A stretch of DNA of 64,000 nucleotides, taken from Primorskyibacter aestuariivivens (GTDB lineage Bacteria > Pseudomonadota > Alphaproteobacteria > Rhodobacterales > Rhodobacteraceae). The stretch covers positions 1 to 64,000 of the forward strand of contig NZ_JAQIOZ010000022.1 in assembly GCF_028023675.1 (NCBI RefSeq), in the 5' to 3' direction. Positions 1-64,000 of this stretch are shown piece after piece. The translations under genes and the position numbers were made by a program. Every line of letters begins with the position of its first letter. Position 1 is the first letter of the stretch. The notes beneath the pieces are model-generated. The model saw only the letters and a program-made list of their open reading frames with translations. It did no database searches and was not told the DNA's origin.

Positions 1-131
1 GGCAAACCCCCAGCCGTGGTCTACTGGCTAAGAAAAGACGAAACCCAATCAGGTCAGCAGGAGCAAAGAGTAGCTTAATTTACGCTGAACACTGTCCAAA
101 CACTGGGGAGTAGCTCAATTTCCCGAAATTT
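1..131. mobile_element. Probable end of an insertion element abutting a broken permease gene
   Basis: A plus-strand reading frame open from base 1 stops at TAA 76-78 and could be the last 25 codons of a transposition protein; I do not recognise the family. Two near-identical 14-base direct repeats, GAGTAGCTTAATTT (68-81) and GAGTAGCTCAATTT (108-121), follow, 40 bases apart. Immediately after the second copy the reading frame of an ABC-2 permease begins without its N-terminal half. Repeated short motifs at the tip of an element recall the multiple terminal repeats of IS21-family insertions, but that family assignment is inference. Only one end lies in the window. Confidence 0.4.
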
Positions 132-638
132 TTGGGCACGACCTATGAGCTGTGGTCGGCGCCGATCAGCTTTCTGGAAATCGTCGCGGGGTTTGTGGGA
201 GCAGCGGCGACCAAGTCGCTCTTTATCGGATTGGTCATTCTTGGCACGGCGACGTTCTTTGTGGATCTCAGTATTCAGCACCCGCTCGCCATGATCGCCT
301 TTCTGCTGCTCACCTGTCTGTCCTTTTCCCTGTTCGGGTTCATTATCGGCATCTGGGCAAAGAATTTCGAACAATTGCAGCTGATCCCGCTGCTGGTGGT
401 CACACCTTTGGTGTTTCTTGGCGGGTCGTTCTATTCGATCTCGATGCTGCCGCCGGTTTGGCAGACCATCTCGCTGTTCAACCCGGTGGTTTATCTGGTC
501 TCAGGGTTCAGGTGGTCGTTTTTCGGCACCGCTGACGTGTCGGTGGGGCTGAGCCTTTTGGCCATTGCCGGGTTCACGGCGCTGTGCCTTGGGGTGATCT
601 GGTGGATATTCCGGACGGGGTGGCGCATCCGGGCGTGA
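132..638 (+). pseudogene. ABC-2 type transporter permease, 5'-truncated
   Basis: About 168 residues with four or five membrane segments match the C-terminal part of YadH-like ABC-2 permeases, including the [16 protein letters not shown] stretch and the late [12 protein letters not shown] segment. Intact members have about 250 residues, so roughly the first third is missing. The frame can be read back a few codons (FPKF) to an in-frame TAG at 111, where the sequence becomes unrelated. The TTG at 132 is only the first possible start after that break, not a convincing one. The partner ATPase gene would lie to the left, outside the window. Most likely a gene broken by insertion or rearrangement. 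Confidence 0.7.
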
Positions 639-687
639 CCTGGCAGAGCGCCTGCGGCGCACAGGCCTGAGCCCCTGCGGGGCGGTC

Positions 688-706
688 AGGGGGCTGTCTG
701 CCCCCT
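688..706 (+). terminator. GC-rich hairpin after the broken permease gene
   Basis: AGGGGGC (688-694) and GCCCCCT (700-706) form a perfect 7-bp stem with a 5-base loop. No T run follows, so it may be a weak terminator or an RNA-stabilising hairpin. Confidence 0.35.
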
Positions 707-857
707 CGGCCCGTCGGCCTCACCCCCGAAGGTGCTTTCAAACAGAAGAAGATCATGGGGTTTTCGCGCAACGCCCAAAGCGGTCGCTGCCATTGCAAAC
801 CGGGTTTCCGGGCGCTGCACCTTGTTTGCCGGGGGCGGGCATTCTATGTGCGACATC

Positions 858-1655
858 ATGAAACGCTGGATACCTTACATGAAGGCCGACCCGATGGTTG
901 CGGTGATCCGTCTCCAGGGGGCTATCGGCATGGGGGGGCGCGGCGCGCTCTCGGATCAGACACTGGCACCGATCATCGAAAAAGCCTTTCGGCGCGGCAA
1001 ACCCGTTGCCGTTGCGCTTGAGATCAACTCGCCCGGCGGTTCGCCCGTGCAATCGGCGCTGATCGGCGCGCGAATCCGGCGATTGGCCGAAGAAAAGGGC
1101 ATCCCCGTCTATGCCTTTGTCGAGGATGTTGCGGCCTCGGGCGGGTACTGGCTGGCTTGCGCGGCGGACGAGGTCTACGCCGATCATTCGTCGATTGTCG
1201 GCTCCATCGGGGTGATTTCCGCGGGGTTCGGGGCCAATGTTTTCCTTGCGCGGCAAGGCGTTGAGCGGCGCGTGCATACGGCTGGAAAGTCAAAAAGCTT
1301 CATGGACCCGTTCCAGCCCGAGAAAGAAGAAGACGTGGCGCGGCTCAAACGGATGCTGGATCAGATCCACGTGAACTTTATCTCCCATGTCAAGGAACGG
1401 CGCGGCGAGAAGCTGGCGGATCACCCCGACCTCTTTGCTGGGGAGATCTGGGTGGGCGAGGGTGCCAAAGATGTGGGTCTGATCGACGGGATCGGCCATA
1501 TCGTGCCGATGATGAAGGAAAAATTCGGGGATAAGGTGAAGTTTCGCCGCTACGAAAAGGGCCGCGGGCTGTTGCAGCGGTTTGGCATGTCGATGGCACA
1601 GGATGCCCTTTCGGCGGTTGAGGAACGGGCGGAGTTCGCCCGCTTTGGGCTGTGA
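858..1655 (+). CDS. S49 family serine peptidase (SppA/SohB-like)
   Basis: A 265-residue single-domain member of the S49 (ClpP-fold) peptidases, which degrade membrane and signal-peptide fragments with a Ser-Lys dyad. The likely nucleophile is Ser94 in DVAASGGYWLACAADEVYA, and the likely general base is Lys144 in the TAGKSKSF motif; their spacing of 50 fits the short form of the family. No clear signal peptide is present. The start MKRWIPYMKADP is preferred because homologous proteins begin this way; ATG 846 is an in-frame alternative. The stop is one base before the next gene's GTG, so the small zinc-ribbon protein is probably co-transcribed. Confidence 0.88.
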   Translation: MKRWIPYMKADPMVAVIRLQGAIGMGGRGALSDQTLAPIIEKAFRRGKPVAVALEINSPGGSPVQSALIGARIRRLAEEKGIPVYAFVEDVAASGGYWLACAADEVYADHSSIVGSIGVISAGFGANVFLARQGVERRVHTAGKSKSFMDPFQPEKEEDVARLKRMLDQIHVNFISHVKERRGEKLADHPDLFAGEIWVGEGAKDVGLIDGIGHIVPMMKEKFGDKVKFRRYEKGRGLLQRFGMSMAQDALSAVEERAEFARFGL

Positions 1656-1656
1656 C

Positions 1657-1836
1657 GTGATCATCAAGATTGTCACACTGTTTCTGATCTTCATGGGTGT
1701 GCTTGCCATGTTCGGCAAGCTGCGCATTCCCGGCGCGCGCTGGGGCCGGAAAACGCTGGACAATCGCAAATGCCGCTCCTGCGGGCGCTATAAAATAGGC
1801 AAGGGGCCATGCCCCTGCGGACGGGACAAGGGGTAA
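1657..1836 (+). CDS. Small membrane-anchored zinc-ribbon protein
   Basis: A 59-residue protein starting at GTG, one base after the preceding peptidase stop. Residues about 2-20 form one hydrophobic helix (IIKIVTLFLIFMGVLAMF). The C-terminus has four cysteines as CRSCGRYKIGKGPCPC, a CX2C-X8-CX1C arrangement suited to a small zinc ribbon. Next to an S49 peptidase it could be a membrane-associated accessory, but no function is established. The tight spacing and lack of a separate promoter support co-expression with both neighbours. Confidence 0.72.
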   Translation: MIIKIVTLFLIFMGVLAMFGKLRIPGARWGRKTLDNRKCRSCGRYKIGKGPCPCGRDKG

Positions 1837-1842
1837 TCCTAT

Positions 1843-2802
1843 ATGATGGTGTGGTTGCTGACCGGGCTTGGGCTCGTGATCCTTTTGCTGGCGGGTGATG
1901 CTCTGGTCAAAGGCGCGGTGAACCTCTCGCTGCGGATCGGTATTCCGGCGCTCATCGTCAGCCTGACCATCGTGGCCTTTGGGACATCGGCACCGGAACT
2001 TCTGATTGCGATCAGTGCCTTGCTGGAGGATGCGCCGGGCATTGCGCTGGGCAATGTGGTGGGGTCGAACACGGCCAATATCCTCATGGTGCTCGGGATG
2101 CCCGCGCTTCTGGCGACCTTGCACACGTCGGAATGCGACAGCAGAAAGACCTATAAGCAGATGCTGGCGGCTACCGTGCTCTTCATCGGTCTGGCGTTTT
2201 TCGGCATCTTCACCTGGATTTCGGCGCTGGTGCTTCTGGCGGCGCTCGCTGCCATGCTTTTCGTGGCCTTTCAGGATGCGGCGCGGCACCGGCGCGAGGC
2301 CAGGGCCGCCGTGCTCGAAGAGGAGCTGGAGGACCTTGAGGGCGCAGATCCTGACATGCCCTGGTGGAAGATCGGGGTATTTCTTGTGCTAGGGCTTGTC
2401 GGGCTGCCGCTGGGGGCGGATCTTCTGGTGGATAATGCAAGCCAGATCGCCCGTATGTATGGTGTTTCGGACACGGTGATTGGCCTCACGCTTGTGGCGC
2501 TTGGCACCTCTTTGCCGGAACTGGCCACGACCGTGATGGCGGCGCTGCGCCGTCAGGCCGACGTTGCGCTGGGCAATGTCATCGGGTCGAACATGTTCAA
2601 CCTTTTGGCCATTATCGGCGTGGCCGGATTGATCGGGCCGATCCCGGTTGATCCGGTCTTCCTGCGCTTTGATCTCTGGGTCATGCTCGGCGCGTCGCTG
2701 CTGCTCTGGCCCTTCGTGTTCAACAAATGGAATATCACCCGGATCTGGGGGGCGGTCTTGACCGCGCTTTATATCACCTATGTCATCCTCGTGATTGTCT
2801 GA
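1843..2802 (+). CDS. Calcium/sodium antiporter (CaCA family, YrbG-like)
   Basis: A 319-residue inner-membrane exchanger with about ten helices and the two inverted alpha-repeats that define the CaCA superfamily. The first repeat carries GTSAPEL (about 47-53) followed by GNVVGSNTANI; the second carries GTSLPEL followed by GNVIGSNMFN. The acidic residues in these motifs bind the cation. An acidic linker (EEELEDLEGADPD) separates the halves in the cytoplasm. Two adjacent ATGs (1843, 1846) are preceded by AAGGGG. The gene lies in the same run of plus-strand genes as the upstream peptidase and the downstream reductase. Confidence 0.92.
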   Translation: MMVWLLTGLGLVILLLAGDALVKGAVNLSLRIGIPALIVSLTIVAFGTSAPELLIAISALLEDAPGIALGNVVGSNTANILMVLGMPALLATLHTSECDSRKTYKQMLAATVLFIGLAFFGIFTWISALVLLAALAAMLFVAFQDAARHRREARAAVLEEELEDLEGADPDMPWWKIGVFLVLGLVGLPLGADLLVDNASQIARMYGVSDTVIGLTLVALGTSLPELATTVMAALRRQADVALGNVIGSNMFNLLAIIGVAGLIGPIPVDPVFLRFDLWVMLGASLLLWPFVFNKWNITRIWGAVLTALYITYVILVIV

Positions 2803-2815
2803 GAGGAGAAGGCGC

Positions 2816-3592
2816 ATGCGGGCATTGGTAACGGGCGCGGGCCACCGGCTGGGCCGGGCCATGGCGCTGTATCTTGCGGATCGGGGCTTTGACGTGGCGC
2901 TGCATTACGCCAGTTCCGTTGACGGGGCCGAGGCGGCTGCGCAGGACATCCGCGCCAAGGGGCGGCAGGCCATCACGGTTCAGGCCGATCTTTTGTCTGA
3001 GGAGGCGACACAGGCGCTCTTGCCACGCGCCGCCGAGGGGCTGGGCGGGCCGATCACCGTGTTGGTGAACAACGCGTCGATCTTTGAATATGACACGATC
3101 CGGAGCGCCACGCGCCAAAGCTGGGATCGCCATATCGAAAGCAATCTGCGCGCGCCTTATGTCCTCTTGCAGGCGCTGGCCGCGCAGGCCCCCAAAGCCG
3201 TCACTGACGAAAATGGTGAGCCGCGGGCGCAGGCCCTTGCCATCAACATGATCGACCAGCGGGTGCGCAAACTGACCCCGGAGTTCTCGACTTATACCAT
3301 TGCCAAGATGGGGCTTTGGGCGCTGACCCAGACAGCGGCGCAGGGGCTGGCACCGGATATCCGTGTCAATGCAATCGGGCCGGGGCCAACGCTGCAGGGC
3401 GCGCGCCAGAGCGCGGATCACTTTGCCCGGCAACGTGCCAATACCGTGTTGGGGCGTGGTGCGAATGCGTCGGACATCACGGCGGCGCTGGGCTATCTGC
3501 TCGATGCGTCGGCGGTGACCGGACAGCTGATCTGCGTGGATGGCGGGCAGCATTTGGGATGGCAGACGCCGGATGTTCTGGGCGTCGAATAG
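2816..3592 (+). CDS. SDR oxidoreductase of the pteridine reductase (PTR1) type
   Basis: A 258-residue short-chain dehydrogenase. The nucleotide-binding motif is TGAGHRLGR (6-14), followed by VQADL and NNAS. The catalytic centre is unusual for an SDR: the usual serine is replaced by Asp147 (INMIDQRV), 13 residues before Tyr160, with Lys164 four further on. Leishmania PTR1 uses the same Asp-X12-Tyr-X3-Lys arrangement, and the N-terminus (RLGR, ALHY) also resembles PTR1. A role in reducing dihydropterin or dihydrofolate (FolM-like) is therefore likely. ATG 2816 is chosen for its AGAGGAGAAGG ribosome site; an earlier ATG at 2795 overlaps the antiporter gene. Confidence 0.8.
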   Translation: MRALVTGAGHRLGRAMALYLADRGFDVALHYASSVDGAEAAAQDIRAKGRQAITVQADLLSEEATQALLPRAAEGLGGPITVLVNNASIFEYDTIRSATRQSWDRHIESNLRAPYVLLQALAAQAPKAVTDENGEPRAQALAINMIDQRVRKLTPEFSTYTIAKMGLWALTQTAAQGLAPDIRVNAIGPGPTLQGARQSADHFARQRANTVLGRGANASDITAALGYLLDASAVTGQLICVDGGQHLGWQTPDVLGVE

Positions 3593-3906
3593 GTGTAAAT
3601 TCAAAGGGCTTTTTACCACCTGAGCGGGAGAGTTGTGCACCGCTCGCAAGAGCGTTACCTAGCCGTTACAAAATATGTAACAAATTCATAAACTTATAAT
3701 GCGTTCAATTAATTTTCCTTTGTTTTCAGTCGGTTGTGGTCATGCTTAAAAATTGTGCAAATCAACCAAGCCCGCCAGAAACAACGAAGAATCTAGTATA
3801 CCCAGAACATGCCCCCAGACTTATCCACAGCTTTGGTGGATTTGTTTTTTCTTGCACCTGCGGGGCTGACATTGCAGCGCCTGCCAAGGAATCATAATCT
3901 TTGAAT
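3593..3906. other. AT-rich intergenic region upstream of uvrC
   Basis: About 310 bases without a credible gene, clearly richer in A/T than its surroundings. A dyad GTTACA-AAATA-TGTAAC spans 3665-3681 and could be an operator. A perfect DnaA-box sequence TTATCCACA lies at 3821-3829, alone. A small hairpin CGCTC-GCAA-GAGCG (3641-3654) may help end the SDR transcript. The uvrC promoter must be here, but I cannot place it with confidence. Confidence 0.5.
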
Positions 3907-5781
3907 ATGTCTGACTCCGACACGCCCGACACCAACGCGCCGCGTACCGGCCATAGCGTCATCGCGGATTATCTCAAGACGCTGGACAGCTCGCCGGGCG
4001 TCTACCGGATGCTCGATGCAAAGAACGCTGTGCTCTACGTGGGCAAGGCGCGCAACCTGCGCGCACGGGTGTCAAATTATGCGCGTCCCTCGGGGCATTC
4101 TCCGCGCATTACCCGAATGATCCGGGATACCGCCTCGATGATGTTCCTGACCACGCGCACTGAAACCGAGGCGTTGTTGCTGGAGCAGAACCTGATCAAG
4201 CAGCTCAAGCCGAAATACAATGTGCTGCTGCGCGATGACAAAAGCTTTCCCAACATTCACGTCACCGATCACGCCTATCCGATGATCCGCAAGCATCGCG
4301 GCGCGAAAAAGGAGAAGGGCAGCTATTATGGCCCCTTCGCCAGTGCCGGCGCCGTGAACCGCACGCTGAACCAGCTGCAGCGCGTGTTTCAGCTGCGCAA
4401 CTGCTCGGACTCGATGTTCGACAGCCGCACACGCCCCTGCCTGCTGTACCAGATCAAGCGCTGCTCCGCGCCGTGCGTCGGCAAGATCTCCGAGGCGGCC
4501 TATGCCGAGGCCGTCACCGATGCGCAGCGGTTCCTCTCGGGCCGCTCGACCAATATTCAGGAAAAGCTTGCGGCGGAGATGCAGCAGGCCTCCGAGGCCA
4601 TGGAGTTTGAGCGGGCCGCCGCGCTGCGCGACCGCATCCGCGCGCTGACCCAGGTGCAGACCTCGCAGGGGATCAACCCCCGCACCGTGGACGAGGCCGA
4701 CCTGATCGGGCTGCACCTCGAAAACGGTCAGGCCTGTGTGCAGGTGTTCTTTATCCGCGCGGGCCAGAACTGGGGCAACCGCGATTTCTACCCCCGCGTC
4801 GGAGAGGATGTGGAGGCACCAGAAGTGCTGGAAGCCTTCCTTGGCCAGTTCTACGACACAAAGGAACCGCCGAAACAGTTGATCCTGTCGCATGGTATCG
4901 AGAATGATGACCTGATGGGGGAGGCGCTGAGCCAGAAGGCCGGGCGCAAGGTGCAATTGTTGGTCCCGCAGCGCGGCGAAAAGGCCGAACTGATCGAAAG
5001 CGCCGTGCGCAACGCCCGCGAAAGCCTTGGCCGCAAGATGGCCGAGACCGCGACACAGGCCAAGCTGTTGCGTGGGGTGGGGGAAGCGTTTGGCCTGGAA
5101 CAGCCCCCGGCGCGGATCGAAGTCTATGACAACAGCCATATTCAGGGCGCGCATGCGGTGGGCGCGATGATCGTGGCGGGGCCCGAGGGATTCCTCAAGA
5201 ACCAGTATCGCAAGTTCAACATCAAGGGCGAAGAGCTCACCCCCGGCGACGATTTCGGCATGATGAAAGAGGTGCTGACGCGACGGTTCAGACGCCTGCT
5301 CAAGGAAGACCCGGACCGCGACAAGGGGCTGTGGCCTGATCTTCTGCTGATCGACGGCGGCGCGGGGCAGGTCTCGGCCGTCGCCGAGATCATGCGTGAA
5401 TATGGCGTCGAGGATGTGCCGATGGTGGGCGTCGCCAAGGGCGTGGACCGCGACCATGGCAAGGAAGAGTTCCACCGGATTGGCCAGCGCCCCATGGCGC
5501 TGCGCCGCAATGATCCGGTGCTCTATTTCATCCAACGCCTGCGCGACGAGGCACACCGTTTTGCCATCGGCACCCACCGCGCCAAACGGTCCAAGGCGGT
5601 GAGCGCCAATCCTCTGGATGATGTGGCAGGCGTGGGCGCGGCGCGCAAACGCGCGCTGCTGGCGCATTTCGGCTCGGCCAAGGCGGTGAGTCGCGCGAAC
5701 CTTGCTGACCTGAAAGCCGTGGAGGGCGTCTCAGCCGCGCTGGCCGAGAAAATCTATGCGCATTTTCACGAGAATGGCTGA
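3907..5781 (+). CDS. uvrC: Excinuclease ABC subunit C
   Basis: A 624-residue UvrC, the dual-incision nuclease of nucleotide excision repair. The GIY-YIG domain for the 3' cut is at about residues 25-105 ([21 protein letters not shown]). A UVR helix pair that binds UvrB is near 205-240. The RNase H-like domain for the 5' cut follows, with [17 protein letters not shown] and [10 protein letters not shown]. Two helix-hairpin-helix motifs lie at the C-terminus ([20 protein letters not shown]). Start ATG 3907 is preferred; a TTG two codons earlier is possible. The gene ends 3 bases from the convergent serB stop. Confidence 0.97.
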
Positions 5782-5784
5782 GGC

Positions 5785-6654
5785 TTAGCCTGCGAATTCG
5801 CTCTTGGCATAGCCCTGCAGGTAGAGCAGGGCGGTCAGGTCACCATGATTGATGCGGATATCACATTCCGCCGCAACCGACGGTTTCGCGTGCAGCGCAA
5901 CGCCCGCGCCTGCCCGGCCCAGCATGCCGAGATCATTGGCCCCGTCGCCCACGGCCATAACATCCGCCTCAGAGATCCCCAGCCTTGCGGTGATCTCTTC
6001 CAGCGCCTGCACCTTGGCCTCGCGCCCCAGAATGGGCATCCCGACCGTACCCGTCAGGGCCCCATCTTCGATCAACAGTGTATTGGCGCGGTTTTCGTCA
6101 AAGCCCAGCTTGTCCGCGACCCGTGCGGTAAAGGCGGTGAACCCACCGGAGACCAGGGCGCAATAGGCACCACTGGCCTTCATCGTCGCCAAAAGCGCCG
6201 GGCCACCGGGCATCAGCGTGATGCGCGTCTCAAGCACCTGCGCGATGATCCCTTCGGGGAGACCTTTGAGCAGGCCCACGCGTTCGGTCAACGCGCCTTC
6301 GAAATCCAATTCGCCATTCATGGCGCGCGCCGTGATGTCCTTGACCCGCTCGCCGACGCCGGCCTCATCGGCGAGTTCGTCAATGCACTCCTGCTGGATC
6401 ATGGTGCTGTCCATATCGGCCAGCAGCATTTTCTTCCGGCGCCCTTCTGTGGGTTGCACGACAAGGTCGATGCCAAGCGCCTGCATATCTTCCCAGACCT
6501 GCCATTGATTGTCTGGCAGCGTGTCGACAGCGAACTCTGCGGCCTCATCCGGCGACAGCCATTGTAGCGCGCTACCGCCCCAGGCGTTGCGCAGGGCCTC
6601 GGCCGCAGAAGGGTCAAGCTGGCCTGGTTTGGCGATCAGGGTGGTCATGAACAT
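5785..6654 (-). CDS. serB: Phosphoserine phosphatase
   Basis: A 289-residue HAD-family enzyme catalysing the last step of serine synthesis. The nucleophile motif LLADMDSTMIQQECIDELAD contains the DxDxT signature (Asp80, Asp82). Motif II is near LVSGGFTAFT and the metal-binding motif III is VMAVGDGANDLGML. The N-terminal 75 residues are the ACT-like regulatory region usual for SerB. Start at 6654 is set by AGGAGG seven bases upstream on the minus strand; a later ATG at 6648 is possible. The gene is divergent from serC, so the intergenic region probably holds promoters for both serine genes. Confidence 0.96.
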   Translation of the reverse strand: MFMTTLIAKPGQLDPSAAEALRNAWGGSALQWLSPDEAAEFAVDTLPDNQWQVWEDMQALGIDLVVQPTEGRRKKMLLADMDSTMIQQECIDELADEAGVGERVKDITARAMNGELDFEGALTERVGLLKGLPEGIIAQVLETRITLMPGGPALLATMKASGAYCALVSGGFTAFTARVADKLGFDENRANTLLIEDGALTGTVGMPILGREAKVQALEEITARLGISEADVMAVGDGANDLGMLGRAGAGVALHAKPSVAAECDIRINHGDLTALLYLQGYAKSEFAG

Positions 6655-6831
6655 AGGCGGGCCTCCTTGCTTGGCGCTGCTCATAAGCGCTGGACCGGCC
6701 AAGCGCCAGAGGCGAGGGCGAAGTTTCCGATAGGCGACGGCGGCGTCGCATTTTCGCGCTGAAGCGGCGTGGATGCGTCATTTTCGCTGTTGTGCAGCAT
6801 GGGGCAGGGCAGTAGATGCGTTCGTGGGACA

Positions 6832-6849
6832 CCCCTCCCCAACGAGGGG
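6832..6849 (+). ncRNA. Candidate serC leader hairpin
   Basis: CCCCTC (6832-6837) and GAGGGG (6844-6849) form a perfect 6-bp stem with a 6-base loop, 24 bases before the serC start codon. A structured leader called the serC RNA motif is known upstream of serC in some Alphaproteobacteria, so this hairpin is a reasonable candidate for part of it. I could not compare it with a covariance model. Confidence 0.35.
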
Positions 6850-6873
6850 CGTATATCTGAGAGGGTAGCATTG

Positions 6874-8028
6874 ATGGCTATTGACCAACCGGTAACGCGG
6901 CCGGCAAATCCGCGTTTTTCTTCTGGCCCCTGCGCCAAGATCCCCACATTCGAATTGTCGAAGCTGGCTGACGCCGCTCTGGGCCGGTCGCACCGCGCCG
7001 CCGTGGGCAAGGCCAAGCTGAAAGCCGCGATCGAAGAGACGCGCGAAATCCTTGGCATCCCCGCTGACTACAAAATTGGCATTGTGCCTGCGTCTGATAC
7101 AGGTGCGGTTGAAATGGCGATGTGGTCGCTGTTGGGTCAGCGCCCGGTCACCATGTGCGCCTGGGAAAGCTTTGGCGCGGGCTGGGTCACCGATGTGGTC
7201 AAACAACTGAAACTCGACGCCGAGGTCAAAACCGCCGAGTATGGCGAGATCGTCGATATGGCGGCGCTGGATTACAATACCGATGTTGTCTTCACCTGGA
7301 ACGGCACGACCTCGGGCGTGCGCGTGGCTTCGGGCGATGTGATCCCCGCGGATCGCGAAGGGCTGACCATTTGTGACGCGACTTCTGCGGCATTTGCGAT
7401 GGACCTGCCCTGGGACAAGCTGGATGTGACGACCTTCTCCTGGCAGAAGGTGCTGGGCGGCGAAGCGGCGCATGGCATGCTGATCCTCTCCCCCCGCGCG
7501 GTGGAACGTCTGGAAAACTACACGCCGGCATGGCCGCTGCCCAAGATCTTCCGCCTGACCAAGGGCGGCAAGCTGATCGACGGCATCTTTGAGGGCGCAA
7601 CGATCAACACGCCGTCGATGCTGGCGGTCGAGGATTACCTTGTCGCATTGGACTGGGCGCGTTCGGTTGGCGGGCTTAAGGGCCTGATCGCCCGGGCCGA
7701 TGCCAATGCGCAAGCCGTCTGGGATTTCTGCGACGCGAAGCCTTGGATCGAGAACCTCGCCGTTGATCCGGCGACGCGCTCGAATACCTCGGTCTGCGTG
7801 AAATTCACCGATGCGCGCATCACCGATGGTGCGGCCTTTGCCAAGGCCGTTGCCAAGCGGTTGGAGGCCGAAGGTGTGGCGCTGGACGTGGGGGCCTATC
7901 GTGATGCCCCCGCCGGTCTGCGCATCTGGTGCGGCGGTACGGTCGAAACCTCGGATATCGAGGCGATGCTGCCCTGGCTCAACTGGGCCTTCCACGCTGA
8001 AATCGACGCGTTGGCCGAAGCGGCGTGA
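6874..8028 (+). CDS. serC: Phosphoserine aminotransferase
   Basis: A 384-residue PLP-dependent class V aminotransferase converting 3-phosphohydroxypyruvate to phosphoserine. The PLP lysine is Lys192 in [16 protein letters not shown]. The conserved [13 protein letters not shown] near the N-terminus, WNGTTSGV and the [15 protein letters not shown] stretch all fit the alphaproteobacterial SerC group, which is longer than the E. coli enzyme. The start [13 protein letters not shown] is chosen because upstream codons lie in the putative leader hairpin. serA follows on the same strand after 97 bases that contain two copies of a palindromic repeat. Confidence 0.95.
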
Positions 8029-8034
8029 CGCAAT

Positions 8035-8096
8035 GGTGGGCAGAAATGCCCACCCTACACCTCACCTGACATCGTAGGGTGGGCAGTTTGCCCACC
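8035..8096. repeat. Inverted pair of dispersed GGTGGGCA palindromes
   Basis: Copy A (8035-8058) reads GGTGGGCA-GAAA-TGCCCACCCTAC. Copy B (8074-8096) is the same unit in the opposite orientation, GTAGGGTGGGCA-GTT-TGCCCACC. Each copy is itself a palindrome, and the pair together could form one long hairpin in the serC-serA transcript. Further single copies occur at 22054, 31203 and 46359. Confidence 0.9.
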
Positions 8097-8125
8097 ATCC
8101 CGACCTTTCCAAAAGGACCAGACAC

Positions 8126-9724
8126 ATGGCTCCCAAAGTACTCATTTCCGACAAGCTCTCCGAAGCCGCCGTCCAGATTTTCCGCGACCGCGGCATCGAG
8201 GTGGATTTCCAACCCGATCTTGGCAAGGACAAGGACAAGCTGGCCGAAGTGATCGGCAATTATGACGGCCTTGCCATCCGTTCGGCCACAAAGGTTACCG
8301 AGAAGATCCTCGAAAACGCCACCAACCTGAAGGTGATCGGCCGCGCCGGGATCGGCACCGACAATATCGACAAACCCGCAGCGTCGAAAAAGGGCGTGAT
8401 CGTGATGAACACGCCGTTTGGCAACATGATCACCACCGCCGAACACGCCATTGCGATGATGTTCGCCTGTGCCCGTCAGATCCCCGAGGCCAGCGCCTCG
8501 ACCCATGCGGGTAAATGGGAAAAGTCGAAATTCATGGGTGTCGAGCTGACCGGCAAGACGCTGGGCGTCATCGGCGCGGGCAATATCGGCGGCATCGTTT
8601 GCGACCGCGCGCGCGGGCTGAAGATGAAGGTCATCGCCTATGACCCCTATCTGAGCCAGGACAAGGCCGACAAGATGGGCGTGGAAAAGGTCGAGCTTGA
8701 AGAGCTTCTGCCGCGCGCCGATTTCATCACCCTGCACGTGCCGCTGACCGACAGCACCCGTAATATCCTGAGCCGCGAGAACATCGCCAAGACCAAGAAA
8801 GGCGTGCGCATCATCAACTGTGCCCGCGGCGGTCTGGTGGATGAGGAAGCGCTGGCCGATGCCCTGAAAGAGGGTCACGTTGCCGGCGCGGCCTTTGACG
8901 TGTTCTCCGAAGAACCGGCCAAGGAAAACCCGCTCTTCAACCTGCCCAACGTGGTCTGCACGCCGCATCTTGGCGCGGCGACGACCGAGGCGCAGGAAAA
9001 CGTGGCGTTGCAGGTGGCCGACCAGATGGCCAATTACCTGCTGACCGGTGCTGTGGAAAACGCGCTGAACATGCCGTCGGTGACCGCCGAGGAAGCCAAG
9101 GTCATGGGGCCGTGGGTGGACCTGTCCGGGCATCTTGGTGCCTTTATCGGCCAGATGACCGATGAGCCGATCAAGGCGATCAACATCCTCTATGACGGCT
9201 CGGTCTCCGAGATGAACCTTGAGGCGCTGAACTGTTCGGTGATTGCGGGCATCATGAAACGCGCCAACCCCGAGGTGAACATGGTCTCTGCTCCCGTGGT
9301 GGCCAAGGAGCGCGGCATCAAGATATCGACCACCAATCAAGCCAAGTCGGGCGCCTTTGACGGCTATGTCAAAGTGACCGTTGTGACCGACAAGCGCGAG
9401 CGCTCGATCGCGGGCACCGTTTTCAGCGATGGCAAACCGCGCTTTATCCAGATCAAGGGCATCAATATCGACGCCGAGATCGGGGCGCATATGCTCTACA
9501 CCTCGAACGAGGACGTGCCGGGCATCATCGGGACACTGGGTCAGACCATGGGCGAGAACGGCGTGAACATCGCCAACTTTACTCTTGGCCGCGCCGACAA
9601 GGGCGGCGAGGCGATTGCACTTCTTTACGTGGACGCGGAAGTGCCCGCACCGATCCGTGCGAAGCTGGAAGCCACCGGCATGTTCCGGCAGGTCAAGCCG
9701 CTGCAATTCGACGTGGCGTCCTGA
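8126..9724 (+). CDS. serA: D-3-phosphoglycerate dehydrogenase
   Basis: A 532-residue long-form PGDH, the first enzyme of serine synthesis. The catalytic and NAD-binding domains occupy about residues 1-315: IGRAGIGTDNID, the Rossmann GxGxxG in LGVIGAGNIGGI, NCARGGLVDE with the substrate-binding arginine, and the catalytic histidine in CTPHLGAATTEAQ. An intervening ASB domain and a C-terminal ACT domain (DVPGIIGTLGQTMGENGVNIANF) follow, as in serine-regulated enzymes. The order serB<-/->serC-serA groups all three steps of the pathway in under 4 kb. A strong terminator follows at 9751. Confidence 0.97.
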   Translation: MAPKVLISDKLSEAAVQIFRDRGIEVDFQPDLGKDKDKLAEVIGNYDGLAIRSATKVTEKILENATNLKVIGRAGIGTDNIDKPAASKKGVIVMNTPFGNMITTAEHAIAMMFACARQIPEASASTHAGKWEKSKFMGVELTGKTLGVIGAGNIGGIVCDRARGLKMKVIAYDPYLSQDKADKMGVEKVELEELLPRADFITLHVPLTDSTRNILSRENIAKTKKGVRIINCARGGLVDEEALADALKEGHVAGAAFDVFSEEPAKENPLFNLPNVVCTPHLGAATTEAQENVALQVADQMANYLLTGAVENALNMPSVTAEEAKVMGPWVDLSGHLGAFIGQMTDEPIKAINILYDGSVSEMNLEALNCSVIAGIMKRANPEVNMVSAPVVAKERGIKISTTNQAKSGAFDGYVKVTVVTDKRERSIAGTVFSDGKPRFIQIKGINIDAEIGAHMLYTSNEDVPGIIGTLGQTMGENGVNIANFTLGRADKGGEAIALLYVDAEVPAPIRAKLEATGMFRQVKPLQFDVAS

Positions 9725-9750
9725 TCCCGCCATTTTGAACCAGACAAGAG

Positions 9751-9781
9751 GCGCTGCCCCGGCCCGGGGCGGCGCTTTTTT
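9751..9781 (+). terminator. Rho-independent terminator after serA
   Basis: GCGCTGCCCC (9751-9760) pairs with GGGGCGGCGC (9766-9775), one G-T pair included, around a 5-base loop, and six T residues follow. This is the cleanest intrinsic terminator in the window. Confidence 0.92.
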
Positions 9782-9845
9782 ATATGCGCAGGCGTGATTT
9801 CGGGAATCTCTGCTCTTCTGATAGGATAAGGACAAGGAGTGCGTG

Positions 9846-10331
9846 ATGGCCAATTCCCGAACCTTGATCCAAAGACTGGCATGGTTGCCGGTTCTGCTGA
9901 TCCTTATGGGCGGTGGTATTTTCCTGCGCGCTGACAGTGCCGGTCCCGAGACGGCGTTCCTGCCTGCGACCGGGCAGGGACCGCTGGACGGGATGATCTT
10001 TACCGGGATGCTGGGCCCCGACGGGCAGCCAAAGGATGTGGAAGACACGTTTGTCTTTGCAGCTGGAAACTTTCTGTCAAAGGAATGCGAGCTGCGCTGC
10101 GATTACCCGGCGAAACCCTATGCGGCAGAGCGCACGGACACAGGCTGGCAGTTCGAGAGCCTGACCAAATGCCCCTACAAGGATGCGACGATCCATTGGC
10201 GCGGCACGATTGTGGACGATACGGTCACCGGGATTGCCACATGGACCATGAAGCGCTGGTACTGGACGATAGAGCGTGACTTTGCATTCGAGGCGCAACG
10301 GGTCACGCAACCGGCGGGCGGAGAAGGGTGA
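9846..10331 (+). CDS. Hypothetical membrane-anchored exported protein
   Basis: A 161-residue protein of unrecognised family. Residues about 10-28 form one hydrophobic segment (LAWLPVLLILMGGGIFL) that is either an uncleaved anchor or a signal peptide. The rest is soluble, with four cysteines (three in CELRCDY and TKCPY) and several tryptophans towards the end. The ATG at 9846 has AAGGAG eight bases upstream, better than the GTG immediately before it. The last codons overlap the next gene's GTG by 4 bp, so the two membrane proteins are translationally coupled. Confidence 0.7.
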   Translation: MANSRTLIQRLAWLPVLLILMGGGIFLRADSAGPETAFLPATGQGPLDGMIFTGMLGPDGQPKDVEDTFVFAAGNFLSKECELRCDYPAKPYAAERTDTGWQFESLTKCPYKDATIHWRGTIVDDTVTGIATWTMKRWYWTIERDFAFEAQRVTQPAGGEG

Positions 10332-10996
10332 GCGCGTCGGCAATGCCCAGAAGACTGCGGGGCGCGCTTAAGCTCTTGATCTTCGTCGCTATATTGATCG
10401 CGGTGAACCAGTACCTGCATTATTTCCTCGATATGCTGGAAATGGATCTTCGGCCCACCAACGAGGACATGGTGCATCGCATGATCATGGTGGCGGCGGT
10501 GGTCTATGCGTTGACGCTGGCACTGCCCTTTGTCCCGGGGGTCGAGATCGGGCTGGCGCTGATCGCTATATTCGGACCGCGGATCGTGCTGCTGGTCTAT
10601 ATCTGTACAGTGGTGGGGCTATGCCTTGGGTTCCTGATCGGGCGGCTTATGCCAATCAGGGTGTTGATCGGTATCGCACATGATCTGGGGTTGCTGCGGA
10701 TCGAGCGTTTCCTGACGGGATTTGCGGGGCTGCCGCCCGGCGAGATCGTCCCGACTCTGGTGAGCGCTGCGCCACAGGGATGGGCGCGGTTTCTCTTGCG
10801 CAATCGCTACGTGGCACTGGCGCTGTTGATCAACCTGCCGGGCAATGTGGTGATCGGCGGCGGTGGCGGTATTGCCATGATGGCCGGGCTGAGCCGCTGT
10901 TTCCGCGCGCCGCTGTTTTTCCTGACGGTATTGATCGCGGTGTCGCCGGTCCCGCTGGCGATTGCCATCTTCGGGCCCGGCTTTCTTGCAGAGTGA
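10328..10996 (+). CDS. Membrane protein resembling the VTT/TVP38 (DedA-like) family
   Basis: A 222-residue protein with about five membrane helices. The central segment (LPFVPGVEIGLALIAIFG, then LCLGFLIGRLMP) and the late segment (RNRYVALALLINLPGNVVIGG, ending VSPVPLAIAIFG) recall VTT-domain proteins, in which re-entrant helices and a conserved arginine are typical. The match is by pattern only. The GTG start overlaps the preceding stop (GTGA). It ends three bases before the convergent small membrane gene. Confidence 0.55.
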   Translation: MSASAMPRRLRGALKLLIFVAILIAVNQYLHYFLDMLEMDLRPTNEDMVHRMIMVAAVVYALTLALPFVPGVEIGLALIAIFGPRIVLLVYICTVVGLCLGFLIGRLMPIRVLIGIAHDLGLLRIERFLTGFAGLPPGEIVPTLVSAAPQGWARFLLRNRYVALALLINLPGNVVIGGGGGIAMMAGLSRCFRAPLFFLTVLIAVSPVPLAIAIFGPGFLAE

Positions 10997-10999
10997 GCC

Positions 11000-11374
11000 T
11001 CAGGCGGATTTCCGACCTTTGGTCAGTACCACGACGAGGAACAAAACCATCGACAACAGCGTGAGCACCGACCCCAGTTTGGCCATCGTCTCACCCGTCT
11101 GTTTCACCGCCATGACAATCCCGGGGATGATGATGACAAGACCCAGCGCCGCCGAGGCGAAATGCAGCTTGGGCAACAGGCCCTGATCCGCGCCGGGAAC
11201 CAGCTGATAGAAAAAGGCAAACAGCGCCATGGTCACCCAGCCCAGAAGGTTCAGGTGCGCATGTGCCGGTGACAATGTGTGGTCAGCCGTGGCCGACATC
11301 TGGATGCCCCAGCCCATGCCGATCACGACCGAGATCGTGCCCAAGAGCAGGAATGCAAAAGCAAGTGGTTTCAT
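11000..11374 (-). CDS. Small four-helix membrane protein with an HAHLNLLGW motif
   Basis: A 124-residue protein with four predicted helices. The sequence PAHAHLNLLGWV at about residues 37-48 puts two histidines at a helix start, as in heme-copper-oxidase-like and NnrS-like membrane proteins; similar short proteins are often labelled cytochrome-c-oxidase-like. Heme binding is inference. Its ATG abuts the stop of the cupin gene with no gap, so both are expressed from the promoter near 11.9 kb, opposite the LysR gene. Confidence 0.6.
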   Translation of the reverse strand: MKPLAFAFLLLGTISVVIGMGWGIQMSATADHTLSPAHAHLNLLGWVTMALFAFFYQLVPGADQGLLPKLHFASAALGLVIIIPGIVMAVKQTGETMAKLGSVLTLLSMVLFLVVVLTKGRKSA

Positions 11375-11851
11375 TCAGGTCCCTCCTTTTATATGTGCGA
11401 GGCGCTCTGCCTCCAGTGGCGGTCCGGTGAACGTGACGTTCCGGGCGGCCCCGATCCGGGCGATCTGTTCCATGTCGCCGGGAATGCTGTAATCGTTCTC
11501 GGCCATCTCGGCGAAAAACGCCTCGAATCCGCCGGGCGAAAAGATGGTGAGCATGCGGGCCGGCTGATGGCCCAGCACGCGGAAACTGTGTTCTGCCCCT
11601 CGGGGCACAAAGGCGGTTTGGCCGGGCCCGCGATGGACAAGCTGGCCTTCGACTTCAAATGCGACCTCGCCCGACAGGACGACAAAAGCCTCGTCGCAAT
11701 CGGAATGCACGTGACGGGGTGGTCCGGTATCGGGGCGCGAGACATTGTCGATGATCGACAATGCGCCGCCGCTCGTATCGCTGGACAGGATCGTTTTATA
11801 GACAACCCCGCGCCATTCGACGGCCTCGGGTCCGAGAATATGTGTGTGCAT
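11375..11851 (-). CDS. Cupin-domain protein
   Basis: A 158-residue single-cupin protein. Cupin motif 1 is visible as RHVHSDCDEAFVVLSG (His, His and Glu as metal ligands), and motif 2 lies near VPRGAEHSFRVLG. The family includes small dioxygenases, isomerases and binding proteins, so the substrate cannot be named. The start MHTHILGPEAVEW follows a GAGGC site on the minus strand. The gene is divergent from a LysR-type regulator whose probable operator lies between them, making it the likely target of that regulator. Confidence 0.8.
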   Translation of the reverse strand: MHTHILGPEAVEWRGVVYKTILSSDTSGGALSIIDNVSRPDTGPPRHVHSDCDEAFVVLSGEVAFEVEGQLVHRGPGQTAFVPRGAEHSFRVLGHQPARMLTIFSPGGFEAFFAEMAENDYSIPGDMEQIARIGAARNVTFTGPPLEAERLAHIKGGT

Positions 11852-11975
11852 GTTAGCCTCTTGCAAAGCGTGTAGATAAATGTCCCCGGCCGGGTCTGAA
11901 AACTCGTGCAACTCTTTAACGGGCAATAACTTGACGATCCCCCGTGATTGCATCCTGACAGCTTGTTGTGCATAC

Positions 11976-12000
11976 CTGAAATTGATTGTTTGTATTTCAG
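11976..12000. promoter_or_regulatory. LysR-type operator (T-N11-A dyad)
   Basis: CTGAAAT (11976-11982), 11 bases, ATTTCAG (11994-12000): a perfect 7-bp inverted repeat built on the T-N11-A core recognised by LysR-type regulators. It ends 11 bases before the regulator's GTG and lies 125 bases from the divergent cupin start, the usual position for autoregulation plus control of the neighbour. Confidence 0.75.
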
Positions 12001-12011
12001 GGATTTGTCAG

Positions 12012-12956
12012 GTGAATTTCAAAGCCTTCGATCTCAATCTCCTGCGTATCCTCGACGCCTTGCTGGAAACCCGCTCGCCGACAGTTGCGGGGCAAAAGAT
12101 CGGGCTGTCGCAACCGGCTGTGTCTGCCGCCCTGTCGCGGCTGCGCGATGCGTTGGGTGATCCGATTCTGGTCCGGCAGGGCCGGGCGCTTGTCCTGACA
12201 GATTATGGCTCTGAATTGCGCGATCCGCTGCGCCAGATACTGGAACAGACCGAGGCGCTCCTATCGGGGGGCGCTACATTCGACCCGACCTTGGCGAACA
12301 CCCGGTTCCGGATTTCGGGCAGTGATTTCTTTTCCGAACTTCTGATGCCCGATCTGGCCGAGCACCTGTCGCGGGTGGCTCCGGGGATACGGGTGCATCA
12401 GGTCGATCTGGTTCCTGACCGCTACGAGGACACGCTGGAACGCTACGGGGTGGACCTTGCGCTACTGCCCCGAACGGATCTGCCGGATTGGATCGAACAC
12501 GAAGTGCTGTTTCATTCGCGCTTCGTCACCATCGCCCGCACAGGGCATGAACGTTTGGCAAGATCAGGCGTCAAGCCCGGCGAGGTGATCCCCATCGACC
12601 TGTTTTGTGATCTTCAGCACGTTCTGTTTTCGCCCGAGGGCAAGCCTGGGGCAATTGGCGATGCCGCATTGTCCGAGGTCGGGCGCAAGCGACGTGTGGC
12701 GATGACGCTTCCCGTGTTTTCCGGTGTCTGCAATACGGTGGCGGGAAGTGATATGGTCGCTCTCCTTCCCGCGTCACTCGCGCGCAGAGTGGCGCCGCGC
12801 GTCGGGTTGGAGGTTTTTGAAGCGCCAATGCCATTGCCATGGGTGGAAATCATCATGATCTGGCACAAACGGTCTACCAACTCGCCAGCACATCGTTGGA
12901 TACGCGAGCAGATCGTTCTGCTGACCCGTGGGCTGGATGAAAGAGAGGATTCCTGA
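12012..12956 (+). CDS. LysR-family transcriptional regulator
   Basis: A 314-residue LTTR. The N-terminal winged helix is at about residues 5-65, with recognition helix QPAVSAALSRLRDALGDPILVR. The rest is the periplasmic-binding-protein-like effector domain (FRISGSDFFSELLMP onward). The GTG start at 12012 gives the typical opening VNFKAFDLNLLRILDALLE. The sequence is of the NodD/SyrM-like subgroup in which the N-terminus reads DLNLL. It probably controls the divergent cupin gene and itself through the dyad just upstream. Effector unknown. Confidence 0.92.
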   Translation: MNFKAFDLNLLRILDALLETRSPTVAGQKIGLSQPAVSAALSRLRDALGDPILVRQGRALVLTDYGSELRDPLRQILEQTEALLSGGATFDPTLANTRFRISGSDFFSELLMPDLAEHLSRVAPGIRVHQVDLVPDRYEDTLERYGVDLALLPRTDLPDWIEHEVLFHSRFVTIARTGHERLARSGVKPGEVIPIDLFCDLQHVLFSPEGKPGAIGDAALSEVGRKRRVAMTLPVFSGVCNTVAGSDMVALLPASLARRVAPRVGLEVFEAPMPLPWVEIIMIWHKRSTNSPAHRWIREQIVLLTRGLDEREDS

Positions 12957-13039
12957 AACTTTTTTGCGCACCCTTTCGTAGCTCTGAGCATCGGGCCGGA
13001 AAACACCTCCGACCTTGCCACAGAAAGGGAGACCAAGAT

Positions 13040-13456
13040 ATGAAACGTTTTGCACTGTCCACCATCGCTGCCACCATGTCCGCAACGCTGGCCTTTGCCG
13101 CGGGGCACGGAATGACACCTGCCGTCGAGGCGGCGGATCAGGACGTATCCGGCGGCACCGTGACCGCGTCATCTGTCATCGCGCCGGAGAATGGCTGGCT
13201 TGTCGTGCACCGGACGGATGCATCCATGAAACCGGGCCCCGTTGTCGGGTACGCCGCATTGAAAAAAGGCGAAAACAGCGATGTTTCGGCCATTTTGCAA
13301 GAGGGCGTCGCCTCGGGAGATATGCTCATGCTGATGATCCATGCCGAAGATGGCGGTATGGCGACCGGCGTCTTTGAATACACGCTGGGTGCCAAGGAAG
13401 ACGGGCCGATCAAGCCGGATGGCAATCTGGTCATGACAACCATTACCGCGCAGTAA
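13040..13456 (+). CDS. Secreted DUF7282-like protein
   Basis: A 138-residue exported protein. A signal peptide of about 21 residues (MKRFALSTIAATMSATLAFAAG) is clear. The mature part matches the DUF7282 pattern: DQDVSGGTVTASSV, then GWLVVHRTD, then PGPVVGYAALKKGEN, a small beta-sandwich of unknown role. A GGGAGA ribosome site precedes the ATG. It stands alone between the LysR gene and a GC-rich hairpin at 13474. Confidence 0.75.
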   Translation: MKRFALSTIAATMSATLAFAAGHGMTPAVEAADQDVSGGTVTASSVIAPENGWLVVHRTDASMKPGPVVGYAALKKGENSDVSAILQEGVASGDMLMLMIHAEDGGMATGVFEYTLGAKEDGPIKPDGNLVMTTITAQ

Positions 13457-13473
13457 CCAAGCGCCACTCACGA

Positions 13474-13501
13474 CCGCCCGGTCGGGATCCCGGCCGGGCG
13501 G
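13474..13501 (+). terminator. GC-rich terminator-like hairpin
   Basis: CCGCCCGG (13474-13481) and CCGGGCGG (13494-13501) form a perfect 8-bp stem around a loop that contains a second palindrome, CGGGATCCCG. No T run follows. It probably ends or stabilises the secreted-protein transcript. Confidence 0.6.
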
Positions 13502-13585
13502 CCTAGGTGTGACCGGCATGCTGTGATGGCAAGGGGTGTAACCCGTGCGGCGCGATGCTATGTGCAGGCGTGCAGGAGGTGCGCC

Positions 13586-14311
13586 ATGACCGCGATTTAT
13601 GCCATCGGAGACATTCACGGCCAGTTCGAGATGATGGCCGATGCGCTGGAATGGATCGAGGCCGATGGCGGGCCGGAGGCGCGGGTGGTGTTTCTGGGCG
13701 ATTACGTGGATCGTGGCCCCGACAGTTTCCGGGTGCTGGAAATGCTCTGCCGCGGGATCGACGAGGGCCGCGACTGGATCCCCCTCTTGGGCAATCATGA
13801 CCGCATGTTCCGTCAGTTTCTGGAGACGGGCGCATTGCACGATCCGCGCATCCTGTCGGGCAAGAGCTGGCTGCATCCAAACTTGGGCGGGCGCGATACG
13901 CTGGCCTCTTACGGCGTACAGGTCGAGGGCGACGATCCGGCTCTGCGGCCCGTCTTGTCCGCCGCGCGCGAGGCCGTTCCGGCCCGTCACCGAAAACTCC
14001 TGTCGGATCTGGCGCTGTGCCACGCCGAGGCGGGCAAGTTCTTTGTGCATGCCGGCGTTCGGCCCGGCGTGGCCTTGTCGGAGCAGGCCGAAGACGATCT
14101 GATCTGGATACGCGAGCCGTTCCTGAGCTGGGATGAGCCGTTTGACGCCTTGATCGTGCATGGGCATTCGCCGGTCGATGCCCCGGTCCACTATGGAAAC
14201 AGGGTTAACCTGGATTCAGGGGCCGGATATGGCCAGCCCCTGTCACCTGCGGTGTTCGATGGCGACGAGGTCTTTACGCTTGGCCCGTTTGGTCGCGCGT
14301 GGCTGGGATAA
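13586..14311 (+). CDS. PPP-family metallophosphoesterase (serine/threonine phosphatase-like)
   Basis: A 241-residue phosphatase with the full metal-binding signature set: GDIHG (8-12), GDYVDRG, LGNHD, and the C-terminal VHGHS. It is similar in size to bacterial PrpA/PrpB and ApaH-like enzymes; the substrate (phosphoprotein or dinucleotide) is not decided by sequence. Start ATG 13586 has AGGAGG seven bases upstream. It is monocistronic and convergent with the saccharopine-pathway genes. Confidence 0.88.
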   Translation: MTAIYAIGDIHGQFEMMADALEWIEADGGPEARVVFLGDYVDRGPDSFRVLEMLCRGIDEGRDWIPLLGNHDRMFRQFLETGALHDPRILSGKSWLHPNLGGRDTLASYGVQVEGDDPALRPVLSAAREAVPARHRKLLSDLALCHAEAGKFFVHAGVRPGVALSEQAEDDLIWIREPFLSWDEPFDALIVHGHSPVDAPVHYGNRVNLDSGAGYGQPLSPAVFDGDEVFTLGPFGRAWLG

Positions 14312-14332
14312 GCGCCCTCGCTCCCCGTCCGA

Positions 14333-15460
14333 TCAGCTGTGATCGACAATCGCCAGATGTTGCGCCAGCTTTGCGACTTCGGACATCCAGGCGTTGACCA
14401 TTGCCGGATCTGACGGCGCGGCCTGAACACCCGCAGGCAGGTCGCCCTTCATCGCCGCCTCAACGGCCAGCGACACCGGGATCGACACCAGCCGCGCCAT
14501 GGCCGTGCCGTTTTCATCCCCCCAGGCGTCCATCACATAGGTTTTGTGCCAGACCGGCCCGGAACTGTCCGCCGCTTCCAGCGAGACGCACAGCACCACG
14601 CGGTCCGGTTCGCCCTCGTCATAGGCGTTCTCCGCCCAGAACAGATCGGACATTTCCTTGAGCCTTGCGTCATCGGCTGTCTCGACCGCGTCGAACACAT
14701 CGGCCCAGGCCTCGGCCCAGCCATTGAGCCGCAGGGTGCCGCGCACGAACGTGTCCACCTTCCATGTCGGGTCGAACCCGTATTCCTCCATGAAGGGCAG
14801 GCTGTCGCGGTTGGGATAGACCTCGAAGCTTTCCGGTGTGGGCAGCGGCGCGGTGTAATGGCTGAGCGCGTCCCAGGGGCGAGCCACGTTGAATTCCTTG
14901 AAGTCGCGGATGGATTTCGACGGGCTGCGCAGCGCTTTCAGCACACCTACCGGCGACCAGCTGAACTTGTAGCGAAACGGGTTGGGGTGTTTCGGGATGC
15001 CACCGCAATAAGAGGTGAATTTCAGCGCATTGGACGTATCACAACGCGGGCTTGACCGGTAATCCGCCACCAGCGCATGGGCCATCAGATGGTCAATTCC
15101 CGGGTCCAGCCCGACCTCGTTGATCAGGCTCACGCCTTTGAGCTGCGCCTTAGCATGCAGCGCGCGCATCTCGGGCGCGATATAGCTGGAGGACACGAAA
15201 TGCGCGCCCTTGGAAATGGCCAGTTCGGCCAGCGGCACGTGCCAGTCGCCGGGCAGCATGGAGACGACCACGTCGCCCACCTGAAGCTCAGCCCCCAGTG
15301 CATCGATGTCAAAGGCTTCGATCCGCTGGGTCAGGTCGCCCACCGCATCGCGGGCCTTGTCCAGCGTCCGATTCCAGACCGTGACCTCATGTCCGGTCTC
15401 GATCAGCCGTCGCAACCCGGGAATGGCCGAGAGGCCGGTGCCGCACCAATGAATCGTCAT
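14333..15460 (-). CDS. Saccharopine dehydrogenase, glutamate-forming (Lys9/SDH-like)
   Basis: A 375-residue oxidoreductase of the saccharopine dehydrogenase / homospermidine synthase superfamily. The N-terminus is a Rossmann fold (MTIHWCGTGLSAIPGLRRL) with an unusual, partly degenerate glycine motif. The middle has VVSMLPGDWHVPLAE and the substrate region NEVGLDPGIDHLMA, a hallmark of the family. With the adjoining Lys1-like gene it forms the two-step saccharopine route, which in bacteria is usually used to degrade lysine to alpha-aminoadipate semialdehyde. Start at 15460 follows GGGAGG; it begins three bases after the stop of the Lys1-like gene. Confidence 0.85.
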   Translation of the reverse strand: MTIHWCGTGLSAIPGLRRLIETGHEVTVWNRTLDKARDAVGDLTQRIEAFDIDALGAELQVGDVVVSMLPGDWHVPLAELAISKGAHFVSSSYIAPEMRALHAKAQLKGVSLINEVGLDPGIDHLMAHALVADYRSSPRCDTSNALKFTSYCGGIPKHPNPFRYKFSWSPVGVLKALRSPSKSIRDFKEFNVARPWDALSHYTAPLPTPESFEVYPNRDSLPFMEEYGFDPTWKVDTFVRGTLRLNGWAEAWADVFDAVETADDARLKEMSDLFWAENAYDEGEPDRVVLCVSLEAADSSGPVWHKTYVMDAWGDENGTAMARLVSIPVSLAVEAAMKGDLPAGVQAAPSDPAMVNAWMSEVAKLAQHLAIVDHS

Positions 15461-15463
15461 GCC

Positions 15464-16531
15464 TTATACCTCCCTGACATGTTTATCGAACTCTGCCTTG
15501 GCCCGCCCCCAGACGCCAGCCGATAAATCCGGCAGGGTCAGCAGCGACGGCAGGAGCTGGCCCGCGTAATCCTCGGAGCTTTCCACCGGCAGCATGGAGG
15601 GCAGGTTGTCGATGGCCGTGACATCCAGCACCGGGTCGTCATGCACGCGCAGCGCGGGGTCGTCCCAGGTTGTTGTGCGGTCATAGACCTTGATCGGGGA
15701 AAAATCGCTGTCGGGATCGCAGGCGATATCGCCGATGACCGTCAATTGCCGTGCATCGGTCTTTGCCGAAGCGGGCACAAAGACCGGTGTCCCCGGCCGC
15801 GCAAGGATGCAGTTGAGGAAAAGGTCATGTTGCAGAACCTCGGGGAACGGCCCGCCATGAGCAGTCTCGGCCATGTCCCATTTGGTGACCTGCACGCCCA
15901 TCGCTTCGCAGAGGTCCGCCGCGCCGGTGCCAACACGACCCAACGCGCCTATCACGATGGCATTGGGCCGCTCCGCGCCGGTCGCGTCCAATGCAGCGCG
16001 CAGATCGTCCTTCATATGGTCCGCCGATGGGTGCGTCGCTACAGGCGGGCAAATCCCGCCCTGCTGCTGCGCCGCCCAGCAGCGCAGGGCCACCGCCGCA
16101 CCGGCAAAACCCGCCCAATAGCCAAAGGCCGCAACGCGCCGACCGGCCTCGTCCACGAGGTATTCAAGATCGTAAAGCGTGCCGCCGCCCGCCTTGAACC
16201 GGGCCAGCAGCCGTTGCCCCGCCGGTTGCCCCTTGTAAGCATGGCCGAACATGATGTGGCGATGGGTAAGCGGCGTGCCATCTTTGGGCAGTTCCTTGAG
16301 CCCAAAGATGATCGCATCGGCGGGGGCATCGGGCCAGCTGTTCTCGGGCGCGATCTCGCACCCAGCGTCACGGTAGCCGTCGATCCCGATGGCGCGGACC
16401 GAGCTTTCCTCGACCGTCACATTCAGCCCGGCCTTGACCAACTCTGCCGCGCCCTTGTGCGTCAGGCCAACCCGCTCCTCGTTTTCGCGCTGCTCGGCGC
16501 GGACCCACAGATGTGTCTTGGAATGTGTCAA
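15464..16531 (-). CDS. Saccharopine dehydrogenase, lysine-forming (Lys1 / lysine-ketoglutarate reductase-like)
   Basis: A 355-residue enzyme of the AlaDH/PNT-like fold. Family features include the N-terminal LWVRAEQRENEERVGLTHKGA with the conserved RxExxxxE-R pattern, FGHAYKGQ, YDLEYL, and the nucleotide-binding IVIGALGRVGTGAADL. It joins lysine and 2-oxoglutarate to saccharopine, or the reverse. The TTG start at 16531 is chosen because a GAGG site lies just upstream and the protein then begins as homologues do. It sits between a histidine phosphatase (10-base gap) and the partner SDH gene (3-base gap), forming a three-gene operon. Confidence 0.87.
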   Translation of the reverse strand: MTHSKTHLWVRAEQRENEERVGLTHKGAAELVKAGLNVTVEESSVRAIGIDGYRDAGCEIAPENSWPDAPADAIIFGLKELPKDGTPLTHRHIMFGHAYKGQPAGQRLLARFKAGGGTLYDLEYLVDEAGRRVAAFGYWAGFAGAAVALRCWAAQQQGGICPPVATHPSADHMKDDLRAALDATGAERPNAIVIGALGRVGTGAADLCEAMGVQVTKWDMAETAHGGPFPEVLQHDLFLNCILARPGTPVFVPASAKTDARQLTVIGDIACDPDSDFSPIKVYDRTTTWDDPALRVHDDPVLDVTAIDNLPSMLPVESSEDYAGQLLPSLLTLPDLSAGVWGRAKAEFDKHVREV

Positions 16532-16541
16532 GGCGGTATCC

Positions 16542-17192
16542 TCAGATAAATGTGCGCGCATGGGCGCGGTCGGGCGCGGCCAGATGCGGAATCGCGTTGA
16601 AGCCTGCCAGCATCTTGTGGCCATGGACGAACTCGAACTCTGTCAGGGCCGAGTTGCGGATCTGGAACATCAGATGCGTCATGGGCGAAATCTCAAGCCC
16701 CAGCACGTTGCGCAGCACCATCGAGATGAACCCGCCCGATGTGATGACCAACGCCCGCCCGCCATGGGACAGGATATCCTGCATCGAGCTGCGGGCGCGG
16801 TCCTCGAACTCACCAAAACGTTCCGGTGCGCCCCGGAGCTTGTCCGCCTGCCACAGGTCCATGAGCTGCGGAATATGGCGGGTGAACTCCTCTGGCGTCG
16901 TCGGCGCGGGCAACCCGTGCTCCTGCTCGGCACTGGTGGCCAGATCGAAATAATTGAATTCATTCAGGCGCGTATCGACCTCGGGCGTCAGATGCCCCAT
17001 GCCCTGCGCCGTGGCCAGATGACGGGACATGTCGCCGGACCAGACATGATCGAAATGGGCCTGCGTGTCGCGCAACCAATCGCCCAGCCATTCCGCCTGC
17101 TGTGCGCCAAGCGGGCTGAGCCGGTCGTAATCCTCGGCGGTTCGCGCATGTGTGTTGGCCTGCCCGTGGCGGACAAGGGTGATATGAGTCAT
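16542..17192 (-). CDS. Histidine phosphatase family protein (phosphoglycerate mutase-like)
   Basis: A 216-residue member of the histidine phosphatase superfamily. The catalytic motif LVRHGQAN at residues 5-12 carries the phosphohistidine, and the second histidine region is near LVITSGGFISMV, where the usual H is replaced, which may lower or alter activity. The protein is first in an operon with the two saccharopine-pathway genes. The reading frame continues far upstream antisense to the formate dehydrogenase gene, but the true start is ATG 17192 with an AGGAGG-like site. Confidence 0.78.
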   Translation of the reverse strand: MTHITLVRHGQANTHARTAEDYDRLSPLGAQQAEWLGDWLRDTQAHFDHVWSGDMSRHLATAQGMGHLTPEVDTRLNEFNYFDLATSAEQEHGLPAPTTPEEFTRHIPQLMDLWQADKLRGAPERFGEFEDRARSSMQDILSHGGRALVITSGGFISMVLRNVLGLEISPMTHLMFQIRNSALTEFEFVHGHKMLAGFNAIPHLAAPDRAHARTFI

Positions 17193-17414
17193 GGGGCCTC
17201 CTGCTTGGGCCTTGTCTAGCCAAGAGGGCAGGCGGGGGAAAGGGGGCCGCGTTTGGGACGTTGCGCGCGTACCAATCGCATACATGACCGCGATCCGCGA
17301 CAGGACGCGGTCGATAAGAAACCCGCAGGACGCAAATTCGCGGGCAGGTGTCGGGATTGGCCGTCCAATCTGTCGCACCGGATGGTGTAAGGTCCCCAGC
17401 AGGAGGAATGCGCC

Positions 17415-20183
17415 ATGTCCGATACGATCCGATTCACGCTGGATGGCAAAGCGGTTGAGGCCGCCCCCGGTCAAACGATCTGGGAGGTCGCCAATGGCCG
17501 TGGTCTGGTGATCCCGCATCTGTGCCACAAGCCCGCGCCCGGCTATCGCCCCGATGGCAATTGCCGCGCCTGCATGGTCGAGATCGAGGGGGAACGCACG
17601 CTGGCGGCATCCTGCATTCGCGAACCCGTCGAGGGTATGGTCGTGACGACCAATTCGGCCCGCGCGACCGGCGCGCGCAAGATGGTGGTGGAAATGCTGC
17701 TCGCCGACCAGCCGGACCGCGACGCGGCACATGACAAATCCTCGCATCTGTGGGACATGGCCGAGCTGAATGGCGTGACGGAAAGCCGCCTGCCCACGCT
17801 GGAACCCGAACGCATTCCGCTTTTGGACGATTCCCACGTGGCGATGAGCGTGAACCTCGATGCCTGTATCCAATGCGGGCTTTGCGTGCGCGCCTGCCGC
17901 GAAGTGCAAGTCAATGACGTGATCGGCATGGCCGGGCGCGGCCATGATGCCTATCCCACCTTTGATTTTGCCGATCCCATGGGTACGTCCACCTGTGTCG
18001 CTTGCGGTGAATGCGTTCAGGCCTGTCCCACCGGCGCGCTGATGCCCGCCACGGTGACTGATGATGCGCAGGTGGGCGACAGCAAGGATTTCGATGAAGA
18101 GGTGAAATCGGTCTGCCCGTTCTGCGGCGTCGGCTGTCAGGTCTCGCTCAAGGTCAAGGATGGCAAGGTCAAATATGTCGAGGGCATCAATGGCCCTGCG
18201 AATGAAGGGCGGCTCTGCGTCAAGGGGCGCTTTGGCTTTGACTATATCCACCATCCCCATCGCCTGACCCAACCGCTCATCCGCCGCGAGGATGCACCGG
18301 AGAAGGGGCTGAATGTTGACCCGGGTAACTGGCAGGCGTTCTTCCGCGAGGCGTCCTGGGACGAAGCGCTGGATGCGGCGGCCAAGGGGCTGAAAGGCCG
18401 GGGCCGTGAAGTCGCTGGCTTCGGATCGGCCAAATGCACCAATGAAGAAGCCTATCTGTTTCAGAAATTCATCCGCCAGGGCTTTGGCCATAACAACGTG
18501 GACCACTGCACGCGGCTCTGCCATGCGTCGTCTGTGGCGGCGCTGATGGAAAACGTGGGCTCCGGCGCGGTGACCGCGACGTTCAATGAGATTGAGAATG
18601 CCGACGTGGCGATTGCCATCGGCTGCAACCCGATTGAAAACCATCCCGTTGCCGCCACCTATTTCAAGCAATTCACCAAGCGCGGCGGCAAGCTGATCGT
18701 GATGGACCCGCGCGGCGTGGGGCTGCGCCGTTTTGCGTCGCATATGCTGCAATTCCGCCCCGGCGCGGATGTCTCCATGCTCAACGCGATCATGCATGTG
18801 ATCGTCGAAGAAGGTCTCTACGACGAGCAATATATCGCGGCCTATACCGAGAACTGGGAAGCCGAGAAAGCGCATCTCAAGGACTTCGCGCCCGAGAAGA
18901 TGGCCGAGATCTGCGGCATCGAGGCCGAGGTCCTGCGCGATGTGGCGCGCACCTTTGCCACCGCCAAGGCGGGGATGATCTTCTGGGGTATGGGCGTGTC
19001 GCAGCATATCCATGGCACCGACAATGCGCGCTGCCTGATTTCGCTGGCGCTGATGACCGGTCAGGTGGGCCGCCCAGGCACTGGCCTGCACCCGCTGCGC
19101 GGTCAGAACAACGTGCAAGGCGCGTCCGATGCCGGGCTGATCCCGATGTTCCTGCCGGATTACCAGACGGTGACCGACGATGGCGTGCGTTCCGCCTTTA
19201 CCGATGTATGGGGCAGCGGGGATTTCTCGAACGAGAAGGGTCTGACCGTGGTCGAGATCATGGATGCGATCCATGACGACCAGATCAAGGCCATGTATAT
19301 CCTGGGCGAGAACCCGGCGATGAGCGACCCGGATGTGGAGCACGCCCGCGATGCGTTGGCCAAGCTCGATCATCTGGTGGTGCAGGACATCTTCCTGACC
19401 GAGACGGCGAATTATGCCGATGTGATCCTGCCTGCTTCTGCCTTCTATGAGAAATCCGGCACCGTGACGAACACCAACCGTCAGGTGCAGATGGGCCGCC
19501 CGGCGGTGACACCTCCGGGCGAGGCGCGCGAGGATTGGGTGATCACCACTGAGCTGGCGAAGCGTTGCGGGCTGAACTGGACCTATGGCAGCCCGGCGGA
19601 TGTCTTTGCCGAGATGAAGCTCAATATGAAGTCGCTCAACAACATCACCTGGGAGCGGCTGGAACGCGAAGGCGCGGTGACCTATCCGTCGCTGTCGCCC
19701 GAAGATCCGGGCCAGCCGATCGTGTTTGGCGATGGGTTCCCGCGCGCCGACGGTCGCGCGAAATTCACCCCTGCCAGCGTGATTGCGCCGGATGATGTGC
19801 CGGATGCGGAGTATCCGATGATCCTGACCACGGGGCGGCAGCTTGAGCATTGGCATACCGGTTCGATGACCCGGCGTGCCAGCGTGCTGGACGCGGTAGA
19901 ACCGGAAGCGAACTGCTCGCTGCATCCGTCCACGCTGCGTCAGCTGGGTGTCGCGCCCGGTGAACATGTGCGGCTGACCACCAAGCGCGGCTCAGTCACG
20001 GTCATGGCGCGGGCCGACCGGGCGGTGGCGCCCGACATGGTGTTCCTGCCCTTTGCCTATGTGGAGGCGGCGGCCAATATCCTGACCAACCCGGCGCTGG
20101 ATCCGTATGGCAAGATCCCCGAGTTCAAGTTCTCGGCGGTCAAGGTGGAAAAGGCCGAGGAAGGCGTCGTGGCGGCCGAGTAA
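17415..20183 (+). CDS. Molybdenum/tungsten formate dehydrogenase, alpha subunit
   Basis: A 922-residue FdsA/FdhF-like catalytic subunit oxidising formate to CO2. Domains in order: a [2Fe-2S] domain (Cys37, 50, 53, 67), two [4Fe-4S] ferredoxin clusters (Cys151/154/157/161 and 194/197/200/204), the molybdopterin-domain [4Fe-4S] site (Cys234/237/241/268), and the bis-MGD domains. The metal ligand is Cys369, followed by His370, in the NVDHCTRLCHASS motif. The start has an excellent AGGAGG. No beta, gamma or FdhD-like gene is adjacent, so the electron acceptor is unknown. Two hairpins follow. Confidence 0.93.
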   Translation: MSDTIRFTLDGKAVEAAPGQTIWEVANGRGLVIPHLCHKPAPGYRPDGNCRACMVEIEGERTLAASCIREPVEGMVVTTNSARATGARKMVVEMLLADQPDRDAAHDKSSHLWDMAELNGVTESRLPTLEPERIPLLDDSHVAMSVNLDACIQCGLCVRACREVQVNDVIGMAGRGHDAYPTFDFADPMGTSTCVACGECVQACPTGALMPATVTDDAQVGDSKDFDEEVKSVCPFCGVGCQVSLKVKDGKVKYVEGINGPANEGRLCVKGRFGFDYIHHPHRLTQPLIRREDAPEKGLNVDPGNWQAFFREASWDEALDAAAKGLKGRGREVAGFGSAKCTNEEAYLFQKFIRQGFGHNNVDHCTRLCHASSVAALMENVGSGAVTATFNEIENADVAIAIGCNPIENHPVAATYFKQFTKRGGKLIVMDPRGVGLRRFASHMLQFRPGADVSMLNAIMHVIVEEGLYDEQYIAAYTENWEAEKAHLKDFAPEKMAEICGIEAEVLRDVARTFATAKAGMIFWGMGVSQHIHGTDNARCLISLALMTGQVGRPGTGLHPLRGQNNVQGASDAGLIPMFLPDYQTVTDDGVRSAFTDVWGSGDFSNEKGLTVVEIMDAIHDDQIKAMYILGENPAMSDPDVEHARDALAKLDHLVVQDIFLTETANYADVILPASAFYEKSGTVTNTNRQVQMGRPAVTPPGEAREDWVITTELAKRCGLNWTYGSPADVFAEMKLNMKSLNNITWERLEREGAVTYPSLSPEDPGQPIVFGDGFPRADGRAKFTPASVIAPDDVPDAEYPMILTTGRQLEHWHTGSMTRRASVLDAVEPEANCSLHPSTLRQLGVAPGEHVRLTTKRGSVTVMARADRAVAPDMVFLPFAYVEAAANILTNPALDPYGKIPEFKFSAVKVEKAEEGVVAAE

Positions 20184-20217
20184 GCAGCAACATTTGCTTA
20201 TCTGGAGGCACTTCTGG

Positions 20218-20287
20218 CCGCACTGCACGTCCCGCGCGACATGCAGTGCGGTGTCGTGTTTGGCAGTTGAGGGACACTGAGTGTCCC
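20218..20287 (+). terminator. Two hairpins after the formate dehydrogenase gene
   Basis: CCGCACTGCA (20218-20227) pairs perfectly with TGCAGTGCGG (20242-20251) over a 14-base loop. A second perfect hairpin, GGGACAC-TGA-GTGTCCC, spans 20271-20287. Neither has a strong T run. They probably mark the end of the long fdh transcript. Confidence 0.6.
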
Positions 20288-20468
20288 GCCGCCGGGTTCG
20301 CGCTCCAAGTCGTTCAAATTTGCACCGCATATTGTGCGGTAGATATATTCAATATTTTGTGATATAAATCGACCAAGGCACTACCATCATGCGCACATCC
20401 TACATCTGGGTGTGTGGGCTCAAAAATATAAGGCGGGCACCAAACCCTGCCAAAACAGGAGCGAGCAG

Positions 20469-20657
20469 ATGTACTATGACTATGGTGGTTCTTTAACGCG
20501 TGAACGGATTAAGAGAAGAATGGAGGCCATCGCGACCGGCGCTGTCGTCTTCTTTTTGACGGCGATAACTTGTTTCGTTTTGAGCTCGGTATTGATCAAT
20601 ATCGTGTCGGTCCAGAGCAGCTTGGCAATGCCGCAGATCACAAAACAAACTAGGTGA
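20469..20657 (+). CDS. Hypothetical small single-pass membrane protein
   Basis: A 62-residue open frame in a relatively AT-rich stretch. It has a charged N-terminus (SLTRERIKRRMEA) followed by one long hydrophobic helix (about residues 24-46) and a polar tail. AGGAG at 20457-20461 sits seven bases before the ATG, which favours translation. I recognise no family. It may be genuine or may be a chance frame. Confidence 0.45.
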   Translation: MYYDYGGSLTRERIKRRMEAIATGAVVFFLTAITCFVLSSVLINIVSVQSSLAMPQITKQTR

Positions 20658-20851
20658 AGCCAAGGAAATTGTCTGGCTTGGAGTGCGTTGGCATTGCCCA
20701 TCCAATTGGCAGACCGGTCATGAAAAATGGGCCGGTGTGCGTGGTCGTCTTGCCGGGGGACCAGTTTCGCAAGGTTTCCGGCGGTCGGTGGCCTTGAGTT
20801 GACGCCTTGCGCGTTGGCATGCATGTTCGCCCGATCCCAAGAGAGGCCAGC

Positions 20852-22045
20852 ATGCTGCCGGTAAACCCTGATCGATTTCTGAATTCCTTGCATGCGTTGC
20901 GTCAATTCGGGGCCGCAGGCATCGGAAAGGGCGTTCAGCGCCCCGCCTATACCGACGCCGATGTCGCAGCGCGAGACTGGCTCGCGGAGGAAATGCGCAC
21001 CGCGGGGCTGACCCCGCATTTTGATCCGGTGGGCAATCTCTTTGGCCTGTGCGAGGGGCCCTCTCTCTTGCTGGGGTCTCATAGCGACAGCCAACCCGAA
21101 GGCGGCTGGCTGGATGGGGCGCTGGGCGTCATGGCGGCGCTGGAGATCGCGAAAGCGACGCAAGAGGCGGGCGGGCCGCCTGTGTCGGTCGTGTCGTTCG
21201 AGGATGAGGAAGGCCGATTTGGTGTAACCACCGGCAGTGCGGTCTGGGCGGGCAATCTGGCTCTGGACAAGGCCGATACACTGACCGACCGGGATGGGGT
21301 GCGTTTTGATGCCGCGCGCGCGGTCTTTGCCGACCGGGCGGAGGGCTTTGTTGATCCCTCCCGCTTCACCGGCTTTTTTGAGATGCATATCGAACAGGGA
21401 CCATACCTCGACACGACCGGGGAAAAAATTGGCGTGGTCAGCGATATCGTCGGTATCCGCGACATGAAAATCATCCTGGAAGGCCAGCAGAACCACGCCG
21501 GCACCACGCCCATGCATCTGCGCCGCGATGCCTTTCAGGCGCTGGCGCGGTTTTCCACGCTAATCAATGAGCGGTTCCGCAATGTTGTCACGCCCGCGAC
21601 GGTCTGGACCATCGGGCATGTGAGCCTCCACCCGAACGCGTCGTCCATCGTGCCGGGCAAGGTGACGTTCTCGATGCAATGGCGCGACGGCGATGCCGAC
21701 CGGCTGGCCCGTATGGAAGAGATCATTCGTGCGACTGCCGCCGAGGTCGCAGGAGAGGATTTTGCGCTGAGCTTCGGGCCGATGCTGGGGCTTGAACCGG
21801 TGCCTATGGATACACGTCTGCGCGGTGCGCTGGCGTCGTCTGCGGAACATGTTGCGCCGGGGAAATGGCGCGACATGCCCTCGGGCGCGCTGCATGATGC
21901 GACCAATGTCTCGCGTCTGATGCCGGTGGCGATGCTGTTTGTGCCGTCCATCGGCGGGATAAGCCATGATTTTGCCGAGGATACGGACGAGGCCGACCTG
22001 GTGACCGGGCTGGAAGTGCTGGCCGGGGCCGTCGCGACGCTGTAG
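20852..22045 (+). CDS. Zn-dependent amidohydrolase (allantoate / N-carbamoyl-amino-acid hydrolase type)
   Basis: A 397-residue M20-family hydrolase of the hydantoinase/carbamoylase group, which cleaves carbamoyl or ureido nitrogen compounds. Metal-site motifs are [19 protein letters not shown] (His77, Asp88), FEDEEGRFG, and HIEQGPYLD. The dimerisation-domain motif NHAGTTPM is also present. Homologues usually read GSHxDTV; here it is GSHSDSQ. The substrate could be allantoate, ureidoglycolate or an N-carbamoyl amino acid. Start ATG 20852 follows GAGAGG. Confidence 0.87.
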
Positions 22046-22053
22046 GTGCATAA

Positions 22054-22077
22054 GGTGGGCAGAATTGCCCACCCTAC
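22054..22077. repeat. Dispersed GGTGGGCA palindrome, third copy
   Basis: GGTGGGCA-GAAT-TGCCCACCCTAC lies between two convergent genes. Same unit as at 8035, 31203 and 46359. Confidence 0.9.
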
Positions 22078-22081
22078 AGGG

Positions 22082-22480
22082 TCAGATCACGCCCAAGACA
22101 CGCAGGCCAAGGCCCAATGTGGAAAGCGCGGCCAGCGCAAAGGCCAGCGTGCGTAGCACCGGGATACCCAGCACATAAATGATGTAATGGGCGAATATGC
22201 CGATGAAATAGGTCATGGCCAACGTGCCGGGATAGGCATCCTCCGGCAGTTTGATCATGGCCAGCACGGCAAGCGGGGCAAAGGCAACAAATGTTTCCAC
22301 TGCAACCGTATGGGCGCGCATGGCGCGTTGCGCCCAGTCCGATTGTGGCGTGGCATTGGGGTCGTAATTGGCCAGCGCTCCCATCAATCCCCGAACGAGG
22401 ATGCGGTCGAGGATATAGGGCAACCAGGCGATGGCGATCCAGGTCGCGCTCAGCGCGGTGTAGAATTCAAGCGATGACAT
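22082..22480 (-). CDS. MAPEG family membrane protein
   Basis: A 132-residue protein with four helices of the MAPEG type (membrane-associated, eicosanoid and glutathione metabolism). The characteristic segment is RAMRAHTVAVETFVAFAPLAVLA, close to the family's RxxxNxxE pattern with H in place of N. Bacterial members are of unknown substrate. Start at 22480 has GGAGG upstream on the minus strand. It ends in the palindromic repeat shared with the convergent hydrolase gene. Confidence 0.8.
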   Translation of the reverse strand: MSSLEFYTALSATWIAIAWLPYILDRILVRGLMGALANYDPNATPQSDWAQRAMRAHTVAVETFVAFAPLAVLAMIKLPEDAYPGTLAMTYFIGIFAHYIIYVLGIPVLRTLAFALAALSTLGLGLRVLGVI

Positions 22481-22594
22481 GGCGGTTTCCTCCCATGATG
22501 CCAGCGCCGGGAGCATAGCATGAATCGTGGTTTTCGCGTGCTTCATTTGGGCCAAGGGGCTGAAAGCGTGCAGCAATCGTGTTAGTCTGCCGCG

Positions 22595-22756
22595 ATGGAT
22601 ATTATCACAGTGTCATATTACGCGGTGGTCTGTGGCGTGCTGGGTATGGCGGGACCGAAACTTGGCGGAACGCTCGTGCGGCTCCTTATCGGGGGCATTG
22701 TCGGCGTCATCGCGGCGACTTTGTTGCCGACAGTGCGGTTGATCGCTGGCTTTTGA
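22595..22756 (+). CDS. Very small hydrophobic protein
   Basis: A 53-residue open frame beginning MDIITVSYYAVVCGVLGMA. It is almost wholly hydrophobic, with a glycine-rich second helix (LLIGGIVGVIAATLLP), as in small integral membrane proteins. No strong ribosome site is seen. It ends six bases before the convergent response-regulator stop. The composition fits a real gene, but the length makes chance hard to exclude. Confidence 0.45.
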   Translation: MDIITVSYYAVVCGVLGMAGPKLGGTLVRLLIGGIVGVIAATLLPTVRLIAGF

Positions 22757-22762
22757 GCGACG

Positions 22763-23467
22763 TCAGCTCCATGCCACATCGCCAAGAAAGATGTAGCCAG
22801 CGCCATAGATCGTCTTGATCAGGCGCGGATTCTTGGGGTCTTCGCCCAGCTTGGTGCGCAGCCGCGAGATGCGTACATCCATCGCCCGGTCAAAACTTTC
22901 GCCCGCCGCGCCGCCCAGCGTTTCCTGCATCTGTTGTCGGCTGATCAGTCGGCGGGGGCTTTCGAGGAACATCCGCAGAACCTCGCCCTCGGCATGGCTG
23001 AAACTGCCCTCGGTCCCGTCGTCGCTGCGCAGAGTATAGGCATCGAAATCTGCCTCCCAGCCATTGAAGCGGGCGATGCGGCGGTTCTGCACCTTGGGCT
23101 GAGAGGATCGCAGCCGGGCGCGGATGCGCGCCACGACTTCGGACGGGTCAAAGGGTTTGATGATGTAATCATCCGCGCCCAGTTCCAGCCCGGTGATCCG
23201 GTCCTGCACCTGGGCTCGTCCGGAAATGATGATGACCGTTGCCCCCTGTTCCAGCGCAAGCCGGTGTACCAGAGACAACCCGTCCCGATCCGGCAGGCCA
23301 AGATCGACCAGACAGACATCCGGCGTTGTCGTCCGCAACGCGGCTTCGAATTCCGTGGCGCGCGCAAAACTCAGTGTGCGGAACCCGGCCTCTTCCAGCG
23401 TGTCGGCCAGCAGGCGGCGAATGTCCGGTTCGTCGTCAAGGATGGTGACAAGCGGTTGATCAGTCAT
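22763..23467 (-). CDS. OmpR-family response regulator
   Basis: A 234-residue two-component regulator. The receiver domain (about 1-120) has the acidic pair in LDDEPD, the phosphorylation site Asp55 (VDLGLPDRDGLS), and the conserved Lys in IIKPFDPSEV. A winged-helix DNA-binding domain of the OmpR/PhoB type fills about 140-232 (RISRLRTKLGEDPKNPRLIKTIYGAGYIF). The start overlaps the 3' end of the hybrid kinase gene by 8 bp, so the two are translationally coupled and form one signalling pair. Confidence 0.93.
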   Translation of the reverse strand: MTDQPLVTILDDEPDIRRLLADTLEEAGFRTLSFARATEFEAALRTTTPDVCLVDLGLPDRDGLSLVHRLALEQGATVIIISGRAQVQDRITGLELGADDYIIKPFDPSEVVARIRARLRSSQPKVQNRRIARFNGWEADFDAYTLRSDDGTEGSFSHAEGEVLRMFLESPRRLISRQQMQETLGGAAGESFDRAMDVRISRLRTKLGEDPKNPRLIKTIYGAGYIFLGDVAWS

Positions 23468-25373
23468 GATGTGCCTTGGCGGTGTGCAGCGCGGCGGCGA
23501 GTTGAACCGCGTCAAAAGGTTTGTGGAGGAGCGGCCCGCGCTGGGCGGCCATCTCTGCCAGATCATGGGTTCGGGGCAAAGAGGTCATCAATGCCGTTGG
23601 CAACGGGGCCACCATGCGGGACAGATCAAGCCCGGTCTCAACCCCTTCAAGCTGAATGTCGGACAGGACCGCAGTGATATCGGGCAACCCGGCCACCAGC
23701 GCCGTGGCCTCAGGCACGGATGCGGCTTCGACAACCTGATGGCCCATGCCGGTCAGCATTTCCCGGACACTGTCGCGCAGGTCGGGGTTGTCTTCGACCA
23801 GAAGGATCAGATCGGGCTGCATGGTGCTGGGCAGGTCCGCGGGACGCAGGGGCAACCGGATGGTGACGCGCGCACCGGTCTGGCCATTGGCAAGGCGAAC
23901 CTCGCCCCCGGCCAGCTTGGTCATGTCGTAAACCATGGCGAGGCCCAGCCCTGATCCTTCGCCGCCCTTGGTGGTAAAAAACGGGGCCAACCCGTCGCGC
24001 AGGGCCTGTTCCGTGAACCCGGGCCCGGTATCGGAGACTTCAAAGGTCAGCCAGGTGCCGGTTTCCTCCCGCACGGTCAAGGTGATGGTTCCGCTGTCGC
24101 CGCAGGCGTCCCGCGCGTTCAGGACAAGGTTCAGCAGCGAATCCTGCAACATGCCGGGGTCGAGCGAATGCGCGCCGCCTGCCTGAACATCCAGCGCCAG
24201 GGAAACACCGTCGGGAAGGCTGGGCTTTGCAAGGGTTTGCAGCTCTTCCACGAAAGATGCGACATCCACCGCAGCGGGTGAATACGTCCGGCTGCCGGTC
24301 ATGTCGGCGATGCGGCTGAGCAAACGACCTCCGCGCCGGGCGGCGCCGATGGTGGCGGCGACCAGCGGAGCGGCGTCCGGGGGAAGCGCGTCCATGCGGT
24401 CGAGCTTGGATTGCATGCCAAGGATCACCGTCAACAGGTTGGAGAAATCATGTGCCAGCCCGCTGGTCAGCTGTGCGGCCATTTCCCTACGGCGCGTTTG
24501 TTGAAGGGCGACGCGTGCCTGAGTTTCCTCGGTGATGTCCATCGACAGGATGTAGACCCCGCGCTCACTCTGATCCGGGGTAAAGGACACGCGGATACGG
24601 CGCAGGCTGGGTGTGTCGGTGAACTCGAACACTGACTGCTGGCCGTCATAGGCCGCATCAAGATGGGGTCTGACCTTGTCATAGGCATCGGGGCCAAGCG
24701 CGTCGGAGATGTGCAGGCCCAGGATATTGGAAGGCCTGCCGGGGATGACCGAGCTAAGACGCCGGTTGGAATAGGTATAGCATCCGTTCGCATCCACATG
24801 GGCGATATGGGCGGGCATCATTTCCGTGGTGAGCCGCGTACGGGCCTCAATGGCGCGCAACTGGCGCTGGGTTTCTTCCAGCGCGCTGATCGTGGCGGCC
24901 AGTTCGCGGTTGGTGGCGGCCAGTTCCTCGGACCGGCGCAGCACCTCTTCCGAGAGCAGCTCGGAGCGGGTGCGCAACAGCTCTTCCTGCTGCTTTGTGC
25001 GGGTGATGTCGGTATAGACGGTGACCCAGCCGCCCTGCGGCAGCGGTGCACCCTCGACCGAGAGCCATTTGCCGCCCGCGCGCGGCCGCTCCATGTAATG
25101 CGGCTCAAAGGCGCGGGCCTGGTCTTCGCGCTGGGCGACGAATTCCTCGATATCGTCGATCTCGCCATATTCGCCGCTTTTGGCCAGATGGCGGACCGTG
25201 TCGGCAAAGCGGGCACCGGGGGTGACCAGCGCTTCGGGGAGGTTGAACATTTCCTGAAAACGCCGGTTGCACTGGGCCAGCCGCAGATCGCTGTCATAGA
25301 TCGACAGGGCCTGCTGGATGAGATTGAGACCGGCCTGCGTCAGGTCGGACAATTGCTTGTCGGACAGGTCCAT
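23460..25373 (-). CDS. PAS-domain hybrid histidine kinase
   Basis: A 637-residue cytoplasmic sensor kinase without membrane helices. Domains: PAS_7-type PAS (about 12-125), a coiled coil (about 127-180), a second PAS (180-285), the phosphoacceptor region with His308 in LAHDFSNLL, the ATPase (N box LVLNARDAC, G boxes SDTGPGF and GEGSGLGLAM), and a C-terminal receiver (Glu527/Asp528, phospho-Asp572). Signal therefore passes from His308 to Asp572 and probably on to the coupled OmpR regulator. The membrane-bound ETR1-like kinase is directly upstream in the same orientation. Confidence 0.92.
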   Translation of the reverse strand: MDLSDKQLSDLTQAGLNLIQQALSIYDSDLRLAQCNRRFQEMFNLPEALVTPGARFADTVRHLAKSGEYGEIDDIEEFVAQREDQARAFEPHYMERPRAGGKWLSVEGAPLPQGGWVTVYTDITRTKQQEELLRTRSELLSEEVLRRSEELAATNRELAATISALEETQRQLRAIEARTRLTTEMMPAHIAHVDANGCYTYSNRRLSSVIPGRPSNILGLHISDALGPDAYDKVRPHLDAAYDGQQSVFEFTDTPSLRRIRVSFTPDQSERGVYILSMDITEETQARVALQQTRRREMAAQLTSGLAHDFSNLLTVILGMQSKLDRMDALPPDAAPLVAATIGAARRGGRLLSRIADMTGSRTYSPAAVDVASFVEELQTLAKPSLPDGVSLALDVQAGGAHSLDPGMLQDSLLNLVLNARDACGDSGTITLTVREETGTWLTFEVSDTGPGFTEQALRDGLAPFFTTKGGEGSGLGLAMVYDMTKLAGGEVRLANGQTGARVTIRLPLRPADLPSTMQPDLILLVEDNPDLRDSVREMLTGMGHQVVEAASVPEATALVAGLPDITAVLSDIQLEGVETGLDLSRMVAPLPTALMTSLPRTHDLAEMAAQRGPLLHKPFDAVQLAAALHTAKAHHD

Positions 25374-25420
25374 GAATCTGTGCCCCCCTGATCGGGGCTT
25401 ACGTCAGGCGGGGGACAGGA

Positions 25421-26575
25421 TCAACTCTGACCCTGCGGCGCGATCCGCTCAAGCGGCAGGGACAGGGAATAAGCCAGCGCGCCGGTGGAAAAATCCGCAT
25501 CGGCCTGCCCCCCGAGCCGCTGCGGCACGACAAGGTTGAGCACACGCGAGCCATAGCCGAACCCGGTTTCGGGCGGCGCGGTCGTGGTTGTGGCGGGAAC
25601 CGCCTCCGGGCGCGTCTCGATCCATTGCAGGTCAAGCTGCGGCGGCTGCCCCATCTCGCCCCCGGTTCGGTCCCAACGCAGATAGACCTTTCCGTCATCA
25701 TCGCGCAATGCGCCATGTTTCACCGAATTGGTTGCCAGCTCGTCCAGAGCAAGGGCGATTTGCCGGGCGGCTTCGGAGTTCAGGTCTTCATCATCACCCT
25801 GGATGGAAATCCGGTTGGGAAAGGCTTCAAGATGCGCGCGCAGCTGGTGACGGGCCAGTTTCAACAGGCTGTGCGGTAGGCGTTGACCGCCCCGGGTCAG
25901 ATCGTCGGTGGTGGCGGCCATGGCGTCCAGCCGTGCCAGGAACCGGTCGAGAAAATCCTCCTTGTCGCCGCTGTGCTGCGCGGTCTGGCGCGCCAGTGCG
26001 GCGGTCACCTGCGCCAGATTGTCGGCCCGGTGTCCGGCCTGTCGCAAGACGATGTTGAGCTCTTCATTGGTGCGGGCCAGTTCCCGGGTGCGCTCGGCCA
26101 CGGTATCTTCCAGCGCGTCGCGGGCCCGGCGCAGATCGGCCAGCGTATCCTCATGCGCGGCGATTTCGGCGCTCAGCTTGGCGTTTGCGTCGCGCAGATG
26201 CGCGGGCGAGGGCAGGGCGATGATCCGGGGAACCAACGGAAACAGCACAGCAGCGGTCACAAGCGAGACAATACCGGTCGCCAGCTTGGCCAGCCCATGC
26301 AGCGCATAGACCGGCACCCAAAGCGTGACAATCGAGATCAGGTGGGTCAACCCGCACAGCGCGATGAACGCGGCAAACAGCCAAGCCAGCCCGCGGTTTT
26401 CCAGATCGGGGCGGCCACGCATCACGCGGTAGATGGCAACCGGAATAATTGAATAGGCCATGAAGATCAGGAAATCCGAGCCCGCAAAAAGCGCAATGAG
26501 CCAAGGTTGCCACAAAAGGCACATGCCATGCGCCATGTAGCCCAGATCCTGAAAGAAGGTGATTGCAGCTTGCAT
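25421..26575 (-). CDS. Histidine kinase with an ETR1-like ethylene-binding membrane domain
   Basis: A 384-residue sensor. Three N-terminal helices (about 25-119) match the copper/ethylene-binding domain of plant ETR1 and cyanobacterial Etr1. Asp34, Tyr41, Pro45, Ile71, Cys74 and His78 correspond to ETR1 Asp25, Tyr32, Pro36, Ile62, Cys65 and His69, every one offset by nine. The Cys and His bind Cu(I) in ETR1. A coiled coil (about 127-177) leads to an HWE/HisKA_2-type kinase with candidate phospho-His182 (QAGHRADNL), the N box ALDELATNSVKHGA, and LQWIE. It has no receiver of its own. Start 26575 is chosen over an ATG at 26641 that would lie upstream of the regulatory dyad. Confidence 0.85.
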   Translation of the reverse strand: MQAAITFFQDLGYMAHGMCLLWQPWLIALFAGSDFLIFMAYSIIPVAIYRVMRGRPDLENRGLAWLFAAFIALCGLTHLISIVTLWVPVYALHGLAKLATGIVSLVTAAVLFPLVPRIIALPSPAHLRDANAKLSAEIAAHEDTLADLRRARDALEDTVAERTRELARTNEELNIVLRQAGHRADNLAQVTAALARQTAQHSGDKEDFLDRFLARLDAMAATTDDLTRGGQRLPHSLLKLARHQLRAHLEAFPNRISIQGDDEDLNSEAARQIALALDELATNSVKHGALRDDDGKVYLRWDRTGGEMGQPPQLDLQWIETRPEAVPATTTTAPPETGFGYGSRVLNLVVPQRLGGQADADFSTGALAYSLSLPLERIAPQGQS

Positions 26576-26594
26576 CGCTTCGCGCCTTTCATGC

Positions 26595-26622
26595 CACTTG
26601 CGGACATCTGTCCATGCAAGTG
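26595..26622. promoter_or_regulatory. Long dyad in the leader of the ETR1-like kinase gene
   Basis: CACTTGC (26595-26601) and GCAAGTG (26616-26622) enclose GGACA-TC-TGTCC (26602-26613), with a 2-base AT bulge. As RNA it would form a hairpin of about eleven base pairs with a 4-base loop, 20 bases before the kinase start; as DNA it could be an operator. Confidence 0.6.
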
Positions 26623-26647
26623 TTAAGAGGTGGTTAACCATGCTTAA
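26623..26647. promoter_or_regulatory. CtrA-like box TTAA-N7-TTAA with a third half-site
   Basis: TTAA (26623-26626), seven bases, TTAA (26634-26637) is the full CtrA consensus known from Alphaproteobacteria. A third TTAAC starts at 26644. The box lies 48 to 72 bases upstream of the ETR1-like kinase start on its minus-strand side. Confidence 0.5.
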
Positions 26648-26680
26648 CGTCGTGGAGCGGCGGCGGGAGAGCGCTTGTTA

Positions 26681-26696
26681 CAATTCGTAAGAATTG
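26681..26696. promoter_or_regulatory. Dyad CAATTC-GTAA-GAATTG in the divergent promoter region
   Basis: A perfect 6-bp inverted repeat with a 4-base spacer, located between the ETR1-like kinase gene and the acyl-CoA ligase operon. Its size fits a dimeric repressor site. The binding protein is unknown. Confidence 0.4.
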
Positions 26697-26807
26697 GGAA
26701 ATGTTCAGGAAAAAGTTGACCCCCAGCGTAACCCCTGACCAAATGATGCTCAGAATCGCATGTAAGCGGTCCGCCCCGGGGGAGACGGGGCAAAGGGAGG
26801 ACATAGA

Positions 26808-28781
26808 TTGGCTCAGAATGCTGAGGGCGTGGAAGGTCTGCGCTCTGTACCGGCGCTGTTGAAGCGCAATGCAACGCAATTTTCAAACTCGCCCGCCTAT
26901 CGCGAGAAGGAATACGGGATCTGGCAAAGCTGGACCTGGTCCGAGGCGGAAAAGGAAATCGAAGCGCTGGCGCTGGGGCTGTTGAACCTTGGCGTGAACG
27001 AAGGCGATTTCATCGCCGTTATCGGGCGCAACCGGCCCTACCTTTATTGGTCCATGGTGGCTGCGCAGTCCGTGGGGGCCGTGCCCGTGCCGCTGTATCA
27101 GGATTCGGTGGCCGAAGAGATGGAATATGTGCTGTCCCATTGCGGCGCGCGGTTCGTCATCGTGGCCGACCAGGAGCAGGTGGACAAGGTGATCGAAGTG
27201 CAGGAGCACCTGCACCAGTTCGAGCACATGATCTATATCGATCCGCGCGGATTGCGGAAATACGACCATTCCCGACTGCATCAGTTTTCCCATGTGCAGG
27301 ATCAGGGCCGTGCCGCCCGTGACGAACACATCAAGGAACTGGATCGTCGCCGTGGCGGGCTTGGCTATGACGATACCTGCGTCATGCTTTACACCTCGGG
27401 GACTACGGGCAAGCCCAAGGGCGTGGTTCTTTCCAACCGCAATATCATCGAGACGGCCAAGAATTCATCCGAATTTGACCACCTGCGCGAAGGCGACGAG
27501 GTGCTGGCCTATCTCCCCATGGCCTGGGTTGGCGATTTCATCTTTTCCATTGGTCAGGCCTATTGGACCGGGTTCTGCGTGAATTGTCCCGAAAGCGCGG
27601 ACACGATGATGACGGACCTGCGCGAGATTGCGCCCAGCTATTATTTCGCGCCGCCAAGGGTGTTCGAGACGCAGCTGACATCGATCATGATCCGCATGGA
27701 AGATGCCAGCCCGCTCAAGCGCAGGATCTTCCAATATTTCATGAACCACGCGCGCGAGGTCGGTCCTAAGATACTGGACGGGCATTCTGTCGGGACGTTG
27801 GACCGGATCAAATACGCGCTGGGCGAATTCATGGTCTATGGTCCGCTCAAGAATGCGCTGGGCTTTTCCAAGGTGCGTGTGGGCTATACGGCGGGCGAAG
27901 CCATTGGCCCGGAAATCTTTGATTTCTATCGCGCATTGGGCATCAACCTGAAGCAGCTCTATGGCCAGACCGAAGCCTCGGTCTTTATCACCCAGCAGCC
28001 CGATGGCGAAGTCCGCTCGGACACGGTGGGCGTGCCATCCCCGGGGGTAGAGATCAAAATCGCCGAGAATGGCGAGGTGTTCTACCGCTCGCCCGGCACC
28101 TTTGTGGAATATTACAAGAACGCCGAGAGCACCGCGGACACCAAGGACGCTGAGGGCTGGGTGGCCACGGGTGATGCCGGGTTCTTTGAACCCGATACCG
28201 GGCATCTGCGCATCATCGACCGGGCCAAGGATGTGGGCAACATGGCCGATGGCGCGATGTTTGCGCCGAAATACGTTGAGAACAAGCTGAAGTTCTTCCC
28301 CAATATCCTTGAGGTGGTGGTGTTTGGCGCAGGCCGCGACAAGTGCTGTGCCTTTATCAATATTGACCTGACAGCCGTGGGCAACTGGGCCGAGCGCAAC
28401 AATATCGCCTATGCCTCCTATCAGGAACTGGCGGGGCATCCCAAGGTTCTGGACATGATCCAGTCCCATGTTGAGGACACCAATGCATCCGTGGCCGAGG
28501 ATGAGATGCTCTCGGGCTGTCAGATCCACCGCTTCCTAGTGCTGCACAAGGAACTGGATGCGGATGATGGCGAGTTGACCCGGACCCGCAAGGTGCGCCG
28601 CAAGATCATTGGCGAGAAGTTCGAGGATCTGGTGAACGCGCTCTATGACGGGTCGACATCGGTCTATACCGAGACAGAAGTGACCTATGAGGATGGGCGC
28701 AAGGGCAAGATCAAGGCGACGCTGGAAATCCGCGACGCCAAGGTTGTGCCGGTCACCCCCAAAGCGGTGGCGGCGGAATGA
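26808..28781 (+). CDS. Long-chain-type acyl-CoA ligase (AMP-binding)
   Basis: A 657-residue ANL-superfamily enzyme activating a carboxylic acid to its acyl-CoA through an acyl-AMP. The P-loop-like motif YTSGTTGKPKG is at 195-205, the adenylate motif around YGQTEASVF, and the hinge WVATGDAGFFEPDTGHLRIIDR. It resembles FadD15/FAA-type long ligases. A TTG start at 26808 is supported by AGGGAGG seven bases upstream. It heads a transporter operon with LivG-H-M and a binding protein, so its substrate is probably what that system imports. Confidence 0.9.
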   Translation: MAQNAEGVEGLRSVPALLKRNATQFSNSPAYREKEYGIWQSWTWSEAEKEIEALALGLLNLGVNEGDFIAVIGRNRPYLYWSMVAAQSVGAVPVPLYQDSVAEEMEYVLSHCGARFVIVADQEQVDKVIEVQEHLHQFEHMIYIDPRGLRKYDHSRLHQFSHVQDQGRAARDEHIKELDRRRGGLGYDDTCVMLYTSGTTGKPKGVVLSNRNIIETAKNSSEFDHLREGDEVLAYLPMAWVGDFIFSIGQAYWTGFCVNCPESADTMMTDLREIAPSYYFAPPRVFETQLTSIMIRMEDASPLKRRIFQYFMNHAREVGPKILDGHSVGTLDRIKYALGEFMVYGPLKNALGFSKVRVGYTAGEAIGPEIFDFYRALGINLKQLYGQTEASVFITQQPDGEVRSDTVGVPSPGVEIKIAENGEVFYRSPGTFVEYYKNAESTADTKDAEGWVATGDAGFFEPDTGHLRIIDRAKDVGNMADGAMFAPKYVENKLKFFPNILEVVVFGAGRDKCCAFINIDLTAVGNWAERNNIAYASYQELAGHPKVLDMIQSHVEDTNASVAEDEMLSGCQIHRFLVLHKELDADDGELTRTRKVRRKIIGEKFEDLVNALYDGSTSVYTETEVTYEDGRKGKIKATLEIRDAKVVPVTPKAVAAE

Positions 28782-28817
28782 TGGGCGACGTGCGCCTTCG
28801 GCGACACCCCGCCCACC

Positions 28818-28842
28818 CTCCCGCGGGTGCCTCCGGCGGGAG
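28818..28842 (+). repeat. Terminator-like hairpin between ligase and LivG genes
   Basis: CTCCCGC (28818-28824) and GCGGGAG (28836-28842) form a 7-bp stem followed by TTTATTT. Similar GGCGGGAGTNTATTTGG-AAGATGAA strings are, to my knowledge, common between genes of Roseobacter-group genomes, so this is probably a dispersed repeat. It could partly reduce readthrough into the transporter genes. Confidence 0.5.
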
Positions 28843-28872
28843 TTTATTTGGCAAGATGAAGGGGCTGGTTTG

Positions 28873-29685
28873 GTGAAAGACACCGAAGGATATATGACCG
28901 CCGACGGGCGCCAGATTGGCGGCGTGTTGATGGAGATGAAAAACATCACCCTGCGCTTTGGTGGCGTGGTGGCGATTCAGGACATCTCGTTCGACATTCG
29001 CGAAGGTGAGATCCGGGCCATTATCGGTCCCAATGGCGCGGGCAAATCGTCCATGCTGAACGTGATCTCGGGCTTCTATACGCCGTCCGAGGGCGAGGTC
29101 TGGTACAAGGGATCGAAACGCCCGCCGATGAAGCCCTTTGAGGTGGCGCGGCTGGGAGTGGCGCGGACCTTTCAGAACATTGCGCTGTTCGAGGGCATGA
29201 GCGTGTTGGACAACGTGATGACCGGTCGGCTGACCCATATGCATGCGGGTATTGGCGCGCAGGCGTTGTGGTGGGGCAAGGCCCGGGACGAAGAAATTGA
29301 AAATCGTCGCAAGGTGGAGGAAGTCATTGATTTCCTTGAGATTCAGGCGATCCGCAAAACACCGGTGGGCAACCTGCCATACGGGTTGAAAAAGCGGGTA
29401 GAGCTGGCGCGTGCGCTGGCGGCGGAGCCGTCGATCCTTTTGCTGGATGAGCCGATGGCGGGCATGAATGTCGAGGAGAAAGAGGACATGAGCCGCTTTA
29501 TCCTTGATGTGAATGACGAGTTCGGCACCACCATCGCGCTGATCGAACACGATATGGGCGTGGTCATGGACCTGTCGGATCGGGTTGTCGTGATGGATTA
29601 CGGCAAGAAGATCGGTGACGGCACGCCGGACGAGGTGCGTAACAACCAGGATGTGATCGACGCCTATCTGGGGGTGGCACATTGA
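28873..29685 (+). CDS. Liv-type ABC transporter ATP-binding protein (LivG-like)
   Basis: A 270-residue ATPase of the branched-chain amino acid (HAAT) transporter family. Walker A is GPNGAGKSS, the signature region is LPYGLKKRVELARAL (unlike the usual LSGGQ), and Walker B is ILLLDEPMAGM. The GTG start at 28873 has AAGGGG eight bases upstream; ATG 28894 is a good alternative that would remove seven residues. It works with LivF, LivH and LivM encoded downstream. Confidence 0.92.
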   Translation: MKDTEGYMTADGRQIGGVLMEMKNITLRFGGVVAIQDISFDIREGEIRAIIGPNGAGKSSMLNVISGFYTPSEGEVWYKGSKRPPMKPFEVARLGVARTFQNIALFEGMSVLDNVMTGRLTHMHAGIGAQALWWGKARDEEIENRRKVEEVIDFLEIQAIRKTPVGNLPYGLKKRVELARALAAEPSILLLDEPMAGMNVEEKEDMSRFILDVNDEFGTTIALIEHDMGVVMDLSDRVVVMDYGKKIGDGTPDEVRNNQDVIDAYLGVAH

Positions 29686-30203
29686 GCCGGCTGGCTGGCA
29701 TAAGTCTTGGCCTGTGTCTGGCGGCCGGGGGCGCGATGGCGGCACCGGATGATGCGCTGACCCGCGGTTTTGACGACTGCTTTTCCGCGGTCACCTCGGG
29801 CAACGGTCTGTTCCGGCTGTCGGCCTACGAGATGGTGCCGCAAGGCGCAGACAACGGCGGGGAACGAGGCTTTCTTGGCACTCTGACAAGCGGGTTGGGT
29901 GACATGGCCGTCTCCGCCACGATCCGTGACGGCCAGTTGGTTGAGTGTACCCTTGGGCATGCTCCGCAAACTGTCCCCTATGGGCCTGCAGAAGACAGCG
30001 TCGCGGCATGGTTTGGCTGGTTGGACAGCACAGGCCTGAGCCAGGCAGTGGAGGGCGAGGCACAGGTGTCCCGCGTTCTTTGCCTGCCTGATCTCGCGTC
30101 CGTCGCGGTGCAGGTTGTGGCCGCGAAACACGGGGATGCGCCCGAAGCGCTCGGCTTTGCCGTCGCGCTCACGACCCCCGACAATTTTAAGCAATGTGGA
30201 TGA
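29682..30203 (+). CDS. Hypothetical periplasmic protein within the Liv-type operon
   Basis: A 173-residue exported protein. A signal peptide of about 20 residues (SRLAGISLGLCLAAGGAMA) is followed by a soluble domain with four cysteines (DDCFSA, VECTLGH, VLCLPD, KQCG) that may form disulfides. No family recognised. The TTG start overlaps the LivG stop by 4 bp (TTGA), so it is co-translated with the transporter ATPase. It could be an accessory to the transport system or an unrelated passenger. Confidence 0.68.
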   Translation: MSRLAGISLGLCLAAGGAMAAPDDALTRGFDDCFSAVTSGNGLFRLSAYEMVPQGADNGGERGFLGTLTSGLGDMAVSATIRDGQLVECTLGHAPQTVPYGPAEDSVAAWFGWLDSTGLSQAVEGEAQVSRVLCLPDLASVAVQVVAAKHGDAPEALGFAVALTTPDNFKQCG

Positions 30204-30213
30204 GGACTGCTTT

Positions 30214-31167
30214 ATGCTGAATGAAATCTTCATCAAACCCTTCGTGGATATGGTTGAAGCCCCCGATTTCCTGTTGCAGGTGCTGTGGGAAGGGCTGGTT
30301 TCAGGCATTCTATACGCGCTGATCGCGCTCGGGTTTGTGCTGATCTTCCGGTCGTCCCGGATTTTCAACTTTGCCCAGGGCATCATGGTGGTGTTTGCGG
30401 CGCTGACGCTGGTGGGGCTGTATGCCATGGGTGTGCCCGCCTGGATCTGTGTGCTGCTGACGCTGGGGGTGATGTTCGTCTTGGCGGTCGCCATTGAACG
30501 GGTGGTTCTGCGCCCGCTGGTGGGCCAGCCCGACATCATCCTGTTCATGGCAACCATCGGGATCACGCTGTTCCTCATCGGTTTTGGCGAGATCATCTTT
30601 GGCGGTGAAAACAAGGTAATGATCTCGGAAGAGCTGGGCATTCCCACGGGTGACACCGTGCTGGAGCCCTGGGGCGGTTTGTTGATCCTGCAACATCTGG
30701 ATATCACAGTTGTTGTTGTTGCGACGCTTCTGGTGCTCGCGCTCCTGGCTTTCCTCAACTACACCCAGATGGGCCGGGCGATCCGGGCGCTGGGCGATGA
30801 TCACCAGGCGGCTTTGTCCGTTGGCATCTCGCTTCAGACGGTTTGGGTGCTGGTCTGGTTTATCGCCGGGATCATCGCGCTGGTCACGGGCATCGCCTGG
30901 GGCGCGCGGGCGGGTGTGTCCTTTGCGCTCGAAGTGATCGCTTACAAGGCGCTGCCGGTTCTGATGCTGGGTGGTCTGGAGAGTATCACCGGGGCGATCA
31001 TCGGCGGTCTGATGATCGGCATGCTGGAAAAACTCTTCGAGATTTACTGGGGTCAGCCACTTCTGGGCGGCAATACCGAGACATGGTTTGCCTTTGTATT
31101 GGCGCTCGTGGTGCTCTTGTTCCGTCCGCAGGGGCTCTTTGGGGAGAAGATCATCGAAAGGGTCTGA
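30214..31167 (+). CDS. Liv-type ABC transporter permease (LivH-like)
   Basis: A 317-residue inner-membrane permease with about eight helices. Family marks: GLVSGILYALIALGFVLIFRSSRIFNFAQG at the N-terminus (the glycine/alanine-rich first helices), ERVVLRPLVGQP, the cytoplasmic MGRAIRALGDDHQAA loop that contacts the ATPases, and GGLESITGAIIGG near the end. Start ATG 30214 is ten bases after the preceding stop. It forms the membrane channel with LivM encoded downstream. Confidence 0.93.
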   Translation: MLNEIFIKPFVDMVEAPDFLLQVLWEGLVSGILYALIALGFVLIFRSSRIFNFAQGIMVVFAALTLVGLYAMGVPAWICVLLTLGVMFVLAVAIERVVLRPLVGQPDIILFMATIGITLFLIGFGEIIFGGENKVMISEELGIPTGDTVLEPWGGLLILQHLDITVVVVATLLVLALLAFLNYTQMGRAIRALGDDHQAALSVGISLQTVWVLVWFIAGIIALVTGIAWGARAGVSFALEVIAYKALPVLMLGGLESITGAIIGGLMIGMLEKLFEIYWGQPLLGGNTETWFAFVLALVVLLFRPQGLFGEKIIERV

Positions 31168-31202
31168 CGCGGCGCGGGGCGCGCTGCGACAGAGACGGGA
31201 AA

Positions 31203-31226
31203 GGTGGGCAGGATTGCCCACCCTAC
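31203..31226. repeat. Dispersed GGTGGGCA palindrome, fourth copy, inside the operon
   Basis: GGTGGGCA-GGAT-TGCCCACCCTAC lies between the LivH gene and the next small gene, so it is transcribed within the operon. Confidence 0.9.
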
Positions 31227-31241
31227 GGGAAAGACGAGTGA

Positions 31242-31475
31242 ATGGCGAAACTGATTGCAATTCTGAACGTGGTGGCCTGGTCCGGGTTTTGGGCCTTTGG
31301 CTACCTCGCGCTGACCACCACGCCGGACGAATCCGGCAACATGGTCACCGCAGTGCTTCTGGCGGCGTTTGGCGCGGCGATCGGGCTTTGGGCCTGGTTC
31401 TGGCTGGCACGGCATTCCGAAGAGATCGGATACGCCAAACCGGCCAACCGGGTGGAGAAGCCGGACGACATTTGA
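31242..31475 (+). CDS. Small membrane protein within the Liv-type operon
   Basis: A 77-residue protein with two predicted helices (about 4-26 and 35-58), the second ending in GLWAWFWLARHSEEIGYAKP. No family recognised. It follows LivH by 74 bases that contain a palindromic repeat and precedes LivM by 92 bases. Similar two-helix proteins occur beside Liv-type permeases in relatives, to my recollection; that link is not proven here. Confidence 0.6.
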   Translation: MAKLIAILNVVAWSGFWAFGYLALTTTPDESGNMVTAVLLAAFGAAIGLWAWFWLARHSEEIGYAKPANRVEKPDDI

Positions 31476-31567
31476 CGCAGGCGGTGCGTGAGTGATTGCG
31501 CGCCCAACGGGAAAAACGGGGATGTGGGGTGTGCCCCTTGGCGCGCACCGACATAAGGAAAAGACGG

Positions 31568-32644
31568 ATGCTTTACAGAACCGCAGGACAATTCAAGACC
31601 AGCTACAAGACGGATCAGGCGCTGTTCCCGATCCGGCAGGATGCGATCCTGCTGGCCATCATCCTCGTCTTTGTCTGGGTGATCTTTCCGCTCACGGCGA
31701 GCGAGTTCACCTTTCAGGCGATCCTGATCCCGGTGCTGATCTTTGCGCTGGCCTCGATGGGGCTGAACATACTCACGGGTTTTGCCGGGCAGCTCAGCCT
31801 TGGCACCGGGGCGTTCATGGGGGTGGGGGCCTATGCCTGCTACAAGATGATCACGCTCATGCCGTGGATGAACCCGATCGTGGCGATCCTTTTGTCAGGT
31901 GTGTTCAGCGCCGGGATTGGTGTCGTGTTCGGCATTCCCAGCCTGCGGATCAAGGGGTTCTACCTGGCCATTGCAACGCTGGCGGCGCAGTTCTTTCTGG
32001 TCTGGCTGTTTGAGAAATGGGCCTGGCTTTACAACTACAACTCCTCGGGCGCGATCCAGGTTCCGAACCTTGAGATGTTCGGCACCTATATCTCGGGCCC
32101 GCAGGCGGCGTCGGTCACGGAATATTACGTGGTGCTCTTTGTGGTCACGTTGCTCACAATGCTCTGCATCAACCTCACGCGGGGCAATCTGGGCCGGACG
32201 TGGAAGGCAACGCGGGACATGGACATCGCGGCGGAGCTTATCGGCATCAACCTGATGAAATCCAAGCTCACCGCCTTTGCGATCAGTTCCTATATCGTGG
32301 GTGTTGCCGGCGCGCTTTACGTCTTCATGTGGAAAGGCGCGGCCGAGCCCAACGTGTTCGACATTCCGCTCAGCTTCCAAGTGCTGTTCATCGCCATCAT
32401 CGGAGGGCTTGGGTCCATCATGGGCAATTTCCTCGGCGCGATCCTGATCGTAGGGCTGCCGGTGGTGCTGAACCTGTTGCCCAACCTGCTGGGCATCCCG
32501 ATTGACAGCGCCATGGTGGAACATCTCAATATCATGATTGTCGGCTCGCTGATCATCTTTTTCCTAATCATCGAACCGCATGGGCTGGCGCGGCTTTGGG
32601 CGCTGATCCGCGAGAAACTCATCATCTGGCCGTTCCCGCACTAG
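31568..32644 (+). CDS. Liv-type ABC transporter permease (LivM-like)
   Basis: A 358-residue permease with nine or ten helices. It has the LivM marks GLNILTGFAGQLSLGTGAFMGVGAY, FGIPSLRIKGFYLAIATLAAQF, the cytoplasmic contact loop around RTWKATRDMDIAAELIGIN, and GGLGSIMGNFLGA. The protein is longer at both ends than E. coli-type LivM. Start ATG 31568 is preceded by AAGAC rather than a strong ribosome site. It acts with the LivH-like partner upstream. Confidence 0.92.
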   Translation: MLYRTAGQFKTSYKTDQALFPIRQDAILLAIILVFVWVIFPLTASEFTFQAILIPVLIFALASMGLNILTGFAGQLSLGTGAFMGVGAYACYKMITLMPWMNPIVAILLSGVFSAGIGVVFGIPSLRIKGFYLAIATLAAQFFLVWLFEKWAWLYNYNSSGAIQVPNLEMFGTYISGPQAASVTEYYVVLFVVTLLTMLCINLTRGNLGRTWKATRDMDIAAELIGINLMKSKLTAFAISSYIVGVAGALYVFMWKGAAEPNVFDIPLSFQVLFIAIIGGLGSIMGNFLGAILIVGLPVVLNLLPNLLGIPIDSAMVEHLNIMIVGSLIIFFLIIEPHGLARLWALIREKLIIWPFPH

Positions 32645-32696
32645 GGGCCGGTCCAACAACAGAACCATCATCGAACAACCAATGGGAGGAACCTCG

Positions 32697-33989
32697 ATGA
32701 AACATTTTGCGAAACTGGCCGCTGCAGCGGTGGTCGCTTCGGTGACCGCAGGCGCGGCGATGGCCGAGGGGCTCTATACGCCCAACCTCAGCTACCGGAC
32801 CGGTCCCTTTGCGGCCACGGGTATTCCGCTGATGAATGGTCAGGCCGATTACATGAACATGCTGAACGCCCGTGACGGCGGTATCGGCGGCGTCATGATC
32901 GACTTTGACGAATGTGAAACCGGCTATTCCACCGAGAAGGGCGTGGAATGCTACGAGAAGACCAAAGGCAAGGCCATCGTGACCCAGCCGTGGTCCACCG
33001 GCATCACGCTGCAGGTTCTGCCCAAGACCAACGTGGACGAAATCCCGATCCTGGCGCCTGGCTACGGCTTCTCGCCGATGATGGATGGCAAGACCTTCCA
33101 ATGGGCGTTCAACGCACCGTCGGGCTATTGGGATGGCGCCGACATGATCATCCAGTATCTGGAAAGCCAGGGTGATCTGGCGGGCAAGAAAATCGCCTTC
33201 CTGCATCTCGATCACCCCTATGGCAAAGAGCCGATCCCGGTTCTGGAAGCGCTGGCTGCGGCCAAGGGCTTTGAATTCACGCCGATCCCGGTCGGTCTGA
33301 AAGAGATGCAGAACCAGTCGGCCCAGTGGCTGCAGATCCGCCGCATGCGTCCCGACAATGTGATCATGTGGGGCTGGGGCGCGATGAACGCCGGCGCCAT
33401 CACCGAGGCCGTGAAAACCAAGTACCCGATGGAAAACTTCATCGGTGTGTGGTGGGCCGGTCATGATGCCGACCTGAAGATCGTTGGCGAAGACGGCAAG
33501 GGCTACAAGTCGATCTCCTGGTCCTTCCCGAACCCCGATGCGCCGGTCATGGCGGACATCCAGAAACACGTGGTCGAAGCTGGCAACACCCAGTCCAACC
33601 CCGAAGAGATGTCTGGCGTCTTCTATTCCCGCGGTATCGTCATTTCCGCCATTCTGGCCGAAGGCATCGCCGTGGCGCAGGAGCATTTCGGCACGGCTGA
33701 AATCAACGCCTCGCAGCTTCGCTGGGGTCTGGAAAACATCAACATGACCGAGGAGCGGATTGCCGAGCTGGGTCTGGACGGCATGGTGCCGCCCTTTGCC
33801 ACCTCCTGCTCCAACCACACCGGCAACTCCGGCGGCTGGATGCTGGAATGGGACGGTTCGAAGTTCGTCAAAGCCTCGGACCTGCTGACACCGAACACCG
33901 ATGCCTATGCCGCGCTGGTGGCCGAGAAGGCGGGCGAATACGCCACGTCCAATGCGCCCTGGCCGGTGAACGAAGAGTGTGAAGGCTAA
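32697..33989 (+). CDS. Periplasmic substrate-binding protein of the Liv-type transporter
   Basis: A 430-residue type I periplasmic binding protein (PBP1, Leu/Ile/Val-like). The signal peptide is about 24 residues, cut after AGAAMA. The mature protein has the two-lobe pattern (FAATGIPLMNGQADYMNMLNARDGGIGG; LDHPYGKEPIPVLEALAAAKG). It is larger than amino acid-binding members and resembles proteins encoded with aromatic or aliphatic acid ligases. A GGGAGG site precedes the ATG, and a strong hairpin follows, consistent with high expression. Substrate: probably an organic acid, by context. Confidence 0.9.
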   Translation: MKHFAKLAAAAVVASVTAGAAMAEGLYTPNLSYRTGPFAATGIPLMNGQADYMNMLNARDGGIGGVMIDFDECETGYSTEKGVECYEKTKGKAIVTQPWSTGITLQVLPKTNVDEIPILAPGYGFSPMMDGKTFQWAFNAPSGYWDGADMIIQYLESQGDLAGKKIAFLHLDHPYGKEPIPVLEALAAAKGFEFTPIPVGLKEMQNQSAQWLQIRRMRPDNVIMWGWGAMNAGAITEAVKTKYPMENFIGVWWAGHDADLKIVGEDGKGYKSISWSFPNPDAPVMADIQKHVVEAGNTQSNPEEMSGVFYSRGIVISAILAEGIAVAQEHFGTAEINASQLRWGLENINMTEERIAELGLDGMVPPFATSCSNHTGNSGGWMLEWDGSKFVKASDLLTPNTDAYAALVAEKAGEYATSNAPWPVNEECEG

Positions 33990-34000
33990 GCGCCTTCACT

Positions 34001-34029
34001 CCGGCGGCGGCGCATGCCGTCGCCGCCGG
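34001..34029 (+). terminator. Strong hairpin between binding-protein and LivF genes
   Basis: CCGGCGGCG (34001-34009) and CGCCGCCGG (34021-34029) form a perfect 9-bp GC stem with an 11-base loop and no T run. In binding-protein transport operons such hairpins usually stabilise the upstream binding-protein mRNA and lower expression downstream. Confidence 0.6.
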
Positions 34030-34063
34030 GACATTTGCGCATTTTTCAAAGAGAAGAAGACCC

Positions 34064-34888
34064 ATGCTGGACGCTGCAAAAACGCAAGAGACGCTTCTTG
34101 AGGTCAACAATATCGAGGTGATCTACAATCACGTGATCCTCGTGCTCAAGGGCGTGTCGCTGTCGGTTCCCAAGGGTGGGATCACCGCGCTGTTGGGCGG
34201 CAACGGTGCGGGCAAGACGACGACGCTCAAGGCGATTTCGAACCTGCTGCATTCCGAGCGTGGCGAGGTGACCAAGGGCTCGATCAATTACAAGGGCGAG
34301 CGGGTGCAGGATCTGGACCCGGCGGCGCTTGTCAAACGCGGCGTTATCCAGGTGATGGAAGGCCGCCATTGCTTTGAGCACCTCACGGTCGAGGAAAACC
34401 TGCTGACCGGGGCCTATACCCGCAAGGACGGCAAGGGCGCGGTCGAGGCCGATCTTGAGATGGTCTATTCCTATTTCCCGCGCCTCAAGGAACGGCGCAA
34501 GAGCCAGGCGGGCTATACTTCAGGCGGCGAACAGCAGATGACGGCGGTGGGCCGGGCGCTCATGTCACGGCCTGAAACGATCCTGCTGGACGAGCCGTCC
34601 ATGGGGCTGGCCCCGCAGCTGGTGGAACAGATTTTCGAGATCGTGAAATCCATCAACGAGAACGAAGGCGTGTCTTTCCTGCTGGCCGAACAGAATACCA
34701 ATGTGGCCCTGCGCTTTGCGCATTACGGCTATATCCTGGAATCCGGGCGCGTGGTGATGGACGGCCCTGCCGATGACCTGCGCGAAAACCCGGATGTGAA
34801 GGAATTCTATCTGGGCATGTCGGACGAGGGGCGCAAATCGTTCCGCGATGTGCGCAGCTACCGCCGCCGGAAGCGTTGGCTGGCCTGA
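34064..34888 (+). CDS. Liv-type ABC transporter ATP-binding protein (LivF-like)
   Basis: A 274-residue ATPase. Walker A is GGNGAGKTT, the signature TSGGEQQMTAVGRAL, and Walker B TILLDEPSMGLAP. The last 30 residues are a basic extension (SFRDVRSYRRRKRW) longer than in typical LivF. It pairs with the LivG-like ATPase at the start of the operon. The operon appears to end here, as the next gene is on the other strand. Confidence 0.92.
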   Translation: MLDAAKTQETLLEVNNIEVIYNHVILVLKGVSLSVPKGGITALLGGNGAGKTTTLKAISNLLHSERGEVTKGSINYKGERVQDLDPAALVKRGVIQVMEGRHCFEHLTVEENLLTGAYTRKDGKGAVEADLEMVYSYFPRLKERRKSQAGYTSGGEQQMTAVGRALMSRPETILLDEPSMGLAPQLVEQIFEIVKSINENEGVSFLLAEQNTNVALRFAHYGYILESGRVVMDGPADDLRENPDVKEFYLGMSDEGRKSFRDVRSYRRRKRWLA

Positions 34889-34956
34889 TGACCCGAAACA
34901 GTCAGACATATGCACCCCATGGCGCGAACCCCGCCATAGGGCAGGGTCCCTGCATC

Positions 34957-35826
34957 CTAGCTCTGGCCACCAATGCGGGCGATCACATCGGCGCGCATAT
35001 GGGCGAGCCGCTCAAGCGCCTCTTCGCGGGTGTTGCGGATATTGGGCTCAAAGCCCTGCGTCGTGGCGCGCATGCGAATGTCTTCCTCGGTCTCGGAGCC
35101 GACGGCATAGCGCACCGACCCCAGCGAGGCGGCGATGTTGAGCCGCTTGCCGCGATGGGCATAACGTACCCAAGCTTCGGGCATGATCTGGCATTCATTG
35201 AGGTTTACAAGGAAGAACCACTTGCGGTCGGTCTCCTTGATACGTGCTTCGATGAAGTCATAGAAATCGTTGACATCGCGCGAATGATGGAAGGTGAAGT
35301 GCGAGAAATCCACCTCCATGATCACCGCCTCTTCGTCAAAGGACAGGCGGCGCGCAAAATCGGCCTCGACATAGTTCGGGTCATGCTGCACCCGGCGCGT
35401 CACGCGTTTGGACGGCAGGGATTTGATCCGCTCTATGGCCGCGTCCCGGGTCTCGAACAGGTTCGGATCAAAGGCTTCGGTATTTGCCGCGCGTTCGATC
35501 TGGCGCCGGGTTTCTTCGGAGGCGTCAAAACGCACCGATCCCATGGAATGCGCAAGGTTCAGCACCTTGCCCCGCTTGCGGTAGGCCAGCCATGCATCCG
35601 GCTCGATCCTTGTGCCGTTCAGATTGACGAGAAAGAACCATTTATCTTCGCCGGTCGCCGCAATGCGGTCTTCCAGCCGGTCGTAGAACAGGTTCACGGT
35701 TTCGGCGCTGTCAAAGGAGAAGTCGGAAAAATCCGCCTCCATGGCCTGCAACGTTTCGTGAAACGTGATGCGCGCATTCAGCGCCTCGCGCGTGACCAGC
35801 TGGACCGCGGTTTCCGTATCGGACAT
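34957..35826 (-). CDS. Unknown protein made of two tandem copies of one domain
   Basis: A 289-residue soluble protein, family not recognised. Residues about 20-134 and 160-280 are two copies of the same roughly 115-residue unit. Both contain a WFFLVNLN core strand (63-70 and 203-210, offset 140), an EADFS/EVDFS motif before it, YDRLEDRI/YDFIEARI, a GKxLNxAxSxGSVR segment, and a FxPN(L/I) motif before the closing helix. No signal peptide or membrane helix. It lies between LivF (convergent) and a PaaK-like ligase (divergent), so a regulatory or sensing role in that pathway is possible but unproven. Confidence 0.75.
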   Translation of the reverse strand: MSDTETAVQLVTREALNARITFHETLQAMEADFSDFSFDSAETVNLFYDRLEDRIAATGEDKWFFLVNLNGTRIEPDAWLAYRKRGKVLNLAHSMGSVRFDASEETRRQIERAANTEAFDPNLFETRDAAIERIKSLPSKRVTRRVQHDPNYVEADFARRLSFDEEAVIMEVDFSHFTFHHSRDVNDFYDFIEARIKETDRKWFFLVNLNECQIMPEAWVRYAHRGKRLNIAASLGSVRYAVGSETEEDIRMRATTQGFEPNIRNTREEALERLAHMRADVIARIGGQS

Positions 35827-35954
35827 GACAATACCCCTCGTTCACGCCCCTCCCGGGCGCTCCGTACACATTTGCATACAGACCTAGACGCGCGGGCCCA
35901 CCCCTGCACACAGGGCAAGCTGTCGCTGCGTCAATTCATCAGAGGACAAGTCGC

Positions 35955-37127
35955 ATGAGCACCTATTTCGATAATCTGGAAACCCGCTCGGCCGATGAAC
36001 GCGCGGCGGGTCAGTTGACCGACCTGAATGCACAGCTGGAGCGAAATGGCATGGCGCGGGTGGGCGATCTTTCCGAGCTGTCGGGGCGCCCCGTGCTGCG
36101 CAAATCCGATCTCGTGGCGCGGCAAAAGCAACAGGCTCCGTTCGGCGGGCTGCCCGTCAGCAATGTAGCGCATATCTTCCAGTCTCCCGGTCCGATTTAT
36201 GAACCCGGCGGGGTCAGCCATGACTGGTGGCGCATGGGACGCTTCCTGCATGCGGTGGGCATCGGGACATGTGACATCGTGCAGAACTGTTTCGGCTACC
36301 ACCTGACACCTGCCGGCATGATTTTCGAGAATGGCGCGCGCGCCGTGGGTGCCGCCGTGTTGCCCGCCGGCACCGGCCAGACCGAGCTTCAGGCGCGCGC
36401 TGCCCATGACATCGGGGTGACGGCCTATGCGGGCACACCGGATTATCTCAAGGTGATTCTGGACAAGGCCGAGGAGATGGGCCTGCCCCTCAAGATCACC
36501 CGCGCAGCTGTGGGTGGCGGTGCACTCTTCCCCTCGCTCCGGCAGGAATATGCCGATCGGGGCATTTCCTGTCTGCAATGTTACGCCACCGCTGATCTTG
36601 GAAATATCGCATATGAAAGCCCGGCGCAGGAGGGCATGATCATTGACGAAGGCGTGATCGTCGAGATCGTGACACCGGGAACCGGCGATCCGGTGGCCCC
36701 CGGTGAAGTGGGCGAAGTTGTCGTGACTACGCTCAACCCCGATTATCCGCTGATCCGTTTTGCGACCGGTGATCTGAGTGCGATCATGCCCGGCGAAAGC
36801 CCTTGTGGGCGGACAAATATGCGCATCAAGGGCTGGATGGGCCGTGCCGATCAGACCACCAAGATCAAGGGTATGTTCGTGCGTCCCGAACAGGTGGCCG
36901 AACTGGTCGCGCGCCATGAGGAGGTCACTCGCGCACGTGTGATCGCCGCGCGAGAAGGCGAGGCAGACACGATGATCGTGCGTCTTGAAAGCGCGTCTGA
37001 CGACCCCTCGCGCTATGATGCGACGGTGCGCGATGTGCTCAAGCTTCGTGGCGCTATCGAGCTTGTGTCCCCTGGCACCCTTCCCAAAGACGGCATCGTG
37101 ATAGAGGATACCCGGGTCTACGACTGA
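35955..37127 (+). CDS. PaaK-like phenylacetate-CoA ligase family protein
   Basis: A 390-residue AMP-forming ligase of the phenylacetate-CoA ligase branch. Features: the N-terminal YFDNLETRSADER and LRKSDLVARQ regions typical of PaaK, the adenylate-binding CYATADLGNIAYE, the acidic motif in PLIRFATGDLSAI, and the C-terminal hinge GRADQTTKIKGMFV. The usual serine-glycine loop near residue 75 is altered to SPGPIYEPGG. Context next to a Liv-type transporter and another CoA ligase suggests activation of an aromatic or related acid. A GAGGAC ribosome site precedes the ATG. Confidence 0.86.
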   Translation: MSTYFDNLETRSADERAAGQLTDLNAQLERNGMARVGDLSELSGRPVLRKSDLVARQKQQAPFGGLPVSNVAHIFQSPGPIYEPGGVSHDWWRMGRFLHAVGIGTCDIVQNCFGYHLTPAGMIFENGARAVGAAVLPAGTGQTELQARAAHDIGVTAYAGTPDYLKVILDKAEEMGLPLKITRAAVGGGALFPSLRQEYADRGISCLQCYATADLGNIAYESPAQEGMIIDEGVIVEIVTPGTGDPVAPGEVGEVVVTTLNPDYPLIRFATGDLSAIMPGESPCGRTNMRIKGWMGRADQTTKIKGMFVRPEQVAELVARHEEVTRARVIAAREGEADTMIVRLESASDDPSRYDATVRDVLKLRGAIELVSPGTLPKDGIVIEDTRVYD

Positions 37128-37143
37128 TCCGGGAGGACCCATC

Positions 37144-38763
37144 ATGAGTGTTTTGTTCAGCCGCATCGCAATCGGGATCGCGGCGCTGGTTGCCGTGTCC
37201 TCTTCGAGCCCCGGCCGCGCTGCCGATGTGGCACTGGTACTTGCGAATTCTGATTACCGCCGGATGCCGGATTTTCGCACGGGCGACGAATTGCGGGCCA
37301 TCGCCGAAGACCTGGCACGGAACGGGTTTGATGTTGTCGCGGCCTTTGACGAGGATACTCGCGATCTTCTTGCCGCGGCTGACCGGTTCCGCAGGCTCTC
37401 TGATGATGCGGATCGCATACTGATTGTGGTCTCGGGCCATATCGCCACGACGACAACGGATGCCTGGCTCCTGGGAACCGAAGCCAACCGGCCCGATCTG
37501 ATGAGCGTTGCGCATGAAGGGCTGTCGCTTTCTGGTCTTGCCCGGTTTGCCCGTCACGCGGCGGGCCGATCCGTCATTCTGGTTGGGCCGACCGGCAAGG
37601 GCGATGTGCTGGGTACGGGGCTGGGCGTAGGTACGCGTGGCATGGACCTGCCCCAAGGGGTGACGCTGGCGCGTGGGTCCGTTGAAAATTTGCGCCGAGC
37701 CATTTTCGATGGCCTTCTGGCGCGCGGCAAAAGCCTTGATGAGGCGCTTTCCCATATGTCCGCGCGCGGCTTCCTGTCCAAATCCGTTGGCTTTACTGCC
37801 GGGCGGGACGGACCACGCCCGGGCGTCATTGAAGGCAGCGCAGAAGAGGATGGCTTCTGGAACGCGGTCCGCGCCATCGACACCGAAGCGTCTTACGAGC
37901 TTTATATCTCTCGCTACCCGCGTGGCCGTTTTGTGGAACAGGCACGGGACCGGATTGCCGCGCTCGAAGGCGACCGTGTGCGCGAATGGGCACGGGAGGA
38001 GGAACAGCTTGGCCTGAACCGCAATGACCGTCGGCGCGTTCAGGGTCAACTCACCCTGCTGGGCTACAACACGCGCGGCGTGGACGGCATCTTTGGCAAC
38101 GGAACGCGCAACGCTATCCGGGCCTGGCAACGCGCCAACGGTTATCCGCAGACCGGCTACCTGACACGGACCATCATGAACCTGATCGCGTCGCAGGCGC
38201 GCGAGGTTGAACGTGAGCGCGAAGAAGAGGAAGCACGCGCAGACGATGCCTATTGGGAACGCACAGGAGCGCGTGGCACGGTCGAAGGGCTGCGCGCCTA
38301 TCTTGACCGCTACCCGCGCGGGCGCCACGCGGCAGAGGCCCGTGACCGGCTTGCGGCGCTCGAAGAGGACGTGCGCGAGGATGAACGCGCCGAGGTTCGT
38401 GCGGCGTGGAGCCGCGCGCGTGAGGCGGATACGATTGAGGCGTATCGCGATTTCATCGAGCGATACCCCAACACCCGTGCGGCGGAATCAGCCCGCGAAC
38501 GGATTCGCGAACTCCGCGAAAAGGGGCGTGACGCCAGCATTCGCAAAGCCAGATCGGAAGAGCGCGATATCCTCAGAAACCCGATCACCATGCTGCTGGT
38601 GGAGCAACGGCTGATCCAGCTTGGCTATCGTCCGGGTGTGCCCGATGGCAATTTCGACGACAATACGCGCAATGCGATCCGAAAATTCCAGAAGGACCGG
38701 GACATCTTCGACAGCGGCTATGTCGACCGCAAGACAGCGGGTTTCCTTCTGTCCGGGCGGTGA
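37144..38763 (+). CDS. Degenerate caspase-like protein with peptidoglycan-binding domains
   Basis: A 539-residue exported protein: signal peptide about 1-27, a caspase-like (C14) fold to about 215, three copies of a 38-residue repeat ending RYPxGRxxxxARxRIxxLE (238-275, 370-408, 421-459), and two PG_binding_1 domains (298-349, 486-535). His99 (VSGHIATT) is in the catalytic-His position, but the Cys-containing VLDAC segment is replaced by ILVGPTGKG near 145-152. It is therefore probably proteolytically inactive. The gene follows the PaaK-like gene by 16 bases. An intact caspase-like paralog lies at 40216-41640. Confidence 0.8.
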   Translation: MSVLFSRIAIGIAALVAVSSSSPGRAADVALVLANSDYRRMPDFRTGDELRAIAEDLARNGFDVVAAFDEDTRDLLAAADRFRRLSDDADRILIVVSGHIATTTTDAWLLGTEANRPDLMSVAHEGLSLSGLARFARHAAGRSVILVGPTGKGDVLGTGLGVGTRGMDLPQGVTLARGSVENLRRAIFDGLLARGKSLDEALSHMSARGFLSKSVGFTAGRDGPRPGVIEGSAEEDGFWNAVRAIDTEASYELYISRYPRGRFVEQARDRIAALEGDRVREWAREEEQLGLNRNDRRRVQGQLTLLGYNTRGVDGIFGNGTRNAIRAWQRANGYPQTGYLTRTIMNLIASQAREVEREREEEEARADDAYWERTGARGTVEGLRAYLDRYPRGRHAAEARDRLAALEEDVREDERAEVRAAWSRAREADTIEAYRDFIERYPNTRAAESARERIRELREKGRDASIRKARSEERDILRNPITMLLVEQRLIQLGYRPGVPDGNFDDNTRNAIRKFQKDRDIFDSGYVDRKTAGFLLSGR

Positions 38764-38778
38764 GCCACCGTATGGGCG

Positions 38779-38803
38779 GGCAGGGCGGACCTTGCGCCCT
38801 GCC
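38779..38803 (+). terminator. Hairpin after the caspase-like gene
   Basis: GGCAGGGC (38779-38786) and GCCCTGCC (38796-38803) form a perfect 8-bp stem with a 9-base loop and no T run. Confidence 0.45.
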
Positions 38804-38848
38804 TGAATCCCGGCCCCTATCCCACGGTTTCAGGAGCTGAGAACGACA

Positions 38849-38876
38849 AAGCCCCGCGGCATATGCTGCGGGGCTT
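38849..38876 (-). terminator. Terminator downstream of rpmJ
   Basis: AAGCCCCGC (38849-38857) and GCGGGGCTT (38868-38876) form a perfect 9-bp stem. A residues on the left give a T-rich tail when read from the minus strand, so it ends the rpmJ transcript; it may act in both directions. Confidence 0.8.
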
Positions 38877-38909
38877 GATCATGTCGCTGGCGGTGTCGCC
38901 TGTCCGGGC

Positions 38910-39035
38910 TTAGCCCTGACGTGCTTTGAACCGCTTTTGCGTCTTGTTGATCACATAGACACGGCCCTTACGGCGCACAACGCGGCAATCGCGGTGGCGA
39001 TTCTTGAGCGAGCGGAGCGAGTTCTTGACTTTCAT
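38910..39035 (-). CDS. rpmJ: 50S ribosomal protein L36
   Basis: A 41-residue ribosomal protein beginning [20 protein letters not shown], with the usual basic composition and the ending KRFKARQG. Only one cysteine is present, so this is the zinc-free type of L36 with the C-terminal extension. A GGAGAGA ribosome site precedes the ATG. tRNA-Val lies 80 bases upstream on the same strand, and a strong terminator follows. Confidence 0.96.
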
Positions 39036-39115
39036 GTCAGTCTCTCCTTCTACGCGGCGCTGGCGTGCGCCCCTGGGTTTCGGTTCTGCCTCCGGCGGGC
39101 CGGAGACGGTGTTCA

Positions 39116-39190
39116 TGGTGGGCGATACTGGGATCGAACCAGTGACCCCTTCGATGTCAACGAAGTGCTCTACCGCTGAGCTAATCGCCC
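39116..39190 (-). tRNA. tRNA-Val (anticodon GAC)
   Basis: The minus strand folds into a complete 75-nt cloverleaf with an encoded CCA. Acceptor GGGCGAT/ATCGCCC, D stem GCTC/GAGC, anticodon stem CTTCG/CGAAG around loop TTGACAT, T stem ACTGG/CCAGT around TTCGATC. The anticodon is GAC (39156-39158), decoding GUC/GUU valine codons. Confidence 0.97.
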
Positions 39191-39342
39191 GGAAAGTCCG
39201 TCCTGTCGCAGGAGCCCCAACAAAATGGGGCGCGGAACCCCGCGCCAGTAGCGGGGTCTATATAAAGCTTTGCGAAGGGGATCAAGGGCTTTTGGACTTC
39301 TGAAAAAAATGTCTATCATTAACGCCATCACAGGAGTGCAAC

Positions 39343-40209
39343 GTGCCGAAAAGAGCCTTTTACCTTGCCGAGCCAGAGCAGTGGACAACGCCGGTGGTCT
39401 TTGCCTCGCCGCATTCCGGGCGGGATTATCCCTGGACGTTTCTGCGGCGCACCGTACTGGACGAACACATCATCCGAACCTCGGAAGATGCCTATGTAGA
39501 CAGGCTTTTTGACTGTGCGCCCAGCTTTGGCGCGCCACTTCTCAAGGCCGGTGCCCCACGCGCCTTTGTCGATCTGAACCGGTCTGCCGACGAGCTTGAC
39601 CCGGCGGTGATCGAAGGCGTGCGCCCGAGCAACTATAATCCGCGCGTGAATTCCGGGCTGGGTGTCATTCCACGCGTGGTGGCCAATGGGCGGGCGATTT
39701 ATCGCGGCAAGCTCCCCATGACCGAGGCGCAGCGCCGAATCGAACGCTATTGGCGCCCGTATCATGATCAGCTCCGGTCGCTTTTGTCGGCGGCGCATAC
39801 GCGGTTCGGCCAGGCGATTCTCATTGATTGTCATTCCATGCCGCATGAGGCGCTCGAATCAATCGCCCGCGCCGGGGCGCGTCGCCCTGAGATCGTGATC
39901 GGGGATCGTTTCGGCGCATCCGCTGATGGCGGCATCGTGGACCGTGTAGAGGCCGCGTTCATGTCGGCAGGGCTGACCGTTGTGCGTAATTCGCCCTTTG
40001 CCGGGGCCTATATCACCCAGCAATATGGCCGCCCGCAACGCGGACAGCACGCCGTGCAGATCGAGATCGACCGGGCGATCTACATGAATGAGCAGGCGAT
40101 CCGCCCGAATGCGAATTTCGATGCGTTCAGAAAGCTTCTGCGCGGCGTTGTGGCGGAGATTGCCGAGATCGGGGCCAGCACACAGGAACGCCCGCTGGCC
40201 GCGGAATGA
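39343..40209 (+). CDS. N-formylglutamate amidohydrolase family protein
   Basis: A 288-residue hydrolase of the HutG/NFGase family, which releases formate from N-formylglutamate in histidine breakdown. Family marks: VVFASPHSGRDYP near the N-terminus, VDLNRSADELDP, the ILIDCHSMP metal-site motif, and the late GAYITQQYGRP and QIEIDRAIYMNE. No other hut gene adjoins it, so its role may be broader. The GTG start at 39343 has AGGAG upstream. Confidence 0.9.
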   Translation: MPKRAFYLAEPEQWTTPVVFASPHSGRDYPWTFLRRTVLDEHIIRTSEDAYVDRLFDCAPSFGAPLLKAGAPRAFVDLNRSADELDPAVIEGVRPSNYNPRVNSGLGVIPRVVANGRAIYRGKLPMTEAQRRIERYWRPYHDQLRSLLSAAHTRFGQAILIDCHSMPHEALESIARAGARRPEIVIGDRFGASADGGIVDRVEAAFMSAGLTVVRNSPFAGAYITQQYGRPQRGQHAVQIEIDRAIYMNEQAIRPNANFDAFRKLLRGVVAEIAEIGASTQERPLAAE

Positions 40210-40215
40210 GCGCGC

Positions 40216-41640
40216 TTATTCCAGCACGAAGTTCGGGATGATCCCGAGCAGGCCAAGCGCGTCCAGTGTTTCCAGCGTCAGGCCATTCTCGGCAAACCGG
40301 TTTGCCTTTTGATAAGCGGTTAGCGCGGCCTTGCTGCCTTTGCCGAAATCGCCGTCAATCGGACCGCTGTAATGGCCACGGCTCGCCAGCTCCTGTTGCA
40401 CCTTGCGGAATTCGCCGCCGGACATCAGAACCCCGAAATCTGTCCCCTGAAGGTTGACCCGGGCCTGAACATGGCCACGCGTGCGAGCCTCATTCAGCAA
40501 ACGGGTGCCTTCGACAAAATCCTGCCCGACGCCTTGGCCGTTGATATGCATCACGCCAAGATTGTTGAGCGCATGCACATAGCCCTGTTTCGCGGCCACG
40601 CGGTAATGGGGAATGCTGTCCTTGTGCCGCCCGGCGGCGTCCAGCGCGCGGGCCAGATTGTGGGAATAGCGCGCGTGATCGGGGGCCTCGGACAGGGCGT
40701 CGGTGCAGGCGGCGATGGCTGCGTCCGTCTGGAGCAGGTCAAACTCGACGCCCGGGATCGACAGGTTGTTGATCGGCTCCGCCGCGAGATAATCGCATTG
40801 ATGCGGCTCGATATTGCGGAAATAGAATTCGTCGGTGAGTTTCACGAGGTATTCGGGACGCTGTTTGCCCTGTGACTCCTCGATGACATCCGCCGCCACC
40901 TGCCGAAACAGCCGCCCGACCTCAAGCCCCGGTTCATGCAGTCGGCTCAGAAGCGCCTTGGTATAGGGGCTGTTTTGCCCTTCGCCGTCCAGCGCGGTGC
41001 GCCCCGGTGCGGCGGCATAGGCCACGATCGTGCCATAGACGTCCGTATTGGCGGCAGACAGTTCGCCATCGGTCACAAGGCTGGTGATCGGGGCCAGCCC
41101 GCGGGTCAGTTGCGGGTCGCCCGTGGCATCGGCCAACTGCTCTGCAAAGGGGTTGTCCCGGCAGGCATCGAGCACGACGATCTTCATCTTGGCCAGCCGG
41201 TCCATTTTGGTCAGGATGCTGGACACGCCCATGGTCTGGGCGCGGAACTTTTCCAAAGTCCCGAAATCCGAGTCGGTGGGCAGGATGTAGTTTTCGCTGT
41301 TCACCTGAATGGAATGGCCTGCGTAATAGAGCATGGCCACATCGGCATCGAAGAGCAGGTTGACGAACTGTGCCTCATCCCGGCGCAGCGCCTCGGAGGT
41401 CGGATGCAGCGTTTCGATCACGTTGAAATCCAGCGCGCGCAGCGCGTCGGCCATGGCGCTGGCATCGTTTTCCGGGTTCACCAGCGGTGTGGTCTTTTCA
41501 TAGGCACCGATACCGATGACCCAGGCCACCTTGTTGCCGGGGGCATTATAGACGCTGCCCTCCTGCGCGAAGGCGACCGAGGCGGCAAGAAACCAGCCGA
41601 GAAGAAGCATCCCGGCTGATCTGATCAAGGCGACCCGCAT
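40216..41640 (-). CDS. Caspase-family peptidase (C14) with Sel1-like and peptidoglycan-binding regions
   Basis: A 474-residue exported protein: signal peptide about 1-25, then a caspase-like domain (about 36-270) with the complete catalytic dyad His109 (YYAGHSIQ) and Cys160 (VVLDACRDNPFA). A tetratricopeptide/Sel1-like region follows (about 300-410), ending in a PG_binding_1-like domain (GHYSGPIDGDFGKGSKAALTAYQ). The substrate is unknown; bacterial relatives take part in stress responses and cell-death-like processes. It starts four bases after the stop of an upstream lipoprotein gene, forming an operon with it. Confidence 0.87.
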   Translation of the reverse strand: MRVALIRSAGMLLLGWFLAASVAFAQEGSVYNAPGNKVAWVIGIGAYEKTTPLVNPENDASAMADALRALDFNVIETLHPTSEALRRDEAQFVNLLFDADVAMLYYAGHSIQVNSENYILPTDSDFGTLEKFRAQTMGVSSILTKMDRLAKMKIVVLDACRDNPFAEQLADATGDPQLTRGLAPITSLVTDGELSAANTDVYGTIVAYAAAPGRTALDGEGQNSPYTKALLSRLHEPGLEVGRLFRQVAADVIEESQGKQRPEYLVKLTDEFYFRNIEPHQCDYLAAEPINNLSIPGVEFDLLQTDAAIAACTDALSEAPDHARYSHNLARALDAAGRHKDSIPHYRVAAKQGYVHALNNLGVMHINGQGVGQDFVEGTRLLNEARTRGHVQARVNLQGTDFGVLMSGGEFRKVQQELASRGHYSGPIDGDFGKGSKAALTAYQKANRFAENGLTLETLDALGLLGIIPNFVLE

Positions 41641-41644
41641 CCCG

Positions 41645-42364
41645 TCACCCGAAGGGATCGAAAACCGGGCCATTGGCGTAGCCGTGCTTGCAGCTTGGGC
41701 GGCCCATCGTGTTGACACGGGTCTGGCGCGGTTTCGGCTTGGCTTCGGACGCTGGTGTCGCAGCGGGAGCCGGAGCCGCCGCTTTGACCACCTTGACCTT
41801 GGCAAGGTCAATCTCCGATTTGGTTTCGGCCTGATAGGGCAGCATCACGCCCGGACCTTTTTCGTAATTCCAGCATTGCGACGGTGTGCCGCCCGGCAAT
41901 AGTCCATTCCCGTCGAGCTTGCGGGCTTCGGTTTTGCAGAACCGCAGCGGCTCGGCTTCCAGGAAACAGCCATCTACCGGCTGGTAGTTCAACTGACAGT
42001 CGCGCCACGGGCGACCGTTTTTCAGGCACGGGCTGGCCGAGCGGGCATAGGCGGCAAGGTTGCTGGACGGAATCTGGCGGCCGGTATCGGGTTCGAACTC
42101 GGAATACACCATCTGGTTGGGCTCCCCATACTGCGCCTGAAGCTCGGCCAGCAGACCGTCCGAGACACCCTGCACCTCAAAGATCTTGCCTTGCAGGATC
42201 GACATGATCGCCACATCGGCAAACCCACGCTCGTCGAGAATGGCGGCAGCGGCTTTGAAATCCGCATCGGCATTGCGGCTGGGCGTGGGGCTGGAGGATT
42301 CGGTTTCCATGCAAGCGCCCATCAGGGCGAGGGCCGCGAGACCGGCGAGAAAATTCTTTGTCAT
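41645..42364 (-). CDS. Hypothetical lipoprotein upstream of the caspase-like gene
   Basis: A 239-residue protein whose N-terminus, MTKNFLAGLAALALMGACME, has a lipoprotein-type signal with the modified cysteine at residue 18. The mature region has several cysteines (SPCLKN, RDCQLNY, DGCFLE, RFCKTE, SQCWNY, PSCKHGY), suggesting disulfides, and an Ala/Pro-rich stretch before the end. No family recognised. It is the first gene of an operon with the caspase-family peptidase and could act with it at the envelope. Confidence 0.72.
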   Translation of the reverse strand: MTKNFLAGLAALALMGACMETESSSPTPSRNADADFKAAAAILDERGFADVAIMSILQGKIFEVQGVSDGLLAELQAQYGEPNQMVYSEFEPDTGRQIPSSNLAAYARSASPCLKNGRPWRDCQLNYQPVDGCFLEAEPLRFCKTEARKLDGNGLLPGGTPSQCWNYEKGPGVMLPYQAETKSEIDLAKVKVVKAAAPAPAATPASEAKPKPRQTRVNTMGRPSCKHGYANGPVFDPFG

Positions 42365-42508
42365 TGATTGCCTTTGGACGTGGAAGGGTGAGTGAAGGGT
42401 GTTCGTGACCCTTCAAAGAACAAAATCAGAGTCTGGCCGTCAAGGGCACGGCTTTGAAATGTTTATACTTTTCGACTCTTGCGTGAAATTTCGGCAAGCG
42501 CCTCAATC

Positions 42509-43762
42509 CTAACGCAGCGACCGGCCTTTCAGAATGGCATCTGGCCCGAACCGCGCGCGAATGCGGTCCGTCGCGCGTTCGGCCTCGGCACGTTTTCCGG
42601 CATCGGGGTCAAGCAGGTCCGGCGCGCGGTCGGCCTCGCTTGCATCGACGAGATGTGAAATCCCGCAGCCAAGTAGCCGGTAGGGGCCTTTGTCATCAAC
42701 CTGATCGAACAACATGCGCGCGGTGCGATAGATCGTGTCGGCCATTTGCGTCGCGTCCCGCAAGGAAAGGCGGCGGGTCAGGATCTGGTGATTGGCCTGT
42801 TTCAGCTTGAGCGTCACGACGCGTCCGGCTTTGTCCTTGGCCTTGGCCCGGTCCGCCACCTTTTCCGCCATGCGCCAGAGATGCCCATCCAGAAGATCGG
42901 GGTCCGACGTATCCTCGAAAAATGTCGTTTCATTCGAGATTGATTTCACCGGTGCATTGGCGGAGACGCGCCGCGCATCCAGCCCGCGTGCCAGATGCCA
43001 GAGCCGCGTGCCCATGGAGCCGAACCGCGCGGTCAGGTCCCGTTCGTCCCAGCGTTTGAGGTCGGTGAAGGTGCGGATGCCCGCGCGGTCGAGCGATTCC
43101 TGCGCGGCGCTGCCCACGCCCCAGATCAGGCGCACGGGTTTGTCGGCCAGAAAAGACGCTGTCTCGGCCTTGCCGATCACGGAAAACCCGTGCGGTTTGT
43201 CCAGATCCGAGGCGATCTTGGCGAGAAACTTGTTGTGGCTCAGCCCGATCGACCCGGTGAGGCCCAATTCGTCCCGCATCCGCCGGATCAGGCGCGCCAG
43301 CATGATGGCGGGTGGGTGGCCATGCAAGCGCTGTGTGCCTGTCAGGTCCATGAAAGCTTCGTCCAGCGACAGGGGTTCGACCACCGGGGTCAGTTCGTCC
43401 ATCATGGCGCGGATCGCGCGGGAGGCGTCCACATAGGCCTGCATGCGCGGCTTGATCACCACCGCATCGGGACAGAGCTTGAGCGCCTGAAACATCGGCA
43501 TGGCCGAGCGCACGCCGCGAATGCGCGCGACATAGCAAGCAGTCGAAACCACACCGCGCCGCCCGCCGCCGATGATCACGGGTTTCCCGGCAAGGCTGGG
43601 ATCATCGCGCTTTTCGACGCTGGCATAAAACGCATCGCAGTCCATATGCGCGATGGACAGCTCCCAAAGTTCGTCATGCGCAACAACGCGGCGCGACCGG
43701 CAGGCGGGACAGGACAGGCCGGTGTCAAATTCGGTCAGGCAATCGCGGCATAGGGCAGGCAT
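42509..43762 (-). CDS. dinB: DNA polymerase IV with an N-terminal zinc ribbon
   Basis: A 417-residue Y-family translesion polymerase. The polymerase core starts with IAHMDCDAFYASVEKRDDP and has the catalytic SLDEAFMDLTG, followed by the helix-hairpin-helix thumb (LIWGVGSAAQESLDRAG) and the little finger. Before the core is an extra 38-residue segment with CRDC-X9-CPAC (Cys5, 8, 18, 21), a zinc-ribbon signature absent from E. coli DinB. ATG 43762 is chosen; ATG 43768 is equally possible. Confidence 0.93.
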   Translation of the reverse strand: MPALCRDCLTEFDTGLSCPACRSRRVVAHDELWELSIAHMDCDAFYASVEKRDDPSLAGKPVIIGGGRRGVVSTACYVARIRGVRSAMPMFQALKLCPDAVVIKPRMQAYVDASRAIRAMMDELTPVVEPLSLDEAFMDLTGTQRLHGHPPAIMLARLIRRMRDELGLTGSIGLSHNKFLAKIASDLDKPHGFSVIGKAETASFLADKPVRLIWGVGSAAQESLDRAGIRTFTDLKRWDERDLTARFGSMGTRLWHLARGLDARRVSANAPVKSISNETTFFEDTSDPDLLDGHLWRMAEKVADRAKAKDKAGRVVTLKLKQANHQILTRRLSLRDATQMADTIYRTARMLFDQVDDKGPYRLLGCGISHLVDASEADRAPDLLDPDAGKRAEAERATDRIRARFGPDAILKGRSLR

Positions 43763-43844
43763 GAGCATAAACCGGATCAAGTCGGGTGCAGTGGGGCTGG
43801 GTCTCGACTATATAGGGCAAGAGGCAGGCAAGCACGTGGAATTC

Positions 43845-44270
43845 ATGTCAGACGACCATATCGTTGGGGCCAAGCTGGCGTTGTTTCTGGGCGGCGCGCT
43901 GCTGGTGATCCGGCGTGATGACGACCCGGACATTCCGTGGCCCGGTCATCTGGACCTGCCCGGGGGCGGGCGCGAGGCGGGCGAGACCGCCGAGGTCTGC
44001 GTGCTGCGCGAAACCCGCGAAGAGGTGGGGCTGCGCCTTGGCGTTGATGCGTTGGTCTATCGCCGGGACTACACGCGCCCGCATGGCACGGTTGCGTTTT
44101 TCGCGGCTCACTTGCCAATCGATGCTGCCGGGCAGGTCGTCTTTGGTGATGAGGGACAGGGGTGGATGCTCATGGCCGCCGGAGATTTCGTAGCGTGCGA
44201 CGATGCGGTGCCGCATTTTCGCGAACAGGTGGCGGCATATCTTTCGCATCTTTCCGGAGCAGGGCGATAG
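43845..44270 (+). CDS. Nudix hydrolase
   Basis: A 141-residue hydrolase with a complete Nudix box GX5EX7REUXEEXGU, read as GGREAGETAEVCVLRETREEVGL. The family cleaves nucleoside diphosphates linked to other groups; the substrate cannot be deduced here. ATG 43845 gives a compact domain; GTG 43836 and ATG 43761 are in-frame alternatives. It is divergent from dinB, which could suggest nucleotide-pool protection. Confidence 0.88.
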   Translation: MSDDHIVGAKLALFLGGALLVIRRDDDPDIPWPGHLDLPGGGREAGETAEVCVLRETREEVGLRLGVDALVYRRDYTRPHGTVAFFAAHLPIDAAGQVVFGDEGQGWMLMAAGDFVACDDAVPHFREQVAAYLSHLSGAGR

Positions 44271-44415
44271 GGCGTGAATCCTTTAAACAGCGCGATTTGC
44301 GACATCCTGTCACGAGCGTCGATTCCCGGTCTCCGGGGGGTGGCAAACCTGAATATAAAATATATCTCCGTTTTGGAATGTGAACCAAGGCAACACCCCA
44401 CAAGGAGACACTCGC

Positions 44416-45066
44416 ATGGGTCTGCGCATCAACGATATCGTACCGAATTTCACCGCTAAAACAGATCAGGGCAGCATTACGTTTCACGACTGGATCGGTG
44501 ACAGCTGGGTCATCCTGTTTTCGCACCCCAAGGATTTCACCCCGGTCTGCACCACCGAATTTGGCGCTGTCGCCCAGCTGGCTGCGGAATGGGAGCAGCG
44601 CAACACCAAGGTGATCGGCCTGTCGGTGGACGGCGTGGACGAACACAAGGAATGGAAAAGCGATATTGAAAGCTTCTCGGGCGCGCCCGCCGTTTTCCCG
44701 ATCATCGCTGACGAAGATCTGGCGGTGTCCAAGCTCTTCGATATGCTGTCCGCCGAGGCCTACCTGCCCGATGGGCGCACGGCAGCGGACAGCGCCTCGG
44801 TCCGCTCGGTCTTTATCATCAGCCCGGACAAGAAAGTGCAGTTGATCATGACCTATCCGATGTCGGTGGGCCGGAATTTTGCCGAGGTACTGCGTGCACT
44901 GGACGGGCTGCAGGCCACATATGGCACGCCGATTGCCACCCCGGCCAACTGGGAAAAGGGTCAGGATGTGATCGTGGCGCTGTCCCTGACGGACGAACAG
45001 GCCCGCGAAAAATTCGGTGAGATCGACGTCAAGCTGCCTTACCTGCGGACCACCAAAGCGGCCTGA
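44416..45066 (+). CDS. 1-Cys peroxiredoxin (Prx6 type)
   Basis: A 216-residue peroxidase reducing H2O2 and organic peroxides. The peroxidatic Cys45 is in the motif PKDFTPVCTTE. No resolving cysteine is visible, and the long C-terminal domain (RALDGLQATYGTPIATPANW, then LPYLRTTKAA) is typical of the Prx6 group. AAGGAG nine bases upstream fixes the start. A strong terminator at 45099 shows it is transcribed alone. Confidence 0.95.
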   Translation: MGLRINDIVPNFTAKTDQGSITFHDWIGDSWVILFSHPKDFTPVCTTEFGAVAQLAAEWEQRNTKVIGLSVDGVDEHKEWKSDIESFSGAPAVFPIIADEDLAVSKLFDMLSAEAYLPDGRTAADSASVRSVFIISPDKKVQLIMTYPMSVGRNFAEVLRALDGLQATYGTPIATPANWEKGQDVIVALSLTDEQAREKFGEIDVKLPYLRTTKAA

Positions 45067-45098
45067 GCTGCCCCGATCTCTTGGTCACGAAGGATACG

Positions 45099-45131
45099 AG
45101 CCCCCGGAACCCATGGTTTCGGGGGCTTTTT
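45099..45131 (+). terminator. Rho-independent terminator after the peroxiredoxin gene
   Basis: AGCCCCCGGAAC (45099-45110) pairs with GTTTCGGGGGCT (45116-45127), one G-T pair included, and is followed by four more T residues. Confidence 0.92.
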
Positions 45132-45304
45132 GCCGCCTGTTCAACGTCCGCGCGGCCAATCCGGCCGGGTATCGGCGTTGCGGCCCGCGACGACGTGAGA
45201 CGCTTCAAATAAAATCGGCGCGGCTTTGATCATAGGCCGCCCCATGGACATGGGCGCACCGATTTCCTATCGCTCTACGAGGATGGATTGAGCGAGGATA
45301 CGGT

Positions 45305-46348
45305 ATGGTCAGGCAATCGGCGTTTGAAATAGGCGGGGTCAAGGTCGCCCCGGGTGCGCGTCAAACTGTCGAACTGCCGGTCAGCCAGATGCCCGACCAT
45401 ACGCCGGTGACCATGCCCGTCCATGTGGTGCATGGGCGGCGCGCGGGACCCGTGATGTTTGTCTCTGCCGCCATCCACGGGGATGAGGTGATCGGCGTCG
45501 AGGTTGTGCGCAGGCTCTTGCGGGCCTCGCCCGTGTCGCGTCTGGCGGGCACTTTGTTGGCCGTGCCGCTGGTCAACTCCTTCGGGTTCCTCAACCATTC
45601 CCGCTATCTGCCGGACAGGCGCGACCTCAACCGGTGTTTTCCGGGGCATCCCTCCGGATCGCTGGCGGCGCGGCTTGCGCATCTTTTCATGACCGAGGTG
45701 GTGGCGCGCAGCGATATCGGCATTGACCTGCATTCCGCCGCGATCCGGCGCGAGAACTTGCCGCAGATCCGCCTGACGCCCGGCAATGCGCGGTTGGAAG
45801 AACTGGGCCGCGCCTTTGGCGCACCGGTCATGCTGCAATCCAAGCTGCGCGAGGGGTCGCTGCGCATGGCAGCCGAAGAGCAGGGGGTTGATGTGCTGCT
45901 CTACGAGGCGGGCGAGGGGCTGCGCTTTGACGAATACGCGGCGCGGGCGGGCGTGTCGGGCATTCTGAGGGTCATGAACGCGTTGAAGATGATCGGGGCC
46001 AAAGGTGTGCCCCGGGCCAAGGGGCGTCCGCTGGCGTCGGAACGCTCAAGCTGGTTCCGCGCGCCGCTGGGCGGGCTTTTGCGAACTTACCGGACCATCG
46101 GGGACCTGGTCGAGCCGGGCGAGGTTCTTGGCGTCGTCTCGGACCCGTTTGGCGACGTGGAAACCGAGGTGATCAGCGACATGGCGGGGATCATCATCGG
46201 GCGCACAAACATGCCCGTGGTCAATGAGGGCGACGCGCTGTTTCACATTGCGCTGACCCCATCGGCCCGGGTGGCCGAGGCGGTGGTGGATGAAATGTCG
46301 GCCCAGCGCGAGGCCGCGCCGCTGTTTGACGAGGATGAGATTATCTGA
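45305..46348 (+). CDS. Succinylglutamate desuccinylase / aspartoacylase family protein
   Basis: A 347-residue zinc hydrolase of the AstE/ASPA branch of M14. The metal site is visible as AAIHGDEVIG (His, Glu) and IDLHSAAI (His), with DLNRCFPG between them. The C-terminal part (GGLLRTYRTIGDLVEPGEVLGVV) is the barrel-like domain found in this subfamily. Some relatives act on ectoine- or doubly acylated amino acid substrates, so the substrate is open. The ATG at 45305 is preceded by GAGGATAC. Confidence 0.87.
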   Translation: MVRQSAFEIGGVKVAPGARQTVELPVSQMPDHTPVTMPVHVVHGRRAGPVMFVSAAIHGDEVIGVEVVRRLLRASPVSRLAGTLLAVPLVNSFGFLNHSRYLPDRRDLNRCFPGHPSGSLAARLAHLFMTEVVARSDIGIDLHSAAIRRENLPQIRLTPGNARLEELGRAFGAPVMLQSKLREGSLRMAAEEQGVDVLLYEAGEGLRFDEYAARAGVSGILRVMNALKMIGAKGVPRAKGRPLASERSSWFRAPLGGLLRTYRTIGDLVEPGEVLGVVSDPFGDVETEVISDMAGIIIGRTNMPVVNEGDALFHIALTPSARVAEAVVDEMSAQREAAPLFDEDEII

Positions 46349-46358
46349 GGAGCAGCGT

Positions 46359-46382
46359 GGTGGGCGGGACTGCCCACCCTAC
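46359..46382. repeat. Dispersed GGTGGGCA palindrome, fifth copy
   Basis: GGTGGGCG-GGAC-TGCCCACCCTAC lies in the short gap between two convergent genes. One stem base differs from the other copies. Confidence 0.88.
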
Positions 46383-46395
46383 GCCGGTACCGGTA

Positions 46396-47349
46396 TCAGG
46401 CCGGTTGGCGCAGCACGCGCGGCACCTTGAATTCGACGTTTTCCTGTGCGGTTTCAACTTGCTCGACCCGTACATCATAGCGGTCGCGGAACGCGTCGAT
46501 CACCTCGTTCACCAGCACTTCGGGGGCGGACGCCCCTGCAGTGATCCCAACGGAGGTGATACCATCAAGCGCGCGCCAGTCGATATCCGTGGCGCGCTGG
46601 ACCAGTTGGGAATAGCTGCAGCCCGCTCGCGCCCCGACCTCGACCAGCCGTCGCGAGTTGGACGAATTCGGCGCGCCCACCACCAGCATCGCGTCGCATT
46701 TCGACGCCATCGCCTTGACCGCGTCCTGACGGTTGGTCGTGGCATAGCAGATGTCTTCCTTGTGCGGTCCGACGATGTTGGGGAACCGCGCCTGAAGTGC
46801 CGCGACAATCCCCGCCGTGTCATCGACCGAGAGCGTCGTCTGCGTGACAAAGGCAAGCCGGTTCGGGTCGCGCACCTCGACATGCGCCACATCGGCTTCG
46901 GTTTCGACCAATAGCACATCACCGTCGGGCAATTGTCCCATTGTGCCCACGGTCTCGGGATGCCCCGCATGGCCGATCATGATGATTTGCAAGCCATTTT
47001 CGGCATGGCGTTGCGCTTCGATATGCACTTTGGACACCAAAGGACATGTGGCATCGACATAGAGCATCTCGCGCCGCGCGGCTTCGGCTGGGACGGATTT
47101 CGGCACGCCATGGGCGGAAAAGATCACCGGACGGTCGTCGGGGCAATCTTCCAGTTCCTCGACAAATACCGCACCCTTACGGCGGAGATCGTCGACAACA
47201 AATTTGTTATGCACGATCTCGTGGCGCACATAGACCGGCGCGCCCCATTTCCCGATCGCCATTTCGACGATCTTGATGGCGCGATCCACGCCTGCACAAA
47301 ACCCGCGCGGGGCCGCGAGATAGAGGGTCAGGGTGGGTTTCTCAGTCAT
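46396..47349 (-). CDS. ispH: 4-hydroxy-3-methylbut-2-enyl diphosphate reductase
   Basis: A 317-residue iron-sulfur enzyme performing the last step of the MEP isoprenoid pathway. Family marks: [14 protein letters not shown] with cluster Cys18, IFSAHGVP, the second cluster cysteine in [34 protein letters not shown], and the third cysteine region near [10 protein letters not shown] with GAPNSSNS. The start at 47349 gives the expected length. The gene is convergent with the desuccinylase-family gene and divergent from a cytochrome c gene. Confidence 0.96.
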
Positions 47350-47503
47350 GTTGGCGTCCTTTGGGGCGACCTTGGAAGTTGGCCCGGAGGTAATACGTTG
47401 CGGGCGCTTCGTCCAGTGAGACGGGCGCTCACAGGGTGGTGAATTGACCTTCCCCCATGGGAAGCTTCGAATTGAGGGCAAATACCATGAAGCGGAGACT
47501 ACA

Positions 47504-47965
47504 GTGAAACGACTGATTTGGATGGGCCTTGTTGCCGTGAGCGCCGCGCCTGTATGGGCCGAAGGCAAACCGGAGGATGCAGCAGGGTTATTTCCCTATT
47601 GGGACGCGCAGCAGGTCCAGATTGGCGAAACGCTTTATGCCGAGAACTGTGCGGCCTGCCATGGTGCCGAGCTTGAAGGCGAGGAGGACTGGCGCTCCCG
47701 TAATCCCGACGGTGGGTTTCGCGCCCCGCCGCATGATGAAACAGGCCACACCTGGCATCATCCGGACGCGCAGCTCTTTGCGATCACCAAATTTGGGACC
47801 GAAGTGGTCATGGGTGGTGCCGTGCAATCGGATATGGCCGGGTTTGGCAAGATCCTGAGCGATGAGGAGATTTTGGCGGTTCTTGGCTATATCAAGGCGT
47901 CGTGGCCGGAGCGGATCATCGCGCGTCACAACGAGCTGAATCGGCGCTTCGAAGCATCGCAGTAA
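47504..47965 (+). CDS. Periplasmic c-type cytochrome
   Basis: A 153-residue exported cytochrome of class I type. After a signal peptide of about 19 residues (cut after PVWA) a single CXXCH heme site occurs as [13 protein letters not shown] methionine in the [15 protein letters not shown] segment is the probable axial ligand. The GTG start at 47504 has GGAGA upstream. Redox partner unknown; relatives are often encoded near copper or oxidase genes, but none is adjacent here. Confidence 0.85.
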
Positions 47966-47993
47966 CGGTCCCGATTCCCGATCCGGACACCGG

Positions 47994-48021
47994 CCCGAAA
48001 TCTTTGGAGGATTTCGGGTTT
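47994..48021 (+). terminator. Terminator hairpin after the cytochrome c gene
   Basis: CCCGAAATC (47994-48002) and GATTTCGGG (48010-48018) form a perfect 9-bp stem with a 7-base loop, followed by TTT. It runs up to the convergent stop codon. Confidence 0.75.
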
Positions 48022-48452
48022 CAAATCTGCGCCGTGATCCAGGCCAGAACGATGTAGCGTCCGGTCTTGGCAATTGTGACCAGCACCAGAAACAACCAGG
48101 CCGGCGTGCGCAACACGCCGGCGATCACCGTGAACGCGTCTCCGAACGGGGCCCAGCTGAGCAACAGCGTCCAGACGCCCCACCTCGCATACCACCGCTC
48201 GGCACGTGCCATTTGTGCCTGCGACGCCGGATACCAGCGGCGTCCTTCGAAATGGGCGGCCCAGCGTCCCAGAACGTAATTTACGCAAGCCCCAAGCGTA
48301 TTTCCGACGCTGGCCCACAGGACCAGCGCCGCAACCGGCACGTTCCCGGCCTTTTGCATCGCGACGAAAACGATTTCCGACTGAAAGGGCAGGATGGTCG
48401 CGGCCCCGAACGCAGCGGCAAAGAGCGTGATGAGTGACGTCAGCTCAGCCAA
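48021..48452 (-). CDS. YqaA-type membrane protein
   Basis: A 143-residue membrane protein of the YqaA branch of the SNARE-associated/DedA superfamily. It has about four hydrophobic segments, LPFQSEIVFVAM, the VGNTLGACVNYVLGRW segment with the conserved glycine-asparagine pair, and a late SWAPFGDAFTVIAGVLR motif. Members are small inner-membrane proteins, possibly lipid or ion transporters. It shares its terminator with the cytochrome c gene. Confidence 0.82.
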   Translation of the reverse strand: MAELTSLITLFAAAFGAATILPFQSEIVFVAMQKAGNVPVAALVLWASVGNTLGACVNYVLGRWAAHFEGRRWYPASQAQMARAERWYARWGVWTLLLSWAPFGDAFTVIAGVLRTPAWLFLVLVTIAKTGRYIVLAWITAQI

Positions 48453-48486
48453 GGTTCGGGTCCGGACCTAGAGTGCGGGCGCGTTA

Positions 48487-49056
48487 TCAGCCCGCAGCCG
48501 CAGATGCTGAGCGGTCTTCTACATGTTCACGCGGCGGGCGGCCGATCACGTCGCGCAGCCCATCCAGTTCGATAAAGTTGTCGGCCTGACGGCGCAGTTC
48601 ATCGGCGATCATCGGCGGTTGGCTGCGAATCGTCGAGACCACCGAAACGCGCACGCCCTGACGCTGGAGGCTTTCCACCAGCGGCCGGAAATCCCCATCT
48701 CCGGAAAACAGCACGATATGATCCACGCGCGGTGCAAGCTCCATGGCATCGACGGTCAGTTCGATATCCATGTTGCCCTTGACCTTTCTGCGGCCCTGGC
48801 TGTCGGTATATTCCTTGGCCGGCTTGGTCACCATGGTAAAGCCGTTATAGTGCAGCCAATCCACCAATGGCCGGATCGGGGAATATTCCTCGTTTTCCAG
48901 AAGCGCCGTATAGTAGAAAGCGCGCAGCAATTTCCCACGCCGGACAAATTCCTGCCTGAGGAGCTTGTAGTCGATGTCAAACCCAAGAGCTTTTGCCGCA
49001 GCGTATAGATTGGAGCCGTCGATGAACAGCGCGAGCCGTTCGTCCTTGTAAAACAT
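48487..49056 (-). CDS. NYN-domain protein (LabA/DUF88 type)
   Basis: A 189-residue protein of the PIN-like NYN nuclease family. The conserved acidic residues are visible: FIDGSNLY near the N-terminus, KGNMDIELTVDAM in the middle, and FSGDGDFRPLVESL. Such proteins are predicted metal-dependent RNases. The MFYKDERLALFIDG start has GAAGGA upstream. It is divergent from folK. Confidence 0.9.
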   Translation of the reverse strand: MFYKDERLALFIDGSNLYAAAKALGFDIDYKLLRQEFVRRGKLLRAFYYTALLENEEYSPIRPLVDWLHYNGFTMVTKPAKEYTDSQGRRKVKGNMDIELTVDAMELAPRVDHIVLFSGDGDFRPLVESLQRQGVRVSVVSTIRSQPPMIADELRRQADNFIELDGLRDVIGRPPREHVEDRSASAAAG

Positions 49057-49142
49057 AAATTGTCCTTCCAAAAGTGGCCCCGTCCTGCTTTGTGAGTGAA
49101 AAATACGCAGCGAGCCTACACTAAAATTAGAGAAATTCGTCC

Positions 49143-49751
49143 GTGTCGCAAGAGCAAGTTCAACAGAAAAACTCAGGAAAATGCAGCCCTAGCGAGAATA
49201 TCGCCTTAATTGCGTTGGGCGCGAACCTCGATTCACCGTCCGGGCCGCCGATTAAATCCCTTCCATTGGCCATTGAGGCGCTTTCGGATGCGGGGGCAAT
49301 GATTCGTGCGCGGAGCCGGTTTTACGGAACGCCCTGCTTTCCGGCAGGCGCCGGGCCCGACTATGTCAATGCGGCGATTGCGGTTGGCTGGACGGGGTCT
49401 GCCCACGCTTTACTTGGCCTGCTTCACGAGATCGAGGCGCGCTTCGCACGGCAAAGGACGGAGCGTTGGGGCATGCGCACCCTGGACCTAGATCTCATTG
49501 CGTTTGGCGCGACGGTTCTGCCGGATGCTGCGACCTATACGCATTGGCGTGATCTTCCGCTTGGGGCCCAGATGACCGAGACTCCGGGCCAGTTGATCGT
49601 GCCGCATCCGCGTTTGCAGGACCGGGCGTTTGTCCTTGTCCCACTGATGGATGTGGCGCCGGATTGGAGACACCCTGTGCTGGGGCAAACCGTGCGGGAC
49701 ATGCATGACGCGCTGCCCATCTCAGAGCGGGATGAGATAAAACCCCTGTGA
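49143..49751 (+). CDS. folK: 2-amino-4-hydroxy-6-hydroxymethyldihydropteridine diphosphokinase
   Basis: A 202-residue HPPK that transfers pyrophosphate from ATP in folate synthesis. Motifs: ALGANLDSP near the N-terminus, SRFYGTPCFPAGAGPDYVNAA, the catalytic RWGMRTLDLDLIAFG, and the closing VPHPRLQDRAFVLVPLMDVAP. The N-terminal 18 residues are polar and probably disordered. The start is GTG 49143. The PTR1-like reductase at 2816 could belong to the same pteridine pathway. Confidence 0.95.
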   Translation: MSQEQVQQKNSGKCSPSENIALIALGANLDSPSGPPIKSLPLAIEALSDAGAMIRARSRFYGTPCFPAGAGPDYVNAAIAVGWTGSAHALLGLLHEIEARFARQRTERWGMRTLDLDLIAFGATVLPDAATYTHWRDLPLGAQMTETPGQLIVPHPRLQDRAFVLVPLMDVAPDWRHPVLGQTVRDMHDALPISERDEIKPL

Positions 49752-49854
49752 GATGGCAAAAACCTGTGCGATCATCCGGAAACGCGCTTGTCAAGAGGTT
49801 TGATCCGCTTTATGTACCCGTCCTTCAAGCAGATATTGCCAGACGGAGATTCCC

Positions 49855-50208
49855 ATGGCCCGCGTGACGGTAGAAGATTGCGTTGACAAGGTTCCGAACC
49901 GGTTCGAGCTGGTGATGCTCGCCGCACACCGTGCGCGCGAAATCTCCGCCGGTGCCGCGATCACCGTGGATCGGGACAATGACAAGAACCCTGTCGTGTC
50001 GCTGCGCGAGATCGCCGAGGAAACCCAGAGCGTCGAAGACCTGCGCGAGCGCATGATCGAGAGCAACCAGACCCAGATCGAAGTGGACGAGCCCGAAGAG
50101 GACGCCATGGCGCTGCTGATGGGGGCCGAGCCCGACAAGCCGCAGGATGATGACATGTCCGAGGAAAAACTCCTCCGGGCGCTGATGGAAGCTCAAGGCC
50201 AGGGGTAA
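49855..50208 (+). CDS. rpoZ: DNA-directed RNA polymerase omega subunit
   Basis: A 117-residue omega subunit assisting RNA polymerase assembly. Residues 1-60 are conserved ([31 protein letters not shown]), with an acidic C-terminal extension. It precedes rsh by 24 bases, the usual arrangement, and begins the conserved block running to recO. A GGAGA ribosome site precedes the ATG. Confidence 0.96.
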
Positions 50209-50232
50209 GCCCGGCCCTGGTAGGGACGCGCG

Positions 50233-52371
50233 ATGATTTCTGCTGACGACCTCGTCGCGCTTGTCCGCAACTATAATCCCAAGACCAACGAAACGTTGAT
50301 CCGCGCGGCCTATGATTATGGCCGCGAGATGCACGAGGGGCAGGTCCGCCATTCCGGCGAGCCGTACTTCACGCATCCGGTTGCCGTGGCTGCGATCCTG
50401 ACCGAACAGCGTCTGGATGACGCGACAATCATAACCGCGCTTTTGCACGACACGATTGAAGACACCAAAAGCACCTACACTCATATCGCCGGGAAATTCG
50501 GCGATGAGATCGCGATGCTCGTTGATGGTGTGACCAAGCTGACCAATCTGCAGCTCTCTTCGACCCAGACCAAGCAAGCCGAGAATTTCCGCAAGCTGTT
50601 CATGGCCATGTCGCGCGATTTGCGGGTCATTCTGGTCAAGCTTGCCGACCGCCTGCACAACATGCGCACGATCAAGGCGATGCGCCCGGACAAGCAGGTG
50701 CAAAAAGCGCGCGAGACCATGGATATTTTTGCGCCGCTGGCGGGTCGCATGGGTATGCAATGGATGCGCGACGAACTGGAGGACTTGGCGTTTCGCGTGC
50801 TCAACCCCGAGGGCCGGGCCAGCATCATCCGCCGTTTCATCACGTTGCAGAAAGAAACCGGCGATGTGATCCACCGCATCACCGGCGATATGCGCTCGGA
50901 ATTCGAGAAAGCCGGGATCGAGGCGCAGGTCTTTGGCCGGGCCAAGAAACCCTATTCGATCTGGCGCAAGATGCAGGAAAAGGAGATGGGGTTTTCCCGT
51001 CTTTCCGACATTTACGGGTTCCGCATCATCACCGAGAGCGAAGCGGATTGCTATGCCGCTCTGGGCGTGATCCACCAGCGCTGGCGCGCCGTGCCGGGCC
51101 GGTTCAAGGATTATATCAGCCAACCCAAATCGAATGGTTATCGCTCGATCCACACCACGGTGTCGGGCCGCGACGGGAAACGCGTTGAGGTGCAGATCCG
51201 CACCCGCCAGATGCATGACGTGGCCGAAACCGGGGTGGCGGCACATTGGTCTTATCGCGATGGCGTGCGCTCGGAAAACCCCTTTGCCGTGGACCCGGCG
51301 CGCTGGATTTCGTCGCTCACCGAACAATTCGAGGGCGAGGATGATCACGATGACTTTCTCGAAGCCGTCAAACTGGAGATGTATTCGGATCAGGTGTTCT
51401 GCTTTTCGCCCAAGGGGGACGTGATCAAGCTGCCGCGTGGGGGCACCCCGCTGGATTTTGCCTATGCGATTCACACGCGGATCGGCCATGCCTGCGTGGG
51501 GGCCAAGGTGGATGGGTTGCGCGTGCCGCTTTGGACCCGGCTCAAGAATGGCCAGTCGGTCGAGGTGATCACCGCCGAAGGCCAGCAGCCCCAGGCCACC
51601 TGGCTCGACATCGCCATCACCGGCAAGGCCAAGAGCGCCATTCGCCGGGCGTTGCGCGAACAGGACCGCGAGCGCTTCGTTCGGCTGGGTCGTGAACTGG
51701 CCCGCGCGGCGTTCGAGCATGTGGGCCGCAAGGCCAAGGACAAGGTGCTGGAAACTGCGGCCAAGAACCTGCGGCTCGACAGTGCTGATACGCTTCTCGC
51801 CCGGCTTGGATCGGCGGAACTGACCTCCCGTGCAGTGGTCGAGGCGGTTTATCCCGACCTTGTCCCCGAAGACGGCGATGAGATCGACCGCAAGCGCGCG
51901 GTGATTGGCCTTGAGCAAGGCCAGAGCTTCCGGCGCGCGCCCTGTTGTCAGCCTTTGCCTGGCGAGAGGATCGTGGGCATCACCTATCGCGGCAAGGGTG
52001 TGGTGGTGCATGCCATCGATTGTGAAGTGCTGGCCGATTACGAGGATCAGCCCGAGCGCTGGCTGGACCTCCATTGGAGCGAAGGCAAGCACCCGGCGGA
52101 ATACGCCGTTACGCTCGACGTAACCATGAGCAATGATGCCGGTGTGCTGGGACGTATTTGCACATTGATTGGCGGGCAAGGGGCGAATATCTCGGACCTT
52201 GAGTTCATTGACCGGAAACCGGATTTTTACCGACTGCATCTAAATGTCGATCTACGCGACGCTGAACACCTCCATTCGCTGATCACGGCGCTCGAAGCGG
52301 AAAGCGATGTCGCACAAGTAGACAGGATGCGGGACGCCCCGCCGATCGCCAGGAGGGCGGAGGCGAACTGA
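50233..52371 (+). CDS. Bifunctional (p)ppGpp synthetase/hydrolase (Rsh)
   Basis: A 712-residue RelA/SpoT homologue controlling the stringent response. The HD hydrolase domain has the HD box His72-Asp73 (LLHDTIEDT) with His48 in YFTHP. The synthetase domain contains DIYGFRIITESEADCY and GYRSIHTTV. A TGS domain (VFCFSPKGDVIKLPRGGTPLDFAY) and a C-terminal ACT domain (TMSNDAGVLGRICTLIGGQGANI) follow. Both catalytic sites look intact, so it can make and degrade ppGpp. Downstream genes continue the same block. Confidence 0.96.
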   Translation: MISADDLVALVRNYNPKTNETLIRAAYDYGREMHEGQVRHSGEPYFTHPVAVAAILTEQRLDDATIITALLHDTIEDTKSTYTHIAGKFGDEIAMLVDGVTKLTNLQLSSTQTKQAENFRKLFMAMSRDLRVILVKLADRLHNMRTIKAMRPDKQVQKARETMDIFAPLAGRMGMQWMRDELEDLAFRVLNPEGRASIIRRFITLQKETGDVIHRITGDMRSEFEKAGIEAQVFGRAKKPYSIWRKMQEKEMGFSRLSDIYGFRIITESEADCYAALGVIHQRWRAVPGRFKDYISQPKSNGYRSIHTTVSGRDGKRVEVQIRTRQMHDVAETGVAAHWSYRDGVRSENPFAVDPARWISSLTEQFEGEDDHDDFLEAVKLEMYSDQVFCFSPKGDVIKLPRGGTPLDFAYAIHTRIGHACVGAKVDGLRVPLWTRLKNGQSVEVITAEGQQPQATWLDIAITGKAKSAIRRALREQDRERFVRLGRELARAAFEHVGRKAKDKVLETAAKNLRLDSADTLLARLGSAELTSRAVVEAVYPDLVPEDGDEIDRKRAVIGLEQGQSFRRAPCCQPLPGERIVGITYRGKGVVVHAIDCEVLADYEDQPERWLDLHWSEGKHPAEYAVTLDVTMSNDAGVLGRICTLIGGQGANISDLEFIDRKPDFYRLHLNVDLRDAEHLHSLITALEAESDVAQVDRMRDAPPIARRAEAN

Positions 52372-52385
52372 AAGGACCCGATCCC

Positions 52386-53054
52386 GTGGTTTTCAAACGC
52401 CGCGACCGAAAACCGACCTGGCGCGCCGTGTTGGAATTTTTCTGGCCGCGGGGCGGATGGGCGCGTGCGGCCAAATACGTGAAACATCGGCTGCACCGGC
52501 TGCCCGATCCGCCGGAAAAGATTGCGCGCGGCATCTGGGCCGGGGTCTTTACCACTTTTACCCCGTTCTATGGCATGCATTTCGTGGTGGCGGGCACGCT
52601 GGCCTGGATCATGCGGGGCAATATCCTTGCCGCGCTTCTGGCCACGTTCTTTGGCAATCCGCTGACCTATATTCCAATCGGGATCGTTTCGCTGAACACC
52701 GGGTATTTTCTGTTGGGCGGGAACCTGGAACTGGATGTGGAGACGTCGCTGGGCCAGAAATTCGTTGATGCTGGCGACGACCTGACCCGCAATCTCTGGG
52801 ACTGGTTTCAGGGGCGGCCACCGGATTGGAGCGGGCTTCAGCTTTTCTGGCACGACGTGTTCTATCCCTACATGATCGGTGGGATCATTCCGGGAATCAT
52901 CGTGGCGACGATCTGCTATTTCATCTCGGAACCCTTGATCCGCGCCTATCAGGCCCGCAGAAAGGGTGTGATGAAGAAACGGTTCGACGCGATCAAGGCC
53001 AAGGCCGCCGCCAAGAAAGCAGCCGCCAAGGCCGAAAATGGCAGGCAATCCTGA
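52386..53054 (+). CDS. DUF2062 membrane protein
   Basis: A 222-residue protein with the DUF2062 signature: GIWAGVFTTFTPFYGMHFVVAGTLAWI followed by LATFFGNPLTYIPI. Three or four helices are predicted and the C-terminus is rich in lysine and alanine. The GTG start lies 14 bases after the rsh stop. The gene keeps this position between rsh and pdxJ in related genomes, to my recollection. Function unknown. Confidence 0.88.
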   Translation: MVFKRRDRKPTWRAVLEFFWPRGGWARAAKYVKHRLHRLPDPPEKIARGIWAGVFTTFTPFYGMHFVVAGTLAWIMRGNILAALLATFFGNPLTYIPIGIVSLNTGYFLLGGNLELDVETSLGQKFVDAGDDLTRNLWDWFQGRPPDWSGLQLFWHDVFYPYMIGGIIPGIIVATICYFISEPLIRAYQARRKGVMKKRFDAIKAKAAAKKAAAKAENGRQS

Positions 53055-53128
53055 AATTTGATCAAATTTTGATTTCGCGCTGCGGTGGCGCATATTAGCC
53101 TGACACTGAACCACAAGGGGGACCCCGG

Positions 53129-53869
53129 ATGACACATCTGCGTCTTGGCGTGAATATTGACCACGTGGCCACCGTCAGGAATGCCCGCGGTGGGGCGTTT
53201 CCCGATCCGATCCGCGCCGCCAAACTGGCCGAAGAGGCCGGGGCAGACGGCATCACCGCGCATCTGCGTGAAGACCGTCGGCATATCTCGGACGCCGATA
53301 TCGACGGGCTGATGGCCGCGCTGAACGTGCCGTTGAATTTCGAGATGGCCGCCACCGATGAGATGCAGAAAATCGCATTGCGCCACAAACCGCACGCGGT
53401 CTGTATCGTCCCCGAAAAACGCGAGGAACGCACCACCGAAGGCGGGCTTGAAGTGGCGCGCGAGGAAAACAAGCTTGCCCATTTCATCGCTCCCTTGCGC
53501 GAGGCGGGATGCCGCGTGTCGATTTTCATCGCTGCCGACAAACGCCAGATCGAGGCCGCCCACCGGATCGGCGCGCAGGTCATCGAATTGCATACCGGCG
53601 CCTATTGCGATGCCCATTCCGAGGGCCGCATTCAGGATCGCGACCGTGAGCTTGAGGCGATGCGCGAGATGGCGGCCCTTGCTCACGATCTGGGGCTTGA
53701 GGTGCATGCCGGGCACGGCTTGAATTATGAAACGGTCCAGCCCGTGGCGGCGTTCCCTCAGGTCGCGGAACTCAATATTGGGCATTTCCTGATCGGAGAG
53801 GCGATTTTCCGGGGTCTCGAAGGCGCTATCGCTGAGATGCGCCGCCTGATGGATGAGGTGCGGACATGA
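53129..53869 (+). CDS. pdxJ: Pyridoxine 5'-phosphate synthase
   Basis: A 246-residue TIM-barrel enzyme that condenses 1-deoxyxylulose-5-phosphate with 3-amino-2-oxopropyl phosphate to form pyridoxine 5'-phosphate. Marks: [18 protein letters not shown], the HLREDRRHI phosphate region, [16 protein letters not shown], and [22 protein letters not shown] precedes the ATG. Its stop overlaps the next gene by 4 bp (ATGA). Confidence 0.97.
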
Positions 53870-54318
53870 AGGGCCTGGCTGCCCTTACCGCGCTGGTTCT
53901 GGCGGCGCCACTAAGCGCGCAGGCCGTGTCCGATTGTGACTGGCGCGCCTCGGCGCTGGCCTTGGTCGAGCCGTGGGAAGACAACAGCCGCACATTCTCG
54001 AACGGGCAGACGCGGCTGGCGCTGACCGATACGATAGAACCCGCAGCCGGGGCGTTTCATATTGTCATCCTGTCACCGCCCTATGACGAATTGGGCGGGC
54101 GGCAGTGCAAAGTGGTTAGCCTTGATGGCTCTATCGGGTTTTCGGGGGTCGAGTTCGGGGCAATGAACGCCAATTACGACCCGTCTGTCGGGCTGATCTT
54201 TGATCTTCCGGTGCAGGTGTTTGACGCGCCGTCCGGCGGCTTTGTTTCGAACTGGCTCAACCTCGCCGTCAATCAGGCGACAGGTCAGATCGACGCCTGG
54301 CTTGGGGGTGGGGATTGA
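53866..54318 (+). CDS. Hypothetical exported protein between pdxJ and acpS
   Basis: A 150-residue protein with a signal peptide of about 20 residues ([19 protein letters not shown]). The mature domain contains two cysteines (SDCDW, RQCKVV) and no recognised motif. It overlaps pdxJ at one end (ATGA) and acpS at the other (TTGA), so all three are translationally coupled. The function is unknown; the position may be for expression only. Confidence 0.7.
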
Positions 54319-54719
54319 TCCTCGGGGTTGGCACCGATCTGTGTAATATCGAGCGGATCGAACGCACGCTGGAGCGGTTCGGCGACCGGTTCCGCAACCG
54401 CGTCTTTACCGAGATTGAACAGGCCAAGGCCGAACGCCGCGCCGATACACCCGGCACCTATGCCAAGCGCTGGGCCGCCAAAGAGGCCTGTTCCAAGGCG
54501 CTGGGCACCGGGCTGCGAATGGGCATCGCGTGGAAGGATATGGCGGTCAGCAATCTGCGCACCGGCCAGCCCGTCATGCATGTGACGGGATGGGCCAAAG
54601 AGCGGCTCGACGCCATGACGCCTGACGGGCATGAGGCGATCATCCACGTGACGCTGACCGATGATCACCCTTGGGCGCAAGCCTTTGTCGTGATCGAAGC
54701 GCGGCCTCTGCACGCCTGA
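54315..54719 (+). CDS. acpS: Holo-[acyl-carrier-protein] synthase
   Basis: A 134-residue enzyme that attaches phosphopantetheine to acyl carrier protein. The magnesium site is seen as [15 protein letters not shown] (Asp8) and [16 protein letters not shown] (Glu). The TTG start overlaps the preceding stop. In relatives lepB follows directly; here about 2.7 kb carrying a methyltransferase and betC intervenes. Confidence 0.95.
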
Positions 54720-54879
54720 CCTGATCATTCCGGGCCGTTCGCCACCGAAACAAGGGGCGAGGGACGGCTGGTGCGATCTGCGTGTCGTGCGGTTCCGGAG
54801 ATCATGTGTTAAACTGGCAAAGCCTTTCAGCGGGCCGTGCGCCCGCGACACCGGGGACCGATCATAAGGAGTCGACGCC

Positions 54880-55701
54880 ATGGAGACGGGTGTTACCAGC
54901 CACTATCAGGCTGATGGCAGTCTGGTGGAAAAAGTCGCCGAGGGTTTGCGCCGCGCGGGGCTGGAACCCGGCAAAACAAGGCCTGCCGATCTTGAATCCA
55001 TAGATGAGTTTCATTTCCGCGGACGGGAGGCCACGCTTGAACTGGTGCAAGCGATGAGACTGGCCCCGTCCTGCGAAGTCCTCGACATCGGGAGCGGTCT
55101 GGGTGGCGTCTCTCGGACGATTGCCGAGGTGGCGGGGTGTCAGGTGGTCGGTCTGGATCTGACGCCGGAACTTTGCGAGGTCGCGACTGTGCTGTCCGAT
55201 TGGGTCTCGTACAGCGATCGAACCAGATTTCAGCAAGGCGATGCGACAAACCTGTCGTTTGATGACAATCGGTTTGATGCCGCGGTCACCGTTCATGTGG
55301 CGATGAATATCGAACACAAACACAAGATGTATGCTGAAGCACGGCGCGTGCTGAAATCGGGCGGAATCTTTGCGGTGTTTGACATTCTTCAAGGGGAGGG
55401 AGGGCACATGCTTTACCCTGCCCCATGGGCTTCGGATGCCAGCATGAGCCATCTGGTGACCCCGGATGACATGCGGGCGCTGCTGGAGGAGGCCGGTTTC
55501 CGTATCTTACATGAGCGGGATTCGACGACCGAGAGCTTTCATTGGCTCGAAGCGCGCGCAAATAAGGCCGGCCCGGCAAATCCTTTGCCCGTGACGACCG
55601 CGCTCTTGTTCGGCGGGCAGTCAAGGGACATGACAAAGAATCAACTCCGCGGCCTGAAAGAACGTCGCATGCTGACCTACAGCTTTGTCTGCGCGGCCTG
55701 A
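54880..55701 (+). CDS. Class I SAM-dependent methyltransferase
   Basis: A 273-residue methyltransferase. Motif I is VLDIGSGLGG (67-76), and the later motifs LDLTPEL, QGDATNLSFDDNRFDAA and ARRVLKSGGIFAVFDIL follow. The pattern is close to UbiE and to sarcosine/dimethylglycine methyltransferases, whose product is glycine betaine. With a choline sulfatase gene adjacent and convergent, a part in betaine or osmolyte metabolism is possible, but this is inference. Start MET-GV at 54880 follows AAGGAG. Confidence 0.8.
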   Translation: METGVTSHYQADGSLVEKVAEGLRRAGLEPGKTRPADLESIDEFHFRGREATLELVQAMRLAPSCEVLDIGSGLGGVSRTIAEVAGCQVVGLDLTPELCEVATVLSDWVSYSDRTRFQQGDATNLSFDDNRFDAAVTVHVAMNIEHKHKMYAEARRVLKSGGIFAVFDILQGEGGHMLYPAPWASDASMSHLVTPDDMRALLEEAGFRILHERDSTTESFHWLEARANKAGPANPLPVTTALLFGGQSRDMTKNQLRGLKERRMLTYSFVCAA

Positions 55702-55743
55702 GCCGACACTCCAATGGCACTTGTCGCAGCCCAGAAGTGATTG

Positions 55744-57261
55744 TCACTCCCCGCGTGGGAAGCGGGCGTTTTCCTCGACCACGTTCAGGTCCATGTGATT
55801 GCGCATGTAGCGCTCGGACGCCTTTTGCAGTGGCTGGTAATCCCACGGGAAATAATCGCCGTTGCGCAATGCTTCATAGACCACCCAACGCCGGGCCTGG
55901 CTTTCGCGCACCTCGGCGTCGAAGCGCTCCAGATCCCAGCGTTCGGCGGCGGCCACCCGGAACCGTTCCAGCGTGTCGGCATGGGCCGGATCGCCCGCAA
56001 GGTTGGTCAATTCATGCGGGTCGTCGTTCAGATTGAACAACTGCTCGGGATCAAGCGCGCAATTGGTGTATTTCCAGCGCCCCGCGCGCAGCGCGACCAT
56101 TGGAGAATAGGACGCCTCGGCCGCGTATTCCATCGCGACGGGGCTGGTCCGGGTGCTGCCCTGACCCAACGGCACAAGCGACTCCCCTGTGGTCCATGGC
56201 ATGACCTCGTCCATGCTGACCCCGGCCAGATCGCAGAGCGTGGGGCAGACGTCGATATTGCTGACCGGCGTGTCGATGAGGCCGGGTGTCATCTGCGGCG
56301 CGGCGATCATGAGGGGCACGCGCGCGGAGCCTTCGAAAAAGCTCATTTTGAACCACAATCCGCGCTCACCCAGCATGTCGCCGTGGTCCGAGACAAAGAG
56401 GATGATCGTGTTGTCCTCCTGCCGCGTGCCGCGCAGCGCCTCCATCACTTCGCCGATCTTGTCATCGAGATAGGAGATGTTGCCGAAATAGGCGCGGCGG
56501 GACCGGCGGATATCCTCTTCGGTGATGTCAAAACTGCGCCAGTCATTGGCATCGAAAATGCGTTTGGAATGCGGATCGTGGTCGTCGTAATCCATGGCCG
56601 GGACCGGGGGCAGGAGATGTGCGCACTCCTTGTAGAGGTCCCAGTATTTGCGCCGCGCCACATATGGATCATGCGGATGGGTGAAGCTGACCGTGAGGCA
56701 CCAGGGGCGGTCGTCATGGCCACGGCCGAGATCATAGACCTTTCGGGTGGCGTGATAGGCGACCTCGTCGTCATATTCCATTTGGTTGGAAATCTCGGCT
56801 ATGCCCGCGCCTGTGACCGAGCCCATATTGTGATACCACCAGTCGATGCGTTCGCCGGGTTTGCGGTAATCCGGCGTCCAGCCGAAATCGGGTGGGTAAA
56901 TGTCGGTGGTCAGACGCTCCTCGAACCCGTGAAGCTGATCAGGGCCGACGAAATGCATCTTGCCCGACAGACAGGTCTGATAGCCCGCGCGGCGCAGGTG
57001 ATGGGCATAGGTCGGGGTGGATGAGGCGAACTCGGCGGCGTTGTCATAGACCCGGGTGGCAGAGGGCAATTGCCCGGACATGAAGCTCGCCCGGCCCGGC
57101 GCACAAAGAGGCGAGGCGGTATAGGCATTGCGAAACCGCGTGGACCGCGCGGCCAGGGCGCGGATATTGGGCGTGTGCAACCAATCCGCCGGACCATCGG
57201 GAAACAATGTCCCGTTCAGCTGGTCCACCATGAAGATCAGAATATTGGGTTTACCGGCCAT
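55744..57261 (-). CDS. betC: Choline-sulfatase
   Basis: A 505-residue type I sulfatase hydrolysing choline-O-sulfate to choline and sulfate. The formylglycine site is Cys53 in the CAPGR motif (CXPXR), with metal residues in MVDQLNG at the N-terminus and in FVSDHGDMLGE. The C-terminal RYMRNHMDLNVVEENARFP is diagnostic of the BetC group. No betA, betB or transporter is adjacent. Start at 57261 is the only credible one. The gene is divergent from lepB and convergent with the methyltransferase gene. Confidence 0.93.
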   Translation of the reverse strand: MAGKPNILIFMVDQLNGTLFPDGPADWLHTPNIRALAARSTRFRNAYTASPLCAPGRASFMSGQLPSATRVYDNAAEFASSTPTYAHHLRRAGYQTCLSGKMHFVGPDQLHGFEERLTTDIYPPDFGWTPDYRKPGERIDWWYHNMGSVTGAGIAEISNQMEYDDEVAYHATRKVYDLGRGHDDRPWCLTVSFTHPHDPYVARRKYWDLYKECAHLLPPVPAMDYDDHDPHSKRIFDANDWRSFDITEEDIRRSRRAYFGNISYLDDKIGEVMEALRGTRQEDNTIILFVSDHGDMLGERGLWFKMSFFEGSARVPLMIAAPQMTPGLIDTPVSNIDVCPTLCDLAGVSMDEVMPWTTGESLVPLGQGSTRTSPVAMEYAAEASYSPMVALRAGRWKYTNCALDPEQLFNLNDDPHELTNLAGDPAHADTLERFRVAAAERWDLERFDAEVRESQARRWVVYEALRNGDYFPWDYQPLQKASERYMRNHMDLNVVEENARFPRGE

Positions 57262-57401
57262 ATCGCGCTCTCCCTACCCTGCGGCTGACGCGCAGCATTG
57301 ATCAACAAATGCCGGAGGTCCAGAGCCGAGTGCGTGCCATTGCTTGACACCCGATGCGCCCCGGCCCATGTAGCCCCGGAACCAGAAACACGGGGAGCCG
57401 C

Positions 57402-58241
57402 ATGGCTATGGCAGAAGAAAAAAAGGGCAATGCAATCGTCGAAACCATCAAGACGGTTGTCTATGCACTTCTGATCGCGGGCGTGTTCCGTTCCGTGTTC
57501 TTTCAGCCCTTCTGGATCCCGTCCGGGTCGATGAAAGACACGCTGCTGATTGGCGATTTCCTGTTCGTGAACAAGATGGCTTATGGCTATTCCTACGCCT
57601 CCTGCCCGTCGATCATCATTCCGCGGCTCGGGATCAACCTGGATGCCAAGTCTTTCTGTGGCTGGGCCGATGGGGACAATACCCGCCTTTTGGGCGGTGA
57701 ACCGGAGCGTGGCGATGTGGCCGTGTTCCGGCACCCGGTCAATGGCAGTGACTTCATCAAGCGCGTGGTGGGCCTTCCGGGGGACCGCATCCAGATGAAG
57801 GGCGGCGTGCTGCATATCAACGGCACTGCGGTCAAACTGGAGCGCGATGGCGTGTTTACCGAGGTGGCCGAGCCGCAGGGCGGCATGCGCAACACGCCAA
57901 GCTGCTCCAACGCCCCCGTGGGGCGCGGTGGCATCTGCGAAAAAGAGAAATATATCGAAACCCTGCCAAACGGGCACCAGCATTCGGTGCTCAATATCGG
58001 GCGCCGCGCCTCTGACGACACGCCGGTCTTTACCGTCCCCGAAGGTCATTATTTCATGATGGGCGACAACCGGGACAATTCGACCGATTCCCGTTTTCCG
58101 CAGGAGGTGCGCGGCGTGGGCTTTGTGCCTTATGAAAACCTTGTGGGCCGTGCGGACCGCGTGATGTTCTCCTCTGCCGGTCGTTCCATGCTATTCTTCT
58201 GGACATGGCGCGGTGACAGGTTCTTCAAGGGGATCGAGTGA
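57402..58241 (+). CDS. lepB: Signal peptidase I
   Basis: A 279-residue type I signal peptidase. The single N-terminal helix (about 17-34) anchors it. The nucleophile is Ser43 in [10 protein letters not shown], and the base lysine lies in [12 protein letters not shown]. The conserved [11 protein letters not shown] and the periplasmic domain with two cysteine pairs follow. ATG 57402 has GGGGAG five bases upstream; ATG 57408 is also possible. The stop overlaps rnc by 4 bp. Confidence 0.96.
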
Positions 58242-58912
58242 AGCTTTCGGAAGATTTGAAAAAACTGCAGGACCGGATCGGGCACCAGTTCGATGATCCG
58301 GGCCTGCTTGTGCGTGCGGTGACGCATTCCTCGATGGCCAGCCGGACCCGGGGTGACAACCAGCGGCTTGAATTTCTGGGAGACCGCGTGCTGGGCCTTG
58401 TCATGGCCGAGGCGTTGTTATCCGCCGACAAGGACGCCAGCGAAGGCCAGCTTGCCCCACGCTTCAATGCGCTGGTGCGCAAGGAAACCTGCGCCGATGT
58501 CGCGCGGCAGGTCGAGCTTGGACCTGCTCTGAAGCTGGGCCGGTCCGAGATGATGTCCGGCGGGCGGCGCAAGATGGCGCTTTTGGGCGACGCGATGGAG
58601 GCGGTGATTGCCGCGGTTTACCTTGATGCCGGGTTCGACGCGGCCAAGTCGCTGGTGCTGCGGCTCTGGGGCAAACGGATCGACCGGGTCGAGGTGGATG
58701 CGCGCGATGCCAAGACCAGCCTTCAGGAATGGGCACAGGCGCGCGGGCAGAAGCCACCGGTCTACGCCGAGATCAGCCGTGAAGGCCCGGATCATGCCCC
58801 GGTTTTTGTGATCGAGGCCCGTCTGGAAAGCGGCCAATCCGAACGCGCCAAGGCGGGGTCCAAGCGGCTGGCCGAACATGCGGCGGCCAAGGCGCTTTTG
58901 GACAAGCTCTGA
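58238..58912 (+). CDS. rnc: Ribonuclease III
   Basis: A 224-residue double-strand-specific RNase. The catalytic domain has [18 protein letters not shown] and [18 protein letters not shown] (metal-binding Glu/Asp). A C-terminal dsRNA-binding domain follows ([15 protein letters not shown] onward). The GTG start overlaps the lepB stop (GTGA). In relatives era normally comes next; here an opposite-strand gene intervenes. Confidence 0.96.
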
Positions 58913-58938
58913 CCCCGTGCCGTGCGGGGCAATTCTGG

Positions 58939-59625
58939 TTAAAGCGCCCCTGCCATGGACAGAACGCTTGCCACTGCCCCCGAAGTATTCATCGCGACGA
59001 CAACACTTGCGGTCAGGATTGCGCTTGCCACCCGCCGTTCCGGGCTGGGCAGGCCAGCGCAGCGGCGCATCTCGCGGACTTCGCCGGCAGTCAGGTCTCG
59101 GCAGAACTCGGCACGGAGAAGTTTTTCACGCTTCCATTGTGACACTGCGGGCGAGGGACGCCGCGCCTTGTTGTGTCGCAATGTCCGGCGTCTGGTTGTC
59201 GTCGTCACGGGACGTGTCGGGCGGAAAAGACGGTCTTGTTCCTGACCGAGTGCGGCGAGAAAAACGCTCCGCTCCAAAAGGGCGCTATCGTCCAGCCAGG
59301 CCACGTGGCTGATCGGGAAGGCTCCCACCAGAGCAAGCGTCAGCCGGGCAAGCTCAGCCTTGTCGGCTTCGGGATGGCCGCCCGAGATAGACAAGGTAAA
59401 CGTGGGCGTGTCACCCCCTTCAAAACGACAGAAGGCGACATTCACAATGTCGCCTTGTCGGTTGTCGCAGGATTTGACCGCGCGCGGGTTTTCATGGCCG
59501 CGCCGCAGTCGGGCAATCTCGTTTCGCATTCGCTGTTCCAGCGCGTTCATGCGGGTTCCGGCGTACACACTCACTCGAAGCCGGGCAAAATGGGGTGTTT
59601 GGATGTTTCCGTCTAGGTCTGTCAT
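58939..59625 (-). CDS. Unknown protein between rnc and era
   Basis: A 228-residue protein on the strand opposite to its neighbours, family not recognised. The N-terminal half is basic with a coiled-coil-like stretch (NALEQRMRNEIARLRRG). The middle has a threonine/arginine run (TRPVTTTTRRRTLRHNKARR). The C-terminus has one probable membrane helix (VASAILTASVVVAMNTSGAVASVLSMAG), giving a tail-anchor-like layout. A GAGGAT site precedes the ATG. It interrupts an otherwise conserved rnc-era order. Confidence 0.6.
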   Translation of the reverse strand: MTDLDGNIQTPHFARLRVSVYAGTRMNALEQRMRNEIARLRRGHENPRAVKSCDNRQGDIVNVAFCRFEGGDTPTFTLSISGGHPEADKAELARLTLALVGAFPISHVAWLDDSALLERSVFLAALGQEQDRLFRPTRPVTTTTRRRTLRHNKARRPSPAVSQWKREKLLRAEFCRDLTAGEVREMRRCAGLPSPERRVASAILTASVVVAMNTSGAVASVLSMAGAL

Positions 59626-59857
59626 CTCTCTATCCTCAACTTGCGGTACACGTATTAGTTGTGGTTTTGGGCGGAAACGTGGGGTATTTGTGATTTTTCG
59701 CGCATATTGTTTCCGAATTGTGCTTCATTCCTGCCGCATTTGGACAGGTGCGTTGATCTGCACGGTAAATACCGACTTGCAGCGGACGGACTTTCCGTCT
59801 GGTGGCAGCATATGATTTGCTGTAACCACCATGGCTGCATTTACAGGAAGCCAGCCC

Positions 59858-60766
59858 ATGACCACACGCGCCGGATTTGTCGCCCTGATCGGAGAGCCCA
59901 ACGCGGGCAAATCCACGCTCACCAACCGCATGGTGGGTGCGAAAGTGTCGATCGTAACCCACAAGGTTCAGACCACCCGCGCGCGCATTCGCGGCGTGGC
60001 CATCGAGGGTGACAGCCAGATCGTCTTTGTCGATACGCCGGGTCTTTTCAAACCTCGTCGCAGACTGGACCGCGCGATGGTCGCCGCAGCCTGGGGCGGG
60101 GCGGCGGATGCAGATGTTGTTGTGCTGTTGGTCGAGGCACATCGCGGCGTGACCGACGGCGTCGAACGCATCCTTGAGGAACTCGACACCGTGGCCCATG
60201 GGCGCAAGGTGGCGCTGGCGATCAACAAGATCGACCGGGTGAAATCGGAGGTGCTGCTGGCACTGACCAAGGATCTGAACGAACGGTTCAATTTTGCAGA
60301 GACCTTCCTGATATCGGCGGAAAAGGGCCATGGCTGCGATGATCTCAAACGCTGGCTGGCGGGGGAGATTCCGGAAGGGCCGTGGCTGTATCCCGAGGAC
60401 CAGATCGCCGACCTGCCGCTGCGGATGATCGCGGCCGAGATGACCCGCGAAAAGCTGACGCTCCGGCTGCATCAGGAATTGCCCTACCAGCTGACGGTCG
60501 AGACCGAGCACTGGGAAGAGCGCAAGGATGGCTCGGCCCGGATTGATCAGATGATCTATGTCATGCGGGACGGCCACAAGGGCATCGTGCTAGGCAACAA
60601 GGGTGAGACGATCAAGGCCATTTCCAAAGCCGCGCGCGAAGAGCTGGAGGAATTCCTGGGCCGCCGCGTGCATCTTTTCGTCAAGGTCAAGGTGCGCGAG
60701 AAATGGCTGGAAGAGAAAGAGCGCTATTCCGAAATGGGTCTGGATTTCCGCGACGGGAATGCGTGA
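59858..60766 (+). CDS. era: GTPase Era
   Basis: A 302-residue GTPase required for 16S rRNA maturation and 30S assembly. G1 is GEPNAGKST, the G2 threonine lies in VQTTRARI, G3 is DTPGL and G4 is NKID. A KH domain at the C-terminus contains IVLGNKGETIKAISKAAREEL and binds rRNA. The ATG at 59858 follows AGGAAG. An earlier in-frame ATG (59831) is less likely. Confidence 0.96.
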   Translation: MTTRAGFVALIGEPNAGKSTLTNRMVGAKVSIVTHKVQTTRARIRGVAIEGDSQIVFVDTPGLFKPRRRLDRAMVAAAWGGAADADVVVLLVEAHRGVTDGVERILEELDTVAHGRKVALAINKIDRVKSEVLLALTKDLNERFNFAETFLISAEKGHGCDDLKRWLAGEIPEGPWLYPEDQIADLPLRMIAAEMTREKLTLRLHQELPYQLTVETEHWEERKDGSARIDQMIYVMRDGHKGIVLGNKGETIKAISKAAREELEEFLGRRVHLFVKVKVREKWLEEKERYSEMGLDFRDGNA

Positions 60767-60968
60767 CCAAGCCCGGGACCCCGTCAAAGTGACAGGGCCC
60801 CGGTTGGACCCGGCGGCAATGGGGAGAGACGGCCGACCGGGAGAGCCACGGGAAACAGGCATCGCCGCTTTGAACGCGACCACCTTTGGCGATCCTGTCC
60901 AGTCGTCTGTGGCGAGACCTCTGCCTCTGACACTTGAGATGGGGATGGGGGCGCGGCGGTTCAAATGA
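60759..60968 (+). CDS. Possible small basic protein overlapping era
   Basis: A 69-codon frame starting at an ATG eight bases before the era stop. The product is proline-, arginine- and glycine-rich with no hydrophobic segment and no recognised family. The composition and weak ribosome site leave real doubt; it may be a chance frame. Confidence 0.22.
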   Translation: MRDQARDPVKVTGPRLDPAAMGRDGRPGEPRETGIAALNATTFGDPVQSSVARPLPLTLEMGMGARRFK

Positions 60969-60993
60969 CAAGAGCGGTCATGAAAGTGAACAG

Positions 60994-61317
60994 ATGCGTT
61001 TGACGGCAGATTTCTGGGTTGCGGCCTATATCGCGCGGCTGCGCGGCGCGGATATCCCGGCCTTTGTCGTGGCCCATGGCGATGACACGGCGGGCATGAT
61101 CATGGTCAAGCTCAACACGCTGGACGGTCATGCGCGGGTGTTTCACCGGATGCATGACCTGATGAGCGACGAGACCCGCTGGGAAGAGATGCGCGCTGGC
61201 CCCGAGGCGGAGATCGATGCGTTCCTGCGCCGTCAGCGCGACTTTGACCGTGACCTCTGGATCATCGAGGTCGAGGACCGCGCCGGACGGCATATGCTGG
61301 ACAGTGGCGGGCTTTAG
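60994..61317 (+). CDS. DUF1491 family protein
   Basis: A 107-residue soluble protein matching the DUF1491 pattern: TADFWVAAYIARLRGADIPAFVVAHGDDTAG near the start, the RVFHRMHDL segment, and the late RQRDFDRDLWIIEVEDRAGRHML. Function unknown. It is usually found between era and recO in Rhodobacterales, to my recollection, as here. The ATG at 60994 has a weak ribosome site; the frame is open further upstream but without a better start. Confidence 0.8.
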   Translation: MRLTADFWVAAYIARLRGADIPAFVVAHGDDTAGMIMVKLNTLDGHARVFHRMHDLMSDETRWEEMRAGPEAEIDAFLRRQRDFDRDLWIIEVEDRAGRHMLDSGGL

Positions 61318-61332
61318 GCGCAGCTTGGCCCC

Positions 61333-62061
61333 ATGGAATGGCGCGACACCGGTATATTGCTATCGCTTCGCAAGCACGGCGAAAACAGCGCCATTGTAGA
61401 GGCGTTTACCCCGGAACACGGTCGGCATGCGGGCGTGGTGCGCGGAGCAAGCAGCCGCAAGCTTGGCCCGGTCCTGCAACCGGGCGCGCAGCTGGACCTG
61501 CAGTGGCGCGCACGGCTTGAGGATCATCTGGGCAGCTATACGGTCGAGCTGCAACGCTCGCGCGCGGCGCAGGCCATGGGCAGCCGGTTGGCACTGGCGG
61601 GGTTGAATGCCGTCGTTGCATTGCTGGGCTTTTGCCTGCCCGAGCGCGAACCGCATCTGCCGCTCTACCAGCGCAGTGAAGCGCTTCTGGACCTCTTGGG
61701 GCAGGACGAGCTTTGGCCGCTGGCCTATCTGCGGTGGGAAATGTCACTGTTGGAGGAGTTGGGCTACGGGCTCGACCTGAGCAGCTGCGCCGTGACGGGG
61801 GCAATCCAAGGTCTCGTTCATGTATCGCCCAAATCCGGGCGTGCCGTGTCTGCCAAGGGGGCAGGTGAGTGGGCGGACCGGTTGTTGCCGTTGCCACCGG
61901 TACTGCGCGGCGAGGGTGCCGCCGAAGACGCCGACATCATCGAAGCGCTGCGCGTGACCGGGTTCTTCCTTGAAAGCAAACTTGCCCCGGCAATCGGCAC
62001 GCGCCCCGTGCCAGAGGCAAGGGCGCGCTTGATCGACCGGTTGGAACAGGGGTTGTCTTAG
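61333..62061 (+). CDS. recO: DNA repair protein RecO
   Basis: A 242-residue RecO, which loads RecA onto SSB-coated DNA in the RecFOR pathway. The N-terminal OB fold ([33 protein letters not shown]) and the helical C-terminal domain are present. It starts 15 bases after the DUF1491 gene. The stop overlaps the convergent META-domain gene by 4 bases. Confidence 0.94.
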
Positions 62062-62465
62062 TTCCGCTTCATCGGCACGCCGACAAAAATCATCTCGCGC
62101 CCGCTCTCGTCGCGCAGGATCAGCGTATTGCCGCGAAACTCCGAGATGGTCATGGAGCGTAGCGCCGTCAGGAACTCCGCCTCCTTGCCAAAAGCCGGGC
62201 AAAGCCGCTGGGTCACGCCGACACCGCTGGCGTTGAAGCCGGGGGCCGGTGTCGTCTGAACCCCGAAATAGCTGTTGCACGGCGTGGCCCCGGCGATCTG
62301 CGCGGGCGCCGGGAAATAGAGCGTCGCACGTTCGTCAAAGGCTTCACCGTCAATGCTTAGCAGGGTCCAGAGGATTTCATTATCGAACTCACCGCCCAGC
62401 GACGCTGAGAGGCTTGTCGAAAACGCGGTCGAGGCCGCGAAGAGGAGGGATGCAATCTGTGTCAT
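62058..62465 (-). CDS. META-domain protein (HslJ-like), exported
   Basis: A 135-residue protein with a signal peptide of about 22 residues and a META-like domain. The stretch [26 protein letters not shown] and the ending [21 protein letters not shown] match the fold's core. A closely related paralog lies immediately upstream (62517-62918). Bacterial META proteins are envelope proteins linked to drug and stress resistance (HslJ), with unknown mechanism. Confidence 0.75.
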
Positions 62466-62516
62466 GACACCGAGATAACCTTTTGGCGGAGCGGGGGAAG
62501 GCGGTAACGGGTTTTG

Positions 62517-62918
62517 TCATTCATCGGGATTGGCATGGAACAGCATTTCTCTTCCATCGTCATTGGACAGGATCAGAACATCGCCCTTCACCTCGGCCAG
62601 CGTCATCGCCGCCAGCGTTTCCAGAAAACGCGCCTCGGCGGGCAGCGCCGCGCAGGCCATGCGCGTGGCCGCGATGGGGCCGGTTTCGAACCACGGATAA
62701 GGCGCGGTCTGGTCCGCGCCAAAGCTGTTGCACGGTGCCTCGCCCGCGACGCGCCCCGGTTCGGGAAAGCGCAGCGTGGCGCGCTCAGAAAAGGTCATGC
62801 CGTCGATTTCCGTCAACTCCCAGACACGATCCGCCGCGCCATAGCCGCTGACGGTCTCGTCCGGGTAACAGGCGGCGGTGGCCAACAGGGCCATGACGGG
62901 AACACAACGCATGATCAT
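62517..62918 (-). CDS. META-domain lipoprotein-like paralog
   Basis: A 133-residue protein with N-terminus MIMRCVPVMALLATAACYPD, which looks like a lipoprotein signal with the modified cysteine in TAAC. The domain shares with the neighbouring protein the pattern ERATLxFPxP-G-xAGxxPCNSxG, a CPA/CAALPAEARFL segment, and LILxxxxGREMxF. The two genes are in tandem, so one arose by duplication. Start ATG 62918 or 62912. Confidence 0.72.
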   Translation of the reverse strand: MIMRCVPVMALLATAACYPDETVSGYGAADRVWELTEIDGMTFSERATLRFPEPGRVAGEAPCNSFGADQTAPYPWFETGPIAATRMACAALPAEARFLETLAAMTLAEVKGDVLILSNDDGREMLFHANPDE

Positions 62919-63002
62919 TCCACAAAGATAAGCGCTCTGCGTGGAATTGAAATATGCGTATGCTCTCTTCCTTGTCCCCGCAGGGCGGGATATGACCAAG
63001 GC

Positions 63003-63668
63003 ATGAGATGGACCGTGCCCAATATCCTGACCGTGTTTCGCCTGCTGGCAGCGCCTGCGGTGCCGATCATGTTTCTCTATTTCGCGCGGCCCTACGCGGA
63101 TGCCTTTGCGCTGATCGTGTTCCTGCTGGCGGCCATCACCGACTGGGTCGATGGCTATCTGGCCCGCGCCTGGAAACAGGAAACCAAGATGGGCACCATG
63201 CTCGATCCCATCGCGGACAAGGCGATGGTGGTGATCGCGCTGATGGTGATCGCGGCCTATTCCTCCTATAGCCCCTGGCTGATCCTGCCCGCGACGGTGA
63301 TCCTGTTCCGCGAAGTGTTCGTGAGTGGGCTGCGCGAATACCTTGGCGATGTGGCCGGAACGCTCAAGGTCACGACGCTGGCCAAATGGAAGACAACCGC
63401 CCAGATGGTCGCAATTGCGGTGCTGTTTTCTCAAGGTATCTTTGAGCATTATTTCGGCATGTGGTCATGGGGCATGGATCAGCAGATCATCATTGACGTG
63501 CTCGAAGGGCGCGAGGTGGATCACCTTGGTCTGCGCAATATGTATACCGGCATGGTGTGGTCGGGCTGGATCGGGCTGGCGCTTTTGTGGATTGCCGCGG
63601 CGCTCACGCTGATCACGGGGTGGGATTACTTCCACAAGGCCCTGCCGCATCTGAAGGAGGATGGATGA
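63003..63668 (+). CDS. pgsA: CDP-diacylglycerol-glycerol-3-phosphate 3-phosphatidyltransferase
   Basis: A 221-residue membrane enzyme making phosphatidylglycerophosphate, the first step to phosphatidylglycerol. The CDP-alcohol phosphatidyltransferase signature DX2DGX2ARX8GX3DX3D is complete (DWVDGYLARAWKQETKMGTMLDPIADK, read across residues about 44-70). Five or six helices surround it. Its stop overlaps the moaD start region. Confidence 0.94.
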   Translation: MRWTVPNILTVFRLLAAPAVPIMFLYFARPYADAFALIVFLLAAITDWVDGYLARAWKQETKMGTMLDPIADKAMVVIALMVIAAYSSYSPWLILPATVILFREVFVSGLREYLGDVAGTLKVTTLAKWKTTAQMVAIAVLFSQGIFEHYFGMWSWGMDQQIIIDVLEGREVDHLGLRNMYTGMVWSGWIGLALLWIAAALTLITGWDYFHKALPHLKEDG

Positions 63669-63913
63669 TGGATGTGCTCTATTTCGCCTGGGTGCGCGAA
63701 CGGATCGGCGTGCCGAAGGAACGGATCGAGACAGGGGCGGCAACGGTAGCTGACCTGGTTGAAGAGCTTAAAGCACGCGAAGAACGCTACGAGGTGGCCT
63801 TTTCCGACCTGTCGGCGCTGCGCGTCGCGGTGGATCAGGAGTTGAGCGATTTCGACGCCCCGCTGGACGGCGCGCGCGAAGTGGCGTTTTTCCCGCCCAT
63901 GACAGGTGGCTGA
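63668..63913 (+). CDS. moaD: Molybdopterin synthase small subunit
   Basis: An 81-residue ubiquitin-fold protein ending in the diagnostic double glycine (FFPPMTGG), which carries the thiocarboxylate sulfur for molybdopterin. AAGGAGG seven bases upstream selects ATG 63668 over the overlapping ATG at 63665. It belongs with the following moaE. The cofactor serves enzymes such as the formate dehydrogenase at 17415. Confidence 0.93.
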   Translation: MDVLYFAWVRERIGVPKERIETGAATVADLVEELKAREERYEVAFSDLSALRVAVDQELSDFDAPLDGAREVAFFPPMTGG

Positions 63914-64000
63914 TGCGTGTCGTGGTTCAGGACGCCCCGTTCGATTTCGGGCGTGAAGCCGAGAGTTTCGCCAAGGCCCAGACCAATATGGGCGCGGTGG
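63913..64000 (+). CDS. moaE: Molybdopterin synthase large subunit, 5' part
   Basis: The first 29 codons (MRVVVQDAPFDFGREAESFA onward) match the start of MoaE, and the gene follows moaD with a 1-base overlap (TGATG). The rest lies beyond the window's right edge. Confidence 0.88.
   Translation, partial: MRVVVQDAPFDFGREAESFAKAQTNMGAV

Follow-up and report, generated by a model that had tools for sequence, protein, structure and literature searches.

A predicted ethylene-receptor-type sensor kinase with an HWE-like kinase half in Primorskyibacter aestuariivivens, probably added as the leading gene of an older signalling operon

The ethylene receptors of plants are traced back to bacterial two-component sensors; as dimers they are linked by a Cys4/Cys6 pair. 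To our knowledge, few bacterial ethylene receptors have been assayed, and the published proteobacterial case, AzoEtr1 of Azospirillum brasilense, is plant-associated. The residues of Arabidopsis ETR1 required for ethylene binding were reportedly established by Wang et al. in 2006. ETR1 carries one Cu(I) per monomer, at C65/H69 (PMC6586836), and lists of its required residues are available (PMC11819568, PMC6586836). AzoEtr1 and SynEtr1 of Synechocystis both bind ethylene and act as two-component receptors, SynEtr1 being a sensor of light as well (PMC11819568).

We compared with these systems a gene in a 64,000-nucleotide stretch of Primorskyibacter aestuariivivens DNA (assembly GCF_028023675.1, contig NZ_JAQIOZ010000022.1, positions 1 to 64,000), hereafter the window; its genome is designated G000. 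The reading frame, 384 codons from an ATG at 26575 to a stop codon at 25421-25423, lies where a sequence-only reading of the same DNA had placed it (Table 1). There is a second in-frame ATG upstream, at 26641; the starts of homologues correspond to the near ATG. The codons of C74, H78 and H182 were confirmed in the raw sequence. The product is called here the EBD kinase, for its ethylene-binding domain (EBD).

The Pfam profile ETR1_N (PF25487) matches residues 26-121 over nearly its whole length (positions 2-97 of 97) and exceeds its curated cut-off of 27 with 102.9 bits (E=1.2e-29). It is the sole Pfam family matched by residues 1-125. Compared by BLAST with the N-terminus of ETR1, in a query that carries the published residue numbers, the protein is 32% identical across 110 residues (E=6e-12). 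All seven ethylene-binding residues of ETR1 have counterparts, D34, Y41, I44, P45, I71, C74 and H78 corresponding to D25, Y32, I35, P36, I62, C65 and H69. The sequence-only reading had listed D34, Y41, P45, I71, C74 and H78, each nine residues on from its ETR1 equivalent; the alignment confirms this offset, and I44 completes the set. Its expectation that a profile search would return a specific ethylene-receptor match with every pocket residue aligned was borne out as well. The helix-3 lysine is also present: K97 is equivalent to ETR1 K91 and AzoEtr1 K98 and is invariant in A1 and A2. A loop with three residues fewer between helices 2 and 3 reduces its offset from ETR1 from nine to six. In AzoEtr1, the counterparts of D34, C74 and H78 are D35, C75 and H79.

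An AlphaFold model, built on a thin alignment, places helices at residues 24-54, 61-83 and 91-120, followed by a single long helix (124-201) and the kinase core. Three N-terminal transmembrane helices and a helical linker are thereby predicted with moderate confidence. Since the mean pLDDT is a modest 62, reaching about 80 in most of the three-helix part and in the first half of helix 124-201, the model supports the topology only. In a sequence-level comparison, none of the solved structures matched the EBD. It appears as good as settled from the profile and alignment that the N-terminus of the EBD kinase belongs to the ethylene-receptor sensor family. Binding of Cu(I) and ethylene is likely by the precedent of SynEtr1, AzoEtr1 and ETR1.

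Table 1. Coordinates of the EBD kinase gene, its domains and the neighbouring features in the window
Feature	Position	Strand	Basis or remark
EBD / HWE-like sensor kinase gene, 384 aa	25421..26575	minus	ETR1_N 102.9 bits, HWE_HK 43.1 bits
Ethylene-receptor-type three-helix membrane domain, residues 1-122	26210..26575	minus	profile, pocket alignment, predicted model
Pocket codons	D34 26474-26476; C74 26354-26356; H78 26342-26344; K97 26285-26287	minus	
Other pocket residues of the membrane domain: Y41, I44, P45, I71			
Long coiled-coil helix, sensor-to-kinase linker, residues 124-181	26033..26206	minus	predicted model
HWE-like phospho-acceptor domain, residues 182-262	25790..26032	minus	HWE_HK match
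H182 of the HRADN motif	26030-26032	minus	H-box
ATP-binding domain, residues 263-380	25436..25789	minus	N-box LDELATN, QWIE, G-box GYGSR
Hybrid histidine kinase, PAS_7-PAS_4-HATPase-receiver	23460..25373	minus	Pfam; in about half of the family
OmpR-type response regulator	22763..23467	minus	overlaps the hybrid-kinase stop by 8 bp
Acyl-CoA synthetase-like (AMP-binding) gene, divergent	26808..28781	plus	flank defining the insertion site
Conserved control box between the divergent genes	26664..26752	.	intergenic comparison
Palindrome CTTACGAATTGTAAC inside the control box	26677-26691		minus-strand reading

The likeness to ETR1 thus covers the three-helix sensor, the seven ethylene-binding residues and the helix-3 lysine. 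Missing here are the N-terminal Cys4/Cys6 pair and the GAF domain, and the kinase is HWE-like where that of ETR1 is of the HisKA type. AzoEtr1 shares an alphaproteobacterial EBD and a response regulator gene just downstream. However, a PAS domain separates its sensor from its kinase, an element absent from the EBD kinase with its HWE-like kinase half, and the hybrid kinase and OmpR-type regulator downstream of the EBD kinase occur without the receptor in most relatives. SynEtr1 is likewise an EBD receptor, in its case cyanobacterial and with phosphorelay signalling. Cyanobacterial EBDs are 39-45% identical to that of the EBD kinase over the aligned part; all ten cyanobacterial relatives read DYIAICHK, with Ala where the EBD kinase and ETR1 have Pro. 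The same two-module layout with a full pocket is found in the EBD-HWE kinase of Blastomonas sp. RAC04 (WP_069049180.1; 39.5% identity over 96% of the protein). Its gene, unlike that of the window, does not lie in a synthetase/hybrid-kinase divergon but on plasmid pBSY18_2, by two single-domain response regulators. A site-specific integrase is found beside it (L140:312-4095); the strain, isolated from an algal phycosphere, is the only named relative with an algal background.

ETR1_N domains were detected by the Pfam profile in 16 of 397 Rhodobacteraceae genomes (~4%), in 28 of 385 alphaproteobacteria (~7%) and in 23 of 299 genomes of the phylum, rough fractions drawn from sampled genomes; 14 control genomes gave no match. 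The sequence-only reading was right that ETR1-like proteins are known from bacteria, functional receptors having been published (PMC11819568), and overrated the surprise of meeting one here. Since ethylene binding by bacterial relatives is already on record, the sensor is of a known kind. Within this widely scattered family it is well conserved and unremarkable. The string D-Y-I-P-I-C-H plus K is complete in the EBD kinase and in most of about 75 realigned relatives, of which a minority are degenerate copies. The Cys/His pair, whose absence from close homologues had been named in advance as evidence against the assignment, is conserved in them and in nearly the whole family. Among the degenerate members, those of L027, L028, L068-L071 and L092-L095 lack the pocket Cys, His or Asp and are possibly sensors of other signals.

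Within the family of the window, EBD-HWE is the commonest layout (10 of 14 proteins scanned, the other four carrying HisKA). It is rare in the other alphaproteobacteria scanned, where HWE_HK accompanies the EBD in 3 of 24 proteins and HisKA in 18 of 24. Most other EBD-HWE genes of the window's family adjoin no receiver gene. In the EBD tree, whose deep forks lack resolution, the window copy groups with two copies from the same genus (98% SH-aLRT), then with that of G267 from another genus (89%), inside a Rhodobacteraceae group (94%). In genome G137 of the same family, the frame of an EBD-HisKA kinase overlaps the next same-strand ORF (469 aa, with a membrane-type N-terminus), which is followed by receiver-type genes (L036:4415-8471). 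This locus is perhaps a different multi-gene ethylene-type system.

The second half of the protein is matched by HWE_HK from residue 182, right after the linker, to residue 262 (43.1 bits against a cut-off of 22.8). This agrees with the earlier description of a coiled coil joined to an HWE-like kinase, as does the predicted helix 124-201. The phospho-acceptor motif HRxxN is present as H182-R-A-D-N and the W-x-E motif of HWE kinases as QWIE; a weak HATPase_c_2 match was also found. The N-box His of HWE kinases (HELATN) is absent, the EBD kinase having DELATN, which is why we call it HWE-like rather than a strict HWE kinase. Seven other Rhodobacteraceae EBD-HWE proteins in the alignment have both HRxxN in the H-box and HELATN in the N-box. 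The kinase core (residues 166-376) aligns with the blue-light-activated histidine kinases 5epv and 6ph4 (E=4e-14), which differ in their LOV light input and in an N-box of the YELATN/HELATN type found in HWE kinases. Matches of residues ~270-335 to antibody structures were discarded as low-scoring chance hits.

Two further genomes of the genus, G002 and G003, encode EBD kinases in which the H-box reads NRGRN and the N-box NELATN. The phospho-acceptor His is replaced by Asn (codons AAC and AAT), while the reading frames are intact and the ATP-site motifs kept. Their copper ligands are intact too, the pocket string being D-F-I-P-I-C-H-K in G002 and D-Y-I-P-I-C-H-K in G003. The two are sisters on the tree (support 100/99). 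Within the genus, identity is about 70% for the sensor and about 45% for the kinase. Together with the loss of the His from proteins that keep the pocket, this suggests that the sensor is under stronger constraint than the phosphotransfer chemistry. With Asn in the acceptor position of these two proteins, receptors of this genus need not act as phosphodonors.

A usual output of alphaproteobacterial HWE kinases is the PhyR/NepR general stress pathway. NepR had no match in the window genome, while the Caulobacter positive control was matched; the pathway is therefore not available to the EBD kinase, and we rejected it as an unlikely output.

The hybrid kinase gene starts 47 bp past the stop of the EBD gene, on the same strand. 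The divergent acyl-CoA synthetase gene opens a cluster that includes a branched-chain-type ABC transporter (28.8-32.6 kb). We found nothing relevant on this synthetase/transporter/two-component cluster in the open-licence literature. In 29 other measurable loci the divergent starts of synthetase and hybrid kinase are 170-676 bp apart (median ~240), and none of these loci has an EBD gene in between. In the window the EBD gene widens this distance to 1,435 bp. The order synthetase, EBD kinase, hybrid kinase, regulator recurs in G002 and G267. G001, of the same genus, lacks an EBD gene and has a plain gap of 275 bp between synthetase and hybrid kinase. The idea that EBD kinase, hybrid kinase and regulator form an obligate three-gene system was abandoned since the hybrid kinase is present in about 47% of the sampled Rhodobacteraceae (70 of 150 genomes of the family) against ~4% for the EBD, and is missing from 8 of 15 EBD-bearing genomes tested. 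These gene orders suggest that the EBD gene was added in front of a pre-existing signalling operon, which most relatives possess without it. The full-length tree, which does not resolve G267, allows either a single insertion and subsequent losses or independent insertions in G000/G002/G003 and in G267.

The control box lies between the synthetase and EBD genes and has been kept upstream of the latter, so that the EBD gene heads the two-component operon, downstream of the box. The palindrome CTTACGAATTGTAAC is found with at most two mismatches in 29 of 36 Rhodobacteraceae synthetase/hybrid-kinase loci (L099-L134). At the same tolerance it has a single match in the window genome, within the control box. 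With one site in the whole genome, a genome-wide regulon was dismissed. The palindrome may instead be an operator for the adjoining regulator, whose two-component system would be one not yet described.

A natural deletion is seen in G003. In length (425 aa) and score its EBD frame equals that of Phaeobacter sp. J2-8, in keeping with the Roseobacter-type assignment of the sequence-only reading. A formate dehydrogenase cluster, the counterpart of 14.1-20.2 kb in the window, borders the EBD gene on one side; on the opposite side lies a homologue of the window gene at 37.2-38.8 kb. Neither the two-component genes nor the synthetase/ABC cluster are found next to it (L030:3408-10225). Indeed, hybrid kinase and synthetase are absent genome-wide at the thresholds used, and the 16 kb sampled around the EBD gene yielded no receiver gene. 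Upstream, the control box survives in decayed form (L030:7971-8005), almost as far from the gene as its counterpart in the window, and none of 2000 shuffles scored as high. The simplest reading is that this EBD gene was formerly part of the divergon and was retained while its neighbours were lost. The adjoining pair is evidently not indispensable, since G003 keeps an intact EBD kinase without hybrid kinase or synthetase. What is most informative, and was missed by the sequence-only reading, is how the gene is placed in its operon and that the sister genomes have lost the phospho-acceptor His.

From its pocket, the EBD kinase is most likely a Cu(I)/ethylene receptor. Its dimers would coordinate Cu(I) in the membrane by means of C74/H78, and this copper would in turn hold ethylene or a closely similar small ligand. 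Ligand binding would shift the helices and the coiled coil and so alter kinase activity. In the window strain the signal would most simply pass to a receiver, either in the adjoining hybrid kinase or in the regulator; local phosphotransfer to this pair is the simplest reading of the operon. This last step, by which the receptor would be connected with the divergent acyl-CoA synthetase and ABC-transporter genes, is the least certain. Taken as a whole, an ETR1-type Cu(I)/ethylene receptor kinase that signals to the adjoining hybrid kinase or regulator is probably the correct account. The Asn-for-His sisters and the G003 locus show that local phosphotransfer cannot be all there is to it in the genus.

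The evidence from the sisters also bears on a rather unlikely reading, in which the receptor of the genus is a pseudokinase or partly decayed and the G000 kinase is on its way out or acts by contact with the hybrid kinase alone. The H-box Asn of G002 and G003, which the tree traces to a single common loss of the His, the replacement of the N-box His by Asp in the window copy and by Asn in the sisters, and the divergence of the kinase parts relative to the sensor all fit it. However, the window copy retains H182, the N-box Asn and the G-box, and the intact frames and ATP-site motifs of the sisters do not look like decay. A quite improbable combination holds that the receptor, inserted between the control box and the first operon gene, controls the resident hybrid kinase by contact as a pseudokinase, so that ethylene would set the uptake and activation of fatty or branched-chain acids. 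Were it true, the ethylene might come, for example, from algae or photochemistry.

The signal itself may be another. Cu(I) could be bound while the physiological ligand is copper or a small pi-ligand other than ethylene (carbon monoxide, acetylene or another alkene). A pocket defined at the sequence level fixes just the copper site and its close surroundings, and the existence of relatives without the Cys or His (L027, L028, L071 and others) means that the fold can do other jobs. We consider this unlikely, since all seven ETR1 ethylene-binding residues are kept, beyond the copper ligands, and the bacterial relatives assayed so far bind ethylene (PMC11819568). It is hardly conceivable that the N-terminus is an unrelated three-helix membrane domain resembling ETR1 by chance, a possibility the sequence-only reading had itself raised: the ETR1_N match is highly significant (E=1.2e-29), other Pfam families are unmatched in the region, and the pocket columns are invariant across Rhodobacteraceae, cyanobacteria and one planctomycete in the alignment. 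This candidate was accordingly rejected, and the copper-bound ethylene receptor remains the preferred reading.

The family is already known in bacteria; its coupling to an HWE-like kinase in an older operon is unusual. Our search of the open-licence literature for ethylene receptors with HWE kinases, or in Roseobacter, returned nothing relevant. If the setting is functionally meaningless, the protein is simply one more bacterial EBD kinase. The genus nevertheless offers a natural wiring series, from no receptor (G001) through a receptor with the phospho-acceptor His (G000) and one without it (G002) to one without either His or operon (G003). A full-pocket receptor in a Roseobacter-type genome, together with the plasmid gene of the same layout in Blastomonas, gives concrete material on which possible ethylene sensing in algal settings can be examined.
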